From: Zhaonella formicivorans
Lineage (GTDB): Bacteria > Bacillota > DUOV01 > Zhaonellaceae
DNA: 64,000 bases
Direction: 5' to 3'
Assembly: GCF_004353525.1 (NCBI RefSeq)
Contig: NZ_CP085524.1
Location: 558,001 to 622,000 of the forward strand
Shown here in pieces: positions 1-64,000 of the stretch. Each line of letters begins with the position of its first letter. Position 1 is the stretch's first letter. Made by a program: the position numbers and the translations under genes. The notes below the pieces were generated by a model that had not been told where the DNA came from, did not search any database, and saw only the letters and a list, made by a program, of their open reading frames with translations.

Positions 1-552
1 GGCGGGAACATCTGCAATGGCGCAACCTCTGCCGACAGTGCATCCACCTTGTTTGCCCTGAATGCCAAGTTAAAGCTAAGAACTAGTCAAGGGGAGCGGG
101 TAATTCCCATTCAGGAGTTTTACCTGGGACCCGGCAAGGTTGATTTAAAACCTGGGGAGGTACTGACTGAGATAATCATTACGCCCGAAAACTATCAGGG
201 CTTCGGTGGGCACTATATTAAATTCGCCATGCGCAATGCCATGGATATTGCTACTTTAGGCGTTGCTGTGCTGTGTAAAATCACAGAAAGTAAGCTGATC
301 GAAGATGTGCGCATTGGCCTTGGGGTAGCGGCTCCTACGCCCATTAGATGCCAGGAAGCGGAGAGCTTCGCTCGGGGTAAAGCAATTTCTGAGGAAATTA
401 TTGCGGTAATCGGTAAACTAGCAGTAAAATCGACCAAGGCCAGAACCTCATGGCGGGCTTCAAAAGAATACCGGGAGCACTTGGTGGAAGAGCTTACCCA
501 AAGGGCTTTGAAGGCGGCCGTTCGTAATGCAGGAGGTGGGGAAGTTGCATAA
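1..552 (+). CDS. Molybdenum hydroxylase FAD-binding subunit (xanthine dehydrogenase/CO dehydrogenase type), C-terminal part
   Basis: The reading frame is open from the first base of the window (beginning Gly-Gly-Asn-Ile-Cys-Asn-Gly), so the N-terminus lies outside. The visible part holds the end of the FAD-binding domain (GGNICNGATSADSAS resembles the conserved FAD-contact segment of the family) and the C-terminal CO-dehydrogenase flavoprotein domain with the RNAMDIATLGVAV stretch. In this family the subunit carries FAD and passes electrons from the 2Fe-2S subunit to NAD or another acceptor. The next gene encodes that 2Fe-2S subunit and overlaps the end of this one, so they form one operon; the molybdopterin subunit is not in the window. 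The substrate (purine, nicotinate or other) cannot be decided from this fragment. Confidence 0.9.
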   Translation, partial: GGNICNGATSADSASTLFALNAKLKLRTSQGERVIPIQEFYLGPGKVDLKPGEVLTEIIITPENYQGFGGHYIKFAMRNAMDIATLGVAVLCKITESKLIEDVRIGLGVAAPTPIRCQEAESFARGKAISEEIIAVIGKLAVKSTKARTSWRASKEYREHLVEELTQRALKAAVRNAGGGEVA

Positions 553-1006
553 AAAAATATCCTTTACTGTAAATGGCAAAGCGGTAAGCTTAGAGGTGGA
601 CATTCGTCAATCCCTTTTAGAAGTCTTGAGAAATATCCTAGGATACACCGGGGTCAAAAAAGGATGTGGTGTGGGGGAATGCGGGGCCTGCACCGTGCTG
701 GTTGACGGTACACCTATTGACTCCTGCATTTATCTGGCAGTCTGGGCTGACGGGAAGAATATCACAACCATTGAGGGTTTAGCCAAAAACGGTGAGCTGA
801 CCAAAGTGCAGAAAGCGTTCATTGAAGAAGGGGCCATCCAGTGTGGCTTTTGTACACCGGGCCTGGTGCTGACTACCACTGCCCTGGTCGAGAGCGGGAA
901 AAAATATACCAGAGAGGAACTCAAGAGAGAGTTATCAGGTCATTTCTGCCGCTGCACAGGCTATCAAAATATCCTTAAGGCGGCTGAAAGGGCACTGGAA
1001 GAATAG
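545..1006 (+). CDS. Molybdenum hydroxylase 2Fe-2S subunit
   Basis: This 153-residue protein has the two 2Fe-2S modules of the xanthine dehydrogenase small-subunit family. The plant-ferredoxin-type site uses Cys41, Cys46, Cys49 and Cys61 (GCGVGECGACTVLVDG). The helical C-terminal module has QCGFCTPG and the CRCTGY motif. It relays electrons from the molybdenum site to the FAD subunit. I chose the TTG at 545 because a strong AGGAGGTG lies at 531-538; an in-frame ATG at 527 would put that site inside the gene. The start overlaps the end of the FAD-subunit gene by 8 bases, suggesting translational coupling. A G6/C6 hairpin terminator follows the stop directly. Confidence 0.93.
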   Translation: MHKKISFTVNGKAVSLEVDIRQSLLEVLRNILGYTGVKKGCGVGECGACTVLVDGTPIDSCIYLAVWADGKNITTIEGLAKNGELTKVQKAFIEEGAIQCGFCTPGLVLTTTALVESGKKYTREELKRELSGHFCRCTGYQNILKAAERALEE

Positions 1007-1014
1007 GGCTTGAT

Positions 1015-1045
1015 GGGGGGAATTGCGCCCCCCTTATTTTTTATT
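1015..1045 (+). terminator. Intrinsic terminator of the molybdenum hydroxylase operon
   Basis: GGGGGG (1015-1020) pairs with CCCCCC (1028-1033) across a 7-base loop, followed by TTATTTTTTATT. It lies 8 bases past the stop of the 2Fe-2S subunit gene. Confidence 0.85.
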
Positions 1046-1119
1046 CAGTCCAGCTACCACTTCCGTAAAATTTAACGTATAATAATTATGGAAAAACACT
1101 GGAGGGGAGGGGAGCAGGT

Positions 1120-1311
1120 TTGACAACAGTTCAAAACCGTCATTGTTATGCCCGCCTTTATCTGTGTGAAGAATGCCTACAACTGGCCGGGAAAAATCAT
1201 GAAGTTTACTTGGTCCCAATGGATAAAAAGCTAACAGGAAGATGCGAAGTCTGTGGCGAAACGAAAAAAATACAAGAGGTGTTCACCACTGCTTTTCATT
1301 ACGGCATATAG
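1120..1311 (+). CDS. Small Cys-rich (probable zinc-ribbon) protein, function unknown
   Basis: This 63-residue protein has two Cys-X2-Cys knuckles (LCEECL near residue 16 and RCEVCGE near residue 42), the spacing of a small zinc ribbon. No other domain is visible and I do not recognise the family. The TTG start at 1120 is supported by a purine-rich GGAGGGGAGGGGAG just upstream. It has its own position between two terminators, so it is probably a single-gene transcript. Together with the DUF1657 gene on the other strand, it was once the convergent neighbour that shared the terminator at 1312-1350, before the IS66 insertion. Coding status rests on the good ribosome binding site and the paired CXXC motifs. 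Confidence 0.6.
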   Translation: MTTVQNRHCYARLYLCEECLQLAGKNHEVYLVPMDKKLTGRCEVCGETKKIQEVFTTAFHYGI

Positions 1312-1350
1312 TATTTAAGCCCTTAACCTTTATAGTTAAGGGCTTAAATA
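1312..1350. terminator. Bidirectional intrinsic terminator (perfect 16-bp stem)
   Basis: Bases 1312-1327 and 1335-1350 are perfect inverted repeats (TATTTAAGCCCTTAAC and its complement) with a 7-base loop. It ends the 63-residue gene on the plus strand. On the minus strand it would originally have ended the DUF1657 gene, whose ancestral stop codon I place at 1352-1354. Confidence 0.85.
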
Positions 1351-1461
1351 GTTATTGTTGCTGGCCTTCTGGGGGTAAGCGATAAATAATAGGGTGCATG
1401 AAAAAGATTAGCCCCGGCACAGCAGCCTTTGCCCGTACCGGAGCCCAGATAATCTATATAT

Positions 1462-3039
1462 TTAACAATTTTTGTTATGACAATAATCAGGGAGATTCTC
1501 GGACCAAGGCATTAAGTCCTCAAGAAGCGAGGGACAATTCTTGAAGTCAAGTGTTGGCATTGTGCTGAAGATATGTACCAGATATTTAAAAATATTGAGT
1601 TTGTTAGCTTTGGCTGTCTCGACAATGCTGTAAACAATGGCACTGGCTCTGGCTCCTTTGGTTGTGTCGGCAAACAGCCAGGATTTCCTGCCGACTACAA
1701 ACGGCCTGATTGCGTTCTCAGCCCGGTTGTTGGACAATTCGATGCGCCCGTCTTCAAGAAATACGCCTAGTGAAGGTTTTTGGTTTAAGGAATAAGTTAT
1801 GGCCTCGGCAAGTTTTGAGCCTTGGAGAGGGTTCACGGTTTCAAGCCACGACAAGTAAGCCTCAAAGATAGGCCTGGACTGTTCCTGACGCTTAAGTTTC
1901 CGTTCTTCCGGAGTAAGTTCTGTTAAATTCTTTTCTATAGCAAAAAGTTGGTTGCAATATTCAAACCCAATGGCAGCAGTAGAACCCCGGATATCTCCGC
2001 TCCTAGGCAGCGCTTCCTGGTACTTGCGCTTTAGATGGGCCCAACAGCCGCATCTAGTGGCATTCTGTACCTTGTCGTATCCGCTGTAGCCATCGGTCTG
2101 CAGATAACCGCTGAATCCCTGCAGGAAGCGCCGGGCGTGTTCTCCGGAACGTGTGGGCTGGTATTCATAAAGTATTATCGGGGGATTTCCGGTGTTGCCC
2201 GAACAATACACCCACATCCGCGATTCGGACGATGGTTTTTTACCTTCTTCCTTAAGTACCTGGATCACAGTCTCATCCGCATGAATCACAGGCTCTTTAA
2301 GAAGATAAGATTTCATCCTTTCCCAAAGAGGTTCGAGCCAGTCAGTTGCTGCCCGGATGATCCAATTAGCCAATGTTGCTCTGGATAAAGCAATACCTTG
2401 ATTTTCCCAATCTTTTTCCTGGCGGTACAGCGGCATGGCGTTCACATACTTCTGATACATGGTGTAAGCTACGGACGAGGGAGAAGCAAGACTCTTTTTT
2501 ATAACCGGAGCAGGAACGGGCGCTTTCATGATCGTAGCTTCTCCAGTCTCCTTCTCACAGCTTTCGCAGACATAGCTTTCCCGGACATAGCGTAAAAGCC
2601 TCGTCTGGGCTGGTATGAACTCCAATTCTTCCCGTACAGTTTCTTTGCCGAGGATTCTCATTTTCCCGCCGCATTCCCCGCAGACACGCTTTTCTTCATC
2701 CAACTCACAGAGAATTTCGGTCACAGGAACATTGGCCGCCAGCTCTTCTTTGGTCCGTTTGTTTTTGCGAACATGCCCGGAAACAGTAATTGTTTCAGGC
2801 TCTGGTGCGTTGCGGTCAGCCTCGGCTTCAGCTTCGTTGAAAAGAGAAGGCTGGTTTTCATCTTGGCCAAGCACATATTTTCTCTTTTCACTGGACTGCC
2901 CATACATGGCCTTTTGAAAGTTGGCAAGTATATTCGTAAGCCGATCTACATGCACTTTCAGGTCTTGCACTTGCGTTTCCAGGGATGTTATGTATGCAGT
3001 TACCTCAGGCGCTAGGCCCGTTAAATCAAATGTTCTCAT
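1462..3039 (-). CDS. tnpC: IS66 transposase TnpC
   Basis: This 525-residue protein is the DDE transposase of the IS66 element. It has an N-terminal leucine-zipper-like helix (TSLETQVQDLKVHVDRL), a zinc-finger region with CGECGGKM and CESCEKE pairs, and the core DDE domain with VIHADETVIQV, YLQTDGYSGYD and a C-terminal NRAENAIRPF segment carrying the Glu. I chose the ATG that gives MRTFDLTGLAP; the frame is open for 20 more codons upstream but those resemble nothing in the family. The length is normal for TnpC and no frame is broken. Confidence 0.95.
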   Translation of the reverse strand: MRTFDLTGLAPEVTAYITSLETQVQDLKVHVDRLTNILANFQKAMYGQSSEKRKYVLGQDENQPSLFNEAEAEADRNAPEPETITVSGHVRKNKRTKEELAANVPVTEILCELDEEKRVCGECGGKMRILGKETVREELEFIPAQTRLLRYVRESYVCESCEKETGEATIMKAPVPAPVIKKSLASPSSVAYTMYQKYVNAMPLYRQEKDWENQGIALSRATLANWIIRAATDWLEPLWERMKSYLLKEPVIHADETVIQVLKEEGKKPSSESRMWVYCSGNTGNPPIILYEYQPTRSGEHARRFLQGFSGYLQTDGYSGYDKVQNATRCGCWAHLKRKYQEALPRSGDIRGSTAAIGFEYCNQLFAIEKNLTELTPEERKLKRQEQSRPIFEAYLSWLETVNPLQGSKLAEAITYSLNQKPSLGVFLEDGRIELSNNRAENAIRPFVVGRKSWLFADTTKGARASAIVYSIVETAKANKLNIFKYLVHIFSTMPTLDFKNCPSLLEDLMPWSENLPDYCHNKNC

Positions 3040-3139
3040 ACTCTCATTATAACACAAAAAGACCCAAAAACCTAGCAAAATCAAGGTTTTTGAGTCCATT
3101 TTTCCAAATAATCTTTGAATATTTCGTTCTTATTTGTTT

Positions 3140-3502
3140 TTAGTAAAAATCTCTGGCTTTAATATCGCCAAAACCTTTTGGGGGATCAATAGACATTCCT
3201 TCCATGAGCAAGCTAAGCTGTTTAACCGTTATGCTTCTCATATCGTCTGGCTTTTGGGGCCATATAAACTTAGCTCCTGCCCCGTCCAGCCTTTTGTAAT
3301 ACAAGATAAAACCGTTGCGATCCCAGCTAAGGGCTTTTAACCGGTTGCGATTTTTATTGCAGAAGAGAAACAAATAGTTGCCGAAGGGATCTATTTTGAA
3401 TTCTTGTTTTACCGTTATAGCCAGACCATCGACGGACTTGCGCAGGTCCGTGGCTCCGCAAGCAAGATAAATCCCGTCATAGCTGTTGATGTCCTTCAAC
3501 AT
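3140..3502 (-). CDS. tnpB: IS66 accessory protein TnpB
   Basis: This 120-residue protein is the IS66 Orf2/TnpB family protein, recognised by YLACGATDLRKSVDGLA near the N-terminus and the KALSWDRNGFILYYKRLDGA core. TnpB is required for transposition in IS66 elements, but its biochemical role is not settled. The start overlaps the end of tnpA by seven bases, so the two are probably translationally coupled. The gene sits between tnpA and tnpC in the normal order. Confidence 0.95.
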   Translation of the reverse strand: MLKDINSYDGIYLACGATDLRKSVDGLAITVKQEFKIDPFGNYLFLFCNKNRNRLKALSWDRNGFILYYKRLDGAGAKFIWPQKPDDMRSITVKQLSLLMEGMSIDPPKGFGDIKARDFY

Positions 3503-3804
3503 AAGCTATTCACAACTTTCAGCACGTCTGCAAGCAACGCCAAGTTTAATCCGGGATCAGCATGGATGGTCCATTTGCCGCAGTTTAACTTGATTCGGCC
3601 CGCAACCTGTTCTTCTTTCGGCAACGTTACAGCAGCCCACTGCTGTTTCCCGTGTTCTGTTACCATTTGATTTTTCCTGTTAACTTTGCTTGCCCAGGAA
3701 ACGTACTGCCGGTATTTGATCCCTTTTTGTTCACACCAAGCCTTTGCGGTCATTCCACTAGCTCGACATTCGGCAACCAGGACCTGCCGTTCTTTAGCGT
3801 CCAT
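3496..3804 (-). CDS. tnpA: IS66 accessory protein TnpA (Orf1, helix-turn-helix)
   Basis: This 102-residue protein begins MDAKERQVLVAECRASG and has the helix-turn-helix-like N-terminus of IS66 Orf1 (MTAKAWCEQKGIKYRQYVSW). I chose the ATG at 3804 because GGAGG stands eight bases upstream of it; an ATG five codons earlier would place that site inside the gene. Its end overlaps tnpB. In IS66 it is needed for transposition with TnpB and TnpC. Confidence 0.9.
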   Translation of the reverse strand: MDAKERQVLVAECRASGMTAKAWCEQKGIKYRQYVSWASKVNRKNQMVTEHGKQQWAAVTLPKEEQVAGRIKLNCGKWTIHADPGLNLALLADVLKVVNSLC

Positions 3805-3877
3805 CTTATTATCCTCCATTTCCGTGATTTTATGGAGATATTATGGCACGCTTGGAACCAGTCGGCCAGGCACCCTA

Positions 3878-4105
3878 TTATTTATCGCTTACTTCTGGGG
3901 AGAATACCTTGTACTGTGGTTCTTGCTGCTCAATATAATTTACCCTGCCTTGCAGGCCCTGGCAAATTCCTTCAAGCTGCTTAGCATAGTCCGAAAACAT
4001 TTGCTTGGCACCTTTATCCTGGGTTTCCAAGGCAAAAGTTTTTAAAGTTGAGGTAGCGCTTTCCAGGCTAGACAGGGTTTGATGCATTTTAGTGCCAACA
4101 GTCAT
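3878..4105 (-). CDS. DUF1657 family protein with an IS-altered C-terminus
   Basis: This 75-residue protein begins MTVGTKMHQTLSSLESATST and matches the short helical DUF1657 family of spore-forming Firmicutes, members of which are often found with spoVA-type and DUF421 genes. Its function is unknown to me. A TAAGGAGGA site precedes the ATG at 4105. The IS66 element is inserted after the codon for Glu71. The present end is Val-Ser-Asp-Lys and a stop, encoded by the IS end. Joining the two flanks restores Gly-Gln-Gln-Gln and a stop at 1354-1352, directly followed by the terminator at 1312-1350. The protein changed only in its last four residues, so it is probably still functional, but it lost its own terminator. 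Confidence 0.9.
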   Translation of the reverse strand: MTVGTKMHQTLSSLESATSTLKTFALETQDKGAKQMFSDYAKQLEGICQGLQGRVNYIEQQEPQYKVFSPEVSDK

Positions 4106-4320
4106 GGTAAATCCTCCTTAGATATTAGTTGCTCAGCAGTAATAGTGTGGGTAAAAATAAAGCAATATATAATAAATAAATTCTATAAATTATGCCAAAA
4201 AATGACTCTTAGCCAATTTGTTCAAGGCAAATAATTTAAGGGGAGGATTTTGACAGCAATTCCCGAATACATAGGGAGTAGTAGACTCGGAAATATTCCA
4301 GATTGTTAGGAGGATTAAAT

Positions 4321-5709
4321 ATGCATAGCCTTTATTCGGTGGATAATGCTTTAAATCTCTCGCGTAAGGAAATCCGGGAGATGTTCAAGGAATATGTTAA
4401 CCCTGGTCTGGCAAACATGTTTTCCCTTTTGAATTTTGATAAGCAGTTTGTGAAGGCTCAAGGAACGCAGGTTTGGGACAGTGAAGGAAATGTTTATCTG
4501 GATTTCTTGGGAGGGTATGGCGCACTGAACTTTGGTCATAATCCTCCGGAAGTGATGCGCGAAGTGGAAAAGGTTAAAGAGTTACCAAACATTTTGCAGG
4601 CATCCATAGGTACATTGGCTGCTGCTTTAGCACATAATTTGGCGCAAATAACTCCCGGGAACCTGAAAAGATCTTTTTTTGGGAACAGTGGCGCTGAGGC
4701 TGTCGAAGGAGCATTGAAATTAGCGCGGGCTGCAACTAAAAAGAGCAAATTTATTTACTGCCATGGTTCTTTCCATGGTAAAACCTTTGGAGCTTTGTCA
4801 GTAACGGGCAGAGAAAAATACCAAAAAACTTTTACACCACTTTTGCCCCAGTGTCTGGCTGTACCTTACGGCGAGGTAACGGCTTTGGAAAACGAGCTGA
4901 AATCCCAGGATGTAGCAGCGTTTATTGTGGAGCCAATTCAAGGGGAAGGGGGAATCATTGTACCTCCGGCAGGTTATCTAAAAAAAGCTAAAGAACTCTG
5001 CAAGCACTATGGAGCTTTAATGATTGTAGACGAGATCCAAACCGGTTTTGGCAGGACGGGCTATAATTTTGCTTGCGAGTTTGAAGATGTTGTACCTGAT
5101 ATAATGTGTTTGGCTAAATCCCTCGGTGGTGGAATTGCGCCTATTGGGGTTTATATCACTAACGAAAAAATATGGGAAGAGGCTTACGGAGGCATGGATA
5201 AAGCATTGCTGCATACTTCCACTTTCGGTGGCAATACCAGGGCAGCGGCTGCTGCAATTGCATCTATAAATTTGTTAATTGAAAAGAACCTGGCGGAAGA
5301 AGCACGGGAAAAAGGGGCTTATTTAATCAAGCGACTGGGCGAATTCAAAGCTAAATACCCTATGGTCAAAGAAGTGCGTGGCCGGGGTTTGATGCTTGGT
5401 TTGGAATTCGAAAAACCGGTCCAAGGACTTCTTAATAAAATTACCGGTGGGATGATTAGTAAATTGTCGGAAGAATATTTAGGAGCTTTGGTGGCGGGAG
5501 AATTACAAAATAAGTATCACATCATTACTGCCTATACTTTGAATAACCCAAATGTTATCCGGCTGGAACCGCCGCTCACGATTTCCTACGAAGAGTTGGA
5601 TGTTCTCGTGGCAGCGTTGGAGGATATTTTCCGGAAACGCCACGGGTTTATGGATATGGCTGTTGCCAGCGGGAAAACAGTGATCAATACGATTTTTAAA
5701 CGAGGCTAA
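4321..5709 (+). CDS. Class III aminotransferase, putrescine/ornithine type
   Basis: This 462-residue protein is a pyridoxal-phosphate enzyme of the class III aminotransferase family. Visible hallmarks are FFGNSGAEAVEGALKLAR (phosphate-binding region), VDEIQTGFGRTG, and LAKSLGGGIAPIG with the Schiff-base lysine. The N-terminal extension before DFLGGYGALNFGHNPP and the general pattern are closest to putrescine aminotransferase (PatA/YgjG), which converts putrescine to 4-aminobutanal. Ornithine or another omega-amino acid remains possible. The ATG at 4321 is set by TAGGAGGATTAA just before it. It stands alone; the XRE-cupin regulator at 8079, a family that includes the putrescine regulator PuuR, is nearby but separated by an IS110 remnant. 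Confidence 0.85.
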   Translation: MHSLYSVDNALNLSRKEIREMFKEYVNPGLANMFSLLNFDKQFVKAQGTQVWDSEGNVYLDFLGGYGALNFGHNPPEVMREVEKVKELPNILQASIGTLAAALAHNLAQITPGNLKRSFFGNSGAEAVEGALKLARAATKKSKFIYCHGSFHGKTFGALSVTGREKYQKTFTPLLPQCLAVPYGEVTALENELKSQDVAAFIVEPIQGEGGIIVPPAGYLKKAKELCKHYGALMIVDEIQTGFGRTGYNFACEFEDVVPDIMCLAKSLGGGIAPIGVYITNEKIWEEAYGGMDKALLHTSTFGGNTRAAAAAIASINLLIEKNLAEEAREKGAYLIKRLGEFKAKYPMVKEVRGRGLMLGLEFEKPVQGLLNKITGGMISKLSEEYLGALVAGELQNKYHIITAYTLNNPNVIRLEPPLTISYEELDVLVAALEDIFRKRHGFMDMAVASGKTVINTIFKRG

Positions 5710-5841
5710 AAAAGTATTCCGCACGGCCCAAGGCTTTGGTATTTCGTTGTTGAATTGCAGCGCGGATAAACCTGATTGCAAAATCTGTTTAAATTGGATT
5801 GAAGGAAAATGCACTGGAATGCAAGTCGCGCGAAAAATTGA

Positions 5842-6198
5842 TTAACCTGCGTTGTTAAGTATGGAAAGGACGAGCTGATTGATTATTGTAAATGCCGCAT
5901 GGACCTGCGGCTTTTTTTTTCGGCCGAAGTAAAAAGTTTGGAAGGTTTTTCCCGATTGCGGGCTAAAAGCTATTTTCAAACTGCAAAGCAAAAGGTGGTC
6001 TTTAAAATAGACTTTAGTCAGGGAATTAAGTTGGTAAGTTTGGAATTTTACGCCTTGGATTTGTAAAAGTCGTTGATTGGTTAAAATTAAGTTTGGTCTG
6101 CCCTTAAGTTTCACTATGGGGGTCTCATGTCTTTTAAGCAGGTGCAGCAAGAGGCGCTCTTCCTGGACTGAAAGCCATTCCATAATGTAATTAGGCAT
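5842..6198 (-). CDS. Hypothetical protein with a bacterial PH-like domain
   Basis: This 118-residue protein has the pattern of bacterial pleckstrin-homology-like domains: a beta-rich body with LILTNQRLLQIQGVKFQTYQL and a C-terminal helix (VHAAFTIINQLVLSIL). There is no signal peptide or membrane segment. The ATG at 6198 has GAGGTGA upstream. It is convergent with the aminotransferase gene and upstream of the IS110 remnant. The function is unknown. Confidence 0.6.
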   Translation of the reverse strand: MPNYIMEWLSVQEERLLLHLLKRHETPIVKLKGRPNLILTNQRLLQIQGVKFQTYQLNSLTKVYFKDHLLLCSLKIAFSPQSGKTFQTFYFGRKKKPQVHAAFTIINQLVLSILNNAG

Positions 6199-6357
6199 AT
6201 TGTCACCTCTATTATTTTTAGTACGAAAATAAATTTGAAATATTCTTTAACAACTGCATATGGCAACCAGGATAACCCGTAAAAAGGTAATAATTAACTA
6301 GCCAATGCAGATCTTGCATCAGTGAAATTAATTCTTTTGGAAAAACCATTGTAGCTG

Positions 6358-7604
6358 TTAAGCAACCTCGTGGGGTTCTATCACCTCCAGACCTAGTTTC
6401 TTAGCTTCAGCAATAATCCTTTTAACTCGGAACTTTTCCTGTTTTTGTTTGGCTTTTTCAAAGGATGTTTCATCGTAATCAGCATCATTTTTTAACAGGT
6501 TGTATATTATTACGAGAACTTTTCTGGCTAATGCAACAAGAGCTTTTTTGGCGCCACGGCGTTGTTTGATTTTCCAATACCAGGATGATAAGTAGCTTTG
6601 ACGTATTCGGGTGATGCACCAAGCAACTTCACATAGGATCCGTTTTAAATAGGTGTTACCGTTGGTGGTACGAGTGGACTTTTTTTTCCTGCACTTTCAT
6701 TGTTACCGGGGCTTAAGCCCGCCCAGGAACAGATATGTTCAGCGGTTTTAAAACGACTCATATCAATTCCGATTTCCGCCAAAATGGCTGCTGCTGCAGT
6801 TTTATCAATGCCCGGTATGCCGTCTAGTTGCTCTAGTTGTCTTTGATACTGAGCCAGTTTTTCTTCTAAGTTTTGCTCTACTTGACGGAGATGCTCGTAA
6901 TGCTGATCTAGCCAACCTAACAATAGCTTTAGAAACTCTCTTTGATGAACATCCATTTTGCCATTGACAGCCTGTTTGATCTCATGGAGCTTATTCTTAG
7001 CACGCCCCTTTACAAAATTCTCTACTTCCCGGGCGGATATTTTCCCATGGTGGCTAAGATGATCCATAATCGCCCGGCCCGATACGCCGAAGATATCGGT
7101 CAGGAAGGTAGAGAGCTTAAAGCCGCAGCTTTGTAAGTGTTTTTCGATCCGGTTTTTCTGTGACGTAATTTCCTCGATGATACTTTTGCGGTACCGGGTC
7201 AGATTACGGACGTCCCGAATTGGTTGGGGAGGAACAAAACTTGCTTCTAATAATCCGGCACGCAAAAGGGTAGCTATCCATTCGGCGTCCTTCATGTCGG
7301 TCTTTTTACCGGGTACATTTTTCATATGCCGGGCATTGGCAACAATCAAAACCATACTGCCGTCAAAGGCTTCTTCCAACACGTTATATACAGGCTGCCA
7401 ATAGATGCCGGTGCTTTCCATTGCAACATGCCGACAGTTCTCATTTTCTAGCCAAACTTTCATTTCATCTAGCCCGGCAAGAAGGGTGGAAAAGGTGCGG
7501 ATGGTTTTAACCGGTTCCCCGTCAACATTGCCTTTTAATAGGCAGGCTACAACCGTTTCTTTGTGGACATCAAGACCACAACATATTTCCAGGATGTCTT
7601 GCAT
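6358..7604 (-). pseudogene. IS110-family transposase, one-base frameshift
   Basis: The frame starting at the ATG at 7604 (with AGGAGTG upstream) encodes the N-terminal DEDD domain of IS110 transposases (CGLDVHKETVVACLLKG) and the helix-hairpin-helix C-terminal domain (LDGIPGIDKTAAAAILAEIG, CSWAGLSPGNNES). At a run of eight A on the coding strand (T8 at 6680-6687) the frame runs off after about 20 more codons. Adding one A restores a further 107 codons of typical IS110 C-terminus (STRTTNGNTYLKR onward) to a stop at 6360-6358. The whole would be 415 residues. It is therefore a frameshifted copy, unless the A8 run allows slippage or is a base-calling error. The element's exact ends cannot be fixed, because IS110 elements lack long inverted repeats. 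Confidence 0.85.
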
Positions 7605-8078
7605 GTAACTCACTCCTGCTCCAAAGAATTTCAGGGATGATTGCTCGAGAAATAAAGATTTTAGTACCCGTGCTGTTCCCAAGTCCTTAAGAACAAGGGG
7701 CGACAATTGGCTGTGCTCAAAAGCAATCAAGTTAGGTTATTTAACGAGGTTATACCATCAAAATAAAATCAACCTTTGTCCCTGATAATTTCAATGTAGC
7801 AAAAAATCCAACCTTTGCAATAACTTAGCTAATTTTCATGATTGGTTGTGCCTTCCAGGCATGGGTGGTTATTTAAGTAATATTTTTAATATTCTCTATG
7901 AACCCTGCTAAATCCTGGTTATTTTATAAAGAAATAGAAACGATCTTCAAATTGTATCCAATAATAAATTTTTTGCGTTTAATTTTTAAATCGGGCCAAA
8001 TAGGCTTGTGAACATATCTTTAATATGATAAATTAAATTTAATAATACTAAAAAAATAAGACAGTACGAGGGGGAGCC
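7605..8078. other. 474 bases without a gene (IS110 right flank and promoter region of the XRE-cupin gene)
   Basis: No reading frame with family support is present. The first part belongs to the IS110 element or its flank; the words AATCAACCTTTG (7768-7779) and AATCCAACCTTTG (7806-7818) are near-direct repeats. A small hairpin (TGCCTTCCAGGCA) lies near 7850. A weak promoter candidate for the regulator gene is TTGTGA (8006-8011), 17 bases, TAAATT (8029-8034). Confidence 0.4.
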
Positions 8079-8627
8079 ATGGAAAGCGTTGGCAGAAGGA
8101 TTAGAGCACTAAGAAAGAAAAAGGGGTTAAATTTACAAGACATGGCCTCGAAGTTGAATTTATCCGTTTCTTACTTAAGTCAACTGGAAAATGGCCGTGC
8201 AAATATTAGCGTAGCGTTGTTAAAAGACATTGCCTCAATTTTGGAAGTGCCTTCAGTATTTTTTTTACTTGAAGAAGAGACCAAGCCATTGGTCAAAGTG
8301 ATTCGCAAAAATGAGCGACATGAATATATACGTAACAATGAAAAAGTTACTATAAATGTTTTGTTTGCCACGGAGAATGAGAAGTTGCAATCTAGTATAA
8401 TTAATATTCCACCGGGCATGGATACAGGTAAACCAAGCTGTCATTATGGCGATGAATTTACCTATATAATTGAAGGAGAAGTAGAAGTGGTGCTGGATGA
8501 GAAGGATGTTTACAGATTGAGTCAAGGAGATGTAATTTACTATCCGGCCCATATACCTCACCGCTGGGTAAATGTCGGTGATACAATAGCCAGAGTTATG
8601 GCTACCGCTACTCCTGCTAGTTTTTAA
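8079..8627 (+). CDS. XRE-family transcriptional regulator with C-terminal cupin domain
   Basis: This 182-residue protein has an N-terminal helix-turn-helix (about residues 5-60; LNLQDMASKLNLSVSYLSQL) and a C-terminal cupin barrel (about 105-180) with CHYGDEFTYIIEGEVEVVLD and PAHIPHRWVNVGD. The family includes PuuR and other sensors of small amines or amino acids, in which the cupin binds the effector. The ATG follows CGAGGGGGAGCC. The nearby putrescine-type aminotransferase is a plausible target, but this is inference from position only. A terminator follows directly. Confidence 0.9.
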   Translation: MESVGRRIRALRKKKGLNLQDMASKLNLSVSYLSQLENGRANISVALLKDIASILEVPSVFFLLEEETKPLVKVIRKNERHEYIRNNEKVTINVLFATENEKLQSSIINIPPGMDTGKPSCHYGDEFTYIIEGEVEVVLDEKDVYRLSQGDVIYYPAHIPHRWVNVGDTIARVMATATPASF

Positions 8628-8635
8628 AAAAGTTA

Positions 8636-8665
8636 AGGACACTCTGAATAGGGTGTCCTCTGTTA
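8636..8665. terminator. Intrinsic terminator between convergent genes
   Basis: AGGACAC (8636-8642) pairs with GTGTCCT (8653-8659). It separates the XRE-cupin gene from the convergent 99-residue gene; the T-tract on the plus side is short, so termination may be moderate. Confidence 0.65.
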
Positions 8666-8673
8666 TTTAGTTT

Positions 8674-8973
8674 TTATTTGTTTGTATTTTCCGGAATGCT
8701 TTGAGTTGAATAGACATCCGTGGGATAATAATAATCGGTAACTTTAATTGGGCGGGCTGCTTCCGCAATTTCAGCCCATAATTTCTGTTCCAACCAATCT
8801 TCATGTAATTCCAGCCCGGTATCGGGTTCGCGCGTGTAAAATTTGTTGGTAGGCAAACCTAACTGTTTTGCCCATGTTTTATCCAAAACGATGGTCAACT
8901 CCACCGAGTTATTATTCTTGGCAGCCATAACTTCATACGAACCACTGGTATTAAAAAGCGATTTTATGGGCAT
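8674..8973 (-). CDS. Hypothetical protein, 99 residues
   Basis: I do not recognise this protein. It is soluble and mixed in charge, with no Cys cluster, membrane helix or signal peptide; the middle (VELTIVLDKTWAKQLGLP) looks like a strand-helix unit. The ATG at 8973 is preceded by GGGAGGG at a good distance, which supports translation. It lies downstream of the double P-loop ATPase gene on the same strand with about 95 bases between them, so the two could share a transcript. Confidence 0.55.
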   Translation of the reverse strand: MPIKSLFNTSGSYEVMAAKNNNSVELTIVLDKTWAKQLGLPTNKFYTREPDTGLELHEDWLEQKLWAEIAEAARPIKVTDYYYPTDVYSTQSIPENTNK

Positions 8974-9068
8974 GCTTTAACCCTCCCGTTGAGATTACGT
9001 TATTAACATGCCCAATAACTGCAGTGATTAAACAAGCCGAGTAAACTGAGGGTTAAATGGTAAATATG

Positions 9069-10172
9069 CTAAATTTCGGCGGCATAGTTCAGGATACGCT
9101 GGTAAATTTTTTCCCGGCACGAATTGATTTTATTAAAGTCCATATTGGGAATATAATATTCCTCCAACTTGTCGTGGTTTGCTTTAGCCCGTGCAATGTA
9201 AGCTACAGCGCGGTCAAAAGCGCTTTGATATCTGCCCTTTGCCTCTGCTAAATCTTCCTGGAAAGGCGACAGGGCTGCTTTGTTAACGTAGTCTGTTGTA
9301 TTCACAACGGTATCTGCTGAGTTGGTTTGGTAAAGATGCGGTTCGGAACTCGTCACGATAGCTACTCCTAGTTCGGGAATGAGCAGGTGCTCCAGCTTGG
9401 AAGGAACTAAGGAACAGTGGTAGGCCTCCACATCATAGCCAAGCTGTAATGCAGTGCGGTAAATCTTTTCTACAATTGTAGATTTTCCGGTACCTGGTTC
9501 TCCGGTCAGGACGTACCGTTTGTTCATACCGTTGAAGATTGTTTCAAAGTAATTGCAAGGGCCTTTAGGGGTGATACCGGAGGCGAACAGGTGGCGCTCC
9601 TTTGGTATAAGCCCGGCTGAAACGCCCGGGAAGATTTCAGAGATGAGTTCCAGGGCGATTTTATTTAAACCGGCTATGTTCAATGCGCCGCTGTCCTGGT
9701 AGTAGCTTTCAATTTCATCATTCAGCAGTTTGGCTTGAGCCAAGTAACCGTAAGCCCTGCGAAAACATCTAGCCACTTCTTTATTGATGCGCAAAATCGC
9801 TTCTTTATTTTTGCGCATTTTTTCTTCATTCCAATAGTCACCTAGGTGGATAATCTCATCAACTGCACCTGGATTTTTAGGGTCGACAATATGAGGAGCG
9901 GTGCCATCGATTAAGGCAATGCCGATTTGTGGGATTACAACTCCATCAATGGAACCGTTATCCGAGGAACAGCAGTGATATTCCACATTGTAACCTTGTT
10001 CTAGCATTTGCTCTCCGAGGTATTTCATAAACGTAGATTTCCCTACACCGGGACCCCCTTTAATAACCAGGATTCGTCTGGCTTCAGGGGAAATTATGTA
10101 GTTATAGAAAGAGTAAAAACCTTCCGAAGTGTTTCCCCCCGGAAAAACTTTTTTCAAATGTCCTCTTTGCAT
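9069..10172 (-). CDS. Tandem P-loop ATPase (PRK06851-like family)
   Basis: This 367-residue protein carries two Walker A motifs, GGPGVGKSTFMKYL near residue 38 and GEPGTGKSTIVEKI near residue 220. Each is followed by a matching YNVEYHCCSSDNGSIDGV or YDVEAYHCSLVPSKLEHL segment, so the protein is an internal duplication of one NTPase module. It resembles an uncharacterised ATPase family widespread in Firmicutes. GGAGG precedes the ATG. No partner is fixed by the neighbours. The substrate is unknown; nothing indicates membrane location. Confidence 0.8.
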   Translation of the reverse strand: MQRGHLKKVFPGGNTSEGFYSFYNYIISPEARRILVIKGGPGVGKSTFMKYLGEQMLEQGYNVEYHCCSSDNGSIDGVVIPQIGIALIDGTAPHIVDPKNPGAVDEIIHLGDYWNEEKMRKNKEAILRINKEVARCFRRAYGYLAQAKLLNDEIESYYQDSGALNIAGLNKIALELISEIFPGVSAGLIPKERHLFASGITPKGPCNYFETIFNGMNKRYVLTGEPGTGKSTIVEKIYRTALQLGYDVEAYHCSLVPSKLEHLLIPELGVAIVTSSEPHLYQTNSADTVVNTTDYVNKAALSPFQEDLAEAKGRYQSAFDRAVAYIARAKANHDKLEEYYIPNMDFNKINSCREKIYQRILNYAAEI

Positions 10173-10314
10173 AATTGAAAAACCTCCATTTCTTTTTTAT
10201 GGGCAAGATTTTTACCTCTAGGTAATTAATGTGCACTAACTATTTCTGCTTTATATTATTAACATAAGTTAAGTAATGTGATAGCTGCTAATAAATTTTT
10301 TGCTTACTTTGCCA

Positions 10315-10480
10315 TACATCACAGCTCCAAAGCTGGTGGGCACCTTCAACAGTTGGCTTTATGTCACAAATGTAGTAGTGTATAGGGCTGAGCTGCCAAA
10401 CTCTGTTGCCCTATGCTCCATGATGAAAAGCCGTCTCCTGCTTAGATTTTTTTAAATCATGAGTCGGCTTTTCTGCTTTT
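10315..10480. other. Strongly folded intergenic segment, candidate non-coding RNA
   Basis: The 569-base gap between the divergent ATPase and ANTAR genes has no convincing reading frame. It holds nested inverted repeats: ATAGGGC (10382-10388) with GCCCTAT (10408-10414); CAGCT (10322-10326) with AGCTG (10331-10335); GAAAAGCCG (10424-10432) with CGGCTTTTC (10464-10472), followed by TGCTTTTC. Loop bases GCCAAAC (10395-10401) can pair with GTTGGC (10352-10357), a possible pseudoknot. The T-rich end suits a plus-strand RNA, but a minus-strand 5' leader of the ATPase gene fits equally well. I could not match it to a riboswitch class I know. The remainder of the gap (10481-10741) shows nothing definite. 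Confidence 0.4.
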
Positions 10481-10741
10481 CTCGTCAATTTTTCTGCTAA
10501 ACTGGAAAATTTTTTACCTACCGACATTGACGTTAATTCCTTTATCGGCAATGTGCGTGAGAGGTATCACTTAGTCTATCAGTACAATATGCAGAAGAGG
10601 GTGCGGTGGTCACTAAAAGTACAGTAAATTTAGCTGCTAAAAATGCTGCAAATTATTTATTACTTAGCAAGCCAAAATGTTTCTCTTGTCAAGGTATGAT
10701 AAAATAATATGAATAAGTATTTAATCTGGTTAGGTGGTTAA

Positions 10742-11326
10742 ATGTTCGGGTTAAAGGTTGTAGTTGCAGATCACGACGAGGGACATCGCGTTAATATCAA
10801 AGAGAATTTAAGCCAGGCAGGTGCTATAATTGTGGGAGAAGCAGATGACGGGAGAAAGGCGGCGCGGCTGATCTTCGAGCTGCAACCCGATTTGGCTGTC
10901 ATTGATACCGACCTGCCTTTACGGGATGGCCTTGAAATAGCCCGAGTAGTAAATGAGCAAAAAGGATGCCCGATAATCTTAGTGACGGGGAATTTCAGAT
11001 GGGATTTGCTTGAGCAAGCTAAAGAAACGGGGGTTTATAGCTTGCTAATTAAGCCAGTGGCGCCAAACAATTTACTAATTGCGGCCGAATTAGCTGTAAA
11101 TTTACATTTGCGTTTTGTTAACATTGAGCAAGAAAAAAATAGATTAGCAGATAATTTGGAAACCCGTAAACTGGTGGAAAAAGCAAAAGGTTTGCTAATG
11201 CTTGCCAAGAAAGTTGGTGAAGAAGAAGCTTATCATATGATGCGGAAACTTAGCCAAGATAAATCTAAATCAATGAAACAAATAGCCAAAGAAGTTATAA
11301 AAATTTTGGGATCAAAATATGATTAA
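10742..11326 (+). CDS. ANTAR-domain response regulator 1 (RNA-binding antiterminator)
   Basis: This 194-residue protein has a receiver domain (about 1-120) with the phospho-acceptor Asp in DLAVIDTDLPLRDGLE, and a C-terminal ANTAR domain (about 135-190) with NLETRKLVEKAKGLLMLAKK and ...EAYHMMRKLSQDKSKSMKQI. ANTAR proteins bind RNA hairpins with six-base loops and prevent transcription termination. In Clostridium, ANTAR regulators next to glnA are known to act in nitrogen control. The ATG follows TTAGGTGGTTAA. Downstream, after the IS30 element, come three leaders of the expected geometry. Before the IS30 insertion this gene lay directly upstream of the first of them. Confidence 0.93.
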   Translation: MFGLKVVVADHDEGHRVNIKENLSQAGAIIVGEADDGRKAARLIFELQPDLAVIDTDLPLRDGLEIARVVNEQKGCPIILVTGNFRWDLLEQAKETGVYSLLIKPVAPNNLLIAAELAVNLHLRFVNIEQEKNRLADNLETRKLVEKAKGLLMLAKKVGEEEAYHMMRKLSQDKSKSMKQIAKEVIKILGSKYD

Positions 11327-11348
11327 AAATGATTAAAAAATACTGTAT

Positions 11349-12711
<1,363 letters not shown>

Positions 12712-12746
12712 AAATGATTAAAAAATACTGTATATATAAAAAATAG

Positions 12747-12870
12747 TTGCATATTTTAATAACTTAAATTATACTAAAAGCAAACGGTATAGAAAAGGGC
12801 GACGAAGCCTTAAACAGGTAGCTGTTGACTACCTGTTTAAGGCTTTATTATTTTTTATCCGCCTAAAAAA
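12747..12870 (+). promoter_or_regulatory. Promoter and hexaloop-terminator leader of the GS-like operon (candidate ANTAR target)
   Basis: TTGCAT (12747-12752), 17 bases and TATACT (12770-12775) form the promoter. Downstream, GGC (12798-12800), the six-base loop GACGAA (12801-12806) and GCC (12807-12809) make a short hairpin. The same GCC starts a 15-bp terminator stem (12807-12821 with 12829-12843), followed by a T-rich tract. The hairpin and the terminator are mutually exclusive, as in known ANTAR-controlled leaders. The dual-hairpin model has a second hairpin upstream; I cannot identify it with confidence here. Confidence 0.75.
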
Positions 12871-12886
12871 AACTGGCTTGTAAAGG

Positions 12887-14206
12887 ATGGTCAAGTTGTT
12901 TTCTAAGGAAGATGTTTTAAAAAAAGCGGAAGAATATCATGTGAAATTTGTCAGGCTGCAGTTTACCGATATTTTCGGAGTTTTGAAAAATGTAGCTATT
13001 ACGGTAGAAGATTTGCCAAGGGCATTGGATGGTCTGATACTTTTTGACAGTTCAGCGGTAGACGGAATAGTGACTGAAGGAGAAACTGATATCAGACTTA
13101 TACCCGATCCCGATACTTTTGTAATTTTCCCCTGGCGCCCAAGGGAGGGTGCTGTTGCCCGACTCATATGCGATGTAGCTAAAATTGATGGTACTCCCTA
13201 TCCCGGATGTTCAAGGGGTATCTTAAAGCAAACACTTAAGGAAATGGCTGATAATAATTTGAACCTCTATGCCGGGTCAAGGGCCGAATTTTTTATGTTT
13301 AAGGTTAACGAGTCAGGACAGCCAACAATAATACCACACGACCTGGCGGGCTACTGCGATCTTACTCCGCTGGATTTGGGAGAAAATGCCCGCAGAGAAA
13401 TGGTGCTTACTTTGGAAGAGATGGATATTGAAATTGGCTCTTCCCACCATGAACTGGCACCCGGGCAGCATGAAATTGTTCTAAAAGCCGATGGAGCTCT
13501 GGCAATGGCTGATAAAATAGCTACCATGCGGTTTGTAGTAAGGACTATCGCTCAGCGACACGGTCTCCATGCATCTTTTATGCCTAAACCCATTGAAGGA
13601 GTCAGCGGTTCTGGGATGCATCTGCACTTAACTCTTTTCAGCGAGTTTACTAACATCTTTTTCGATGCTGGGGTCAGCAATAAACTTAGCGACAACGCGC
13701 AACATTTTATGGCCGGTATTTTAGAGCATGCAAGGGCTATAACTGCTATCACCAATCCTTTAGTCAATTCTTATAAGAGGTTGATTCCCAATGATACTGC
13801 ACCACGTTTGCGTGGGTGGTCTATAGGAAACAGGGCTACGATGTTAAGAGTGCCTGGTGAAACGGGAGGTGAGGTTTGGATTGATGTACGCACGCCCGAT
13901 GGGGCATGCAATCCATATTTGGCATTAGCTGTGTTGGCTCAAGCTGGCTATGAAGGAATGAGGCAGGAATTGCCTTTAAGCAAACCATTGGAGTGTAAGC
14001 CTGGTTCCTTGTTTAAGACACAAAATATCTTTTTACCGTTAAATTTAGGAGAGGCTTTGGAATCTTTGCATAAGGACAAGATGATCAGCAAAGTGTTGGG
14101 GAAGCATGTTATGGGATTTATTCAAAAAGTGAAACAGGCGGAGTGGAACCGGTATCAGGAAGCAGTTCATCCTTGGGAGGTCAATGAATATTTGAGCAGG
14201 TACTAA
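12887..14206 (+). CDS. Glutamine synthetase-like protein with altered active-site residues
   Basis: This 439-residue protein aligns throughout with type I glutamine synthetase, including an N-terminal beta-grasp ([18 protein letters not shown]), SSHHELAPGQHEI and GSGMHLHLTL. Key catalytic residues differ from the family and from the second copy at 16093. The metal-site GPEAEFF is GSRAEFF (first Glu replaced by Arg). FDGSSIDG is FDSSAVDG (ammonium-site Ser replaced by Ala). The flap GYEAP is NDTAP (Glu lost). The late metal-site IELR is IDVR. It is therefore unlikely to be an ordinary glutamine synthetase; a regulatory paralogue or another ligase activity are options. The ATG at 12887 has only AAAGG very close by; a TTG at 12896 fits the ribosome site better. 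The FMN protein gene follows after 52 bases in the same operon. Confidence 0.85.
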   Translation: MVKLFSKEDVLKKAEEYHVKFVRLQFTDIFGVLKNVAITVEDLPRALDGLILFDSSAVDGIVTEGETDIRLIPDPDTFVIFPWRPREGAVARLICDVAKIDGTPYPGCSRGILKQTLKEMADNNLNLYAGSRAEFFMFKVNESGQPTIIPHDLAGYCDLTPLDLGENARREMVLTLEEMDIEIGSSHHELAPGQHEIVLKADGALAMADKIATMRFVVRTIAQRHGLHASFMPKPIEGVSGSGMHLHLTLFSEFTNIFFDAGVSNKLSDNAQHFMAGILEHARAITAITNPLVNSYKRLIPNDTAPRLRGWSIGNRATMLRVPGETGGEVWIDVRTPDGACNPYLALAVLAQAGYEGMRQELPLSKPLECKPGSLFKTQNIFLPLNLGEALESLHKDKMISKVLGKHVMGFIQKVKQAEWNRYQEAVHPWEVNEYLSRY

Positions 14207-14258
14207 AAAATTATCATAATAATTTGGGAGAGTTAAAAAGGAGACTGGAGGAGATAAG

Positions 14259-15836
14259 GTGAGTTTTAGTAGAGGTATTAATGCCAGTGAGGCCACTAAA
14301 ACAAAAAACAGAACAGGGAAGGATGTATGTCCCTATAGTGGGATGTGTGTTACTTGTTTGGACGGTTGTATAGGCTGGTGTGAAGTAGGTAAATCAGCTG
14401 TGCGAGGTAAAGAAGTACTTTACCCCCAGCCTTTCGGTACTACAACTTCTGCTTCTCAAAAGGATTATCCTGTGGACTATTCCCATTTTAATGTCATGGG
14501 TACTGCAGTGGGCGCATATGGTATTGAAGCAGATAGTGATAAAGCTATCTTTCCTGCAGTCGATATAACAAGCTCCATTGGAGCCCAAGATAAAATCAGG
14601 CTTCGGGTTCCTGTAGTTATCGCCGCTATGGGTTCTACTGCGGTTGCAGCTGATAACTGGGATCACCTAGCAGCGGGCGCAGCTTTAGCGGGGGTGGCAA
14701 TTGCTATCGGGGAAAACGTTTGCGGTATGGATCCTGACCTGGAATTAAAAAACGGACGGGTAAAACATTCTCCTAACCTGGCGAAAAGAGTGAAAGCCTT
14801 TAAGGATTATTATCAAGGCTATGGCACCATTGCGGTACAGGCAAACGTGGAAGATACACGCTTGGGAGTTCAGGAATATGCCATTGAAAAACTTGGAGTA
14901 GAAGCCGTAGAAATTAAATGGGGCCAGGGAGCCAAGGATATTGGAGGGGAAGTAAAGTTAAACTCTTTGGAAAGAGCCCTCCAGCTCAAGAAAAGGGGTT
15001 ATATCGTGCTGCCTGATCCTGAGGATAACCGCGTGCAAGATGCATATCACAGCGGAGCTTTTAAGGAATTTGAGCGCCATTCCAGAATCGGTATGGTCAC
15101 GGAAGAAGGTTTCCATGCACGGGTCGAAGAACTAAGGCGGGCCGGTGCCAAATATATATTTTTGAAAACAGGTGCCTATAGGCCTGCCGATCTGGCCAGG
15201 GCCGTTAAATTTGCTTCCGATGCAAAGATCGACTTATTAACTGTCGATGGTGCCGGTGGAGGTACAGGTATGAGCCCCTGGCGGATGATGAATGAATGGG
15301 GTGTACCTACGGTATATTTACAAGCTCTTTTAACCAAATATTTGGATAAGTTGCAAGCCAAAGGGGCTTTTATACCCAGCGTAGCCATTGCAGGGGGCAT
15401 CGCCCTGGAGGACCAGATGTTTAAAGGATTTGCCCTTGGGGCTCCTTATGTAAAAGCTATTGGTATGGCCCGTGCACCTCTTACAGCGGCTATGGTCGGC
15501 AAGGTAGTCGGCGAAAAGGTTAAGGAAGGAGCTATACCTGCCGAGTATAAAAAATATGGTGATAAATTGGAACAGGTGTTTATTCTGGCTTCGGAGCTGA
15601 AGGAAAAACTGGGTGAAGATTTTGAACGCTTACCGGCTGGGGCTATCGGTGTTTATACCTATTTTGAACGTCTTGGCCAAGGGCTTAAACAATTTATGTG
15701 CGGGGCCAGAAAATTTACTTTAGACTATATTAGCCGCAATGATTTGGCTGCATTGACACCGGAAGCCGCACAACTAAGCGGAATTAGGTATATAATGGAA
15801 TTGGACCACGAAGAAGTGGAAAAAATACTGGCTTGA
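14259..15836 (+). CDS. FMN-binding glutamate synthase-like protein (divergent)
   Basis: This 525-residue protein has the FMN/alpha-beta-barrel domain of glutamate synthase (about residues 100-450; VEIKWGQGAKDIGGEVKL, DLLTVDGAGGGTGMSPWR, SVAIAGGIALEDQMFKG). It lacks the amidotransferase and GXGXG domains. At the place where glutamate synthases carry the 3Fe-4S cysteines it has YVKAIGMARAPLTAAMVG, without Cys. Instead the N-terminus has Cys24, Cys30, Cys33, Cys37 and Cys41, a possible Fe-S site. It is co-transcribed with the altered glutamine synthetase-like gene, so the two may act on the same unknown substrate. GTG start with GGAGGAGATAAG upstream. Confidence 0.85.
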   Translation: MSFSRGINASEATKTKNRTGKDVCPYSGMCVTCLDGCIGWCEVGKSAVRGKEVLYPQPFGTTTSASQKDYPVDYSHFNVMGTAVGAYGIEADSDKAIFPAVDITSSIGAQDKIRLRVPVVIAAMGSTAVAADNWDHLAAGAALAGVAIAIGENVCGMDPDLELKNGRVKHSPNLAKRVKAFKDYYQGYGTIAVQANVEDTRLGVQEYAIEKLGVEAVEIKWGQGAKDIGGEVKLNSLERALQLKKRGYIVLPDPEDNRVQDAYHSGAFKEFERHSRIGMVTEEGFHARVEELRRAGAKYIFLKTGAYRPADLARAVKFASDAKIDLLTVDGAGGGTGMSPWRMMNEWGVPTVYLQALLTKYLDKLQAKGAFIPSVAIAGGIALEDQMFKGFALGAPYVKAIGMARAPLTAAMVGKVVGEKVKEGAIPAEYKKYGDKLEQVFILASELKEKLGEDFERLPAGAIGVYTYFERLGQGLKQFMCGARKFTLDYISRNDLAALTPEAAQLSGIRYIMELDHEEVEKILA

Positions 15837-15967
15837 TGGAACTAGACAAAACTGACTTAAGTCTGGCATAACAGCTGCTAGGCTTAATTTTTTTTATAAA
15901 AGCTACATTATTTTTTATCTAAATTTTATAACTAGAAGCAAAGCAGTTAATTTTTGGATAAACAGAG

Positions 15968-16062
15968 TTGCATGATGAAACGGATAGTGCTATACTAAAG
16001 TCAGCTTTAAGGCAACGAAGCCTACAAGAATGGACTTACCATTCTTGTGGGCTTTTTATTTG
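15968..16062 (+). promoter_or_regulatory. Promoter and hexaloop-terminator leader of glnA (candidate ANTAR target)
   Basis: The promoter is TTGCAT (15968-15973), 17 bases, TATACT (15991-15996), identical in both boxes and spacing to that of the GS-like operon. AGGC, the loop AACGAA (16014-16019; A at position 1 and G at position 4, as in known ANTAR loops) and GCCT form the small hairpin. GCC (16020-16022) also begins the terminator stem 16020-16033 with 16039-16052, followed by TTTTTATTTG. Confidence 0.78.
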
Positions 16063-16092
16063 CTTTTTCATTTAAGAAAGGAGGCAGAATAT

Positions 16093-17415
16093 ATGACCAA
16101 CGAAGAAGTTTTAAAGTTAGCCGAGGAGATGGAGGTTAACTCTATCCGGCTGCAGTTTACCGACATCTTTGGCATTTTAAAAAACGTTGCCATTCCCAGG
16201 GAACAGCTCTCTAAAGCGCTGGAAGGAGAGCTAATGTTTGACGGTTCATCCATCGACGGTTTTGTTCGAATTGAAGAATCGGATATGTACCTAAAACCCG
16301 ATCCCAACAGCTTTGCTATTTTTCCCTGGCGTTCTCCGGAGGGCAACATCGCGAGACTAATTTGTGACATTTATAATTCTGACGGCACACCTTTCGAGGG
16401 CTGTCCACGTTACGTACTAAAAAGGGCGCTGGCCGAGGCAGCCGAACTTGGTTACTCCATGTATGTAGGCCCGGAAGCTGAATTTTTCCTGTTCAACACT
16501 GATGAAAAAGGACATCCCACACTGCATACCCAGGATAATGCCGGTTACTTTGACTTGTCACCGGTTGATTTAGGGGAAAACTGCAGAAACGATATTTCTG
16601 CGGCGCTGCAGAAAATGGGTTTCGAGATTGAAGCTTCTCATCACGAAGTAGCGCCAGGTCAGCACGAAATTGATTTTAAATATGCTGATGCGCTGACTAC
16701 CGCTGACAATGTTGTGACGTTTAAATTTGTGGTCCGGACAATTGCCCAGCGTCATGGGCTGCACGCCACATTTATGCCAAAGCCCATAGCGGGCATAAAT
16801 GGTTCGGGAATGCATGCCAACCAATCCCTGTTTAAAGATGGAGCAAATGCTTTCTACGATCCTGAAGGCCCATTAGGTTTAAGTGAAGTGGCTTACTATT
16901 ATATCGGAGGGCTCTTAAAACATGCTCGGGCTATGGCGTCAATTACCAACCCCACCGTCAATTCTTACAAACGGTTGGTGCCAGGCTATGAAGCTCCGGT
17001 TTATCTAGCTTGGTCAGCTTCCAACAGGAGCCCCTTAATTCGCATCCCTGCCAAAAGAGGCGCTTCCACAAGAATCGAACTTAGAAACCCGGACCCGGCC
17101 TGCAACCCTTACTTGGCTTTTGCAGTGATGTTGAAAGCAGGACTAGATGGGATCAAAAACAAGATAACCCCGCCGCCGGCCGTGGACACAAATATTTACA
17201 ACCTGGATAAAGCTACCCGGGCGGATTTAGGCATTAGCAGCCTGCCGGGGGATTTAAACGAAGCCATCAAGGAACTTAAACAGGATGAAGTTATCAAAGA
17301 GGCTCTGGGCTCCCACGTTTATCAGCGTTTTGTTGAAGCAAAACAAATCGAATGGGAATCCTATAAAATGCAGGTACATGCCTGGGAGATTGAACAATAC
17401 CTGACAAAATTTTAA
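16093..17415 (+). CDS. glnA: Glutamine synthetase, type I
   Basis: This 440-residue protein forms glutamine from glutamate, ammonia and ATP. All catalytic landmarks are intact: [64 protein letters not shown] and [16 protein letters not shown]. The length and the lack of an adenylylation tyrosine loop fit the GSI-alpha type of Firmicutes. The ATG at 16093 is set by AAAGGAGGCAGAATAT; the open frame begins 21 codons earlier, inside the leader. Its own leader has the same architecture as that of the GS-like operon. The ANTAR gene 2 follows after 167 bases. Confidence 0.95.
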
Positions 17416-17444
17416 TTAAAACTTGTGAATATTTCCCGCCTCCC

Positions 17445-17489
17445 GACGGAACCGTGAGGTATACTGAATTAGTACACCCTGGTTCCGTC
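17445..17489. other. Perfect 9-bp inverted repeat between glnA and ANTAR gene 2
   Basis: GACGGAACC (17445-17453) and GGTTCCGTC (17481-17489) are separated by 27 bases. No T-tract follows directly, so it is not a normal terminator. It could be a leader structure or an operator for the ANTAR gene; position is the only clue. Confidence 0.45.
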
Positions 17490-17582
17490 TATACCTTTCA
17501 GTTTATACTAGTACTAGATTTTAAATGCTTCCGGTACTTCATTCTCTTTGAGTGTTGGACTTTGAGGGTAAGGGGTTTTTTT

Positions 17583-18161
17583 ATGGTGTTGCATAAAATA
17601 TTCCTGGCTATTAGTGATACGCGGACCGCTAATAAAACTAAAAGTTTACTGCAAAAAAACGAATATGCTATCAGCGGAGAAGCCAAAGATGGGCCGGGCG
17701 CAATACGCCTTGTCCGCGCACTCCTACCCGATTTGGTTATCCTGGACAGTGAACTTCCCGGACTTAGTACTATACAAACGCTGGAATCTTTAGCCGACTT
17801 AGATATACCTATAGTATTACTAGTGAGAGATTGGCGGCAGGATTTGATCCAGCAGAGCCGAAATTATAATGTTATGGCTTATTTAGCGCGACCGGTCGAA
17901 GAGCTCACTTTGCTGCCAGCGGTAGAAACAGCGCTGCTTAATTCCCAAAAAATAAAAGAACTTGGTCAAGAAATCAAAAAATTGAAGCAGGACTTGCAAA
18001 TCAGGAAGCTAGTAGAAAAAGCGAAAGGTTTGCTAATGCATAAATTCAAGCTTACAGAAGATGAAGCGTATGTCTTAATGCGCAAAAAAGCTATGGATAA
18101 TTCCCTGACCTTACGTCAAGTAGCAGAAGCAATAATAAAAAAGCTGAATGTAACTAAATAA
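17583..18161 (+). CDS. ANTAR-domain response regulator 2 (RNA-binding antiterminator)
   Basis: This 192-residue protein has a receiver domain (Asp in LPDLVILDSELPGLST) and a C-terminal ANTAR domain with LQIRKLVEKAKGLLMHKFKL and EDEAYVLMRKKAMDN, very close to ANTAR 1. The ATG at 17583 (MVLHKIFLAISD) begins the receiver fold; the frame extends upstream without family similarity. The ribosome site there is weak (AGGGTAAGGGG about 10-20 bases upstream). Position between glnA and asnB makes nitrogen control the likely role. No dedicated histidine kinase is in the window, so the input signal is unknown. Confidence 0.92.
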   Translation: MVLHKIFLAISDTRTANKTKSLLQKNEYAISGEAKDGPGAIRLVRALLPDLVILDSELPGLSTIQTLESLADLDIPIVLLVRDWRQDLIQQSRNYNVMAYLARPVEELTLLPAVETALLNSQKIKELGQEIKKLKQDLQIRKLVEKAKGLLMHKFKLTEDEAYVLMRKKAMDNSLTLRQVAEAIIKKLNVTK

Positions 18162-18269
18162 ATCTAACGGTATTGATTCTCTTCCAGACAATAGCCGGTC
18201 GGATTAAAAGTTACGCACACTTTCTGGAATAGCATATTGTAGGATATATTTCAGCCCATAAAATACAAC

Positions 18270-18331
18270 GTTAACCTGTGTTAAATGTTAATACACAAAA
18301 ACATTTAACACAGGTTAACTTTTTGTTTTTT
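18270..18331 (+). terminator. Terminator or attenuator upstream of asnB
   Basis: GTTAACCTGTGTTAAATGT (18270-18288) pairs perfectly with 18301-18319, a 19-bp stem, followed by TTTTTGTTTTTTATT. It ends about 100 bases before asnB and 108 bases after the ANTAR gene. It may simply end the ANTAR transcript, or be a conditional terminator for asnB; I see no six-base-loop hairpin overlapping it. Confidence 0.8.
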
Positions 18332-18432
18332 ATTGCATATTTATATAACAGGTCACTGCAGTGCCTTGGCTGCGTTGCCAAAAGGAAATGGTTTTTAAAA
18401 TTGCACAGCAGTTTAAAGGGGGCTGAAAGAAT

Positions 18433-20280
18433 ATGTGTGGTATAACCGGCTGGATTGACTGGGAAAATGACTTAACCCAGCAACGTCAAATTATTGAAAA
18501 AATGACTTCCACTTTAATTAACCGTGGCCCGGATGCCGAGGATATATGGCTTTCCTCCCGCGCGGCTTTGGGTCATAGGCGTCTCTCAGTCGTAGACCCT
18601 GCAGGAGGATCCCAACCAATGGCTCGCCAGATGGGTGACCGAAACTATATTATTGTTTATAACGGAGAACTGTACAATACTGCTGAGTTACGGCGGGAGT
18701 TGGAAATGAGAGGGCATACCTTTCGCAGCCAATCTGATACCGAAGTGCTGCTGGTTTCGTACATTGAGTGGGACAGCGGGTGTCTGGAACGTTTAAACGG
18801 CATCTTTGCCTTTGCTATCTGGAACGAAAGGGAACAAATTTTATTTATGGCCAGGGACCGTATGGGCGTAAAACCTCTGTTTTACACTGAAAGGGCAAGT
18901 GCTTTCCTTTTCGCAAGTGAACAAAAAGCCCTCTTAGCCCACCCAGCTGTTCAGCCAGTGGTGGATGCTGACGGATTAGCTGAAATATTCGGATTAGGTC
19001 CGGCACGCACGCCAGGTCACGGAGTTTTTAAAGGTATTTCGGAACTGCGTCCTGGTCATTGTTTAACATATAAGCGTAATGGTATCTTTATTAGACGTTA
19101 CTGGAATTTAGTGAGTCACCCCCACGAAGACGATCTGGATACCACCATCCGGAAAGTTCGCGAACTGGTAGAGGACTCTATCACAAGGCAATTGGTAGCT
19201 GACGTACCCGTTTGCACATTCCTGTCGGGAGGCTTAGATTCCAGCGCTATCTCGGCTTTTGCAAGCCATGCTTTTAAAAGTGAAGGCCGAGCACCTCTGC
19301 ATACTTACTCAGTAGACTACCAGGATAATGAGCACTACTTTAAGGCCAATGATTTTCAGCCCAACTCAGACGCGCCATGGGTAAAACGGATGTCTGATTT
19401 TCTGGGCACCACACATCACTATATCACTATTGATACTCCGCAGTTGGCCGGAGCCTTAAAAGCGGCAGTCTTGGCTCGTGACTTGCCGGGCATGGCTGAT
19501 GTGGACTCCTCACTATATCTTTTCTGCCGGGAAATAAAAAAAGAAGCTACAGTAGCCTTGTCGGGTGAATGTGCCGATGAAGTGTTTGGCGGTTACCCTT
19601 GGTTTCACCGGAAAGAAGACTTAAGAGCTGATACTTTTCCCTGGTCTCAGTCTCTGCGGAACCGTGCTTTATTGCTTTCTCCTTATTTACGACAAAGAGT
19701 CAACCTGGAAGATTATGTGGCGGACCGTTACCGGGAAACCCTGGCGGAAGTACCCCTTCTTCCTGGTAAAGACCCACAGGAGGCCCGCAGGCGGGAAATG
19801 CTTTACCTAAACATGGTTTGGTTTATGCAAACCTTACTGGACCGCAAAGACCGCATGAGTATGGCAACCGGCCTGGAAGTGAGAGTGCCTTTTTGCGACC
19901 ATCGGCTGGTGGAATATGTTTGGAACATTCCTTGGTCAATGAAAACCTGCGACGGTATGGCAAAGGGGATACTGCGACGGGCTCTGATAGGTATTTTACC
20001 CCCGGATGTGCTCCAGCGGCCTAAGAGCCCTTATCCCAAAACTCACAATCCGGCCTACCTGGATGTAGTGAGCAACCTATTGCTGGATATCCTCAATGAA
20101 CCTTCTTCACCTCTGCTCCAGTTAATTAATGTGGATTATATTCAATCCATGCTCGATTGCGGAGAAGACAGCTTTAATCGTCCCTGGTTTGGCCAATTGA
20201 TGACTGGTCCTCAGCTTTTTGCCTACCTTGTTCAGGTTAATACGTGGCTTAAGGAATATAAAGTAGCCATTCATCTTTAA
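18433..20280 (+). CDS. asnB: Asparagine synthase (glutamine-hydrolysing)
   Basis: This 615-residue protein makes asparagine from aspartate, ATP and glutamine. It begins MCGITGW with the N-terminal nucleophile Cys2 of class II amidotransferases. The N-terminal domain has GHRRLSVVDP, VYNGELYN and RSQSDTEVLL. The synthetase domain has CTFLSGGLDSSAISAF (PP-loop) and SGECADEVFGGYPW. The start is fixed by the Cys2 requirement and by AAAGGGGGCTGAAAG. It is a nitrogen-sink gene in a nitrogen cluster; glutamine made by GlnA is its donor. Confidence 0.95.
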   Translation: MCGITGWIDWENDLTQQRQIIEKMTSTLINRGPDAEDIWLSSRAALGHRRLSVVDPAGGSQPMARQMGDRNYIIVYNGELYNTAELRRELEMRGHTFRSQSDTEVLLVSYIEWDSGCLERLNGIFAFAIWNEREQILFMARDRMGVKPLFYTERASAFLFASEQKALLAHPAVQPVVDADGLAEIFGLGPARTPGHGVFKGISELRPGHCLTYKRNGIFIRRYWNLVSHPHEDDLDTTIRKVRELVEDSITRQLVADVPVCTFLSGGLDSSAISAFASHAFKSEGRAPLHTYSVDYQDNEHYFKANDFQPNSDAPWVKRMSDFLGTTHHYITIDTPQLAGALKAAVLARDLPGMADVDSSLYLFCREIKKEATVALSGECADEVFGGYPWFHRKEDLRADTFPWSQSLRNRALLLSPYLRQRVNLEDYVADRYRETLAEVPLLPGKDPQEARRREMLYLNMVWFMQTLLDRKDRMSMATGLEVRVPFCDHRLVEYVWNIPWSMKTCDGMAKGILRRALIGILPPDVLQRPKSPYPKTHNPAYLDVVSNLLLDILNEPSSPLLQLINVDYIQSMLDCGEDSFNRPWFGQLMTGPQLFAYLVQVNTWLKEYKVAIHL

Positions 20281-20324
20281 GTAATATTGAATGCTAATTA
20301 CAAATGTTTAACAAAAATTAACTA

Positions 20325-20430
20325 TTGTAATCTGAATAACTTCTGCTATAATTTAAGAAAACGGTATAGCAGTTAGGGCGATGACGTCCATGAAAATACG
20401 CCAAAGGCGTATTTTCATGGACGTTTTTTG
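20325..20430 (+). promoter_or_regulatory. Promoter and hexaloop-terminator leader of the split glutamate synthase operon (candidate ANTAR target)
   Basis: TTGTAA (20325-20330), 16 bases and TATAAT (20347-20352) form the promoter. GGGC (20376-20379), six-base loop GATGAC (20380-20385) and GTCC (20386-20389) form the small hairpin. CGTCC also begins an 18-bp terminator stem (20385-20402 with 20406-20423) with a 3-base loop and T6. The word AAACGGTATAG before the hairpin is shared with the leader of the GS-like operon. Confidence 0.75.
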
Positions 20431-20484
20431 TTTTCTATACTTAATTTCAGTCTAAAAAAACAAGCAGGGAAAGGGGACTTACCA

Positions 20485-21615
20485 ATGTTACAACGGGAAG
20501 GAGAAATCAGAATACCTTCCGGCTGCGCAATCAGCGGGATAATGAATCGCCAAGGCAAGGTGTTTTCCGGCCAGGATATTATGAAATCCATTGCCCTGAT
20601 GCGGGATCGTTCCAACGGTTTGGGTGGCGGCTTTGCCGCTTACGGGATTTACCCGGAATACAAAGAATTTTATGCTTTGCATATCTTCTATGAAAACATC
20701 AAAGCCAAGGATGAGACAGAGCAGTATTTGAGTACGATGTTTCGCATTGAAGATTCCGGTAAAATACCTACCCGTAAGGTAAAATCCATTACCAACACTC
20801 CTCTGATCTGGAGGTACTTTGTACTACCGAAAACAGATATGTTAGCGGAACTTGAATTGGATGAAAAAGAACTGGTTGTCCAGGCGGTTATGACAGTCAA
20901 CAGTGAGTTTCCCGGAGCCTATGTTTTCTCCAGCGGTAAAAACATGGGAGCTTTTAAAGCTGTTGGCTACCCGGAAGAGGTGGGAGAGTTTTACCGTCTG
21001 GATGAGTACAAAGGCTATGTCTGGACAGCTCACGGGCGTTTCCCCACAAATACCCCGGGCTGGTGGGGCGGGGCCCATCCCTTCACTTTGCTGGACTGGT
21101 CCATTGTCCATAACGGTGAAATATCCTCTTACGGCGCTAATAAAAGATACTTGGAAATGTTTGGCTACAAGTGTATGTTGCAGACGGATACAGAAGCCAT
21201 CACTTATATTTTTGATTTATTGCTCCGCAGACACGGGCTGCCATTGGATGTGGCTATTACTGCAGTAGCGGCGCCATTATGGTCCCAAATTTCCAGAATG
21301 GAGCCTGAAAAGCAGGAACTGGTGAAAGCTATCAGGACCGTTTACAGCCCCCTTTTGATCAACGGGCCCTTTTCCATCATTTTGGGCAGCAGTCAAGGCT
21401 TTGTAGCCTTAAATGACCGGCTTAAACTGCGTTCTCTGGTAGCCGCAACCAAAGGTGACTTTCTGTACGTAGCCAGCGAGGAGTCCGCTATCCGGGAAGT
21501 TTGCCCTAAACCGGAAAAAGTATGGGCGCCAAGAGGCGGTGAGCCGGTTATCGGGCTCTTGGAAAACACTGGCGAGTATACTGCAACCGAAGCTTTACAT
21601 GTTATAAGCGCTTAA
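20485..21615 (+). CDS. Glutamate synthase amidotransferase subunit (archaeal-type split GOGAT)
   Basis: This 376-residue protein is a class II glutamine amidotransferase, the separate counterpart of the N-terminal domain of GltB. It hydrolyses glutamine and delivers ammonia to the FMN subunit. The nucleophile is probably Cys14 in RIPSGCAISGIMN, so a 13-residue leader would have to be removed. AHGRFPTNTPGWWGGAHPF, VHNGEISSYGANKRYLE and LQTDTEAITYI are the conserved glutamine-site segments. The ATG at 20485 follows AAAGGGGACTTACC. It is the first gene of the split GOGAT operon and is read through an ANTAR-type leader. Confidence 0.88.
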   Translation: MLQREGEIRIPSGCAISGIMNRQGKVFSGQDIMKSIALMRDRSNGLGGGFAAYGIYPEYKEFYALHIFYENIKAKDETEQYLSTMFRIEDSGKIPTRKVKSITNTPLIWRYFVLPKTDMLAELELDEKELVVQAVMTVNSEFPGAYVFSSGKNMGAFKAVGYPEEVGEFYRLDEYKGYVWTAHGRFPTNTPGWWGGAHPFTLLDWSIVHNGEISSYGANKRYLEMFGYKCMLQTDTEAITYIFDLLLRRHGLPLDVAITAVAAPLWSQISRMEPEKQELVKAIRTVYSPLLINGPFSIILGSSQGFVALNDRLKLRSLVAATKGDFLYVASEESAIREVCPKPEKVWAPRGGEPVIGLLENTGEYTATEALHVISA

Positions 21616-21780
21616 AGTTAGTCGTTAGTCCTTAGTTTCGTCAGTTGCCAGTCACCGAACGCCAGTCCCCAGTGTTGAAGACCATATTAAGTCTTAACAC
21701 TGCTAACTGAGGACTAGGGACTTTGCGGAGCCCGTTACTGAGGACTAAGGGCTCAAAGCTCGTTTGTCAAAGGCCGATTG
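21616..21780. repeat. AGTCC-rich imperfect inverted repeat
   Basis: The gap holds repeated short words of the type TTAGTCCTTAGT, GCCAGTCACC and GCCAGTCCCCAGT on one side. The near-complementary ACTGAGGACTAGGGACT and CTGAGGACTAAGGG lie on the other. The left arm (about 21620-21682) and right arm (about 21700-21752) can fold back on each other. The same words recur at 23787-23818 in this operon. Confidence 0.6.
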
Positions 21781-21821
21781 AAATGATTTAGATATATTAG
21801 TTCATAGAAAGAGGGTTAATA

Positions 21822-23324
21822 ATGACACTAAGCTACACTACACCGGCTTTTCTAATCGAACGTAATAAAGATAGATGTATTGACTGCCAGGTTTGTGTAC
21901 GGCAGTGCGCTAACTCCGCTCATAAATGGGATGCGGAAGAAGAAAAAGTTGTTTCTGATGATTCCCTGTGCGTTAACTGCCACCGCTGCGTAGTGATGTG
22001 TCCCACCAGGGCGCTTTCCATACGTAAATTTCCCCTGGAATACAGGGAAAATGCCCATTGGACTGCGGCCACAATCACTAACATTTACCGGCAAGCAGAA
22101 ACCGGCGGGATTCTCCTGACAGGTATGGGGAACGACAAGCCATACCCCGTTTACTGGGACCGTATCTTGCTTAACGCCAGTCAGGTGACCAATCCGTCTA
22201 TTGACCCGCTGCGGGAGCCAATGGAGGTGAAGACTTTCCTCGGCAGGAAACCGGATTGCTTAAAAGTCAAGGACGGGAAGCTGGCAGAAAAGCTTCCTCC
22301 CCAGCTGGAACTGGATGTGCCGGTGATGTTCTCCGCCATGTCCTTCGGATCTATCAGCTTAAATGCTGTTAAATCCTTAGCCCGGGCAGCGGAAATGGAG
22401 GGAACCTTTTTTAATACAGGCGAAGGCGGCTTACACCAGGAGTTAGTTAAATTTGGCAGAAATGCCATTGTGCAGGTTGCTTCCGGCCGCTTTGGCGTGC
22501 ATCCCGAATACCTGGAGGCCGGCGCAGCTATTGAAATAAAAATAGGTCAGGGCGCTAAACCCGGGATCGGGGGGCACCTGCCCGGAGAAAAAGTGGGCAA
22601 GGAAGTTTCCCAGACTAGAATGATTCCGGAAGGGACCGACGCCATCTCGCCGGCACCACACCACGATATTTACTCCATTGAGGATCTTCGGCAGCTGATT
22701 TATTCCTTAAAGGAAGCTACTAATTATGAAAAACCTGTATCAGTGAAAATTGCCGCAGTGCATAACGTGGCTGCCATTGCTTCGGGGATTGTCCGGGCTG
22801 GCGCCGATATGGTGGTAATCGACGGTTTCCGGGGAGGTACCGGCGCCGCACCTTTGATGATCCGTGATAATGTGGGTATCCCTATCGAATTGGCCTTAGC
22901 GGCTGTTGATTCACGCCTGCGCAGCGAAGGGATCCGGCATCTTGCTTCTCTGGTGGTAGCAGGCAGCATTCGGAACAGTGCCGATGTGGTTAAAGCCGTA
23001 GCCTTGGGTGCCGATGCCGTATATATTGGCACCGCCGCTTTGCTATCTTTAGGTTGCCACTTATGTCAAAAATGCTATACCGGCAAGTGCAACTGGGGTA
23101 TAGCCACTCAGGACCCCCAGCTTGTTAAAAGGTTAAATCCTGAAATAGGCGCTGAAAGGGCTGCCAACTTGCTCCGTGCCTGGAAACATGAAATTAAGGA
23201 GATGCTGGGCGGAATGGGTATCAATGCCCTGGAAAGCCTGCGCGGAAACCGCTTGATGCTGCGCGGCATCAATCTCTCTGACCGGGAGCTAAATATTTTA
23301 GGTATTAAAGCGGCTGGGGAATAG
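21822..23324 (+). CDS. Glutamate synthase FMN subunit with N-terminal ferredoxin domain (archaeal type)
   Basis: This 500-residue protein is the central FMN domain of a split glutamate synthase, where 2-oxoglutarate and ammonia form glutamate. The N-terminus carries two 4Fe-4S sites: Cys19, Cys22, Cys25, Cys29, and Cys50, Cys53, Cys56, Cys60. The barrel shows KIGQGAKPGIGGHLPGEKV, ISPAPHHDIYSIEDL and VIDGFRGGTGAAP. The 3Fe-4S ligands are present in SLGCHLCQKCYTGKCNWGIA, unlike the FMN protein at 14259. It follows the amidotransferase gene after a repeat-rich gap of about 200 bases and precedes a ferredoxin gene by 11 bases. Confidence 0.93.
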   Translation: MTLSYTTPAFLIERNKDRCIDCQVCVRQCANSAHKWDAEEEKVVSDDSLCVNCHRCVVMCPTRALSIRKFPLEYRENAHWTAATITNIYRQAETGGILLTGMGNDKPYPVYWDRILLNASQVTNPSIDPLREPMEVKTFLGRKPDCLKVKDGKLAEKLPPQLELDVPVMFSAMSFGSISLNAVKSLARAAEMEGTFFNTGEGGLHQELVKFGRNAIVQVASGRFGVHPEYLEAGAAIEIKIGQGAKPGIGGHLPGEKVGKEVSQTRMIPEGTDAISPAPHHDIYSIEDLRQLIYSLKEATNYEKPVSVKIAAVHNVAAIASGIVRAGADMVVIDGFRGGTGAAPLMIRDNVGIPIELALAAVDSRLRSEGIRHLASLVVAGSIRNSADVVKAVALGADAVYIGTAALLSLGCHLCQKCYTGKCNWGIATQDPQLVKRLNPEIGAERAANLLRAWKHEIKEMLGGMGINALESLRGNRLMLRGINLSDRELNILGIKAAGE

Positions 23325-23335
23325 GAGGTCAGACA

Positions 23336-23788
23336 ATGAAAAAAGTTTATGCCAAGGAAGAGTACTGCGTAGGATGCAGACTTTGCGAAGTACACTGTGT
23401 GGTTGCCCACTCCAAATATCCAAACGATATTATTAAGGCATTCAAAAAGGATACCAATCGCCCTTTGCCCAGGGTAATTGTGGAAGAAGAACGGCCAGTT
23501 TCTTTTGCCCTGCAGTGCCGGCATTGCGATTATGCATACTGCACTAAAGCCTGTATTACCGGGGCTATGCGGAAGGACCCGGTGACAGGGATTGTCACAA
23601 ATGATGAAGAGAGATGCGTGGGCTGCTGGACTTGCATCCTTGCTTGTCCTTTCGGTGCTATCAAAAGAGATGAGTCAGGTCATAAAGTTGCATCCAAATG
23701 CGACTTGTGCAGCCAGACAGCTTTAACTCCCGCTTGCGTAGAGCACTGTCCTAACGGGGCTCTGCTTTTTGAAGAACGGGACAACTAA
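23336..23788 (+). CDS. Ferredoxin-type electron transfer protein with four 4Fe-4S motifs
   Basis: This 150-residue protein belongs to the HycB/DmsB-like polyferredoxin family. The cysteine groups are CVGCRLCEVHC, CRHCDYAYCTKAC, CVGCWTCILAC with the following CP, and a last set from CDLC to CVEHCP. It is probably the electron carrier between the FAD oxidoreductase encoded next and the FMN synthase subunit, by analogy with other split GOGAT clusters. A GGAGG precedes the ATG, and the gene starts 11 bases after the FMN subunit gene. Confidence 0.88.
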   Translation: MKKVYAKEEYCVGCRLCEVHCVVAHSKYPNDIIKAFKKDTNRPLPRVIVEEERPVSFALQCRHCDYAYCTKACITGAMRKDPVTGIVTNDEERCVGCWTCILACPFGAIKRDESGHKVASKCDLCSQTALTPACVEHCPNGALLFEERDN

Positions 23789-23830
23789 AGTCACCAGTCG
23801 CCAGTCCTTACTCCCCAGTTTGCGAGGCGG
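23787..23830. repeat. Short copy of the AGTCC-type repeat
   Basis: The stretch AGTCACCAGTCGCCAGTCCT followed by TACTCCCCAGTTT shares the words of the repeat at 21616-21780. It lies between the ferredoxin and the FAD oxidoreductase genes, so the family has spread to two gaps of one operon. Confidence 0.5.
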
Positions 23831-23875
23831 TTTGGAACTATCACATACTGTTGATTGTTGAAGAGGGGGAATAAC

Positions 23876-25141
23876 ATGAACTACGTAATCATAGGGAATT
23901 CGGCTGCTGCTGTCGGGGCGGTTGAAGGCATCAGAAAAATAGATCAGACCGGGAAAATAACCCTTATTTCCGATGAGCCTTATCATACCTATTCCCGGCC
24001 TTTAATCTCCTATTACCTGGCCGGAAAAGTTACAGAGGAAAAAATGCTCTATCGGGAAAGAGATTTCTATGAGAAAAATAAGGTTACGGCCTTGTTAGGT
24101 GAAAAAGCAGTTGCAATCGATCCGGAAAGGAAGACTGTGCAACTGGCAAACGAAAAACAAATTCCTTACGATAAGCTTTTAATAGCCACAGGGGGAACCC
24201 CTTTTATCCCGCCTATAGAGGGGTTGGACAAAGAGGGCATTTATACCTTTATCAAACTTGATGATGTCAAGAAAATCAAAGGGGTTGCAAAAAAAGGCGC
24301 AAAAGCGGTTATTGTCGGTGCCGGTTTAATTGGTCTCAAGGCCGCCGAAAGTTTGGCCAAGCTGGGCGTAGAAATAACCATTGTAGAATTGGCGAACAGG
24401 GTGCTCAGCGCCATTTTAGATGAAGAAGCAGGCCAAATTGTCCAAAAGCATTTAACCGGTCAAGGAATCAAGCTGGAACTGAATACCACCGTACAAAAAA
24501 TAGAGGGTGGAAGCCATGTCACAGGTGTAACTTTAAAAGACGGCCGGCAGATAAACTGCGATTTTGTAATTCTTGCCATTGGTGTCAAGCCTAACACTGC
24601 AGTGGTTGAAAATTCGCCGGTTAAAGTAAACCGGGGCATAGTAGTTGATGCTTACATGCAGACCAATGTTCCCCATATCTATGCCGCGGGTGACGTTGCT
24701 GAAGGGTACGATCTGGTATATGGACAAAAAAGGGTTCTGCCCATCCTGCCCAATGCCTACAGGCAAGGGGAAACGGCAGGGCTGAATATGGCGGGCCATC
24801 ATGTGAGCTACACCGGCGGTTTTGCCATGAACGCTATTGAGATTTTCGGGCTGCCCATGCTGACCTCAGGAATTATTGCTCCGCAAGGGGATAGCTATGA
24901 AGTGTTGGCCAATATTGATCCGGAAAAAGCTGCTTACAGGAAAATAGTGCTAAAGGATAATATAGTGTCCGGCTTTATTCTTTTAAATAAGGTGGACAGG
25001 GCAGGTATACTTACCGGCTTGATCAGCCAGCAAGTTAATGTGGAGACATTCAAGGAAGATTTGTTGAATGATAATTTCGGCTATATCCACTTGCCGGAGG
25101 AGCTGAGAAAAAGCCGTATGTTGAAGGGAGTGGAGGCTTGA
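23876..25141 (+). CDS. FAD/NAD(P)-dependent oxidoreductase of the split glutamate synthase operon
   Basis: This 421-residue protein is a two-dinucleotide-fold flavoprotein of the NirB/rubredoxin reductase-like family. It has an FAD site (YVIIGNSAAAVGAVEGI), an NAD(P) site (AVIVGAGLIGLKAAESLAKL) and the late FAD motif YAAGDVAEG. It has no redox-active Cys pair. In this operon it most likely takes electrons from NAD(P)H to the adjacent ferredoxin and on to the FMN synthase subunit. The ATG at 23876 follows GAGGGGGAATAAC. Its stop overlaps the start of the next gene (TGATG), so the two are translationally coupled. Confidence 0.88.
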   Translation: MNYVIIGNSAAAVGAVEGIRKIDQTGKITLISDEPYHTYSRPLISYYLAGKVTEEKMLYRERDFYEKNKVTALLGEKAVAIDPERKTVQLANEKQIPYDKLLIATGGTPFIPPIEGLDKEGIYTFIKLDDVKKIKGVAKKGAKAVIVGAGLIGLKAAESLAKLGVEITIVELANRVLSAILDEEAGQIVQKHLTGQGIKLELNTTVQKIEGGSHVTGVTLKDGRQINCDFVILAIGVKPNTAVVENSPVKVNRGIVVDAYMQTNVPHIYAAGDVAEGYDLVYGQKRVLPILPNAYRQGETAGLNMAGHHVSYTGGFAMNAIEIFGLPMLTSGIIAPQGDSYEVLANIDPEKAAYRKIVLKDNIVSGFILLNKVDRAGILTGLISQQVNVETFKEDLLNDNFGYIHLPEELRKSRMLKGVEA

Positions 25142-25881
25142 TGGTAAATATTGATGCTAAGGGAATTTATTACGCCGACTTAAACAGGAATATCCGTCAG
25201 ACTTTACTCGACGGCGCCAAGGAGATCTTCTTGAAAAATGTTAACGGGCAGAGGTATATCGGCACGGGAATAAGCGGTAAGCAGAGAATAACCATCGATG
25301 GTACGCCTGGCAATGACATGGCCGCCTATATGGACGGCCTTACTCTAATCGTTAACGGCAACGCTCAGGATGCTATTGCCAATACAATGAACGACGGCAC
25401 AATTGTGATCCATGGCAGCGCAGGAGATACTACCGGTTACGCTATGCGGGGCGGAGAAATCTACGTGCGGGATAACGTGGGGTGCCGGGTCGGCATCCAC
25501 ATGAAAGAATATAAAGACAAAGTGCCCGCTATTGTCATTGGGGGTAAAGGCGGCGATTTCTTCGGGGAATATATGGCCGGAGGAGTGCTGATACTTTTAG
25601 GACTTAACCTGAAAGACGGTGAGGAAATAGTGGGGGAATACTGCGGCACCGGCATGCATGGGGGCGTAATGTATATCCGCGGGGAAGTTGAACACTACAA
25701 GTTAGGCAAGGAAGTCAAAAGCGTTGAAATGGCTCAAAAAGACTATGAAGTATTGGGAAAATATGTGACCAAGTATTGTGCCTATTTCGGCGGGGATCCT
25801 GATGAAATCCTCAGCACCAAATTCAGTAAATTGATTCCGTTTAACAAAAGGCCTTACGGCAATCTATATGCGGGCGTGTAA
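25141..25881 (+). CDS. Glutamate synthase GXGXG-domain subunit (archaeal type)
   Basis: This 246-residue protein is the right-handed beta-helix GXGXG domain found at the C-terminus of large glutamate synthase and related to FwdC/GXGXG proteins. Repeated turns are seen in GDTTGYAMRGGEIYVRDNVG, GKGGDFFGEYMAGGVLILLG and GTGMHGGVMYIRG. The domain has a structural role in coupling the two active sites. The ATG overlaps the stop codon of the oxidoreductase gene; GGGAGTGGAGG is upstream. It completes the split GOGAT set in this operon. Confidence 0.92.
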   Translation: MVNIDAKGIYYADLNRNIRQTLLDGAKEIFLKNVNGQRYIGTGISGKQRITIDGTPGNDMAAYMDGLTLIVNGNAQDAIANTMNDGTIVIHGSAGDTTGYAMRGGEIYVRDNVGCRVGIHMKEYKDKVPAIVIGGKGGDFFGEYMAGGVLILLGLNLKDGEEIVGEYCGTGMHGGVMYIRGEVEHYKLGKEVKSVEMAQKDYEVLGKYVTKYCAYFGGDPDEILSTKFSKLIPFNKRPYGNLYAGV

Positions 25882-25895
25882 TTCATCCGGTTTTA

Positions 25896-25924
25896 TTGAA
25901 TTTGCCTAACCCCAATGGTATAAT
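25896..25924 (+). promoter_or_regulatory. Promoter of lpdA-lipA
   Basis: TTGAAT (25896-25901), a 17-base spacer and TATAAT (25919-25924) lie 50 bases before the lpdA start. Confidence 0.75.
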
Positions 25925-25973
25925 TTTTCTAAAGTTCAAAAAATGCCTCTGGATTAAAGAAAGGGTGTTGTAG

Positions 25974-27356
25974 TTGAGCTACGAGCTAATCGTAATCGGA
26001 GGGGGCCCAGGGGGTTATGTTGCTGCTATCAGGGCAGCCCAACTGGGAGCTAAGGTTGCTGTAGTGGAAAGAGATGCGGTGGGCGGAACTTGTCTTAACA
26101 GGGGATGCATACCTACTAAAGCTTTAATAGCCAGTACGTCTACCTTGGCCAATATAAAACATGCCGCCGATTTTGGCATTAAGGTTGATGGTTTTAGTGT
26201 GGATTTCAGCCAAATTATGGCCAGAAAAGATGCTATAGTTAAGCAGTTGATTGGCGGTATAAATTACTTATTTAAAAAGAATAAAGTTGACTTAATTACC
26301 GGTACTGCTAAACTTCAAGGAGCCGGTAAAGTAGAAGTTGCCAAAGCTGATGGTACTACTGAACTTTTGGAGACGAAAAACATTATTTTGGCAACCGGCT
26401 CCGAGCCGGCTTTGATCTCCGCTTTGGGGTATAATGGGAAAACTGTAATCACCAGCAATGAGGCTCTGGAATTAGAGGCGATTCCCGAGAGTTTACTGGT
26501 AATTGGCGGAGGGGTAATAGGCTGTGAATTTGCCACCATTTTTGCCGAGCTGGGAACCCAAGTGACCATTGTTGAAGCTATGCCTTCTATTTTACCTTTG
26601 ATCGACCAGGAGTTAACCCGAAGGTTAACAACTATTCTTAAGAAAAAAGGCATAACTGTTAGGACCAACGCCATGATTAAATCGGTGAGCCAAGCAAATG
26701 ACGGCATGGTGGCTGTGCTTGAAAGTGGTGAGGAAATCACTGCGGAAAAAGTGTTAATTTCAATTGGCAGGACTTTCAATACCAAAGGCTTAGGTTTGGA
26801 GGAAGCAGGGGTTGCTCTAGGGCCCAAAGGTGAAATCCTGGTCAATGAATACTTAGAAACTAATGTTCCTGGGATTTACGCTATAGGGGATGTAACCAAC
26901 AAAATTCAGCTTGCCCATGTAGCCAGTTCCCAGGGTATAGTTGCAGTGGAAAATATTTTTGGCGCAAAGAAAAAAGCTATGGACTACTCTGTGGTCCCAA
27001 GCTGTATTTTTACATCACCGGAAGTTGCCAGCGTAGGTATTTCCAGCCAGGATGCGGAAGCCCGGGGCTTAAATGTTAAGATAGGTAAATTTCCTTTCCA
27101 AGCCAGTGGCAAGGCCCTATGTATCGGTGAAACCGATGGTTTGGTTAAATTTATTGCCGATGCTGAGAACGACAAAATTTTAGGTGTCCATATTTTAGGG
27201 CCTCATGCTACGGACCTTATTGCCGAAGCGGCTCTGGCTATTCGCATGGGGGTCACGGCGGAACAATTAGCAACAACAATCCATGCCCATCCCACATTGG
27301 CTGAAACTTTAATGGAAGCTGCAGAAGGAGTTCATGGAAAGACTATACATGCCTAA
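25974..27356 (+). CDS. lpdA: Dihydrolipoyl dehydrogenase
   Basis: This 460-residue flavoprotein oxidises dihydrolipoyl groups with NAD. It has an FAD site ([22 protein letters not shown]), the redox disulphide in [15 protein letters not shown], an NAD site ([21 protein letters not shown]), [10 protein letters not shown] and the C-terminal [10 protein letters not shown] with the catalytic His-Glu pair. The TTG at 25974 follows AAAGGGTGTTGTAG and begins the fold at the right place. No E1 or E2 gene or glycine cleavage gene is near; lipoyl synthase follows after 17 bases. Confidence 0.95.
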
Positions 27357-27373
27357 TAATTGGAGGATTTTAT

Positions 27374-28243
27374 ATGCCGTCTAGATTCCCTGCGTGGATG
27401 AAACGAAAACTGCCTGCGTCAGCCAATATAGCCGCAACGAAAGAGATACTGGAGAAGCTGGGGCTCAACACTGTCTGTCAGAGTGCTATCTGTCCCAATA
27501 TGGGCGAGTGTTTTGCCAATAAGACTGCTACTTTCATGATCCTTGGCAACGTTTGTACCAGAAACTGTCGTTTTTGTGCCGTGGAGGGAGGACATCCGGC
27601 AGTTGTCAACCCCCAGGAAGCTGAAAATGTGGCTGAAGCGGCTAAGCAGCTGGGCCTGAGACATGTAGTAGTAACTTCTGTAACCAGGGACGATCTGCCC
27701 GACGGAGGTGCAGGGCATTTTGCGGCTACGATTACTGCTATCCGGAAAAAACTGCCTAAAGCGGTCATAGAAGTGTTGACCCCTGATTTCAAAGGCGATG
27801 AGACTGCAATTAAAACAGTTACAGAAGCAAAGCCCCATATTTTTAATCATAATATTGAAACAGTCCCAAGGCTTTACCCGTCAGTTCGTCCGCGGGCGGA
27901 CTACCGGCGCAGTTTGAATTTGCTGGACAGAGTAAAACATTATGGTCCTGGCATTTTCACTAAATCAGGACTTATGGTTGGGTTGGGTGAGAGCAATGAG
28001 GAAGTCTTGCAGACATTACAAGATCTACGGTCTGTTGGCTGTGATATAGTCACTATCGGCCAATACCTCCAACCGTCTCGCCGGCATTTAGAAGTACATG
28101 AATATGTCTCCCCGGAAACTTTTGCTGAGTATAAGGCTATTGGCGAAAGTTTAGGTTTTAAATATGTAGCTTCGGCTCCCTTTGTGCGTAGCTCTTTTAA
28201 TGCCAGGGAGTTTTCGGAACTTTATATGATGCAAAGCTCGTAA
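27374..28243 (+). CDS. lipA: Lipoyl synthase (radical SAM)
   Basis: This 289-residue enzyme inserts two sulphur atoms into protein-bound octanoyl groups. The auxiliary cluster ligands are in [12 protein letters not shown] and the radical SAM cluster ligands in CTRNCRFC. The C-terminal SSF (in [10 protein letters not shown]) includes the conserved serine that binds the auxiliary cluster. The ATG follows TTGGAGGATTTTAT. Pairing with lpdA suggests a lipoylated complex elsewhere on the chromosome. A terminator follows. Confidence 0.96.
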
Positions 28244-28248
28244 CGAAC

Positions 28249-28281
28249 AGCGCCTGGGTTCATTCCCGGGCGCTATCCTTT
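28249..28281 (+). terminator. Terminator of lpdA-lipA
   Basis: AGCGCCTGGG (28249-28258) pairs with CCCGGGCGCT (28265-28274), followed by ATCCTTTTG. Confidence 0.8.
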
Positions 28282-28318
28282 TGCTATATCATAGCTAATA
28301 ATTTCCGCCCAGCAGCCC

Positions 28319-28347
28319 TTGACAAAAGTATTGTCACGCGGCATAAT
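28319..28347 (+). promoter_or_regulatory. Promoter of tRNA-Val
   Basis: TTGACA (28319-28324), 17 bases, CATAAT (28342-28347), 32 bases before the tRNA. Confidence 0.75.
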
Positions 28348-28379
28348 ATAAAAGTAGCTTTTGCCGAACAAGATAATAT

Positions 28380-28456
<77 letters not shown>

Positions 28457-28604
28457 TAAAAAGGGATTAGCACGGTTTTATACCCGTGTTTTTTTGTTTA
28501 TAATAGCTGTTACCGGTAACCTAGGGTTGTTGAAAATAGATCAAAGTATTTCCCAATTGTATACAAATAATATCCCACACATATAATAGTACCAGGAGAA
28601 AGGG

Positions 28605-29492
28605 GTGAAAACGATGTCGCAGATTTCTATTGCCAGTTCAAAACACATCGATTTCATCCGCAATAGACTTGATGATGAGTTCAAGTTGTTGCAGGCTGAA
28701 GGTGTGAATATAAATCTTCAGGAAAAAGCCAGGGGAGATTACACCTTTCTGGGATGCAATATGTCACAAGACAATAAGGCACTTACTTGCCCAGACCATA
28801 TTCTTTTAAAGCACTACATCGCTAAAGTCATTTCAGAAGTGATTGTAGCCAGATGGGAAGAACACCTGGTTAGGGGAATAGTGAAAAACCATTATTACTA
28901 TTTCAACGAGGAAGAACGTCAAAACATTCTGGAACGGGCTCAGGAGATTTTGGCCCGGGAAGATGAGGTACCAAGAAAAAATAAGATACTATTAAAAATC
29001 GTGGATTATCTGGAGTCCCACGATGACTTGATTTTAGACGGGTTTATCAAATTTAGGCTTAAAGAATATCTAAATGAGTTGGAAGAAGCTGTAGACCAGG
29101 CGGTAGACGATTTTTTAATGGAAAAAGAGTATAATGAGTTTATTCGTTTACTGCGCTATTTTGTTGAAATTCAGGAACCCAGGGTTGAAAAGGTGAATGT
29201 ACTTTTAAAACCATCAGGCTATTTTCAATTGTACGATGGCAATGAAAATATCATCACCAACGAATACTTAGAGGGATTTATAGTTGATTTGCCGGAAGGA
29301 GATATAAATTACGAAGATCTGCTCATCAGCACGCTCATTACTATTGCTCCGCGACAAATCGTGCTGCACCTGCCAGACCAAAACAAAGTAAAAAGTACAG
29401 TCAATACAATTAAAAGTGTTTTTGGCGAGAGAGTTACCATTTGTCCCGGCTGCAGCAGGTGTTTGAGTTCAAATCAGAAAAAAAATACTTAG
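28605..29492 (+). CDS. ytxC: Sporulation protein YtxC-like
   Basis: This 295-residue soluble protein resembles YtxC of Bacillus and Clostridia, a protein of unknown biochemical role tied to sporulation and usually located just upstream of thrS, as here. No catalytic motif is visible; the C-terminus has a Cys pair in ICPGCSRCLSS. The GTG at 28605 follows AGGAGAAAGG; an ATG at 28614 is an alternative start. It supports a spore-forming host. A terminator follows. Confidence 0.8.
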   Translation: MKTMSQISIASSKHIDFIRNRLDDEFKLLQAEGVNINLQEKARGDYTFLGCNMSQDNKALTCPDHILLKHYIAKVISEVIVARWEEHLVRGIVKNHYYYFNEEERQNILERAQEILAREDEVPRKNKILLKIVDYLESHDDLILDGFIKFRLKEYLNELEEAVDQAVDDFLMEKEYNEFIRLLRYFVEIQEPRVEKVNVLLKPSGYFQLYDGNENIITNEYLEGFIVDLPEGDINYEDLLISTLITIAPRQIVLHLPDQNKVKSTVNTIKSVFGERVTICPGCSRCLSSNQKKNT

Positions 29493-29495
29493 TTT

Positions 29496-29520
29496 AAAGG
29501 CTCTGGTGCAGGGCCTTTTT
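29496..29520 (+). terminator. Terminator of ytxC
   Basis: AAAGGCTCTG (29496-29505) and CAGGGCCTTT (29509-29518) form a stem with a 3-base loop and a T5 tract. Confidence 0.85.
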
Positions 29521-29673
29521 CGTTGTCATCCATGAAATTATACTCGCATAAATATTGTGATAAATTAGGCATAAATGCTTTAGTTCCTCTCCTGGTAATC
29601 CACACTGCTCAAGGTTGCACATAGCCTCTAAATTTGCTATATTGCTAAATATAATAGTGAAGAGGGGCAAATC

Positions 29674-30282
29674 ATGAAACTTACTTATCTTTCCATACCT
29701 TTGCTCGGTGCGGTAATTGGTTGGATTACCAATGTTTTAGCAATAAAATTAATTTTCAGACCTCATGAGCCGTGGAAAATTCCCCTAATCAACTACACCG
29801 TTCAAGGGTTGATTCCGAAAAGAAAAGAGGAAATTGCGAAAACCTTGGGAAAAGTAATAGAACAGGAGCTAATTTCCCTGGAGGATATTCTGGAGCATTT
29901 AAAAGCTAAAGAAATTCAGCAACAAGTTATAGAGGTAATAGTACCGCTCATCAGGCAAGCAGTTCTCAATCGGCTGCCTCCCCTTATACCGGTATCCTTG
30001 CGGGACATTTTAGCATCGGTCATTACGGAAATTCTTAGCCGTGAAGCCCCCGGACTTTTTAACCAATTTTCCACTGAATTGGCCGGGGAGATCAGGGAGC
30101 ATTTGAGTTTTGCCCAGATTGTAGAAAACAAAATAATGCAGATGGATTGGTCAAGCTTGGAAAACCTTGTTTTGAGCTTGGCGCGCCGGGAACTGCGTCA
30201 CATCGAGGTTTTGGGCGGTATTCTCGGTTTTCTGATTGGACTGGGGCAATTGTTTTTAATGCAGCTTTTCCCGGGCATTTGA
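29674..30282 (+). CDS. DUF445 family membrane protein
   Basis: This 202-residue protein has an N-terminal membrane segment (LSIPLLGAVIGWITNVLAIK) followed by the FRPHEPW motif typical of DUF445 (YheB-like). It has a long charged middle and a C-terminal hydrophobic helix (GGILGFLIGLGQLFLMQLF). The family is uncharacterised; in Bacillus it is linked to spores. GAAGAGGGGCAAATC precedes the ATG. The stop codon overlaps the -35 box of the thrS promoter. Confidence 0.85.
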   Translation: MKLTYLSIPLLGAVIGWITNVLAIKLIFRPHEPWKIPLINYTVQGLIPKRKEEIAKTLGKVIEQELISLEDILEHLKAKEIQQQVIEVIVPLIRQAVLNRLPPLIPVSLRDILASVITEILSREAPGLFNQFSTELAGEIREHLSFAQIVENKIMQMDWSSLENLVLSLARRELRHIEVLGGILGFLIGLGQLFLMQLFPGI

Positions 30283-30606
30283 CATAGCTGTTTATGAGAG
30301 CTATAATTATTTACAGTTATAATTATAATTAACTATGCTACAAGCCCAATAAATTCATAATGAGGTTACGATGAAAGGGAGAGTAAACTGTTCCTAATGC
30401 CTCAAGAGAGGGGATACCTCGGCTGGAAGTTTCCCCAGGCATGTACAGTTGAAGACCACCCTGGAGTTCCGGGACGGAAACTTTAGTATGTTCCGGCGCG
30501 CTCTGGCGTTAAAAGAGTAAAGGGAGAAAAAGACAGTCTTTTTCTAACAAGAGTGGAACCGCGGTGCTGCCGTCTCTTAGCGAGGCGTGCAGCTTTTTTA
30601 TTACAA
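30279..30606 (+). promoter_or_regulatory. Promoter and T-box riboswitch of thrS (tRNA-Thr)
   Basis: A consensus promoter TTGACA (30279-30284), 17 bases, TATAAT (30302-30307) drives the leader. The T-box RNA runs from about 30370, with the specifier context GAAG-ACC-ACC (ACC, threonine, 30455-30457). The antiterminator sequence is AGAGTGGAACCGCGG (30550-30564), whose TGGA pairs with a tRNA having discriminator U. A terminator ends in TTTTTTA at 30594-30600. Uncharged tRNA-Thr would allow read-through into thrS. Confidence 0.93.
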
Positions 30607-30726
30607 GTAGGAAAGTATATTCTTCCTTAATTTATCACTTTCCTTTACGAGTAACAAAAAAAACTTCCTTGGTTTAGCATTATTCTATGCTCTTTTATTA
30701 CCAAAGTCTAGAGGAGGTTGTTTGCA

Positions 30727-32637
30727 ATGTCGATAGCTAAAGTCACTCTAAAAGACGGGTCAGTCCGGGAATTCCCTATTGGAACTACCATGGGAGAGGC
30801 TGCTGCCCAAATCAGTCCTAAATTGGGAAAAGAGGCTATAGTAGCTAAATGGAACGGTGAAGTGGTGGATTTATCTACACCTATCGCCGAAAATGGCAAC
30901 TTGGAAATTTTAACTTTTGAAGATGAGGAAGGGCAGTGGGCATACCGCCACAGCAGCGCGCATATTTTAGCACAGGCAGTGCAGCATCTTTTTCCCGATG
31001 TGAAGTTCGGGATCGGCCCTGCCATAGCCAATGGGTATTACTACGATTTCGATACGGAACATGTTTTTACACCAGAAGATTTGGCTGCTATTGAGGCTGA
31101 AATGCAAAAGATAATAAAAGAGGACTATCCTTTTGTACGCAAGGTTGTCTCCAGGGAAGAAGCTTTAGACTTCTTCAGTGAGCGGGGAGAAAAATATAAA
31201 GTGGAATTGATCAGGGATCTGCCTGAGGACGCCGTGATCAGCATGTATCAGCAAGGAGACTTTACCGATCTCTGCGCAGGCCCCCATGTGCCGTCTACCG
31301 GCAAAATTAAGGCTATCAAACTCATGAGTTTAGCTGGGGCTTATTGGAGGGGCAGCGAAAAAAATAAAATGCTGCAGCGGATTTACGGAACATCATTCTT
31401 AAAAAAATCTCAGCTGGATGACTACCTCTATAAATTAGAAGAAGCTAAAAAACGTGACCACCGCAAACTGGGGGCTCAGCTGGGACTTTTTTCACTGCAG
31501 GAAGAAGGGCCGGGTTTCCCTTTTTTCCACCCCAAAGGGATGGTTTTACGTAACGAGTTGGAAAGATTTTGGAGAGAGGAACACCGTAAATGGGGCTACT
31601 TGGAAATCAGGACGCCAATTATCCTTAACCGGTCCCTTTGGGAAAGATCCGGTCACTGGGATCACTACAAAGAGAATATGTATTTTACCAAGATTGACGA
31701 AATGGATTTTGCCATTAAGCCCATGAATTGTCCGGGTGCAATGCTGGTCTATAAAACTGAGCAGCATAGCTACAGGGATTTCCCGTTACGCCTGGCAGAG
31801 ATGGGCTTGGTGCATCGACATGAAAAATCAGGAGTACTCCATGGTTTAATGCGAGTAAGGGCTTTTACGCAAGATGATGCTCATATTTTTATGTTGCCTT
31901 CACAAATTACGGACGAAATTAAAAATGTCATTGATTTGGTAGATCAATTCTATAATATTTTTGGGTTTAAATATCATGTAGAGCTTTCTACAAAGCCTGA
32001 AAAAGCAATGGGTTCTGCAGAAATTTGGGAGCAGGCAACTGAAGCTTTACGCCAGGCTTTGGAAGAAAAAGGAATGGACTATATTGTCAACGAAGGAGAT
32101 GGCGCTTTCTACGGTCCCAAAATTGACTTTCACCTTGAAGATTCGTTAGGTAGAACCTGGCAATGTGGCACTATCCAGCTTGACTTTCAGATGCCGGAAA
32201 AATTTGATTTAACTTACATTGCCGAAGACGGGCAGAAACATCGCCCGGTAATGATTCACCGAGTAGTTTTCGGAAGTATTGAGCGGTTTATCGGTATTTT
32301 AATCGAGCATTATGCCGGCGCTTTTCCCGCATGGCTTGCCCCGGTTCAGGTCAAAATATTGCCAATTACTGACCGCCAGCTGGATTATGCTTATCATGTA
32401 AAGAAACAGCTGGAAAGAGTGGGATTTAGGGTGGAAGTTGATGCCAGGAATGAAAAAATCGGTTATAAAATCCGGGAGGGCCAAATGGAAAAAGTTCCAT
32501 ATATGCTGGTTGTAGGTGATAAAGAAATGGCGGAAGGAACGGTGGCCGTAAGAAAAAGAGGCGTTGGTGATACAGGTGCCGTACCTGTTCAGGAGTTTGT
32601 CACTTTATTAAGCAAAGAAGTGGCAGAAAAGGAGTAA
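30727..32637 (+). CDS. thrS: Threonyl-tRNA synthetase
   Basis: This 636-residue class II synthetase has the TGS domain (about 1-60), the editing domain with HSSAHILAQAVQ and the zinc-binding residues, and a catalytic core with MNCPGAMLVYK and a late VFGSIERFIGILIEH motif 3. The anticodon-binding domain (AWLAPVQVKILPITDRQ) closes it. The ATG at 30727 has AGAGGAGG ten bases upstream; a TTG at 30718 is less likely. Transcription depends on the T-box just upstream. Confidence 0.97.
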   Translation: MSIAKVTLKDGSVREFPIGTTMGEAAAQISPKLGKEAIVAKWNGEVVDLSTPIAENGNLEILTFEDEEGQWAYRHSSAHILAQAVQHLFPDVKFGIGPAIANGYYYDFDTEHVFTPEDLAAIEAEMQKIIKEDYPFVRKVVSREEALDFFSERGEKYKVELIRDLPEDAVISMYQQGDFTDLCAGPHVPSTGKIKAIKLMSLAGAYWRGSEKNKMLQRIYGTSFLKKSQLDDYLYKLEEAKKRDHRKLGAQLGLFSLQEEGPGFPFFHPKGMVLRNELERFWREEHRKWGYLEIRTPIILNRSLWERSGHWDHYKENMYFTKIDEMDFAIKPMNCPGAMLVYKTEQHSYRDFPLRLAEMGLVHRHEKSGVLHGLMRVRAFTQDDAHIFMLPSQITDEIKNVIDLVDQFYNIFGFKYHVELSTKPEKAMGSAEIWEQATEALRQALEEKGMDYIVNEGDGAFYGPKIDFHLEDSLGRTWQCGTIQLDFQMPEKFDLTYIAEDGQKHRPVMIHRVVFGSIERFIGILIEHYAGAFPAWLAPVQVKILPITDRQLDYAYHVKKQLERVGFRVEVDARNEKIGYKIREGQMEKVPYMLVVGDKEMAEGTVAVRKRGVGDTGAVPVQEFVTLLSKEVAEKE

Positions 32638-32675
32638 AATAATTTTAAAGCCATTCGTAAGCATTTAATTTCATA

Positions 32676-32880
32676 TTGATCTGACCAAAAGTATTTGCTA
32701 TAATTACAAAGAATTGAATAGTCAAGTTGGGTATATTATCTCTGCCCTACTCGCAACAAGCAGAAGCTATCCGCTTCTCACCTTATAGCTCGGGCTCATA
32801 AGGTTGGTTACAAGTACTGTAGTTTCACAGCTTTTTAGCGGATGGTTTATGCCATTCGTTTTTTTTTATTTGCTAGACGC
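32676..32880 (+). promoter_or_regulatory. Promoter and L20-type autoregulatory leader of infC-rpmI-rplT
   Basis: TTGATC (32676-32681), 17 bases, TATAAT (32699-32704). The leader can form AAGCGGATAGCTT-type pairings: GCTATCCGC (32766-32774) faces AGCGGATGG. The terminator hairpin CGGATGG/CCATTCG is followed by eight T (about 32838-32868). It has the position and form of the Firmicutes L20 leader, in which ribosomal protein L20 causes premature termination. Confidence 0.75.
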
Positions 32881-32928
32881 TGGTGTATGGAGGCAAAAGG
32901 GCTTTTAAATAATTGGGGGTGAAAAATT

Positions 32929-33441
32929 ATTAGTAAGGATTTAAGAGTTAATGAAGAGATCCGCGCTCGCGAGGTTCGACTGATCAATACTGACGGTGAG
33001 CAATTGGGAATCCTGCCGGTCAAAGAAGCTTTAAGGATTGCCCAGGATAAAGGTTTGGATTTGGTCGAAGTAGCTCCGGCTGCAAAGCCGCCTGTTTGCC
33101 GCATCATTGATTACGGTAAGTATCGCTATGAGCAAAGCAAACGGGAAAAAGAGGCGCGGAAAAATCAAAAAATAATCAATGTAAAAGAAGTTAAATTCCG
33201 TTTGGGTATTGAAGAACATGACTTTCAGGTAAAAGCGAAAAATGCCGCCAAGTTTTTAAAAAGTGGCGACAAGGTTAAAGTTACCGTCATGTTCCGGGGG
33301 CGGGAAATCTCCCACGCTGACCTTGGCAAAGCTATATGTACCAAACTAGCTAACCAGTTAAGCGATATAGCTGTAGTGGAGAAACAACCAAACGTTGAAG
33401 GCAGAAATATGACCATGATTCTTGCACCGAAACAAGACTAG
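32929..33441 (+). CDS. infC: Translation initiation factor IF-3 (ATT start codon)
   Basis: This 170-residue protein binds the 30S subunit and controls start-codon choice. The frame begins with the ATT at 32929 (GGGGGTGAAAAATT just before it), giving SKDLRVNEEIRAREVRLI, the normal IF-3 N-terminus. A TTG 25 codons later would cut off this domain. infC genes of other bacteria use ATT to let IF-3 repress its own synthesis. The linker is Lys-rich (YEQSKREKEARKNQK) and the C-terminal domain has IEEHDFQVKAKNAAKFL. Confidence 0.95.
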   Translation: MSKDLRVNEEIRAREVRLINTDGEQLGILPVKEALRIAQDKGLDLVEVAPAAKPPVCRIIDYGKYRYEQSKREKEARKNQKIINVKEVKFRLGIEEHDFQVKAKNAAKFLKSGDKVKVTVMFRGREISHADLGKAICTKLANQLSDIAVVEKQPNVEGRNMTMILAPKQD

Positions 33442-33479
33442 TAATCATAATTTTAGAAGTACAAAGGGAGGAAAAATAA

Positions 33480-33677
33480 ATGCCAAAAATGAAGACCCAT
33501 AAGGGCGCTGCTAAAAGGTTTAAGGTAACCGGAAGCGGTAAATTCAAAAGAGCCCATGCTTTTAAGAGCCATATTTTAGAAAAAAAATCGCCTAAAAGAA
33601 AACGCAACTTAAGAAAGACTACAGTCGTTAACAAAGTTGACCAGCAAAGACTTGTTAGATTATTACCATATTCATAA
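33480..33677 (+). CDS. rpmI: Ribosomal protein L35
   Basis: This 65-residue, very basic protein has the L35 signature [20 protein letters not shown] and an Arg/Lys-rich middle ([13 protein letters not shown]). It is the second gene of the infC operon with AGGGAGGAAAAATAA before the ATG. Confidence 0.97.
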
Positions 33678-33708
33678 AAAATATCGAATAAGTTAAGGAG
33701 GAACAACA

Positions 33709-34068
33709 ATGGCTCGCGTAAAAAGAGGAGTTACAGCCCATCGTCGACATAAAAAAATACTTAAGCTGGCCAAAGGCTATAGAGGAGCAAAATCTAAACT
33801 TTTCAGACCTGCAAATGAACAGGTTTTAAAATCATTATCTTATGCTTATGCTCATCGCAAAAAACGGAAAGGCGATTTCAGGAAATTATGGATTGCCAGA
33901 ATCAATGCTGCTGCCAGAATGAACGGTTTATCTTATAGCCGCCTGATTAATGGATTAAAACAAGCAGGAGTAGAGATCAATAGAAAAATGCTGGCTGAAT
34001 TAGCTGTTCATGACCAGCAAGCCTTTGGTAAGCTGGTTAACGTAGCAAAAGAAAAATTAAACGCCTAA
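33709..34068 (+). CDS. rplT: Ribosomal protein L20
   Basis: This 119-residue basic protein has the L20 signature ([20 protein letters not shown], then [20 protein letters not shown]). It is a 23S rRNA assembly protein and probably the repressor of this operon through the leader at 32676-32880. TAAGGAGGAACAAC precedes the ATG; a terminator follows the stop. Confidence 0.97.
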
Positions 34069-34092
34069 AAAGTGACTTTTAGTCACTTTTTT
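34067..34092 (+). terminator. Terminator of the infC-rpmI-rplT operon
   Basis: AAAAGTGACT (34067-34076) pairs with AGTCACTTTT (34081-34090), then TT. The stem overlaps the rplT stop codon. Confidence 0.85.
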
Positions 34093-34093
34093 G

Positions 34094-34239
34094 GCTATTT
34101 AGAAAGTATAAATTTCACGGCGCATAAGGGCGACTAGGCTTCCGCCGGTCCTAAAGGATTGGAATTTTACGCATTGTGCAAGCACAACGCTAGAAATTCT
34201 GGCAAGCTTATAAGCTTGGGGCAAGCCAAGTTTTCTTTA
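34094..34239. repeat. 146-bp structured intergenic repeat, copy 1 (plus a truncated piece to 34271)
   Basis: By eye, about nine in ten bases match the copy at 57885-58030. Both copies start at GCTATT directly after a terminator T-tract and end at GCCAAGTTTTCTTTA. Inside are GGAATTTTACGC and GCTAGAAATTC arms that can pair. After copy 1, the start word GCTATTTAGA (34240-34249) and the end word AAGCCAAGCTTTTTT (34257-34271) recur, as if a second copy had lost its middle. No reading frame is present. It could be a small transposable repeat or an RNA. Confidence 0.8.
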
Positions 34240-34393
34240 GCTATTTAGAGGCGAGTAAGCCAAGCTTTTTTAATTTCTTTACTGCTTGATTCTAATTTTA
34301 GGGTACAATAATAAATAAGTCTCGTATTTGAACTTTTCTACTTTTGGAGCTTGAACATGAAATTAGAAACGATTTTGTAGGAGTGTCTTTAGC

Positions 34394-35044
34394 ATGAAGG
34401 AATTTGCCATAATAGGATTAGGAAGGTTTGGCACCAGCCTGGCCAAAACCCTTGTCAACCTTGGTCATAGTGTGCTGGCAATCGATTCCTCGGAAGAGAG
34501 AGTACAGCAAATCTCAGAGATTGTTTCACATGCAGCCCAGGCCGATGCTACTGATGAAGAGGCGCTAAAAGCTTTGGGAATACGCAATTTTGATGTAGTG
34601 ATTGTAGCAATCGGGCAGGATATACAAGCAAGCATTTTAGCAACTATTATATTAAAAGATTTAGGGGTTAAGACTGTTATTGCCAAGGCGGTCAATGAAC
34701 TCCACGGTAAAGTACTGGAGAAGATCGGTGTAGACAAAGTAGTATATCCGGAGCGGGATATGGGAAATCGCCTGGCTCATGCTTTAACAACTTCCAATGT
34801 TTTGGATTACATGGAGTTGACGCCTGATTATAGCATTGAGGAGATTGTAGTTCCGGAGAGGATGCATGGTAAGTCCTTAGGAAATCTGAATTTGAGGGCA
34901 AAATACGGTATATCAGTTATTGCCATTAAAAAGCCGGGAGGGTGTCTAATACCGGGCCCTGGGGCTGATTCAGTTTTTGAACCGGGTGATGTTGCGGTGG
35001 TCATTGGGACACGTAAGGGACTGAAGCATCTGGAGGAAAAGTAG
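34394..35044 (+). CDS. TrkA/KtrA-type potassium transport regulatory protein
   Basis: This 216-residue protein has an N-terminal RCK nucleotide-binding domain (FAIIGLGRFGTSLAKTLVNLG, with an acidic residue in LAIDSSEERV) and a C-terminal RCK-C domain from about residue 138. It is the cytoplasmic regulatory subunit of a Ktr/Trk potassium channel, which itself is not in the window. The ATG follows GTAGGAGTGTCTTTAGC. The rRNA methylase gene follows without a gap. Confidence 0.9.
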   Translation: MKEFAIIGLGRFGTSLAKTLVNLGHSVLAIDSSEERVQQISEIVSHAAQADATDEEALKALGIRNFDVVIVAIGQDIQASILATIILKDLGVKTVIAKAVNELHGKVLEKIGVDKVVYPERDMGNRLAHALTTSNVLDYMELTPDYSIEEIVVPERMHGKSLGNLNLRAKYGISVIAIKKPGGCLIPGPGADSVFEPGDVAVVIGTRKGLKHLEEK

Positions 35045-35884
35045 TTGGTGGTTAAAAGAATTACTTCAAGACAAAACCAGTACGTAAAACTGGTTAAACT
35101 TTTAAGACATCGAAAGGGCCGGGAGGAAAAGGGTTTATTTCTGTTGGAAGGTTTCAGGAGCCTGGAAGAAGCAGCAAAGGCCGACTTTCAATTAGAGGTG
35201 GTGTTGGTTTCCACGGATTTTAAAGCGAGCGCTCAAGTTGAGGAGGTTGTTGCTTCTTTCAGTGAAAAGACACCAATATGCGAGGTACCGGCCCAAATTT
35301 TTGCCGAATTGGCGCTTACGGAGAGCCCGCAAGGGGTCTTGCTGGTTGCTCACAAAAAAAATTTTACGCCGGAGCAACTACTCTTATCCTCGCATCAATT
35401 GCTGGTCGTAGCCGACGGCATTCAGGATCCTGGCAATTTAGGGACTATTATCCGTACGGCTGCGGCAGCCGGTGCCGGAGGACTGTTTTCAACCAGAGGT
35501 TGCGTTGATTTGTACAACCCCAAGGTAATAAGGGCAACCATGGGTGGCATTTTTTATTTGCCTACGGCAGCAATTCAAGATAACTTTTATTTAATTGATG
35601 CCCTTAAAGAGAAACATTACAAGCTGGTTGTGGCTGATCTGAGCGGTCAGACCAGCTACTTCGACGCCGATTTGCAGGGACCGGTGGTGCTCATCATCGG
35701 CAACGAAAACAAAGGACCGTCCGCCGAGTTTTTACAAAATGCTGACCTAGTAGTAAAAATTCCGCTGCTTGGTCCGGTGGAATCATTAAATGCCAGTGTG
35801 GCTGCAGGCATTTTGATTTACGAAGCGGTGCGCCAACAAAGCATGCCAATTTACCCTTCCTTGCCAAATAAAGATCAAGTATGA
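35045..35884 (+). CDS. TrmH/SpoU-family RNA 2'-O-methyltransferase
   Basis: This 279-residue protein has a substrate-binding N-terminal domain and the knotted SPOUT domain with motif 1 (VADGIQDPGNLGTIIRTAAA), motif 2 (VLIIGNENKGPS) and motif 3 (KIPLLGPVESLNASVAAGIL). It methylates a ribose in rRNA or tRNA; in Firmicutes this gene stands before pheST, as here. The TTG at 35045 directly after the TAG of the previous gene has TGGAGG eight bases upstream; GTG 35048 is an alternative. Confidence 0.9.
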   Translation: MVVKRITSRQNQYVKLVKLLRHRKGREEKGLFLLEGFRSLEEAAKADFQLEVVLVSTDFKASAQVEEVVASFSEKTPICEVPAQIFAELALTESPQGVLLVAHKKNFTPEQLLLSSHQLLVVADGIQDPGNLGTIIRTAAAAGAGGLFSTRGCVDLYNPKVIRATMGGIFYLPTAAIQDNFYLIDALKEKHYKLVVADLSGQTSYFDADLQGPVVLIIGNENKGPSAEFLQNADLVVKIPLLGPVESLNASVAAGILIYEAVRQQSMPIYPSLPNKDQV

Positions 35885-36325
35885 TATAATCTGCTTGAGT
35901 AAAGTTCCCCCAAAAAACAGCAGGAAAGGTTGTGGTGCTTTTGTTGATACCCGCCGAAATTTTTTGGAGGATTTTTGAAAAAACCGGTTCCATTGCAGCT
36001 TATATTATGTACCGCAGGCTGTTGGTACAGTAAAAAGAAGGTTAACGCAAAATGTGATGAACGGGAGAGTAGTAGACTTAAACCTTGCCAGGGAGATGGT
36101 ACCATGGACTGAGAGTACCATTAAGGTTTGACCTATGAAGTTCGCCCGGGAACAGCAAACTGAAAGCCGGAAGCCTAGGATGCTCCCGGGAAAGTAGGTA
36201 AGACGGTTTTCCACCGTTAACGGAAATGGTTGATTAACCGCAGAGAGAATCTTAGTGATTAATTTGGGTGGTACCGCGGAAGATAGCTTTCGTCCCTTAG
36301 GATGAGGGCTTTTTTATTTTATATC
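35861..36325 (+). promoter_or_regulatory. Promoter and T-box riboswitch of pheST (tRNA-Phe)
   Basis: Promoter TTGCCA (35861-35866), 18 bases, TATAAT (35885-35890), placed at the end of the methylase gene. The T-box RNA occupies about 36040-36320. The specifier context is GAAG-TTC-GCCC (TTC, phenylalanine, 36141-36143). The antiterminator core is GGGTGGTACCGCGG (36266-36279), where TGGT suits a tRNA with discriminator A. A terminator ends with GAGGGCTTTTTT. Confidence 0.93.
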
Positions 36326-36347
36326 TAAGTTTCGAAGGAGGATATTG

Positions 36348-37370
36348 ATGCGGTCAAAACTGGAAGAAATCAGAAAAAACGGCCGGGAAGAATTGGAGCA
36401 TGCTCAAAGCCTGGAAGTTTTAAATGATTTGCGCATTAAATATTTGGGGAAAAAAGGCATCTTAACACAGGTGCTGCGCGGGATGGGAGCATTATCTCCC
36501 GAAGAACGGCCATTAATAGGGCAGTTGGCGAACCAGATCAAAGATGAATTGGAAAAGCTGATGACAGCCAAAAGTGAGAGTCTCGGAAGAGAAGCCCTAA
36601 GGCAAAAATTAGCCGCTGAGACTATAGATGTAACCCTGCCTGGGCGATTTTTTCCGCTGGGACATAAGCATCCATTGACTCTGGTTTTGGATGAAATCAA
36701 ATCAATTTTTACGGGCATGGGCTTTACAGTGGCTGAGGGCCCTGAAGTTGAGCTGGATTACTATAATTTTGAAGCCTTAAATTTGCCAAAAGATCACCCG
36801 GCCAGGGATATGCAGGATTCCTTTTACATTACTGAAGAAATGCTTTTAAGAACCCATACCTCGCCGGTCCAGGTACGTGTAATGCAGGGGATGACTCCGG
36901 AACTGCCAGTGAAAATTATTGCACCCGGAAAAGTGTACCGGCGGGATGATGATGCTACTCATTCCCCCATGTTTCATCAGGTCGAAGGTCTGCTGGTCGA
37001 CAAAAGGGTAACATTTGCCGATTTAAAAGGTACACTGCTTGCCTTTGCCAGGCAGATGTTTGGCGAGGACAGACAGATCCGGCTGAGACCTAGTTATTTC
37101 CCTTTTACCGAGCCCAGTGCGGAAGTGGATATATCATGTTTTAATTGCGGTGGCCAAGGGTGCAAGGTATGTAAGAATACAGGATGGCTTGAGATTTTAG
37201 GGAGCGGAATGGTTCACCCTAAAGTATTGGAAATGTCGGGTTATGACCCGGAGCAAGTTAGCGGCTTTGCTTTCGGTATGGGGGTTGAAAGAATAGCTAT
37301 GCTGAAATATGGGATTGATGACTTGAGACTGCTGTTTGATAACGACCTCCGGTTTATCGAGCAGTTTTAA
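36348..37370 (+). CDS. pheS: Phenylalanyl-tRNA synthetase alpha subunit
   Basis: This 340-residue subunit holds the catalytic site: an N-terminal coiled coil, then [20 protein letters not shown], motif 2 around [19 protein letters not shown], and motif 3 [36 protein letters not shown] insertion is typical of many bacterial PheS. The ATG at 36348 has GGAGGATATTG upstream. It forms an operon with pheT, 19 bases on. Confidence 0.97.
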
Positions 37371-37389
37371 ATAATGGGAGGTAAACGGT

Positions 37390-39816
37390 ATGCAAGTATC
37401 TATGAAATGGCTTAAAGATTATGTGGCAGTGGAGTTGTCTTCCAAAGAACTGGCCCACAAATTAACAATGGCCGGTATACCTGTGGACGGTGTAAAGCAA
37501 TTGGGAGAAGGCATTACCAATGTTGTGGCAGGGGAAATCATAGATGTTAGGCCTCATCCCCAGGCTGATAGGCTGGTGATATGCTCTGTTAAAATAAGCG
37601 CTTCCGGTGGGCCTCTGGCTATCGTTACAGGTGCCAAAAACGTAAAAGCCGGTATGAAAGTGCCGGTAGCACTAGTGGGGGCAACTTTGCCCAATGGTGT
37701 TCAAATTGAAAAAGCAGTATTCCGGGGCGTTGAATCTTTTGGCATGCTTTGTTCAGCCCAGGAATTGCAGCTTGATCCGTCAGGACTCCCTGAGGATGAA
37801 AAACATGGCATTATGAGCCTGCCGCCAGAGGCGGAGCCAGGTATGCCCGTGCAGCAAATTCTGGGTTTGGATGACGAAGTTTTAGAATTGGATCTGACGC
37901 CCAACCGGGCTGATTGCTTGAGTGTGATTAACATAGCCCGTGAAGTGAGTGCTATCACCGGTGCAGAACTAAAGCTCCCGCAGATTAATGAAGAAGGGGT
38001 AAGCTCTGAAACTGAGCAAATGGCTGCAGTGGAAATTAAGGCCCCGGATCTGTGTGGACGCTACATTGCGAGAGTTGTAAAGGATATTAAGATCGGCCCT
38101 TCTCCTGCTTGGTTAAGGCATCGGCTGGAGGCAGCCGGGATGCGTTCCATCAACAATATCGTCGATGTTACTAATTTTGTCATGCTGGAGATGGGGCAGC
38201 CTTTGCACGCTTTTGATTACGACAAATTAGCTGGACACCAAATAATTGTCCGCCGTGCCAAGGATAAAGAAACGATGTTCACTTTAGACGGCCAGAAGCG
38301 TCAGCTGGATGAAGAAATGCTGGTTATTGCCGACGCGGAAAATCCGGTGGCAATTGCCGGGGTAATGGGCGGTTTGGAATCGGAGGTTACAGTCAACACT
38401 AAAACAATACTTCTGGAATCAGCCCATTTCGATGGCGCCAGCATCAGAAAAACCTCCAGAAAACTTGGGTTGCGCTCGGAAGCTTCCAGCAGGTTTGAAA
38501 AAGGGGTAAATATTGACGGCGCTTTAGCTGCAGTAAACCGGGCTGTAGATTTAATCGAACAGCTGGGAGCCGGAAAGGCTGTGCCCGGTAAAATAGATCA
38601 GTATCCCATGAAGAGACATGAAACAGTAATTGCCTTAAGGCCTCACAGGGTCAATCAGCTCCTGGGGACCAATATCGGTGCGGAAGAAATTGTTAACATT
38701 CTTTGCCGGTTACATTTAGGAGTAACGTCAAGTGGGGATGAACTGCTGGTTAAAGTCCCTTCCTACCGTGGTGATTTAACTCAAGAAGTTGATTTAATTG
38801 AGGAAGTGGCCAGAATTCACGGTTATGATCTGGTACCAACCACTTTGCCGCAAGGCGCCATGGGACAGAGTAAGAAAAATATCAGCCAGCTGTTGGAAGA
38901 ACGGGCCAAGCAAATTTTGCTCGCCTGTGGAATGACAGAAATCATTACTTACAGCTTTATCAGCCCGAAAGCTTTGGATAAAATTGGGCTGGAGGCCGCT
39001 CATCCTTTGAGGAACGTAGTAAAAATTAAAAATCCGTTAAGCGAAGAGCAAAGCGTTATGCGCACCACTCTTTTGCCTGGGCTTCTTGAGATTGCATCCC
39101 GCAACATCAACCGCAGGCAGAAAAATTTAAGCATATTTGAAAGCGGGCGGGTCTTTTGGCCTAAGGAAGCAGTAGCAGAGCTGCCTGTGGAAGAGAAGAT
39201 GCTGGCCGGTTTGGTAAGTGGGGAATTAAGCAAAACATGGAATTGGCCTCAAGTAGAGATGGACTTTTATTACATGAAAGGAATCCTGGAACAGCTGCTG
39301 GCAGGTCTAAACAACCAGCAAGTGAAGTTTGTCCCCAGCAGCAGCTATAGCACTTTTCATCCCGGCAGAACTGCCGAGGTTTTCAGCGACGGCAGGAGGA
39401 TCGGTGTAATCGGGGAAATCCATCCCGACGTATTGACTAATTACGGTTTAGAACAGAAAGCCTGTGCCTTTGAACTGCAAATCGCACTTTTAATCGACAA
39501 TTTTGCTAAAGTAAAACAATACACACCACTGCCTAAATATCCGGCAGTAGAGCGGGACATGGCGTTGTTGGTACCCCATGGGGTTAGCTCGCAGGAAGTG
39601 GAACAGGTGATTGCTGCCGTTGGTGGAAATTACTTAAACAGCTACAGGTTGTTTGACGTATATAGAGGGAAACAAGTACCGGAAGGTTTCAAAAGTATGG
39701 CTTATAACTTAATTTACCAAGCCCACGACAGGACACTGACTGATGACGAAGTGCAGGCAATTCATCAGAAGATTGAGCAGGAATTGCAGGACCGATTTGG
39801 AGCTTATCTCCGGTAA
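37390..39816 (+). CDS. pheT: Phenylalanyl-tRNA synthetase beta subunit
   Basis: This 808-residue subunit has the normal domain order: tRNA-binding EMAP-like domain (about 40-150), B3/B4 with editing site, B5, the catalytic-like core and the C-terminal anticodon-binding domain (PLPKYPAVERDMALLV). The length matches bacterial PheT. TGGGAGGTAAACGGT precedes the ATG. Confidence 0.97.
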   Translation: MQVSMKWLKDYVAVELSSKELAHKLTMAGIPVDGVKQLGEGITNVVAGEIIDVRPHPQADRLVICSVKISASGGPLAIVTGAKNVKAGMKVPVALVGATLPNGVQIEKAVFRGVESFGMLCSAQELQLDPSGLPEDEKHGIMSLPPEAEPGMPVQQILGLDDEVLELDLTPNRADCLSVINIAREVSAITGAELKLPQINEEGVSSETEQMAAVEIKAPDLCGRYIARVVKDIKIGPSPAWLRHRLEAAGMRSINNIVDVTNFVMLEMGQPLHAFDYDKLAGHQIIVRRAKDKETMFTLDGQKRQLDEEMLVIADAENPVAIAGVMGGLESEVTVNTKTILLESAHFDGASIRKTSRKLGLRSEASSRFEKGVNIDGALAAVNRAVDLIEQLGAGKAVPGKIDQYPMKRHETVIALRPHRVNQLLGTNIGAEEIVNILCRLHLGVTSSGDELLVKVPSYRGDLTQEVDLIEEVARIHGYDLVPTTLPQGAMGQSKKNISQLLEERAKQILLACGMTEIITYSFISPKALDKIGLEAAHPLRNVVKIKNPLSEEQSVMRTTLLPGLLEIASRNINRRQKNLSIFESGRVFWPKEAVAELPVEEKMLAGLVSGELSKTWNWPQVEMDFYYMKGILEQLLAGLNNQQVKFVPSSSYSTFHPGRTAEVFSDGRRIGVIGEIHPDVLTNYGLEQKACAFELQIALLIDNFAKVKQYTPLPKYPAVERDMALLVPHGVSSQEVEQVIAAVGGNYLNSYRLFDVYRGKQVPEGFKSMAYNLIYQAHDRTLTDDEVQAIHQKIEQELQDRFGAYLR

Positions 39817-39878
39817 GCAGGAATTCGCAAAAATATAGCGAATGAAAAAGAATATTGGCAAATAAAGGAGGGTTGCGT

Positions 39879-40148
39879 TTGCAACAGGAAAAAGACTACA
39901 AGAACAGGGTTTCAGTTAATATTTACAACTCGGAATACGTTGTCCGGGCAAACGAACCTTCTGATTACATTGAAATGCTTGCTGCGCTGGTAGACAGGAA
40001 AATGCGCCAGATCGGGCAAAGAAATCCAAACATGCCCGTTTCCAAAGTTGCAGTGCTGACTGCCTTGAATTTAGCCGATGAGCTTTGTAAATTACAAGAA
40101 GATTACGATGCGCTGGTAAAATTGATTGAAGAAGCAAAACGATCTTAA
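39879..40148 (+). CDS. zapA: Cell division protein ZapA
   Basis: This 89-residue protein has the ZapA fold: RVSVNIYNSEYVVRANEPSDYIEML and a C-terminal coiled coil (ADELCKLQEDYDALVKLIEE). ZapA bundles FtsZ at midcell. The TTG at 39879 is chosen because AAAGGAGGG lies at 39864-39872; an upstream in-frame TTG at 39855 would put this site inside the gene. A terminator follows. Confidence 0.88.
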   Translation: MQQEKDYKNRVSVNIYNSEYVVRANEPSDYIEMLAALVDRKMRQIGQRNPNMPVSKVAVLTALNLADELCKLQEDYDALVKLIEEAKRS

Positions 40149-40155
40149 CAAATAG

Positions 40156-40187
40156 CGCTTTACCTAAAGTGGTAAAGCGTTATTTTT
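40156..40187 (+). terminator. Terminator of pheST-zapA
   Basis: CGCTTTACC (40156-40164) pairs with GGTAAAGCG (40171-40179), followed by TTATTTTT. Confidence 0.85.
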
Positions 40188-40269
40188 AAATACCGCATTA
40201 ATTGCCGCCATGGTGGGAAAATTATGGCCAGGCGGCGATTGTTTGCACCAATGCCTGGGGTGAAGAAAT

Positions 40270-42003
40270 GTGACTAATTTGGAAATTGCGTGGATTTTTT
40301 CCGAAATAGCTGACCTGCTGGAATTAAAAGAAGAAAGCTCTTTTAAAGTCCGGGCTTATCGCAAGGCTGCAAAAACAATCAAGCATTTATCGGACGATTT
40401 AGGCAGCCTCTGGAAAAAAGGGAAGCTGACTGAACTACCGGGGATAGGCAAAAACTTAAGCGATAAAATAGCAGAACTTCTATCCACCGGACAATGTGCC
40501 TTTCACCAGCGGTTGAAAGAAGAAGTTCCGGTTACATTACGGGAACTTTTAGCTATCCCCGGTTTAGGGTCTAAGTCTGTGCGCTTAATCCATGAACGAT
40601 TACATGTGAATAACATGGAAGAATTGGAAGCAGCGGCAAAGGAAAAGAAAATCCGCACTTTACCGGGGATGGGGAGCAAAACTGAGCTGAATATTCTGCG
40701 AAGTATTGAAATGTTAAAGCAGAATGCTCAAAGTGAAGTACCCATCGGTGTAGCATTGCCTTTGGCTAATCTATTTTTAAATGACTTAAAACGTTTGCCT
40801 GAAGTTACTGACGGGGCTATCTGCGGGAGTTTGCGCAGGGGTAAAGAGCTGGTAAAGGATATAGATTTGCTAATTGCTACCCGTAACCCCGACTTAGTAA
40901 GGCAAACAGTATTGAAACATCCCCAAGTGAAAGATATTATAACTTCCGGCAACGAAAAAAGTGCTGTTTTAACATGGTTGGGTGTAAAAGTGGAAGTTCG
41001 CACAGTGTCACCCGACCAATTTTGGTCTGCTTTACACCATTTGACTGGCTCCAAAGAACATCATGAAAGACTGAGGCAACGAGCAAGATCTTTGGGTCTG
41101 AAAGTCAATGAGTATGGCATTTTTCCCGAAGGCTCCGAGGTTAGTTTGGAGATAAAGGGGGAAGAGGATATCTACCGGGCTACAGGCGTTCCTTATATTC
41201 CGCCAGAGCTAAGGGAGGACAGCGGTGAATGGGAAGCTGCCCTGGAAAATGACTTGCCAAGACTGTTGGAACTTGAGGATATAAAAGGAGATTTACACCT
41301 GCACACTTCCTGGAGCGACGGAATCCACAGCATTGAAGAAATGGCCGACGCCGCCAGACGCAAGGGTTACGAATATATTGCCATAACCGATCATTCCCGG
41401 AGTTTGGGAATTGCCAATGGTTTATCTATCGAGCGTTTGCAGGAACAACATGCCCTTATCAAGCAAATGAATTCACAGTCAGCAGATTTGAAAATACTCA
41501 CAGGGGTTGAGGCTGACATCTTACAAGACGGACGGCTTGACTACCCCGATGAAATTTTGGAGCAGTGCGATGTGGTTATTGCCTCCATTCATACAGGATT
41601 CCGGCAGGAAATGGAGAAACTTACACTAAGGGCTGAGGCTGCCTTAAAAAATCCATACGTACACATTTTGGCACATCCTACGGGACGTATTTTGGGCCGA
41701 CGTAAACCATACGACATAGATTTGGACAGGCTCTTTCAACTAGCGAAGGCAGAGGGCAAGGCTTTGGAAATAAATTCTTCCATAGACCGGCTGGACTTAA
41801 ATGCAGCACTAGCACGCCGGGCAGCCTACGAATTTGAAATACCGATTGTCATCAATACTGATGCCCATGATGTGTCGAGATTGGAGGAAATGGCATACGG
41901 GGTAACCACCGCCCGCAGAGGTTGGTTGACTAAGGAACAGGTAGTCAATACCAAATCCAAACTTGAGCTGGATAAATTTTTAAAACGGAGAAGAATCGAG
42001 TAA
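40270..42003 (+). CDS. polX: Family X DNA polymerase/3'-5' exonuclease PolX
   Basis: This 577-residue protein has helix-hairpin-helix motifs (LPGIGKNLSDKIAELLSTG), the PolX palm with CGSLRRGKELVKDIDLL (first two catalytic Asp), and a C-terminal PHP domain starting DLHLHTSWSDGIHSIEEM, which gives the exonuclease. At the place of the third palm Asp it has VKVEVRTV, that is Glu instead of the usual Asp. It probably fills short gaps in base excision repair. GTG start after GGGGTGAAGAAAT. It overlaps the glycosylase gene by one base, so a repair operon is likely. Confidence 0.94.
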   Translation: MTNLEIAWIFSEIADLLELKEESSFKVRAYRKAAKTIKHLSDDLGSLWKKGKLTELPGIGKNLSDKIAELLSTGQCAFHQRLKEEVPVTLRELLAIPGLGSKSVRLIHERLHVNNMEELEAAAKEKKIRTLPGMGSKTELNILRSIEMLKQNAQSEVPIGVALPLANLFLNDLKRLPEVTDGAICGSLRRGKELVKDIDLLIATRNPDLVRQTVLKHPQVKDIITSGNEKSAVLTWLGVKVEVRTVSPDQFWSALHHLTGSKEHHERLRQRARSLGLKVNEYGIFPEGSEVSLEIKGEEDIYRATGVPYIPPELREDSGEWEAALENDLPRLLELEDIKGDLHLHTSWSDGIHSIEEMADAARRKGYEYIAITDHSRSLGIANGLSIERLQEQHALIKQMNSQSADLKILTGVEADILQDGRLDYPDEILEQCDVVIASIHTGFRQEMEKLTLRAEAALKNPYVHILAHPTGRILGRRKPYDIDLDRLFQLAKAEGKALEINSSIDRLDLNAALARRAAYEFEIPIVINTDAHDVSRLEEMAYGVTTARRGWLTKEQVVNTKSKLELDKFLKRRRIE

Positions 42004-42599
42004 TGTCCAATGTTTTTTGGGGGGAAAGATTAGGTTACGACTTTTTTGCCAGGGAAACTGCTCTGGTAGCCCGGGAACTTTTGGGGAAATGGTTGGTCCA
42101 CCATGACAAAGAGGGCCTAACTGGCGGGATTATCGTTGAGACAGAAGCTTATTTGGGTATGGATGACCCCGCCTGCCACGCCGCAAGGGGCTGTACCCCG
42201 CGCAATCGAGTGATGTTTGGGCCTGCAGGAATCATTTATATTTATTTTATTTACGGCGTCCATTACTGTTTAAATGTGACAACTGCTTCACCGAAACAGC
42301 CGGAAGCAGTCCTTATCCGAGCGTTGGAACCTCGGGTTGGGCTTGAATTAATGGAAAGGCGCCGTAAGCGCGGCAAAGTTACAGAGCTCTGTTCCGGGCC
42401 AGGTAAACTGGTGCAGGCTCTGGGAATTACAAAACAGCTCAACGGTTCAAGCGCTTTAGAAGGTCCTATAGGTTTCTATGCAAATTCTGAAGGGGTAGAG
42501 AGGCCAATTACTGTTACAACCAGGGTGGGTATTTCCAAAGCAGTAGATTGGCCGTTAAGGTACTATCTCACAGGCAATCCCTATGTTTCCAGAAGTTAG
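42003..42599 (+). CDS. 3-methyladenine DNA glycosylase (AAG/MPG family)
   Basis: This 198-residue protein removes alkylated purines. It matches the MPG family: FFARETALVARELLGKWLV, IIVETEAYLGMDDPACHAARG with the catalytic Glu, RNRVMFGPAGIIYIYFIYGVHYCLN, and LCSGPGKLVQALGI. Its ATG overlaps the stop of polX. Repair of methylated bases followed by PolX gap filling is a coherent pathway. Confidence 0.95.
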   Translation: MSNVFWGERLGYDFFARETALVARELLGKWLVHHDKEGLTGGIIVETEAYLGMDDPACHAARGCTPRNRVMFGPAGIIYIYFIYGVHYCLNVTTASPKQPEAVLIRALEPRVGLELMERRRKRGKVTELCSGPGKLVQALGITKQLNGSSALEGPIGFYANSEGVERPITVTTRVGISKAVDWPLRYYLTGNPYVSRS

Positions 42600-42721
42600 G
42601 GGGGCACAAAATAATATTTCCATTAAAAGGAGGACTACCGGCAGCAATAATTGAATAATACTAAATATCATAATACTTTCGCAAGGAATTTTGGCGTTCT
42701 ATTTGGAATATAAAATATGGG

Positions 42722-43681
42722 GTGAAGAAATTGAAGATAGCTGAAATTTATAAATTAATAGTACAAAAAGGAATGGAAGCAGACCCCAGGGGATTGGCCG
42801 AAGTGCAAAAACTATTAGATAAAAACCGCAAGAAGTTTGAAGAGCTAAAACCTGAGGAGCAAGCGGAGTTCGATCAGGAACAACTAAGTAACCCTTACAG
42901 CGATACTCGGGTGCTGTATGGCGACGATGAGAGAGAAGTAAAAACCATTTTGGCCGGTATCGACATTGAAATGGGTGAACTGCTTTTGGCTGAGCATTTA
43001 GCCGTCAAGGGCAAAAAGATCGACTTGGTTTTGGCCCACCACCCGGAAGGTAAAGCTTTAGCGGCTTTACATGATGTAATGCATCTCCAGGAGGATATTC
43101 TTTATAAATTAGGCGTTCCTATTAACATAGCGGAAGACATTATGTCCAGCAGGATCGCTGAAGTGAAAAGAGGGCTCTCGCCATTAAACCACAATAGAAC
43201 GGTAGATGGGGCTAAACTCCTGGATCTGCCTTTAATGTGCGCCCATACTCCTGCTGATAACCTGGTGACCACTTTTTTGGATAGGCTCTTTGCAGAACGG
43301 AAACCGGAGACAGTAGGGGATATCATAAAAATATTAAAAGAAATACCAGAATTTAAAGAGGCAGTGAAAGTCAATGCCGGTCCAACGGTTTTTGTGGGCA
43401 GCAAAGAACGAAGGGCCGGAAAGATTTTTGTGGATATGACGGGAGGGACGGGCGGTTCTGAAGATGCTTACGCCAAACTGGCCGATGCCGGGGTTGGTAC
43501 AATAGTAGGCATGCATATCGGGGAGAAACATCGCAAAGAAGCCGAGAAGGCCCATCTTAATGTAGTCATTGCCGGGCATATGTCCAGTGATTCCCTGGGT
43601 ATGAATTTAATACTGGATGAGCTAGAGAAACAAGGTATAGAGGTCTTATGTTGCTCCGGACTTATTCGTCATAAGAGATAA
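42722..43681 (+). CDS. NIF3-like metal-binding protein
   Basis: This 319-residue protein resembles the NIF3-like (NGG1p-interacting factor 3) proteins of Clostridia. The metal-site pattern appears in DLVLAHHPEGKAL near residue 100 and in VDMTGGTGGSEDAYAKLAD and VIAGHMSSDSLGMNLI near the C-terminus. The biochemical role of the family is not settled. GTG at 42722 is the long start; TTG at 42731 with GGGGTGA before it is equally likely. It precedes the hydrogenase maturation genes, with a terminator between. Confidence 0.75.
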   Translation: MKKLKIAEIYKLIVQKGMEADPRGLAEVQKLLDKNRKKFEELKPEEQAEFDQEQLSNPYSDTRVLYGDDEREVKTILAGIDIEMGELLLAEHLAVKGKKIDLVLAHHPEGKALAALHDVMHLQEDILYKLGVPINIAEDIMSSRIAEVKRGLSPLNHNRTVDGAKLLDLPLMCAHTPADNLVTTFLDRLFAERKPETVGDIIKILKEIPEFKEAVKVNAGPTVFVGSKERRAGKIFVDMTGGTGGSEDAYAKLADAGVGTIVGMHIGEKHRKEAEKAHLNVVIAGHMSSDSLGMNLILDELEKQGIEVLCCSGLIRHKR

Positions 43682-43693
43682 AATTCGTACTAC

Positions 43694-43730
43694 AACCTAC
43701 CTTTCTTTTCTCGAGGTAGGTTTCTTTATT
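43694..43730 (+). terminator. Terminator of the NIF3-like gene
   Basis: AACCTACCT (43694-43702) pairs with AGGTAGGTT (43714-43722), followed by TCTTTATT. Confidence 0.8.
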
Positions 43731-43740
43731 CTAAAGTTCG

Positions 43741-43768
43741 TTACATTTTTCACAACTTGGAATATAAT
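43741..43768 (+). promoter_or_regulatory. Promoter of hydE
   Basis: TTACAT (43741-43746), 16 bases, TATAAT (43763-43768), 22 bases before the hydE start. Confidence 0.7.
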
Positions 43769-43790
43769 TAAGAGGGGGGATTGTTCTGGG

Positions 43791-44834
43791 ATGGAAGTGG
43801 CAAATACCGTGGCTAAGGCCGAAACAAGTCATAAATTGAGTAAAGACGAGATTATCTGCCTGCTTGCTGCAGAAGGAGATCGGGCAGAAAAGCTCTATCA
43901 AGTTGCTGATATTACTCGAGCGAAATATATGGGTGATGATGTTCACCTCCGAGGGATTATTGAATTTTCCAATTATTGCCAGAGAAATTGCTTGTACTGT
44001 GGCTTAAGGGCGGGTAACCAGCATCTCAGGCGCTATCGTTTGAAACCGGATGAAATACTGCAAATAGCCAAACAGGGCGCATTATTAGGATACCAAACCG
44101 TTGTGTTGCAGTCCGGCGAGGACCCGTGGTACGATGCCGCAACAATTGCCAGAGTCGTAGAAAAAATCAAAAAAGAACTTAACATCGCCATAACTTTAAG
44201 CATAGGGGAAAAAAGCAGGGAAGACTATCGCCTTTTCCGGGAAGCCGGTGCCGACCGTTACTTGCTTAAACATGAAACTGCTAATAAAGAGCTTTTTAAA
44301 GTATTGAGGCCGGGTACTGAGTTAGAGCGAAGGTTGGAATGTTTGAGCTGGTTAAAGGAGCTAGGGTTTCAAGTGGGGTCAGGTAATATGGTCGGGTTAC
44401 CTGGACAGACAGTGGATGATTTAGCTGAAGATCTGCTGCTCTTAAAAAAGTTGGACGTGGAAATGGCGGGAATCGGCCCATTCATTCCCCATCCCAACAC
44501 GCCGCTAGGCGGTTCAAAAGGGGGAACAGTGGAAATGACTCTGAAATGCCTGGCAGCAGCTCGCCTGCTTATGCCATTGACCCATTTGCCGGCTACCACT
44601 GCGTTGGGCAGCATTGACCAGCAGGGAAGGCAGAAGGCGCTCCGCGCCGGAGCAAACGTTGTCATGCCCAATATTACTCCTGGGGATTACCGCAAATATT
44701 ATGAGATTTATCCCGGAAAGATCTGTGTTGGGGATAAACCTCAAGATTGCCGTTTTTGTATTGAGGGTATAATTTTAAGTCTGGGGAGAAAGGTGGGTAC
44801 TGGACCTGGACATAGCCCGAAGTTTTTAAGTTAA
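43791..44834 (+). CDS. hydE: [FeFe]-hydrogenase maturase HydE (radical SAM)
   Basis: This 347-residue radical SAM protein takes part in building the 2Fe subcluster of the H-cluster. It has the CX3CX2C motif in NYCQRNCLYCGL, the BATS domain region and SGNMVGLPGQTVDDLAEDLL typical of HydE. Related enzymes are biotin synthase and PylB, but the neighbouring TM1266, HydF and HydG genes fix the assignment. The ATG has AGAGGGGGGATTG upstream. Confidence 0.94.
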   Translation: MEVANTVAKAETSHKLSKDEIICLLAAEGDRAEKLYQVADITRAKYMGDDVHLRGIIEFSNYCQRNCLYCGLRAGNQHLRRYRLKPDEILQIAKQGALLGYQTVVLQSGEDPWYDAATIARVVEKIKKELNIAITLSIGEKSREDYRLFREAGADRYLLKHETANKELFKVLRPGTELERRLECLSWLKELGFQVGSGNMVGLPGQTVDDLAEDLLLLKKLDVEMAGIGPFIPHPNTPLGGSKGGTVEMTLKCLAAARLLMPLTHLPATTALGSIDQQGRQKALRAGANVVMPNITPGDYRKYYEIYPGKICVGDKPQDCRFCIEGIILSLGRKVGTGPGHSPKFLS

Positions 44835-44884
44835 TTAATAGTCCAAAGCCTTGATTAATGCTTTTCATATAAAAAAATTAAACA

Positions 44885-45050
44885 TGGTACAGCTTCTGAC
44901 CGGAGTGGGCATCTGCCTGCCCGGAAGGAACAGTTGCTTTTCTAGGCCCTGCGATGACAGGTGGCAACACTGACTCAAGGGGGTGAAGGTATTATCTTGC
45001 CCTCTGTCAGGCCTGTCTTCCTTTGCGGGGAAACAGGCCTTTTTGCTTAG
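44885..45050 (+). promoter_or_regulatory. Riboswitch-like leader upstream of the TM1266-type gene, hydF and hydG
   Basis: The gap between hydE and the next gene holds several stacked hairpins: GGGCA-TCTGCC-TGCCC (44907-44922), GTG-GCAA-CAC with a GNRA loop (44961-44970), and TGACAG (44955-44960) pairing with CTGTCA (45004-45009). A terminator follows: AGGCCTGT (45009-45016) with ACAGGCCT (45033-45040) and T4. GACAGG (44956-44961) can instead pair with CCTGTC (45012-45017), which would break the terminator. This is the arrangement of a switch. I cannot match it to a named riboswitch. Confidence 0.6.
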
Positions 45051-45089
45051 GTTGGCTTAAAAATCAATGTCGGGAAGAGGAGGTGGATT

Positions 45090-45341
45090 ATGAGTGTCGG
45101 GCGACGAATCGGTGTAATAGGCATAGTTATTGAAGACAGGGAACAGGTTCCAAGGATTAACAACATATTGAGCGACTTTAATGAAGTTATTTTAGGCAGA
45201 ATGGGGGTTCCTTACAGGGAAAGAGGTGTGGCCGTAATTTCGCTCATTGTAGACGGCAATACCGATGAAATAGGGGCCCTGACCGGCAAGCTGGGGCAAA
45301 TCGGAGGTGTTCAAGTTAAGAGCGCTTTAGTCTCACGTTAG
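45090..45341 (+). CDS. TM1266-family hydrogenase-system regulator
   Basis: This 83-residue ACT-like protein (IGVIGIVIEDREQVPRIN, VISLIVDGNTDEIGALTGKL) resembles the small putative iron-only hydrogenase regulator TM1266, a NikR-C-like fold with no DNA-binding domain. It is regularly linked to hydEFG. Its ligand is unknown. AGAGGAGGTGGATT precedes the ATG. Confidence 0.88.
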   Translation: MSVGRRIGVIGIVIEDREQVPRINNILSDFNEVILGRMGVPYRERGVAVISLIVDGNTDEIGALTGKLGQIGGVQVKSALVSR

Positions 45342-45377
45342 CTGCTGGTTTTTGCAGGTATTTTCTAGAAAGGGGAT

Positions 45378-46610
45378 ATGAGCATGCATGATGTTCCCAG
45401 GGGCAGTAGGCTGCATATTGCTTTGTTTGGACGGCGAAATGCCGGCAAATCCAGCCTTATTAACGCCCTAACCGGACAAGAGATTGCAATTGTTTCGTCC
45501 ATACCGGGAACGACTACTGACCCGGTGTATAAATCTATGGAAATCCTGCCTTTGGGCCCGGTGGTGTTAATTGACACTGCAGGGCTGGATGATGAAGGCG
45601 AACTGGGTGAAAAAAGGGTGGAAAAGAGCATGGATGTGCTCTCTAAAACCGATTTGGTGCTGTTGGTAGTTGATGGGCAGCGGGGGATAGGTGAAATCGA
45701 ACGGCAAATTGCCATGGAGGCTGCGCAAAAGCAAATACCGGTCCTTGGAGTGCTTAATAAATTTGACTTGCCAACAGTTTCTGAACAACAAACTCCCGGC
45801 TGGTTTGGGATTCCGTGGATCAAAGTGAGTACAAGAACGGGTCAAGGCATTGCAGAACTTAAACGACGGATGGTGGAACTGGCACCAAAGGATTGGTCCA
45901 GGCCTGAAATAGCTGGCGATTTGGTGCCCAAGGGTGGGTTGGCACTGCTGGTGGCGCCTATTGATTCTGCGGCTCCTCGAGGCAGGCTGATTTTACCACA
46001 GGTGCAAACAATTCGGGATCTGTTGGATCACGACTGCTTGACTATGGTAGTCAAAGAAAACGGGCTGAAAGCAGCATTAAGCAGCCTAGCGAAGCCACCT
46101 GCTTTGGTAATCACGGATTCTCAGGCTTTTCAACAAGTTAACGCAGATACGCCCCCTGAGATACCACTCACTTCGTTTTCCATTCTTTTCGCTCGATATA
46201 AAGGAGATTTGGCTGCATTGGTGGCCGGAGCCATGGTGGTGAAGAGACTGCAACCCGGTGATAAAGTGCTGATTGCTGAAGCTTGTACGCACCATAGGAT
46301 GGCAGATGATATTGGCACTGTAAAAATTCCCCGCTGGCTGCGCCAAATCGTTGGAGGAGAACTGTGTTTTGAGTGGTCCAGCGGTATTGAACTGCCAAAA
46401 GCTCTAAGCCAGTATAAGCTCATCGTCCACTGTGGCGCCTGTATGATTAACCGCAGGGAAATGCTAAGCCGTCTCATGACTGCACAGGCAGCAGGTGTTC
46501 CAATCGTGAATTACGGTGTTTTGATCGCTTATTTGCATGGCATTTTACGTCGGGCGTTGGCACCGTTTCCTGATGTGCTGGCTTTACTTGATAAAAATGA
46601 AATTACTTAA
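45378..46610 (+). CDS. hydF: [FeFe]-hydrogenase maturation GTPase HydF
   Basis: This 410-residue protein is the scaffold on which the 2Fe subcluster is assembled and from which it is passed to HydA. The GTPase domain has the P-loop GRRNAGKSSLINAL, GTTTDPVYK, DTAGLDDEG and NKFD. The C-terminal cluster domain has the ligands ACTHHRM and, some 45 residues later, HCGACMINRREM. GAAAGGGGAT precedes the ATG. hydG follows after 31 bases. Confidence 0.95.
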   Translation: MSMHDVPRGSRLHIALFGRRNAGKSSLINALTGQEIAIVSSIPGTTTDPVYKSMEILPLGPVVLIDTAGLDDEGELGEKRVEKSMDVLSKTDLVLLVVDGQRGIGEIERQIAMEAAQKQIPVLGVLNKFDLPTVSEQQTPGWFGIPWIKVSTRTGQGIAELKRRMVELAPKDWSRPEIAGDLVPKGGLALLVAPIDSAAPRGRLILPQVQTIRDLLDHDCLTMVVKENGLKAALSSLAKPPALVITDSQAFQQVNADTPPEIPLTSFSILFARYKGDLAALVAGAMVVKRLQPGDKVLIAEACTHHRMADDIGTVKIPRWLRQIVGGELCFEWSSGIELPKALSQYKLIVHCGACMINRREMLSRLMTAQAAGVPIVNYGVLIAYLHGILRRALAPFPDVLALLDKNEIT

Positions 46611-46641
46611 TACTGTGTTAATTCGTGGGGAGGTAATTAAT

Positions 46642-48060
46642 ATGCAAAAAATGCGAGCCGATTTTATCGATGAAAAACAAATCTATGCCTTGTTGGCAGA
46701 AGCCAGACATGCAAGCGATGATGCAGCTAGGGAGATTATTGCCAGGTCACGGGAAGCCAAGGGCTTAACACCCTGGGAATGTGCCCTCCTATTAAATCTT
46801 GAGGATCAGGAACTGCTTGCTGAGCTGTATCAAACAGCACAGGAGATAAAGGAAAAAATCTACGGTCGGCGGCTGGTGCTTTTTGCCCCTCTGTATATTA
46901 GCAATTATTGCATTAATAACTGCACTTATTGCGGGTACAGGCATGATAATAAGTTTGCCAGGCGTCGCCTGACCATGGACGAGTTGCGGGAAGAGGTCAA
47001 AATACTGGAATCCTTGGGGCATAAACGGATAGCTTTAGAAGCAGGGGAAGATCCACGCAACTGTCCCATCGACTATATTCTGGAGGCGATTAGGACCATC
47101 TACGAAGTGAAAGAAGACAAAGGCAGCATCCGGCGGATTAATGTGAACATTGCTGCCACTACAGTAGAAAATTACCGCCGCCTAAAAGAAGCGGGTATTG
47201 GGACCTATATTCTCTTCCAAGAAACATATCACCGGGAGACCTACGCAGCTATGCATCCGCAAGGGCCCAAACACGATTACGATTATCATACTACCGCCAT
47301 GGACCGGGCTATGCAAGGCGGCATTGATGATGTTGGAGTTGGAGTACTGTTCGGTCTTTACGATTACAAGTTCGAGGTGCTGGCGATGCTGATGCATGCC
47401 TTGCATTTGGAAGAGACATTTGGCGTAGGGCCCCATACCATTTCAGTGCCCCGCTTGCGCCCTGCCCTTGGTGTAGATTATTCCAATTATCCGCATCTGG
47501 TAAATGATGCAGCTTTCAAAAAAATAGTTGCTATCTTGCGCTTGGCTGTTCCTTATACTGGGATAATTTTGTCTACCCGGGAACGGGCGGAGTTCAGGGA
47601 TGAACTGTTGGATGTTGGCGTGTCCCAGATAAGCGCAGGTTCATGTACAGGGGTGGGTGGATATAAGCTGGAGCATGGCAATGATAGCGAGTTCGAAGCA
47701 TATAATAATGAGGCGCCGCAATTTCAGGTAGAGGATCGTCGCAGCACTGACGAAATTCTGCGCAGCGTTTGCCTTTCCGGCTATATCCCCAGTTTTTGCA
47801 CCGCCTGCTACCGCAGCGGCCGCACAGGCGACCGTTTTATGTCTTTAGCTAAAAGCGGGCAAATTCAAAATGTTTGCCAGCCAAACGCTATTCTTACTTT
47901 TAAGGAATTCCTGGAAGACTATGCTTCACCGGCCACGCGGGCAGTGGGTGAAGGTACCATTAAGCAGCACCTGAAACAAATAAGCAACTTGCAGGTCCGG
48001 AATATGACCCAACAACGTTTAAAATTAATTGAAGAGGGAGTGAGGGATTTGTATTTTTAA
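46642..48060 (+). CDS. hydG: [FeFe]-hydrogenase maturase HydG (tyrosine lyase)
   Basis: This 472-residue radical SAM enzyme cleaves tyrosine to give the CO and cyanide ligands of the H-cluster. The SAM cluster motif is NYCINNCTYCGY, and the auxiliary cluster pattern CX2CX22C is complete in the C-terminal part (CTACYRSGRTGDRF to QNVC). The ATG at 46642 follows GGGGAGGTAATTAAT; the open frame upstream overlaps hydF and is not used. A 259-base gap without recognisable features follows. Confidence 0.96.
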   Translation: MQKMRADFIDEKQIYALLAEARHASDDAAREIIARSREAKGLTPWECALLLNLEDQELLAELYQTAQEIKEKIYGRRLVLFAPLYISNYCINNCTYCGYRHDNKFARRRLTMDELREEVKILESLGHKRIALEAGEDPRNCPIDYILEAIRTIYEVKEDKGSIRRINVNIAATTVENYRRLKEAGIGTYILFQETYHRETYAAMHPQGPKHDYDYHTTAMDRAMQGGIDDVGVGVLFGLYDYKFEVLAMLMHALHLEETFGVGPHTISVPRLRPALGVDYSNYPHLVNDAAFKKIVAILRLAVPYTGIILSTRERAEFRDELLDVGVSQISAGSCTGVGGYKLEHGNDSEFEAYNNEAPQFQVEDRRSTDEILRSVCLSGYIPSFCTACYRSGRTGDRFMSLAKSGQIQNVCQPNAILTFKEFLEDYASPATRAVGEGTIKQHLKQISNLQVRNMTQQRLKLIEEGVRDLYF

Positions 48061-48319
48061 TTCACTGCCTTACAGGTGGTAATCTTTTATCATTACTGGT
48101 ATTACCGAATTTTTTTATTCCGAATGGCAGGAGTTGGCCATGATTTAGCGAATTTACACTAAAAATAATTTTTCAGAGTGTTATTAAAAAAACAAATTTG
48201 AGTACTGGGCTGCATATCATGATAAGAGGATAATGAAGATAGCTATTGTGAATGTAATAGCAAGCACGTATTTTGTTGGTTGTGAAAGTGAAAACAGGAA
48301 CTACTAGAGGTGCCAACCT

Positions 48320-48676
48320 ATGTTGCTTCGGGAAATTGCGGAAATCTTACAAGCTCAACCTTTAAATTGTCTTTCAGAACTTGATATTGAGATCGAGGCA
48401 GGGTTTGGAGCAGATTTGTTAAGCGATGTGTTGATGTTCGCCAAAGAGAATTTTGTTTTATTAACCGGGTTGACTAACCGGCAAGTTATTACTACAGCCG
48501 ACATGGTAGATGCAAGAGCTGTGATTTTTGTGCGGGGCAAAGTTCCGCCTCCCGATGTGATTGCGGAGGCTTATGTGAAAAGACTGCCCCTCTTAACTAC
48601 AAAATACACTTTGTATGAGGCTTGCGGCAGGCTATGGTCAGCTGGCTTAGCCGGCATGGACAGTACCAGGAGTTAA
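48320..48676 (+). CDS. DRTGG-domain protein 1
   Basis: This 118-residue protein consists of a single DRTGG domain: LSELDIEIEAGFGADLLSDV, VLLTGLTNRQVITTADMVDA, and a short C-terminal helix. The domain is named from a conserved sequence also found in phosphotransacetylases and CBS proteins and is thought to bind a ligand. Single-domain copies are common in hydrogenase clusters of Clostridia and Thermotoga. AGAGGTGCC precedes the ATG. The HATPase gene starts two bases after the stop. Confidence 0.8.
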   Translation: MLLREIAEILQAQPLNCLSELDIEIEAGFGADLLSDVLMFAKENFVLLTGLTNRQVITTADMVDARAVIFVRGKVPPPDVIAEAYVKRLPLLTTKYTLYEACGRLWSAGLAGMDSTRS

Positions 48677-48677
48677 A

Positions 48678-49130
48678 ATGAAACAGTCCGAGAATGTCTT
48701 GGTGCTAAATTTCACAGTGCAAAGTATGGATTTCAAGGCGGCTGGGCAGGGCGCCTCGAAGATTAAGCAGGTGCTGCAGCAAATAGGTGTGGATAATGCT
48801 GTAATTCGCCGGATTGCCATCATAACTTACGAAGCCGAATTAAACATCATTATTCATGCTTACAAAGGGGAAATTAGAGCAATCATTGCCCCTGAGTTTA
48901 TAGAAATTGTAGCAGAGGATTCGGGGCCTGGAATTAGTGATATTGAGCAAGCTATGCGCGAAGGTTTTTCTACGGCTCCATCAGTGGTGCGAGAAATGGG
49001 CTTTGGGGCAGGCATGGGTTTGCCGAACATCAAGCGCAGTGCAGATGAATTGGAGATTACCTCTGAGGTAGGAGTAGGCACTAAGTTAAGTGCTAGAGTT
49101 TACTACCCTTGCGGCCAAGGGAGTGTTTAG
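48678..49130 (+). CDS. RsbW-like ATP-binding protein (HATPase/anti-sigma type)
   Basis: This 150-residue protein is a GHKL ATPase domain of the anti-sigma/serine kinase type. The N box is in IITYEAELNIIIHAYKG; the G boxes are EDSGPGISDIEQA and GFGAGMGLPNIKRSADEL. There is no receiver or His-phosphorylation domain. It sits between a DRTGG protein and the sensory-type hydrogenase, so it could pass a redox or hydrogen signal to a partner. That is inference. Confidence 0.85.
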   Translation: MKQSENVLVLNFTVQSMDFKAAGQGASKIKQVLQQIGVDNAVIRRIAIITYEAELNIIIHAYKGEIRAIIAPEFIEIVAEDSGPGISDIEQAMREGFSTAPSVVREMGFGAGMGLPNIKRSADELEITSEVGVGTKLSARVYYPCGQGSV

Positions 49131-49132
49131 CT

Positions 49133-50464
49133 TTGCGCCAATACTTTCATTCAGTCAGGCTTGATAAGGATAAATGCAAAGGCTGTACCAACTGCATCAA
49201 ACGTTGTCCAACGGAAGCCATCAGAGTAAGAGACGGCAAAGCGCAGATTATTGAGGAACGCTGCATAGACTGCGGGGAATGCATTCGTATTTGTCCCAAT
49301 AATGCTAAATTTGCGGAAGTTGACCATTTGACTGTTATAAACAACTATAAATACACTGTCGCTTTGCCTGCTCCTGCTTTGTACGGGCAATTTAAAGAAG
49401 AAACGCCGGGACAAATCGATCAGGCTTTGTTGGCGCTAGGTTTTGATGCGGTTGTAGAGGTGCCTTTTGCCGCTGAATTGGTTACTGCTGCTATAGCCGA
49501 ATTTTTAAAGGGCAAGGATTTTAGGAAACCGCTTATTTCTTCAGCTTGTCCCGCAGTAGTAGGGTTGATTCAGGTTCGTTTTCCCTTGCTTACAGAACAG
49601 ATTATTCCTATTGAAACCCCAATGGCTATAGCAGCCAAATTGGCAAAAAGGCAGGCGCAGGAGCAATTTGGTTTAAAGCCGGAGGAGGTAGGGACTTTCT
49701 TCATTACTCCATGCCCGGCCAAAGCAACGGTGGTCAGACAGCCCCAAAGCAATAATCCTTATAAGGTAGACGGAGCTATAGCAATTAACGAAATCTATGG
49801 GGAATTGCAGCGAGCTATTAAACGGGTTAAAGAACAGGATGAGGCTGGAGGTATAAGGTTTTGTTATGACAAAGGCATTGGCTGGGGAAGAGCAGGAGGC
49901 GAAATTGCAGCTTTAGGCGGTTCAGGAATGCTTTCTGTCGACGGTATACGCAATGTTATTGATTTATTGGAAGAAGTGGAAAGAGGGGAATTAAATAACC
50001 TGCTGTATTTAGAGTGCCAAGCATGTGCCGGCGGATGTGTCGGAGGCCCCTTAGTAGTTAAAAATCCATTCGTGGCCAAGGCCCGCTTGGAACATATAAT
50101 CAGAGAGGCAGGAAGTCAGACGAAAAGTGTTGATCAGGAGCATTTAAGGGAAAGTTACCATCAAGGTTTTTATAAACTTGTCAACTTGCCTGAAGCCAGA
50201 AGGTTAAGTCCCCTTGACGAGGATTTAACCAGAGCAATCCAGAAGATGGGTAGTTTGGAGCAGATAGTTGAAACATTACCTGGTTTAGACTGCGGTTCTT
50301 GCGGGTCACCTACCTGCCGCGCTCTGGCGGAGGATATTGTTAGAGGGCTGGCCTATGAAACAGACTGTACCTTTGTTTTGCGGGAAAAAGTTCAAGCTGT
50401 TGCGGAAGAAGTTTTGGAACTGGCCAAAAAAGTGCCGCCAGTGATGGGCAAAAATACAAAATAG
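49133..50464 (+). CDS. Putative sensory [FeFe]-hydrogenase (HydS-like)
   Basis: This 443-residue protein has two 4Fe-4S sites (CKGCTNCIKRCP, CIDCGECIRICP) near the N-terminus, an H-cluster domain and a C-terminal Fes-type domain with DCGSCGSPTC. All four H-cluster cysteines are present: SSACPAVVG (L1), TPCPAKATV (L2), ECQACAGGCVGG (L3). The surrounding residues differ from catalytic enzymes, where L1 is TSC(C/S)PGW and L3 has Met before CPGGC. Such changes mark the putative sensory groups C and D. No PAS domain is seen, so group D is closer. The TTG at 49133 is set by AAGGGAG 10-16 bases upstream. It may tune expression or activity of HydABC. Confidence 0.85.
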   Translation: MRQYFHSVRLDKDKCKGCTNCIKRCPTEAIRVRDGKAQIIEERCIDCGECIRICPNNAKFAEVDHLTVINNYKYTVALPAPALYGQFKEETPGQIDQALLALGFDAVVEVPFAAELVTAAIAEFLKGKDFRKPLISSACPAVVGLIQVRFPLLTEQIIPIETPMAIAAKLAKRQAQEQFGLKPEEVGTFFITPCPAKATVVRQPQSNNPYKVDGAIAINEIYGELQRAIKRVKEQDEAGGIRFCYDKGIGWGRAGGEIAALGGSGMLSVDGIRNVIDLLEEVERGELNNLLYLECQACAGGCVGGPLVVKNPFVAKARLEHIIREAGSQTKSVDQEHLRESYHQGFYKLVNLPEARRLSPLDEDLTRAIQKMGSLEQIVETLPGLDCGSCGSPTCRALAEDIVRGLAYETDCTFVLREKVQAVAEEVLELAKKVPPVMGKNTK

Positions 50465-50475
50465 GGGGAAAAATA

Positions 50476-50814
50476 ATGCTCTTAAAAGAGATTATAAGTA
50501 GGTTAAAACTGGAAGGGCAGTATACCCCCGAACAGTTGAATCGAGAAATTTCTGCCGGGCATGTTTCAGATCTCTTAAGTGAAGTACTGGCTTGTGCCCC
50601 CAAGGAAGCCCTATGGATAACATTACAAAGTCACATCAACATTGTGGCGGTAGCACTGATGGCAGACCTAAGCGGTATTATTATTACGGGTGGCAGGAAG
50701 CCTGAGCAGGATGTTTTGGACCGGGCCAGGGAAGAAAGATTGCCGCTGTTTTGGACCGAGGAATTAAACTTTATGGTAGCTGGACAGCTCTTTCAGCTTC
50801 TCCAAGAAGGGTAA
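50476..50814 (+). CDS. DRTGG-domain protein 2
   Basis: This 112-residue protein is a second single DRTGG domain and resembles the protein at 48320: LNREISAGHVSDLLSEVLAC and GIIITGGRKPEQDVLDRARE. GGGGGAAAAATA precedes the ATG. The two copies flank the HATPase and sensory hydrogenase genes, which suggests a heteromeric sensing module. Confidence 0.8.
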   Translation: MLLKEIISRLKLEGQYTPEQLNREISAGHVSDLLSEVLACAPKEALWITLQSHINIVAVALMADLSGIIITGGRKPEQDVLDRAREERLPLFWTEELNFMVAGQLFQLLQEG

Positions 50815-50819
50815 AAACT

Positions 50820-51530
50820 GTGAACCGTTGGTATCAGGCCGATTTGCACATCCATACCGCCTTATCTCCGTGTGCTGGGCGGGAAATGAGCCCTCCGGCC
50901 ATAGTTGCAACTGCCATAAGTGCTGGGCTCGATTTGATTGCCATTACGGACCATAATTCGCTGGGCAATGTGCTTGCTGTGCAGCAAGCGGCAGAAGGTA
51001 CCGGTTTAGCTGTGTTGACAGGAATTGAGGTACAGACAATTGAAGAAATACATTTGCTTTGTTTGTTTCCGGGCTATGAAGAGGCGGTAGCGGTGCAGAA
51101 GCTGGTAGATGCAACTTTACCGTCTTGTTTAAACAGACCTGAATATTTTGGCGAACAACTGTTGTTTGATTATAAAGGTAATATTATAGGCACCGAAACA
51201 AAATTGCTGTTAAACTCTTGCAATCTGACAATTAACCAATTAGTACGGGCTGTTCTTCAAGTTAAGGGTATTGCAATACCTGCTCATATTGATCGCAAAG
51301 CATATAGCATTCTGGAAGTACTAGGATTTATCCCACCAGGGCTTTTCCCAGCCATTGAAATTACACCTTATTCATTGCAAGAGAACAGAGCACAAGAGTT
51401 TTTGTCTTTGGGATACCCTATGATCATAAGTTCAGATGCCCACAGCTTAACTGAGATAGGGTTATGCAAGTCAAGGTTCTATTTGGCAGGCCCTAGTTTG
51501 CCCGCCTTAATAGAATATTTGTGCCAATAA
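50820..51530 (+). CDS. PHP-domain phosphoesterase-like protein
   Basis: This 236-residue protein has the PHP metal-site motifs ADLHIHTALSPCAGREMSP, ITDHNS, GIEVQTIEEIHLLCLF, PAHIDR and ISSDAHSL. It resembles the PHP proteins that recur in hydrogenase gene clusters, but its substrate is unknown. The GTG at 50820 has AGAAGGGTAAAAACT upstream and begins five bases after the previous stop; the longer frame overlaps the DRTGG gene. Metal ligands appear complete, so it is probably an active hydrolase. Confidence 0.85.
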   Translation: MNRWYQADLHIHTALSPCAGREMSPPAIVATAISAGLDLIAITDHNSLGNVLAVQQAAEGTGLAVLTGIEVQTIEEIHLLCLFPGYEEAVAVQKLVDATLPSCLNRPEYFGEQLLFDYKGNIIGTETKLLLNSCNLTINQLVRAVLQVKGIAIPAHIDRKAYSILEVLGFIPPGLFPAIEITPYSLQENRAQEFLSLGYPMIISSDAHSLTEIGLCKSRFYLAGPSLPALIEYLCQ

Positions 51531-51604
51531 GAAAGGAGGGGTTCTCGGGATTAAGCATTTTCTTTACAAAGGAGAGCAGAATTACTTGGTAAGGAGGGAT
51601 TTTG

Positions 51605-52087
51605 GTGTCAAACTGCGTTTGTAAGGATGTGGCGGAACATGAGCAAGAACTGCAACAAATTATTAGCCGTTATCAAGGTCAACCATCTGCATTAATTGAG
51701 GTGTTGCATCAGGCCCAGGAACTGATAGGTTACCTGCCTCGCCAAGTACAGGAGAAAATAGCAGATGGTTTAGGTATTACGGTCAACGAAGTGTACAGCG
51801 TAATCTCTTTTTACAGCCATTTCAGTGTGAAGCCGAAGGGAGAATATAATGTTTGCGTATGTAAAGGTACCGCCTGTTATGTTAAAGGGGCTCCTGCTGT
51901 TTTGGAACGTCTGGAGAAAGAGCTTGGCATTAAGGCCGGCGATACCACTGACGATGGCAAGTTTTCGTTGAATGTTGTTCGCTGCTTGGGGGCCTGTGGT
52001 TTGGGTCCGGTAATGACGGTAAATAATTCTGCTCATGGCTTGTTAAAACCGGATAAAGCCGCAGAAGTCATTAAAAGCTACGCCTAA
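51605..52087 (+). CDS. hydC: HydC: NuoE-like thioredoxin-fold 2Fe-2S subunit
   Basis: This 160-residue protein is the small subunit of the trimeric [FeFe]-hydrogenase. The 2Fe-2S ligands are in CVCKGTACYVKG (CX4C) and VRCLGACGLGPV (CX3C), as in NuoE. In HydABC it passes electrons next to the FMN of HydB. GTG at 51605 follows AAGGAGGGATTTT; a TTG one codon earlier is possible. Confidence 0.93.
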   Translation: MSNCVCKDVAEHEQELQQIISRYQGQPSALIEVLHQAQELIGYLPRQVQEKIADGLGITVNEVYSVISFYSHFSVKPKGEYNVCVCKGTACYVKGAPAVLERLEKELGIKAGDTTDDGKFSLNVVRCLGACGLGPVMTVNNSAHGLLKPDKAAEVIKSYA

Positions 52088-52107
52088 AAAAGTCAGGTGG
52101 ATGGTTC

Positions 52108-52662
52108 ATGGAGGAACTGGCTTTGCATCTTTTGGACTTAATGGAAAATTCCTTGGAAGCCGGAGCTACAGCCATTGAGATACTCATAGATGAAGATGAA
52201 GCCAATAATTTGTTAACGCTGGTAGTAGCCGATAACGGGAAGGGTATGGAACCTGACGTAGTTGCAAAGGTGACTAATCCTTTTGTCACCAGCAGGACAA
52301 CCAGAAAGGTTGGGTTAGGGTTGAGCCTGTTAAAAGCAACTGCCGAATCCTGCGGTGGTGAACTGCAAATTGTATCCCAGGCAGGGAAGGGGACGAAGGT
52401 TACTGCTAAAATGATCTATAATCATTGGGACAGACCTCCCCTGGGCGACATTGCCAGTACCATAGCAGTTTTTTTGGCTTCAAGCGAAAACATAGCTCTA
52501 AGTTACTCTCATCTTGTGAACGAAAGAATTTTCACATTTGACAGCCGGGAATTTTCTAAAATTTTAGATGGCATTCCCCAGAAACATCCACAAGTAATTA
52601 ACTGGTTAAGAAGCTATTTCGCGGAAAATCTCGACAATATCCGTAAGGGGGGAAGAGGATGA
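52108..52662 (+). CDS. HATPase-domain protein (histidine-kinase-like ATPase without kinase core)
   Basis: This 184-residue protein has the N box (LLDLMENSLEAGATAIEI), the G1 box (VVADNGKGMEPDVVAKV) and the F/G2 region (NPFVTSRTTRKVGLGLSLLKA). There is no phospho-acceptor helix. It always lies between hydC-like and 2Fe-2S ferredoxin genes in this type of cluster; its role is unknown. It overlaps the next gene by four bases. Confidence 0.82.
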   Translation: MEELALHLLDLMENSLEAGATAIEILIDEDEANNLLTLVVADNGKGMEPDVVAKVTNPFVTSRTTRKVGLGLSLLKATAESCGGELQIVSQAGKGTKVTAKMIYNHWDRPPLGDIASTIAVFLASSENIALSYSHLVNERIFTFDSREFSKILDGIPQKHPQVINWLRSYFAENLDNIRKGGRG

Positions 52663-53024
52663 AATCCCTTGAAGATCTGGAAAAGTTGAAAAAAGAAGTA
52701 TTGGAAAAAATGAAATTGCGGGAAACAGAAGACAAAATAAAGGTAGTAGTAGGAATGGGTACTTGCGGCATAGCCGCCGGTGCCAGGGAGGTTATGACCT
52801 CAATTTTGGAAGAACTGGGGAAAAGGAATTTGAACGATGTCTTAGTCAGCCAGACTGGGTGCATAGGTATGTGCGGTGAAGAACCTCTTGTAGACGTATT
52901 GATTCCTGGCAAGGAAAAAGTAACTTATGGCAAAGTAGATCCTCAAAAAGCCAAGCAGATTGTAGCCCAGCATGTTGTTAACGGGATTGTTATAACTGAT
53001 TGGCTTGTAAACAAAATTGAATAA
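52659..53024 (+). CDS. Thioredoxin-fold 2Fe-2S ferredoxin
   Basis: This 121-residue protein is a small thioredoxin-like ferredoxin with ligands in GMGTCGIAAGAREV and QTGCIGMCGEEPLVDV, similar to the N-terminal module of HydB. It starts within the previous gene (ATGA overlap) and precedes HydB by 39 bases. It may be a loosely bound extra electron carrier of the complex. Confidence 0.85.
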   Translation: MKSLEDLEKLKKEVLEKMKLRETEDKIKVVVGMGTCGIAAGAREVMTSILEELGKRNLNDVLVSQTGCIGMCGEEPLVDVLIPGKEKVTYGKVDPQKAKQIVAQHVVNGIVITDWLVNKIE

Positions 53025-53063
53025 ATCGTGGGCGGGTTGAGGAGACCCAAAGGAGGTAGGCTC

Positions 53064-56000
53064 ATGGAATTTTATCGCTCCCACGTGCTGATTTGTGCCG
53101 GTACAGGTTGCACTGCATCTGGCAGCCATCCGACCAAAGAAGCATTGATCAAGGAGTTGGAAAAAAGGGGATTAGCTAAGGAAGTCAAGGTTTTAGATAC
53201 GGGATGCTTTGGTTTCTGCAGTTTTGGCCCCAACATGGTGGTATATCCAGAAGGAACTTTTTATTGTCATGTCCATCCGGAAGATGTGGCGGAACTGGTT
53301 GAAGAGCATTTTATTAAAGGACGCGTTTTGAAGAGACTGTTATATCAACCGGAGAGTGCAGAGGAAAAAATCGTTGATTTTAAAGAAATACCTTTCTTCA
53401 AATATCAGGAAAGAATAGCTTTAAGAAACTGCGGTTTAATCGATCCTGAATCTATTGAAGAGTATATAGCCAGAGACGGTTACCAAGCCCTGGGCAAGGT
53501 TTTAAAAGAATATAAGCCTGTAGATGTGTTGGAAGAAATTAAGAAGTCAGGTTTAAGGGGTAGGGGCGGCGGTGGTTTCCCCACCGGAATGAAATGGGAG
53601 TTCGCTCACCGGGCTCCAGGAGATGTTAAGTACATCGTGTGCAACGCTGATGAAGGCGACCCGGGAGCTTTTATGGATCGGAGTATCCTGGAAGGCGATC
53701 CCCATAGCGTATTAGAGGGTATGGCAATAGCGGGGTACGCTATCGGAGCAGAAAAAGGTTATGTATATATAAGGGCAGAATATCCAATTGCTGTAAGCCG
53801 TCTGAAAAAAGCTATAGAACAGGCAACAGCTCTTGGTTTGCTGGGTAAAAAGATTTTTGGCTCAGATTTTAATTTTGAAATTGAAATTCGTTTAGGAGCG
53901 GGCGCTTTTGTCTGCGGAGAAGAGACTGCTCTGCTTGCTTCTATTGAAGGCAGAAGAGGGGAGCCCAGACCGCGTCCTCCTTTCCCGGCTATCTCGGGCC
54001 TGTGGGGTAAGCCTACAGTGATCAATAACGTAGAAACATTGGCTAATGTACCTACTATAATCCGTAACGGGTGGGAATGGTTTGCTTCCATTGGTACGGA
54101 AAAGAGCAAGGGAACAAAAGTATTTGCGTTGGCCGGTAAAATAAACAATAACGGTTTAATTGAGGTTCCCATGGGAACTAAGCTGGGGGATGTCATTTTC
54201 GATATAGGCGGTGGGATCCCGAAGGGCAAGAAATTCAAGGCTGCCCAAACTGGAGGCCCTTCCGGCGGCTGTATTCCTGTTGAGCACCTCAATGTGCCTA
54301 TCGATTATGATTCGCTTACTGCTCTGGGTACAATCATGGGTTCCGGCGGCCTGATTGTAATGGATGAGGACACCTGTATGGTGGATTTGGCCAAGTTCTT
54401 CCTGGACTTTGTGAAGGATGAATCCTGCGGCAAATGTACACCATGCCGGATCGGTACCACCAGAATGCTGGAAATTTTAGACCGGATTACCAAGGGCCAA
54501 GGTCAAGAAGGCGACGTAGAATTATTGATTGAACTGGGGCAGCAGATTAAGGATTCAGCCCTTTGTGGTCTGGGGCAAACAGCGCCGAACCCGGTTTTAA
54601 GTACTATCCGCTATTTCCGGGAGGAATACGATGCGCATATCCGGGATAAACGCTGTCCGGCTTCAGTTTGTGCTACCATGTTTAATTCTCCCTGTCAAAA
54701 TGCGTGTCCGGCAGGAGTGGATGTCCCCATCTATATTGATCAAATCAGGCAAGGGCGTTTGGAGGAAGCGTATCAAACTATTGTCCAAGCGAATCCCTTC
54801 CCGGTTGTGTGCGGCAGGGTATGCAACCATCCTTGTGAAGGAAAATGCAACCGGGCTAAAATCGATGAGCCGCTGGCTATACGCGAGCTGAAGCGCTTTG
54901 CTGCTGACTACGGTATAGAGCATAGCCAAGCCAGCGCTATTGAGCCAACCAAAGAAGATAAAATAGCCATTATTGGTTCTGGCCCCGCAGGCTTAAGCGC
55001 AGCTAATTATCTGGCCAAAATGGGTTACAAGGTAACGGTTTTTGAAGCTTTGCCTGTGGCCGGTGGAATGATGGCAGTTGGTATTCCCGAATATAGGCTT
55101 CCTAAGGCAACTTTAGAAAAAGAAATTGAGAATATCCTCAAATTAGGCGTGGAATTAAAATTAAATACCACAATTGGTAAAGACATTACAATGCAGGAGT
55201 TGCTTGAGCAAGGTTACAAAGCCATTTTTGTAGCGGTCGGTGCCCACAAGGATCAAGACTTAGGTATACCTGGAGCTGATTTGCCGGGAGTTGTACCTGG
55301 TGCTACTTTTCTCCGCCAGCTGAATCTAGGAGAAAAATTAGAGGTCAAAGGTAAGAAAGTTGCGGTTATCGGAGGCGGCAATGTAGCTATCGATGCTGCC
55401 CGCAGTGCTTTGCGTTTAGGTGCCTCTGAAGTCTTTATTCTTTACCGTCGGGCACGGCAGGATATGCCTGCACTTCCAGAGGAGATACACGAAGCTGAAA
55501 TTGAAGGAATTAAGATTTATCCTCAAGTAGGACCGGTGGAAATTTTAGGTGAAGGCAAAGTCTCTGCCTTGAAATGCATCAAGATGCAATTAGGTGATTT
55601 TGATGCCAGTGGTAGAAGGAAAGCGACACCGATCCCTGGTTCTGAGTATACTATGGAGGTTGATCTGGTTATACCTGCCATCGGCCAAACCACTGACTTA
55701 ACGTTCATGACTCAACTGGATAATTTAGGCTTAACCAAGCAGGGGACAGTAGTAGTGGATCAGAAATCTCTGGCTACAAATGTGCCAGGCATTTATGCCG
55801 GTGGTGACTGTGTCTTAGGACCAAGTACGGTTATTGAAGCTATTGCAGCGGGCAAACAAGCTGCCAAAGCCATTGACCGCTATCTCGGGGGCACTGGAGA
55901 ACTTAACGAACCAAAATATGAGCGTAAAGTTAACGGACCAATTATAGAACACGAGGAACCCAGAGTAAAAGCAAACTGCTTGTCACCGGAACAGCGCTTG

Positions 56001-56090
56001 GGAAATTTTGCAGAAGTGGAATTGGGTTATACCAGGGAAGCAGCTATTGCTGAAGCCAGTCGCTGCCTGCGTTGCGATGTTAGGGAGTAA
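53064..56090 (+). CDS. hydB: HydB fused to a GltD/NfnB-like flavoprotein
   Basis: This 1008-residue protein has two parts. Residues 1 to about 520 are a normal HydB/NuoF: thioredoxin-like 2Fe-2S module (CAGTGCTASGS, DTGCFGFCSFGP), the FMN/NADH site (GRGGGGFPTGMKW, NADEGDPGAFMDRS, GAGAFVCGEETALLAS), SLBB, and the 4Fe-4S site ESCGKCTPCRIGTTRML near 453. In place of the usual 2[4Fe-4S] tail, residues from about 525 form a complete GltD/NfnB-like unit: Cys-rich start (CPASVCATMFNSPCQNACP, CGRVCNHPCEGKCNRA), FAD site IAIIGSGPAGLSAANYLAKM and NAD(P) site VAVIGGGNVAIDAARSALRL. The complex may thus use both NADH and NADPH. The ATG at 53064 has AAAGGAGGTAGGCTC upstream. HydA follows. Confidence 0.93.
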   Translation: MEFYRSHVLICAGTGCTASGSHPTKEALIKELEKRGLAKEVKVLDTGCFGFCSFGPNMVVYPEGTFYCHVHPEDVAELVEEHFIKGRVLKRLLYQPESAEEKIVDFKEIPFFKYQERIALRNCGLIDPESIEEYIARDGYQALGKVLKEYKPVDVLEEIKKSGLRGRGGGGFPTGMKWEFAHRAPGDVKYIVCNADEGDPGAFMDRSILEGDPHSVLEGMAIAGYAIGAEKGYVYIRAEYPIAVSRLKKAIEQATALGLLGKKIFGSDFNFEIEIRLGAGAFVCGEETALLASIEGRRGEPRPRPPFPAISGLWGKPTVINNVETLANVPTIIRNGWEWFASIGTEKSKGTKVFALAGKINNNGLIEVPMGTKLGDVIFDIGGGIPKGKKFKAAQTGGPSGGCIPVEHLNVPIDYDSLTALGTIMGSGGLIVMDEDTCMVDLAKFFLDFVKDESCGKCTPCRIGTTRMLEILDRITKGQGQEGDVELLIELGQQIKDSALCGLGQTAPNPVLSTIRYFREEYDAHIRDKRCPASVCATMFNSPCQNACPAGVDVPIYIDQIRQGRLEEAYQTIVQANPFPVVCGRVCNHPCEGKCNRAKIDEPLAIRELKRFAADYGIEHSQASAIEPTKEDKIAIIGSGPAGLSAANYLAKMGYKVTVFEALPVAGGMMAVGIPEYRLPKATLEKEIENILKLGVELKLNTTIGKDITMQELLEQGYKAIFVAVGAHKDQDLGIPGADLPGVVPGATFLRQLNLGEKLEVKGKKVAVIGGGNVAIDAARSALRLGASEVFILYRRARQDMPALPEEIHEAEIEGIKIYPQVGPVEILGEGKVSALKCIKMQLGDFDASGRRKATPIPGSEYTMEVDLVIPAIGQTTDLTFMTQLDNLGLTKQGTVVVDQKSLATNVPGIYAGGDCVLGPSTVIEAIAAGKQAAKAIDRYLGGTGELNEPKYERKVNGPIIEHEEPRVKANCLSPEQRLGNFAEVELGYTREAAIAEASRCLRCDVRE

Positions 56091-56123
56091 CAAAGGATAT
56101 GAAAAGCAAAGGGGGGCTGAAAT

Positions 56124-57848
56124 ATGGCTCTAGTAACCTTAACAATTGATAACCGTAAGGTTGAAATAGAACAAGGAGCAACTATTCTTGAAGCGGCAAA
56201 AAAAGCGGGAATCAACATTCCAACACTTTGCTATATGGAAGAAATTAATGAGATTGGCGCTTGCCGGGTATGCGTAGTCGAGGTACAAGGGGCAAGAACG
56301 TTGCAGGCTTCCTGTGTAACGCCGGTAGCCGACGGAATGGTTGTTTCAACTTCTTCCAAAAGGGTGCGGGCTGCCCGGAAAGCAAACGTTGAACTACTGC
56401 TTTCAAACCATCCGCAGGACTGTTTAACATGTAAACGGAACCAAAATTGTGAATTGCAAAAGCTGGCCCATGATTTAGGGATAAGGGAGATACGATATAA
56501 AGGCGCAATGACGGAATTTGCTGTTGATGATTCTACACCTGCTTTGGTCAGGGATCCGCAGAAATGTGTGCTTTGCCGCCGATGTGTGGCAGTTTGTGAG
56601 AAAGTGCAAAGTGTAAAAGCCATCATGCCGTTGAACAGGGGATTTAATACGGTAATAGCGCCTGCATTTCAGGACAAGTTAATCGATGTGGCATGTGTAG
56701 AATGCGGTCAGTGTACTTTGGTCTGTCCAACGGGAGCGTTAGTGGAAAAAGATTATACCCAGGAAGTATGGAATGCTTTGGCAGACCCCGGGAAGCATGT
56801 GATTGTCCAAACTGCCCCGGCCACCAGGGTTGCCATTGGAGAGTATTTTGGTCAAGAGCCGGGCACGGTCAGCACAGGGCAAATGGTTGCTGCATTAAGG
56901 CAATTGGGGTTTGATAAAGTCTTTGACACAGACTTTACCGCCGATTTGACTATCATGGAAGAAGGGCATGAGCTGATTCAAAGGCTTACTCAGGGTGGAA
57001 CATTGCCCATGATAACTTCCTGCAGTCCTGGCTGGATTAAATTCATCGAACACTTTTATCCGGAATTGCTGCCTCATCTATCTACCTGCAAGTCGCCGCA
57101 GCAAATGTTCGGCGCTTTAGCAAAAACTTACTATGCAGAGAAAGTAGGAATACCGGCAGAAAATATTGTTGTAGTTTCTATCATGCCATGTACGGCTAAA
57201 AAATTCGAATGCCAGCGGTCGGAAATGACTGATAGTGGTTACCAGGATGTAGATTATGTTCTGACTACCAGGGAATTGGCAGCTATGATTAAAGAGGCAG
57301 GAATTGATTTTAATCTTCTGCCGGAAGAAGAATACGACGATCCTCTAGGCATTTCCACCGGGGCAGGCGTGATTTTTGGAGCCACGGGAGGTGTCATGGA
57401 AGCAGCTCTGCGTACAGCTTATGAAGTAGTTACCGAGAAAGAGCTGCCCAGTCTTGACTTCAAAGAATTGCGGGGCTTGGAGGGAGTTAAAGAAGCTGAG
57501 GTTGATCTTGAGGGGACCAAAATCAAGGTTGCTATCACAAACGGACTTAGTAACGCCAGAAAAATACTTGAGAAAATCAAAGCCGGTGAAGCGGATTACC
57601 AGTTCATCGAAGTAATGTGCTGTCCCGGCGGATGTATCGGCGGTGGCGGGCAACCTATTCCAACTGATACTGAAGTGAGGCTTAAGCGGATAGCTGGTAT
57701 TTATCAGGCGGATGTGGATATGCCTTTAAGAAAATCCCATGAAAACCCTGGCGTTCTGCAGCTCTATAAAGAGTTTTTGGAGAAACCCCTGGGCGAGAAA
57801 TCCCATCACCTGTTGCATACCCACTATACTCCGCGAACTAAATATTAA
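56124..57848 (+). CDS. hydA: HydA: [FeFe]-hydrogenase catalytic subunit of the trimeric bifurcating type
   Basis: This 574-residue subunit carries a 2Fe-2S site (Cys36, 47, 50, 64), the His-Cys3 4Fe-4S site (HPQDCLTCKRNQNCELQ), two ferredoxin sites (CVLCRRCVAVC, CVECGQCTLVC) and a complete H-cluster domain: TSCSPGW (L1), MPCTAKKFE (L2), MCCPGGCIGGGGQ (L3). The L1 variant TSCSPGW has Ser where many monomeric enzymes have the proton-transfer Cys. Gene order HydC-HydB-HydA and the domain set fit group A3-type electron-bifurcating enzymes that couple NAD(P)H and ferredoxin to hydrogen. The ATG follows AAAGGGGGGCTGAAAT. A strong terminator follows. Confidence 0.96.
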   Translation: MALVTLTIDNRKVEIEQGATILEAAKKAGINIPTLCYMEEINEIGACRVCVVEVQGARTLQASCVTPVADGMVVSTSSKRVRAARKANVELLLSNHPQDCLTCKRNQNCELQKLAHDLGIREIRYKGAMTEFAVDDSTPALVRDPQKCVLCRRCVAVCEKVQSVKAIMPLNRGFNTVIAPAFQDKLIDVACVECGQCTLVCPTGALVEKDYTQEVWNALADPGKHVIVQTAPATRVAIGEYFGQEPGTVSTGQMVAALRQLGFDKVFDTDFTADLTIMEEGHELIQRLTQGGTLPMITSCSPGWIKFIEHFYPELLPHLSTCKSPQQMFGALAKTYYAEKVGIPAENIVVVSIMPCTAKKFECQRSEMTDSGYQDVDYVLTTRELAAMIKEAGIDFNLLPEEEYDDPLGISTGAGVIFGATGGVMEAALRTAYEVVTEKELPSLDFKELRGLEGVKEAEVDLEGTKIKVAITNGLSNARKILEKIKAGEADYQFIEVMCCPGGCIGGGGQPIPTDTEVRLKRIAGIYQADVDMPLRKSHENPGVLQLYKEFLEKPLGEKSHHLLHTHYTPRTKY

Positions 57849-57854
57849 CTCCCC

Positions 57855-57883
57855 AAAAGGCAGGTTCAGTACCTGCCTTTTTT
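57855..57883 (+). terminator. Terminator of the hydrogenase operon
   Basis: AAAAGGCAGGT (57855-57865) pairs with ACCTGCCTTTT (57871-57881), followed by TT. Confidence 0.88.
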
Positions 57884-57884
57884 A

Positions 57885-58030
57885 GCTATTCAGAAAGTAT
57901 AAATTTCACGGCGCATAAGGGCAACTTGGCTTACGCCAGTCCTAAAGGATTGGAATTTCTACGCATAGTGCAAACACAACGCTAGAAATTCTGGCACTCT
58001 CAAGGCTTGGTGCAAGCCAAGTTTTCTTTA
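57885..58030. repeat. 146-bp structured intergenic repeat, copy 2
   Basis: This copy matches 34094-34239 over its whole length and starts one base after the hydA terminator. Its arms fold well: AACTTGGCTT (57943-57952) pairs exactly with AAGCCAAGTT (58014-58023), which is followed by TTCTTT; inside, GGAATTTCTACGC pairs with GCTAGAAATTC. The outer stem plus T-tract resembles a terminator. No reading frame is present. Confidence 0.82.
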
Positions 58031-58160
58031 ATTCACATTATTTTCCCCTTGTGCAATAAATAACTTGTGAAATGATAATAATATTATGGCAGATTAGAAA
58101 AAATTCAAATAAAATAGAATTAAGAAAATATTCAAGAAATTCAGAGAGGAGGGTGTGTGC

Positions 58161-58322
58161 ATGGAGAAAAAGAATGGTATAACCACTGATTATTTGGCAA
58201 GTCTGCATGCCGATTACGCACAAACGGAGCAGTTATATAATTGTTTAATCTCCAACTGGGATTGGTTTACTTCTAATAGCTATCGTCCGGAGATGCTGTT
58301 AGGCCGGATAGATCAAAACTAA
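58161..58322 (+). CDS. Small protein of 53 residues, function unknown
   Basis: The frame starts with ATG after GAGAGGAGGGTGTGTGC, a strong ribosome site, and encodes an acidic-to-neutral protein with MEKKNGITTDYLASLHADYA at its start and a Trp-rich middle (SNWDWFTSNSYRPEML). There is no signal peptide or membrane helix. It is followed by its own terminator, so it is a single-gene unit. I do not recognise a family. Confidence 0.65.
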   Translation: MEKKNGITTDYLASLHADYAQTEQLYNCLISNWDWFTSNSYRPEMLLGRIDQN

Positions 58323-58338
58323 CAGTCTAAGGTTCTGT

Positions 58339-58365
58339 AAAGCCGCTCTTGTGAGCGGCTTTTTA
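58339..58365 (+). terminator. Terminator of the 53-residue gene
   Basis: AAAGCCGCTC (58339-58348) pairs with GAGCGGCTTT (58353-58362) across a 4-base loop, then TTAGT. Confidence 0.88.
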
Positions 58366-58500
58366 GTATTTTAGTATATGTACGTTTTGTTCACCTGTTG
58401 GCAGGAGATAGTATGCTTAAACAGAATTAAAGAAAAGCGGGTTAGAAAGCAAAGTATCAACCTATACTAGAAAAAAAGCAGGTAAACGGAGGTAGCAGTT

Positions 58501-61038
58501 TTGGTTCGATCAGATATAGAGCTGCTTGCACCTGCAGGCAGTTGGGAAGCATTAGTGGCGGCAGTACAAAACGGGGCCGATGCAGTTTATTTAGCCGGGA
58601 AGGCTTTTGGCGCAAGGTATTATGCCGCCAATTTCGATAAGGAAGAACTGCAAGCAGCAGTAAAATATGCTCACACCAGAGGGGTTAAAATTTACGTAAC
58701 AGTCAATACTTTGATTGCTGACAGCGAGTTGGAGGATGCCGGACATTACATAAATTTCCTGTATGAAATCGGTGTGGATGCGATTATTGTGCAGGATTTG
58801 GGTATTGTGAAGCTGGTTCAAGATTTATTCCCGAATTTGGAGATGCATGCCAGCACCCAAATGACCATTCACAATGCCGCGGGTGCCCAATTCTTGAAAA
58901 GCCAGGGAATATCAAGGGTTGTCCTGGCGAGGGAAGTTAGTCTGGAAGACATACGTTCTATCAGGCAAAAAACAGCCGTGGAATTGGAGGTTTTTATTCA
59001 CGGCGCACTGTGTATCTCTTATTCGGGACAATGTTTAATGAGCAGCATGATTGGCGGGAGAAGCGGAAACAGGGGAAAATGTGCTCAGCCGTGCCGGATG
59101 AAATACCGCCTGGTTGATGCTCAAGGAAAAGAAATACCCTACGGCAATTTTGGTGAGCATTTGCTCAGTCCGAGGGATCTAAACACTATAGCCTACCTTC
59201 CCGAGATCCTGACTTCCGGAGTTGCCTCGTTAAAATTGGAAGGGAGGATGAAAAGACCTGAATATGTAGCCACCGTTATCCGAGTTTACCGGCAGGCAAT
59301 TGACCGTTACTTGGCAAATCCTGCTGAATATGAAGTTAAACCTCGAGAAATGAGAGACCTGGCTCAAATTTTTAATCGTGATTTTACGCCTGGCTACTTT
59401 TTGGGTAACCAAGGGGCAGATCTGATGAGTTACAAAAGGCCCAATAACCGTGGTTTGTTCCTTGGCAGGATCAATAAAGTAAGTCCTGATGGCAAGTTGG
59501 TGACACTTAGATTAGCTGAAAACCTGGCAGTAAATGATGGCATTGAAATCTGGGTTTCCAAAGGAGGCAGACAAGGTTCAACTATAACAAAGCTATGGGT
59601 GCACGGGCAGCCTGTCCATGAGGCTGAAGCAGGGCAAGAAGTTACTATTGAGATTCCTGGAAGAGCCAGGGCAGGGGATAGGATCTTTAAGACTCATGAC
59701 GCCAGGCTTATTGCCCGGGCCCAGGAATCATATAAAAACGTTAATGCTGAACCAAAAATACCTTTGAAAATGACGGTAAGAGTTACGCAGGGGCAACCCT
59801 TGAGCTTAATTGCCGAAGACGAGCGGGGAAATGTGGTTAGGGTTAAGACTTCTTTTATAGCTGAAAAAGCGATAAAGCGCCCATTGACAGCCGAGGTTGT
59901 CAAGGAGCAGTTAAGCAGGCTGGGAAATACTCCGTTTAACATAGGTGAATTTGATTGCCAAATCGAGGGTGAGGTTATGGTTCCCTTGAGCGAACTTAAT
60001 AATGTACGCCGGGATGCCGTTGCATGCCTTGAAGAATTAAGGCAATCGCTTTTTGGGAGAAAGCCGGTCGATGCATGGGTTATAAGCCAGTACCTGGAAC
60101 GCAATACAGAGAGAAGGCAAATACGGAAAAAAGAGCTTAGTTTAGCAGTTGCTGTGGGCGAAATTAAATCGGGTCTTGCTGCAGTTGAAGCAGGAGCTCA
60201 AAGGTTATATTTATATACTGCCCCTTTTCGCAGCCAGCGGAACCAGACAGGGACAATTCACGCTTTGCTTAAGTCTGCTGCAGAAAACCGTTGTGAACTG
60301 GTAATTGCTTTACCTAGAATTTGGCACCAGCGTGAAGCTGAGAGGATGGAAAAACTGATTAAACAATACGAAGTGCTGGGTATCCAAGGCTACTTGGTGG
60401 GCAATATCGGCACATTGCAGTTACTCAGGGATCTAGGTGTGACTAAGCAAATATACGCAGATTACCCGCTAAACGTATTTAACAGTTTAGCAATTAAACT
60501 ATTGGAAGGACAGGAAGGAATAACTTCAATCACCTTATCCCCGGAGTTAACCTTTGAACAAATAGCTAGTTTGGTTTTAAGCCAAGAAACACAATTGGAA
60601 TGTATTGTTCATGGCTCGCTGCCCTTAATGCTTTCTGAATATTGCGCCGTAGGGGCTTTGCTTGGAGGAAGAACTGCTGAGAAAGCCTGTTCCAAACCAT
60701 GTTTACAGGGCAAATACGGACTGAAAGATAGGTTAAACTTAATATTTCCTTTGGAAATGGATGAGAATTGTCGCATGCATGTTTATAATTCCAAAGAACT
60801 TTGCCTCATAGAGGAGCTGGAACATTTCCACAAGACGGGAATAACTAGCTTAAGGATTGAAGCACGTAAGAACAGTCACGAAGAAATAAAATTTATTACC
60901 GGTATATACCGCCAAGCATTGACAGGCTTTGCGTCAGGGGCTTTGGAAAAAGATGATTTGACTAGGTTGAAGGAAAAATTAGAACAAAAAAACTCCGCCG
61001 GATTTACCAAAGGACATTACTTTCGTGGTGTGTTATAA
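58501..61038 (+). CDS. Peptidase U32 family protein with DUF3656-type C-terminal region
   Basis: This 845-residue protein begins with the U32 barrel (ELLAPAGSWEALVAAVQNGADAV as start, EVFIHGALCISYSGQCLMSS, GNRGKCAQPCRMKY). It has a middle region of beta-rich repeats and a second U32-like half with ECIVHGSLPLMLSEYC and KACSKPCLQGKYGL. Family members (RlhA, YhbU/YhbV, TrhP) act in RNA hydroxylation rather than in proteolysis as the name suggests; the Cys groups fit an Fe-S-linked role. TTG at 58501 follows GGAGGTAGCAGTT; GTG 58504 is also possible. Confidence 0.88.
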   Translation: MVRSDIELLAPAGSWEALVAAVQNGADAVYLAGKAFGARYYAANFDKEELQAAVKYAHTRGVKIYVTVNTLIADSELEDAGHYINFLYEIGVDAIIVQDLGIVKLVQDLFPNLEMHASTQMTIHNAAGAQFLKSQGISRVVLAREVSLEDIRSIRQKTAVELEVFIHGALCISYSGQCLMSSMIGGRSGNRGKCAQPCRMKYRLVDAQGKEIPYGNFGEHLLSPRDLNTIAYLPEILTSGVASLKLEGRMKRPEYVATVIRVYRQAIDRYLANPAEYEVKPREMRDLAQIFNRDFTPGYFLGNQGADLMSYKRPNNRGLFLGRINKVSPDGKLVTLRLAENLAVNDGIEIWVSKGGRQGSTITKLWVHGQPVHEAEAGQEVTIEIPGRARAGDRIFKTHDARLIARAQESYKNVNAEPKIPLKMTVRVTQGQPLSLIAEDERGNVVRVKTSFIAEKAIKRPLTAEVVKEQLSRLGNTPFNIGEFDCQIEGEVMVPLSELNNVRRDAVACLEELRQSLFGRKPVDAWVISQYLERNTERRQIRKKELSLAVAVGEIKSGLAAVEAGAQRLYLYTAPFRSQRNQTGTIHALLKSAAENRCELVIALPRIWHQREAERMEKLIKQYEVLGIQGYLVGNIGTLQLLRDLGVTKQIYADYPLNVFNSLAIKLLEGQEGITSITLSPELTFEQIASLVLSQETQLECIVHGSLPLMLSEYCAVGALLGGRTAEKACSKPCLQGKYGLKDRLNLIFPLEMDENCRMHVYNSKELCLIEELEHFHKTGITSLRIEARKNSHEEIKFITGIYRQALTGFASGALEKDDLTRLKEKLEQKNSAGFTKGHYFRGVL

Positions 61039-61076
61039 TTTAGAAGAGCTATTACTATAGACATGTGGTGGAGAAA

Positions 61077-63437
61077 ATGCAAAGATCATATGTAAAGTTG
61101 GAATTACCTAAAATTCTTGAAATGCTATCAAGGTTTTGTACAACTCCTTTAAGCAGGGAACTGGTGGATGGTTTAACTCCGCAAACTGAGCTGGCAATAT
61201 TACAAAACTGGCAAGCGGAAACGACCGAGGCCAGGGAGATTTTGCGGTTTTTTCCTACCATCCCCTTAGGAGGTATCAGGGATGTCAGACAGGCGTTGCA
61301 CAGAGCGGAACTAGGTGCTATACTTGAACCTTCTGATTTGTTGGCTATTTGCGATACAGTAAAAGCTGGACGGCGCTTGCGCCGTTTTTGTCTTGAAATG
61401 AAACGTCCTTTTCCCATTGTGCAAGCTCTTGCCAATCAGATAGGTGTCTTTTCTGAATTGGAGACAATGATTGAAGCGGCAATAGATGATGAAGCAAATG
61501 TACGCGATGACGCTTCGCCTGAGCTCTTCCGTCTGAGACGGAAAATCGCTGCTACTCATGAAAAGATTAAAGCTAAATTAGAAGCTGTGTTACGATCGCA
61601 AGAAACCCAAAAATACCTCCAGGATAATTTAATAACTATTAGAGGTGACAGGTATGTAATTCCTGTAAAGCAGGAATATAGGTCGCAGATTCCAGGTTTA
61701 GTACATGACCAGTCTGCCAGTGGTGCTACCCTGTTTATTGAACCGCTGGCTGTTGTAGAACTGAACAATGAATTGCGTACAGTTATCTCGGCTGAAAAAA
61801 ATGAGATAGAACGGATTTTACAAAACTTATCAAAAAACGTCCAGGTGTACGCCAAGGAGATCACGGAGACTCTACAAAAGCTGGCTTACTTAGACTTTGT
61901 CTTTGCTAAAGGCCGCCTCAGCGAAAAAATGGATGCCAGTGAACCAGAGTTGAATACTGAAGGTAAAATCAAATTAATTAGAGCCCGCCATCCGTTGATT
62001 CAAGGGGAGGTAGTACCGACCAGTTTAGAACTAGGGTATGAATTTAACACACTTGTTATAACTGGACCAAATACAGGCGGGAAAACAGTAACATTAAAAA
62101 CTGTTGGCCTGTTTTCATTAATGGCGCAAGTTGGGCTGCACATTCCGGCTGAACCAGGCTCTGTCACAGCAATTTTCCAGAAAATATTTGCTGATATTGG
62201 CGATGAGCAAAGCATTGAACAGTCCTTAAGCACTTTTTCTTCCCACTTAAAAAATATTATTGAGATCGTCAAGCAGGTTAATTCATCTTCTCTAGTGCTG
62301 TTAGATGAATTGGGTGCCGGTACGGACCCAACTGAAGGTTCGGCTTTGGCCATGGCTATTTTGGAGTTTTTGCACAAGAACGGTGCCAAGACCATAGCCA
62401 CGACCCATTACAGTGAACTTAAGGCATTTGCTTATTCTACCCCCGGTATTAAAAACGCCAGTGTGGAATTTGACGCGGAAACGCTGCGCCCAACATACAA
62501 ACTGATAATTGGTTTGCCGGGACGCAGCAATGCAATGGAGATTGCACTGCGTTTGGGACTGCCGGCTGATTTGGTAAGACGGGCCAGGTCTTTTATCTCC
62601 AAGGAAGAGTTGCAAGTAGCCGATATGATTCAAGACTTGGAAGAAAACAGGCGGGCGAGTCACGCGGAACGGGAAGAAATAGAACGGTTGAAACAAGAGA
62701 TTGTTTTATTGAAGCAAGCTTTAGAGGAAGAAAGACAAGAATTAAAAATTAAAGAAGCTAAAATACTGGAGAAAGCATACCTGGAGGCTGAAGAGATAAT
62801 AGCTAAATCCAGGCATCAGGCTGAAGAGATAATTAAGAGTTTACGCACCGAGTTGACTGCTGAAGCAAGGCGCGCCCAAGAACAAATTGCCCAGGCAGCA
62901 AAGCAGCAATTAAAAAATGCTGCTGAGGAGTTGGGGCAAAAAGTAAAAAAATTAAATGTTACACCGGGAAAACCTCCGGAGTATTTGCAGCCTGGCGATC
63001 AAGTATTTATAACCACTCTGCAGCAAAAAGGTGTTGTTTTGACACCGCTTAATGCACAAGGAGAGGTCCAAGTTCAGGCGGGTATATTGAAAATCAATGT
63101 TAGCTTAAAACATCTAAGAAAAATTGAGAAAGAAGCTACAGCCAGCGAAAAGTCTGGCGTCGTCCAACTGATGAAAGACAAAAGTTTGCAGATTTCCAAT
63201 GAATTGGATCTGCGGGGGCTCTTAGTTGAAGAAGCTTTGGAGAAAGTGGATAAATACTTGGACGATGCTGTTTTAGCTAATTTGCCTAATGTCTACCTTA
63301 TCCATGGTAAAGGAACTGGGGCCCTGCGCAGCGCAATAAAAGAACATCTCCTGCGTCACCCTCACGTTAAGAATTTTAGAATAGGTGATTACAGTGAAGG
63401 AGGTACCGGTGTTACAGTAGTGCAGCTAAAAGGTTAA
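61077..63437 (+). CDS. mutS2: MutS2-type ATPase/endonuclease
   Basis: This 786-residue protein has the MutS core without mismatch-recognition domain: helical lever, Walker A GPNTGGKTVTLKT, and Walker B LVLLDELGAGTDPTEGSALA. A long coiled coil (about 510-620) and a C-terminal Smr nuclease domain (LDLRGLLVEEALEKVDKYLD, IHGKGTGALRSAI) follow. MutS2 suppresses recombination and rescues collided ribosomes in some Firmicutes. The ATG at 61077 has GTGGTGGAG just before; a GTG four codons earlier is the longer choice. Confidence 0.95.
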   Translation: MQRSYVKLELPKILEMLSRFCTTPLSRELVDGLTPQTELAILQNWQAETTEAREILRFFPTIPLGGIRDVRQALHRAELGAILEPSDLLAICDTVKAGRRLRRFCLEMKRPFPIVQALANQIGVFSELETMIEAAIDDEANVRDDASPELFRLRRKIAATHEKIKAKLEAVLRSQETQKYLQDNLITIRGDRYVIPVKQEYRSQIPGLVHDQSASGATLFIEPLAVVELNNELRTVISAEKNEIERILQNLSKNVQVYAKEITETLQKLAYLDFVFAKGRLSEKMDASEPELNTEGKIKLIRARHPLIQGEVVPTSLELGYEFNTLVITGPNTGGKTVTLKTVGLFSLMAQVGLHIPAEPGSVTAIFQKIFADIGDEQSIEQSLSTFSSHLKNIIEIVKQVNSSSLVLLDELGAGTDPTEGSALAMAILEFLHKNGAKTIATTHYSELKAFAYSTPGIKNASVEFDAETLRPTYKLIIGLPGRSNAMEIALRLGLPADLVRRARSFISKEELQVADMIQDLEENRRASHAEREEIERLKQEIVLLKQALEEERQELKIKEAKILEKAYLEAEEIIAKSRHQAEEIIKSLRTELTAEARRAQEQIAQAAKQQLKNAAEELGQKVKKLNVTPGKPPEYLQPGDQVFITTLQQKGVVLTPLNAQGEVQVQAGILKINVSLKHLRKIEKEATASEKSGVVQLMKDKSLQISNELDLRGLLVEEALEKVDKYLDDAVLANLPNVYLIHGKGTGALRSAIKEHLLRHPHVKNFRIGDYSEGGTGVTVVQLKG

Positions 63438-63440
63438 AAT

Positions 63441-63475
63441 AAACAGAGAGTAGAGGAGTACTCTACTCTCTGTTT
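63441..63475. terminator. Bidirectional terminator between mutS2 and the convergent gene
   Basis: AAACAGAGAGTAGAG (63441-63455) and its perfect complement (63461-63475) form a 15-bp stem with a 5-base loop. Confidence 0.88.
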
Positions 63476-63486
63476 GCAATTGCCAT

Positions 63487-64000
63487 TTATTTCAATTTAA
63501 CTTTAACCTCGTTGGAAGGGGTACTTAAATTGTTGTTTTTATTGATGGCAAAGACCCTATAGTAATAAGTTTCGCCTACCTCTACCTGTTGGTCGAGATA
63601 AGTTTGATTAGTAGTAATGGTCACGCTGTAACGTTTCGGATTTTTAGCTGTCCAACGTTCAACGCTAAAGATCAGATCCCCTCTGCTGTTATCAGCCTTC
63701 CAGTAAAGCCTTACCCCCATTCCTTCTTGTTCGCCATAAAGGAATGGCGCTTCCGGGGTTTTTTCGGCATTTTTCTCTTCAGGTTCAGAACCAGGGGTTA
63801 CTCTTCCGCCTTTATTCCCTGTATTAATGTCTGTATTGCCTCCGGGGACACCTGTATCGCCCCAAGTAGGAACCTCCGGTATTGTACCATTGGGACCGTG
63901 AAGAGTGCATGTTTCTTTGGGCAGCTCCAGTTCGGCATCTTCTGGCAATACGCTCCCCGTATAAGGTATAGGCCTGCGCATGAACACTCCTGTGACAATA
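63487..64000 (-). CDS. C-terminal part of a probable class A penicillin-binding protein with an FN3 domain
   Basis: The frame is open to the window edge on the minus strand, reading Ile-Val-Thr-Gly-Val-Phe-Met-Arg-Arg at the start of the visible part. KETCTLHGPN resembles the end of the transpeptidase region in class A PBPs, where a PTETCTLH-like segment is common. It is followed by a Gly/Pro/Glu-rich linker and a fibronectin type III-like domain (APFLYGEQEGMGVRLYWKAD to YYYRVFAINKNNNLSTPSNE). An in-frame ATG at 63981 with AGGAG five bases before it would give a separate 164-residue cytoplasmic protein, so that reading stays open. Confidence 0.5.
   Translation of the reverse strand, partial: IVTGVFMRRPIPYTGSVLPEDAELELPKETCTLHGPNGTIPEVPTWGDTGVPGGNTDINTGNKGGRVTPGSEPEEKNAEKTPEAPFLYGEQEGMGVRLYWKADNSRGDLIFSVERWTAKNPKRYSVTITTNQTYLDQQVEVGETYYYRVFAINKNNNLSTPSNEVKVKLK

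Follow-up and report, generated by a model that had tools for sequence, protein, structure and literature searches.

Degenerate glutamine synthetases paired with a subfamily of ANTAR proteins: a proposed nitrogen sensor in Bacillota_B anaerobes

In a 64,000-nucleotide stretch of the Zhaonella formicivorans genome (the window), we characterized a gene for a glutamine synthetase (GS) homologue that belongs to a distinct clade. Within this clade catalytic residues have been lost under purifying selection, the genes are paired and jointly inherited with one subfamily of ANTAR proteins, and ANTAR-type leaders occur upstream. By analogy with AmiC-AmiR, we propose, with a probability of about 0.6, that the non-catalytic GS senses glutamine, glutamate or a nucleotide and gates the ANTAR antiterminator of the GS-GOGAT genes. 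Somewhat more cautiously, we lean towards extending this proposal to the whole clade of dead GS proteins, which would then be a dedicated intracellular nitrogen sensor of an ANTAR antiterminator in anaerobes related to Desulfotomaculum and Thermincola. The features of the region are listed in Table 1.

Table 1. Features of the region around the degenerate GS gene (window coordinates).
Feature	Position	Strand	Remarks
ANTAR response regulator (receiver, coiled coil, ANTAR RNA-binding domain)	10742..11326	+	conserved partner of the degenerate GS
Left 22-bp direct repeat flanking the insertion element	11327..11348	.	identical to 12712-12733
IS30-like insertion element, between the ANTAR gene and the degenerate GS	11354..12707	+	transposase 11430-12509, HTH_38 and rve domains
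Right 22-bp direct repeat flanking the insertion element	12712..12733	.	identical to the left copy
Sigma70-like promoter before the degenerate GS	12747..12775	+	TTGCAT-N17-TATACT, same as that of glnA at 15968
P2-type antiterminator hairpin	12796..12811	+	AGGGC-GACGAA-GCCTT; hexaloop G4 present, position 1 is G, not A
Intrinsic terminator before the degenerate GS	12805..12850	+	17-bp perfect stem 12805-12821/12829-12845, then T-rich
Degenerate type I GS, predicted non-catalytic	12887..14206	+	439 aa
FMN-domain glutamate-synthase-like protein	14259..15836	+	Pfam Glu_synthase, 66 bits
Promoter of the glnA leader	15968..15996	+	TTGCAT-N17-TATACT
ANTAR-type glnA leader	16010..16057	+	hairpin AGGC-AACGAA-GCCT (A1, G4) overlapping a terminator
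Intact type I GS, GlnA	16093..17415	+	TIGR00653 604.3 bits, above cut-off
Second ANTAR response regulator, linked to intact glnA	17583..18161	+	Pfam ANTAR, 67.9 bits

Sequence and predicted fold of the degenerate glutamine synthetase

Pfam profiles matched both GS domains of the protein (Gln-synt_N, 80.5 bits; Gln-synt_C, 346.4 bits), identifying it as a full-length type I GS (GS-I) homologue. Its score against TIGR00653, the GlnA equivalog, was 396.8 bits, under the NCBIfam equivalog cut-off of 429.15 bits. An earlier note on this DNA had claimed that four catalytic residues are replaced, and this is borne out by alignments to solved GS-I enzymes, which are locally gapless at the four sites, so that the residues are replaced and not displaced. 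The first ligand of the n2 metal is R132 instead of glutamate (Salmonella E129) and the last is D333, again in place of glutamate (Salmonella E357), while the ammonium pocket carries A57 for serine (Salmonella S53) and the flap T304 for glutamate (Salmonella E327; Bacillus E304). The roles of the sites were taken from Salmonella GS (PMC6529630), from Bacillus GS (PMC9249791) and, for S53, from PMC6199252. Further changes that the earlier note did not mention are S55 for Gly51, T63 for Bacillus Arg62, a residue involved in feedback inhibition and regulator docking (PMC9249791), W331 for arginine and H247 for asparagine. Intact are D54 (Salmonella D50), the n1 ligands E134, E189 and E196, and G241, R298, R316, R321 and R335 (Salmonella G265, R321, R339, R344 and R359). 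With regard to the two-metal ligand set (E129, E131, E212, E220, H269 and E357), the n1 site is complete and the n2 site is hit at E129 and E357.

The change of serine to alanine is by itself no evidence of inactivity, since the S54A variant of Providencia GS has higher activity (PMC6199252), and aspartate for glutamate at E357 is a conservative change. The window protein lacks the flap glutamate and, owing to R132 and D333, the full metal-ligand set of a catalytic GlnA, and it is predicted to be non-catalytic. Its predicted structure is that of a normal GS subunit (pLDDT 87.5, pTM 0.92). Among solved chains, the model comes closest to the GS of Paenibacillus polymyxa bound to glutamine and to a peptide of GlnR (Z 54.2, 1.7 Å, 426 residues), and comparison with 7tfa_B gave a TM score of 0.93. 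Lengsin (PDB 2j9i) was a remote match. This protein of the vertebrate lens is likewise a GS-I homologue and is regarded as a non-enzyme; it differs from the window protein in being eukaryotic, in its unrelated context and in its structural role.

A conserved clade that has lost catalytic residues

An initial search was made among 61 relatives, and a maximum-likelihood tree of 62 GS sequences placed the window protein in a fast-evolving, monophyletic group of seven (support 99/98) outside the ordinary GlnA proteins. A profile of these seven, run against 398 genomes of the phylum, yielded 22 members with a sharp score separation from ordinary GlnA. A 23rd member was found in genome G299, where its apparent absence was an artefact of a shadow ORF that masked it. 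A scan of the genome collection with the single window protein as query recovered no members; an alignment of clade fragments, used to query named genomes, succeeded where the single protein had not and added Desulfofundulus, Desulfotruncus, Desulfoscipio, Desulforamulus, Pelotomaculum and Thermincola-like genomes. With identical copies removed, the final set comprised 67 degenerate members and 121 ordinary GS-I sequences of the same loci. The 67 members form one clade (support 0.986), with longer branches than those of GlnA, and it is spread over at least nine GTDB families of Bacillota_B anaerobes (Desulfotomaculum relatives, Thermincola, Pelotomaculum).

The earlier note had proposed to look for the replacements in orthologues. 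Both the flap glutamate (mostly replaced by leucine) and Ser53 (replaced by valine, alanine or isoleucine) are lost in 67/67 degenerate proteins and in 0/121 ordinary ones. The n2 site has lost one ligand or more in 50/67, again against 0/121, and two in 35/67; the n2 ligands are complete in 17/67, and an n1 ligand is lost in 12/67. By parsimony, the metal ligands were lost repeatedly and independently, with six changes at E129, nine at H269 and three at E357. Residue 63 is arginine in just 10/67, and D54, G241, R298 and R316 (Salmonella D50, G265, R321 and R339) are invariant through the clade. Of the positions that set the clade apart from GlnA, 14 fall in the five active-site loops, where 6.2 were expected (p 0.001). 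Among these loops are the D50 loop and the E flap, on which GlnR and TnrA dock in Bacillus-type GS (PMC9249791). In the most decayed member (genome G049, locus L053, 15072-16205), the protein is down to 377 aa with hardly any active-site motif left, and the gene order ANTAR, GS, FMN gene, glnA is preserved. Annotation pipelines should be warned that genes of this clade resemble glutamine synthetase, yet most probably cannot be one.

A decaying pseudogene that persists in a nitrogen operon would also show stepwise loss of catalytic residues on long branches. However, dN/dS among unsaturated pairs is 0.06-0.12, which indicates strong purifying selection, reading frames are open in all 67 members, C157 and S55, two clade-specific residues, are each present in 66/67, and the clade occurs in at least nine families; we consider decay extremely improbable and rejected it on the basis of the dN/dS values and the open frames. 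The suggestion of the earlier note that the protein has been kept but repurposed is strongly supported by the monophyly of the clade, by purifying selection and by the fixation of the flap and Ser53 replacements in all members.

The earlier note had named three possible new roles, one of them a ligase for another substrate. If the protein were an active gamma-glutamyl ligase using some other amine in place of ammonium, as GlnA4, PauA7 and GmaS do, an altered ammonium pocket and no flap glutamate would be expected, as found here; GlnA4 has F331 and PauA7 W296 in place of E327 (PMC6529630). Because those enzymes lose the flap glutamate too, this is, together with a mixed oligomer with GlnA (discussed below), among the strongest functional rivals to a sensor. 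All members keep D50, and the 17 with complete n2 ligands might keep some ligase chemistry. However, GlnA4 and PauA7 retain all six metal ligands (PMC6529630), unlike the window protein, with its arginine for E129 and aspartate for E357, and unlike the 50 members, the window protein among them, with n2 losses or the 12 with n1 losses. The G049 protein still has its ANTAR neighbour despite having nearly no active site, and no amine catabolic genes were seen travelling with the degenerate GS, whose neighbours across relatives are ANTAR, GOGAT-like, glnA and glutamate dehydrogenase genes. Ligase activity is proven for GlnA4, and the gene context of these ligases is a different one. A ligase role is therefore disfavoured and seems to us distinctly unlikely.

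A second, separate degenerating GS was observed in genome G033 (L066, 7901-9232), with an intact DGSS motif, an NDT flap, other changes and a long branch. It is surrounded by ORFs that by eye are LexA-, Hfq-, MiaA- and MutL-like, and an ANTAR neighbour is absent.

The ANTAR partner, the gene neighbourhood and the leader RNAs

The ANTAR protein encoded upstream of the degenerate GS in the window matched Response_reg (63.6 bits) and ANTAR (63.9 bits) in Pfam, and its model (pLDDT 94.1) has the EutV-RNA complex as best PDB match (TM 0.85). Such a gene lies immediately upstream of the degenerate GS in 64/67 loci, in several of them with a 4-bp overlap; the criterion was the same strand and a distance within 600 bp, and in the window the two genes stand 1.56 kb apart across an insertion element. 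In 2/67 more loci the ANTAR gene is adjacent but divergent, and L156 is the sole member without one. An apparent absence in G259 proved to be an artefact of a shadow ORF. Among the ordinary GS-I genes of the same loci, 65/121 have an ANTAR neighbour; the difference (Fisher p 3e-10) is descriptive, since the sequences are related. As ANTAR genes are common beside ordinary glnA too, pairing by itself does not set the dead paralogue apart. In the ANTAR tree, however, one branch with support 1.0 holds 59 of the 64 proteins linked to a degenerate GS and none of the 65 linked to GlnA (best value with shuffled labels, 17), so the former are a subfamily of their own, inherited jointly with the GS.

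These data also bear on the possibility that the degenerate GS is simply a co-regulated nitrogen gene with a structural or storage role, its ANTAR neighbour being controlled by a kinase or by GlnA. Gene adjacency could reflect co-regulation only, and the frequency of ANTAR genes beside ordinary GlnA is in line with this. Deletion of the type I GS of Clostridium thermocellum reportedly deregulates nitrogen metabolism, to judge by the title of a 2017 study by Rydzak, which we counted in its favour. The same organism has a nitrogen gene cluster in which an ANTAR gene (Clo1313_2030) and the type I glnA (Clo1313_2031) are neighbours (PMC4676874, PMC9888227). Co-regulation alone does not predict separate ANTAR branches for degenerate GS and GlnA, and we regard it as very unlikely to be the whole explanation.

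In the receivers of the ANTAR proteins, the phospho-accepting aspartate is kept in 34/64 proteins linked to the degenerate GS and in 35/65 linked to GlnA, and it is kept in the window partner. Since it is present in about half of the receivers, the window's included, a histidine kinase encoded elsewhere may act on them. An early impression that this residue is lost more often beside the degenerate GS (16 versus 5 losses, among 22 and 21) vanished at 30/64 versus 30/65. The second acidic residue is gone in most proteins linked to the degenerate GS, and the sole clear difference between the receivers is the conserved lysine, which is lost in 24/64 of them versus 5/65 of the GlnA-linked ones. The genome encodes a third ANTAR protein (L204; G000:C1:2581640-2581798, minus strand), which is EutVW-like with a canonical receiver and is the only one next to a histidine kinase. 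The second ANTAR gene of Table 1 directly follows intact glnA and its product has lost the first acidic receiver residues, so that GlnA itself may signal to it. In genome G210, an ANTAR gene of the subfamily linked to the degenerate GS (L121, 13694-14431) was observed with its GS partner absent and a glutamate-dehydrogenase-like gene directly after it.

Directly downstream of the degenerate GS, the FMN-domain gene is present in most relatives as in the window; its product has a cysteine-rich N-terminus and is distinct from the gltB product encoded at 21822. Intact GS-I is encoded in 20 of 22 genomes with a degenerate GS, the remaining two genomes being incomplete. This co-occurrence and the conservation of the fold and of the C-terminal region would suit a non-catalytic regulatory subunit that enters mixed dodecamers with GlnA and tunes its activity or its ANTAR docking, and dead paralogues that activate a live one are described for other enzymes (PMC3663545). 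A mixed oligomer, another of the roles named in the earlier note, is compatible with the data and also with a sensor role. However, the immediate neighbour is nearly everywhere the ANTAR gene and not glnA, which usually lies at least two genes away or elsewhere, and as the main function we consider it unlikely.

The element between the two genes has terminal inverted repeats at 11354-11374 and 12687-12707. It is absent from this position in relatives, and three more full-length copies of approximately 100% identity are present in the genome (four in total), which indicates a recent insertion. The two-gene unit that it has lately interrupted is conserved, and both of its genes are still open. 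The direct repeats that flank IS30 elements are usually 2-3 bp long, and the 22-bp repeat found here is unusually long for this family.

According to the earlier note, the degenerate GS gene heads an operon under the kind of leader found on nitrogen genes. The gene does have its own promoter-like site and leader, both matching those of glnA, and the promoter motif occurs exactly twice within the window. The statement that it heads an operon does not hold for the family, since in nearly all relatives the unit starts with the ANTAR gene, which the insertion has split off here. The P2 hairpin and the terminator share sequence between the 3' arm of the former and the 5' arm of the latter, which makes the two structures mutually exclusive, and the leader folds with a z-score of -4.7. 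All loci were scanned without bias for hairpins that have a hexaloop and overlap a terminator, and the A1..G4 loop was present in 189 of 582 cases, the runner-up combination reaching 42; the A1/G4 hexaloop is the recognition signature of ANTAR proteins (PMC3369931, PMC3369936). Strict ANTAR-type leaders with A1 and G4 precede 43/67 degenerate and 42/121 ordinary GS genes, and ANTAR leaders on GS and GOGAT genes are known in Desulfotomaculum (PMC3369931). The P1 hairpin of the canonical two-hairpin P1-P2 target was sought in the leaders of degenerate GS genes, including that of the window, and was not found there. Within 45 nt upstream of P2, an A1/G4 hairpin occurs in 49/174 leaders versus 20.5 in shuffles and is clear in some glnA leaders. 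Tandem P1-P2 targets were clear in the leaders of L044, L127, L128 and others, and 87 further A1/G4 overlaps of hairpin and terminator were observed that were not assigned to the genes classified here. A search for Rfam families across the region returned a chance match only.

A non-catalytic glutamine synthetase as proposed sensor of an ANTAR antiterminator

Among the three roles considered in the earlier note, that of a sensor is now favoured, because the conserved partner, a context absent from that note, is an ANTAR antiterminator. We propose that the degenerate GS no longer makes glutamine and acts as the signal-input partner of the adjacent ANTAR protein. The protein retains the GS fold and, for the most part, the site for glutamate and nucleotide, but it has given up the ammonium pocket, catalytic flap and n2 metal site; as the binding site is mostly retained without the catalytic parts, glutamine, glutamate and/or a nucleotide may still be bound without turnover. 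The bound ligand would serve as an indicator of the nitrogen state, and the ligand state of the GS would determine whether the ANTAR protein is held, released or activated. The ANTAR protein would in turn act on the leaders of the degenerate GS, of glnA and of other nitrogen genes by stabilizing their P2 hairpin, which would keep the terminator from forming and turn on the GS-GOGAT system when nitrogen is short. Catalytic inactivity and the physical binding of the GS to the ANTAR protein are inferred, as are the ligand's identity and the direction in which the switch works. Because a PII protein is encoded in the same genome, the degenerate GS would not be the sole nitrogen sensor.

A close parallel is provided by AmiC-AmiR and NasS-NasT, in which ligand-binding proteins are the partners of ANTAR proteins (PMC3369936, PMC3795266). 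Here, too, a putative ligand-binding protein is encoded next to an ANTAR antiterminator for nitrogen genes, and the genes are adjacent and co-inherited (64/67 on the same strand plus 2/67 divergent; 59/64 in one ANTAR branch). Many of the receivers (30/64) may likewise be pseudo-receivers that are not phosphorylated, having lost the phospho-accepting aspartate, which the window's receiver keeps. In contrast, AmiC and NasS are not glutamine synthetases, and the direct complex proven for them is what we would expect for the degenerate GS.

The feedback-inhibited GS that acts with GlnR or TnrA in Bacillus, Paenibacillus, Listeria and Staphylococcus shares the GS-I alpha fold and serves as nitrogen sensor for a regulator whose gene shares its operon, the role proposed here for the degenerate GS. 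There, however, the sensor is an active enzyme with a second job and its partner is a DNA-binding regulator, whereas here a dedicated degenerate paralogue would act on a partner that binds RNA. Arg62 and Glu304, which lock the GS-GlnR/TnrA complex with glutamine, are lost in the window protein (T63, T304), and the flap acid is lost in the entire clade.

ANTAR genes adjoin glnA in clostridia (PMC4676874), and the pairs glnA-nitR of Clostridium saccharobutylicum and Clo1313_2030-2031 of C. thermocellum resemble the present one in placing an ANTAR gene beside a type I GS. The GS of these pairs is described as an enzyme, and no degenerate dedicated paralogue was found in the literature searched, of which coverage was partial. 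The same partial search found no account of degenerate GS proteins that pair, as a clade, with a subfamily of ANTAR proteins, and no GS-like partner of an ANTAR protein. ANTAR regulators with ligand-sensing partners being already known, the new element would be a retired enzyme in this dedicated role.

ANTAR proteins have been linked to nitrogen genes since 2012 (PMC3369931), and many of them have no neighbouring kinase. To the question of what these sense, a retired GS offers a concrete and testable answer for a large group of bacteria. If the proposal is true, what was once an enzyme now reads compounds that it used to consume or produce, and antitermination of the GS-GOGAT genes is under its control. 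The jobs of enzyme and sensor, joined in a single GS in Bacillus, would then have been separated in these anaerobes, and the clade would represent a natural experiment in which an enzyme becomes a receptor.
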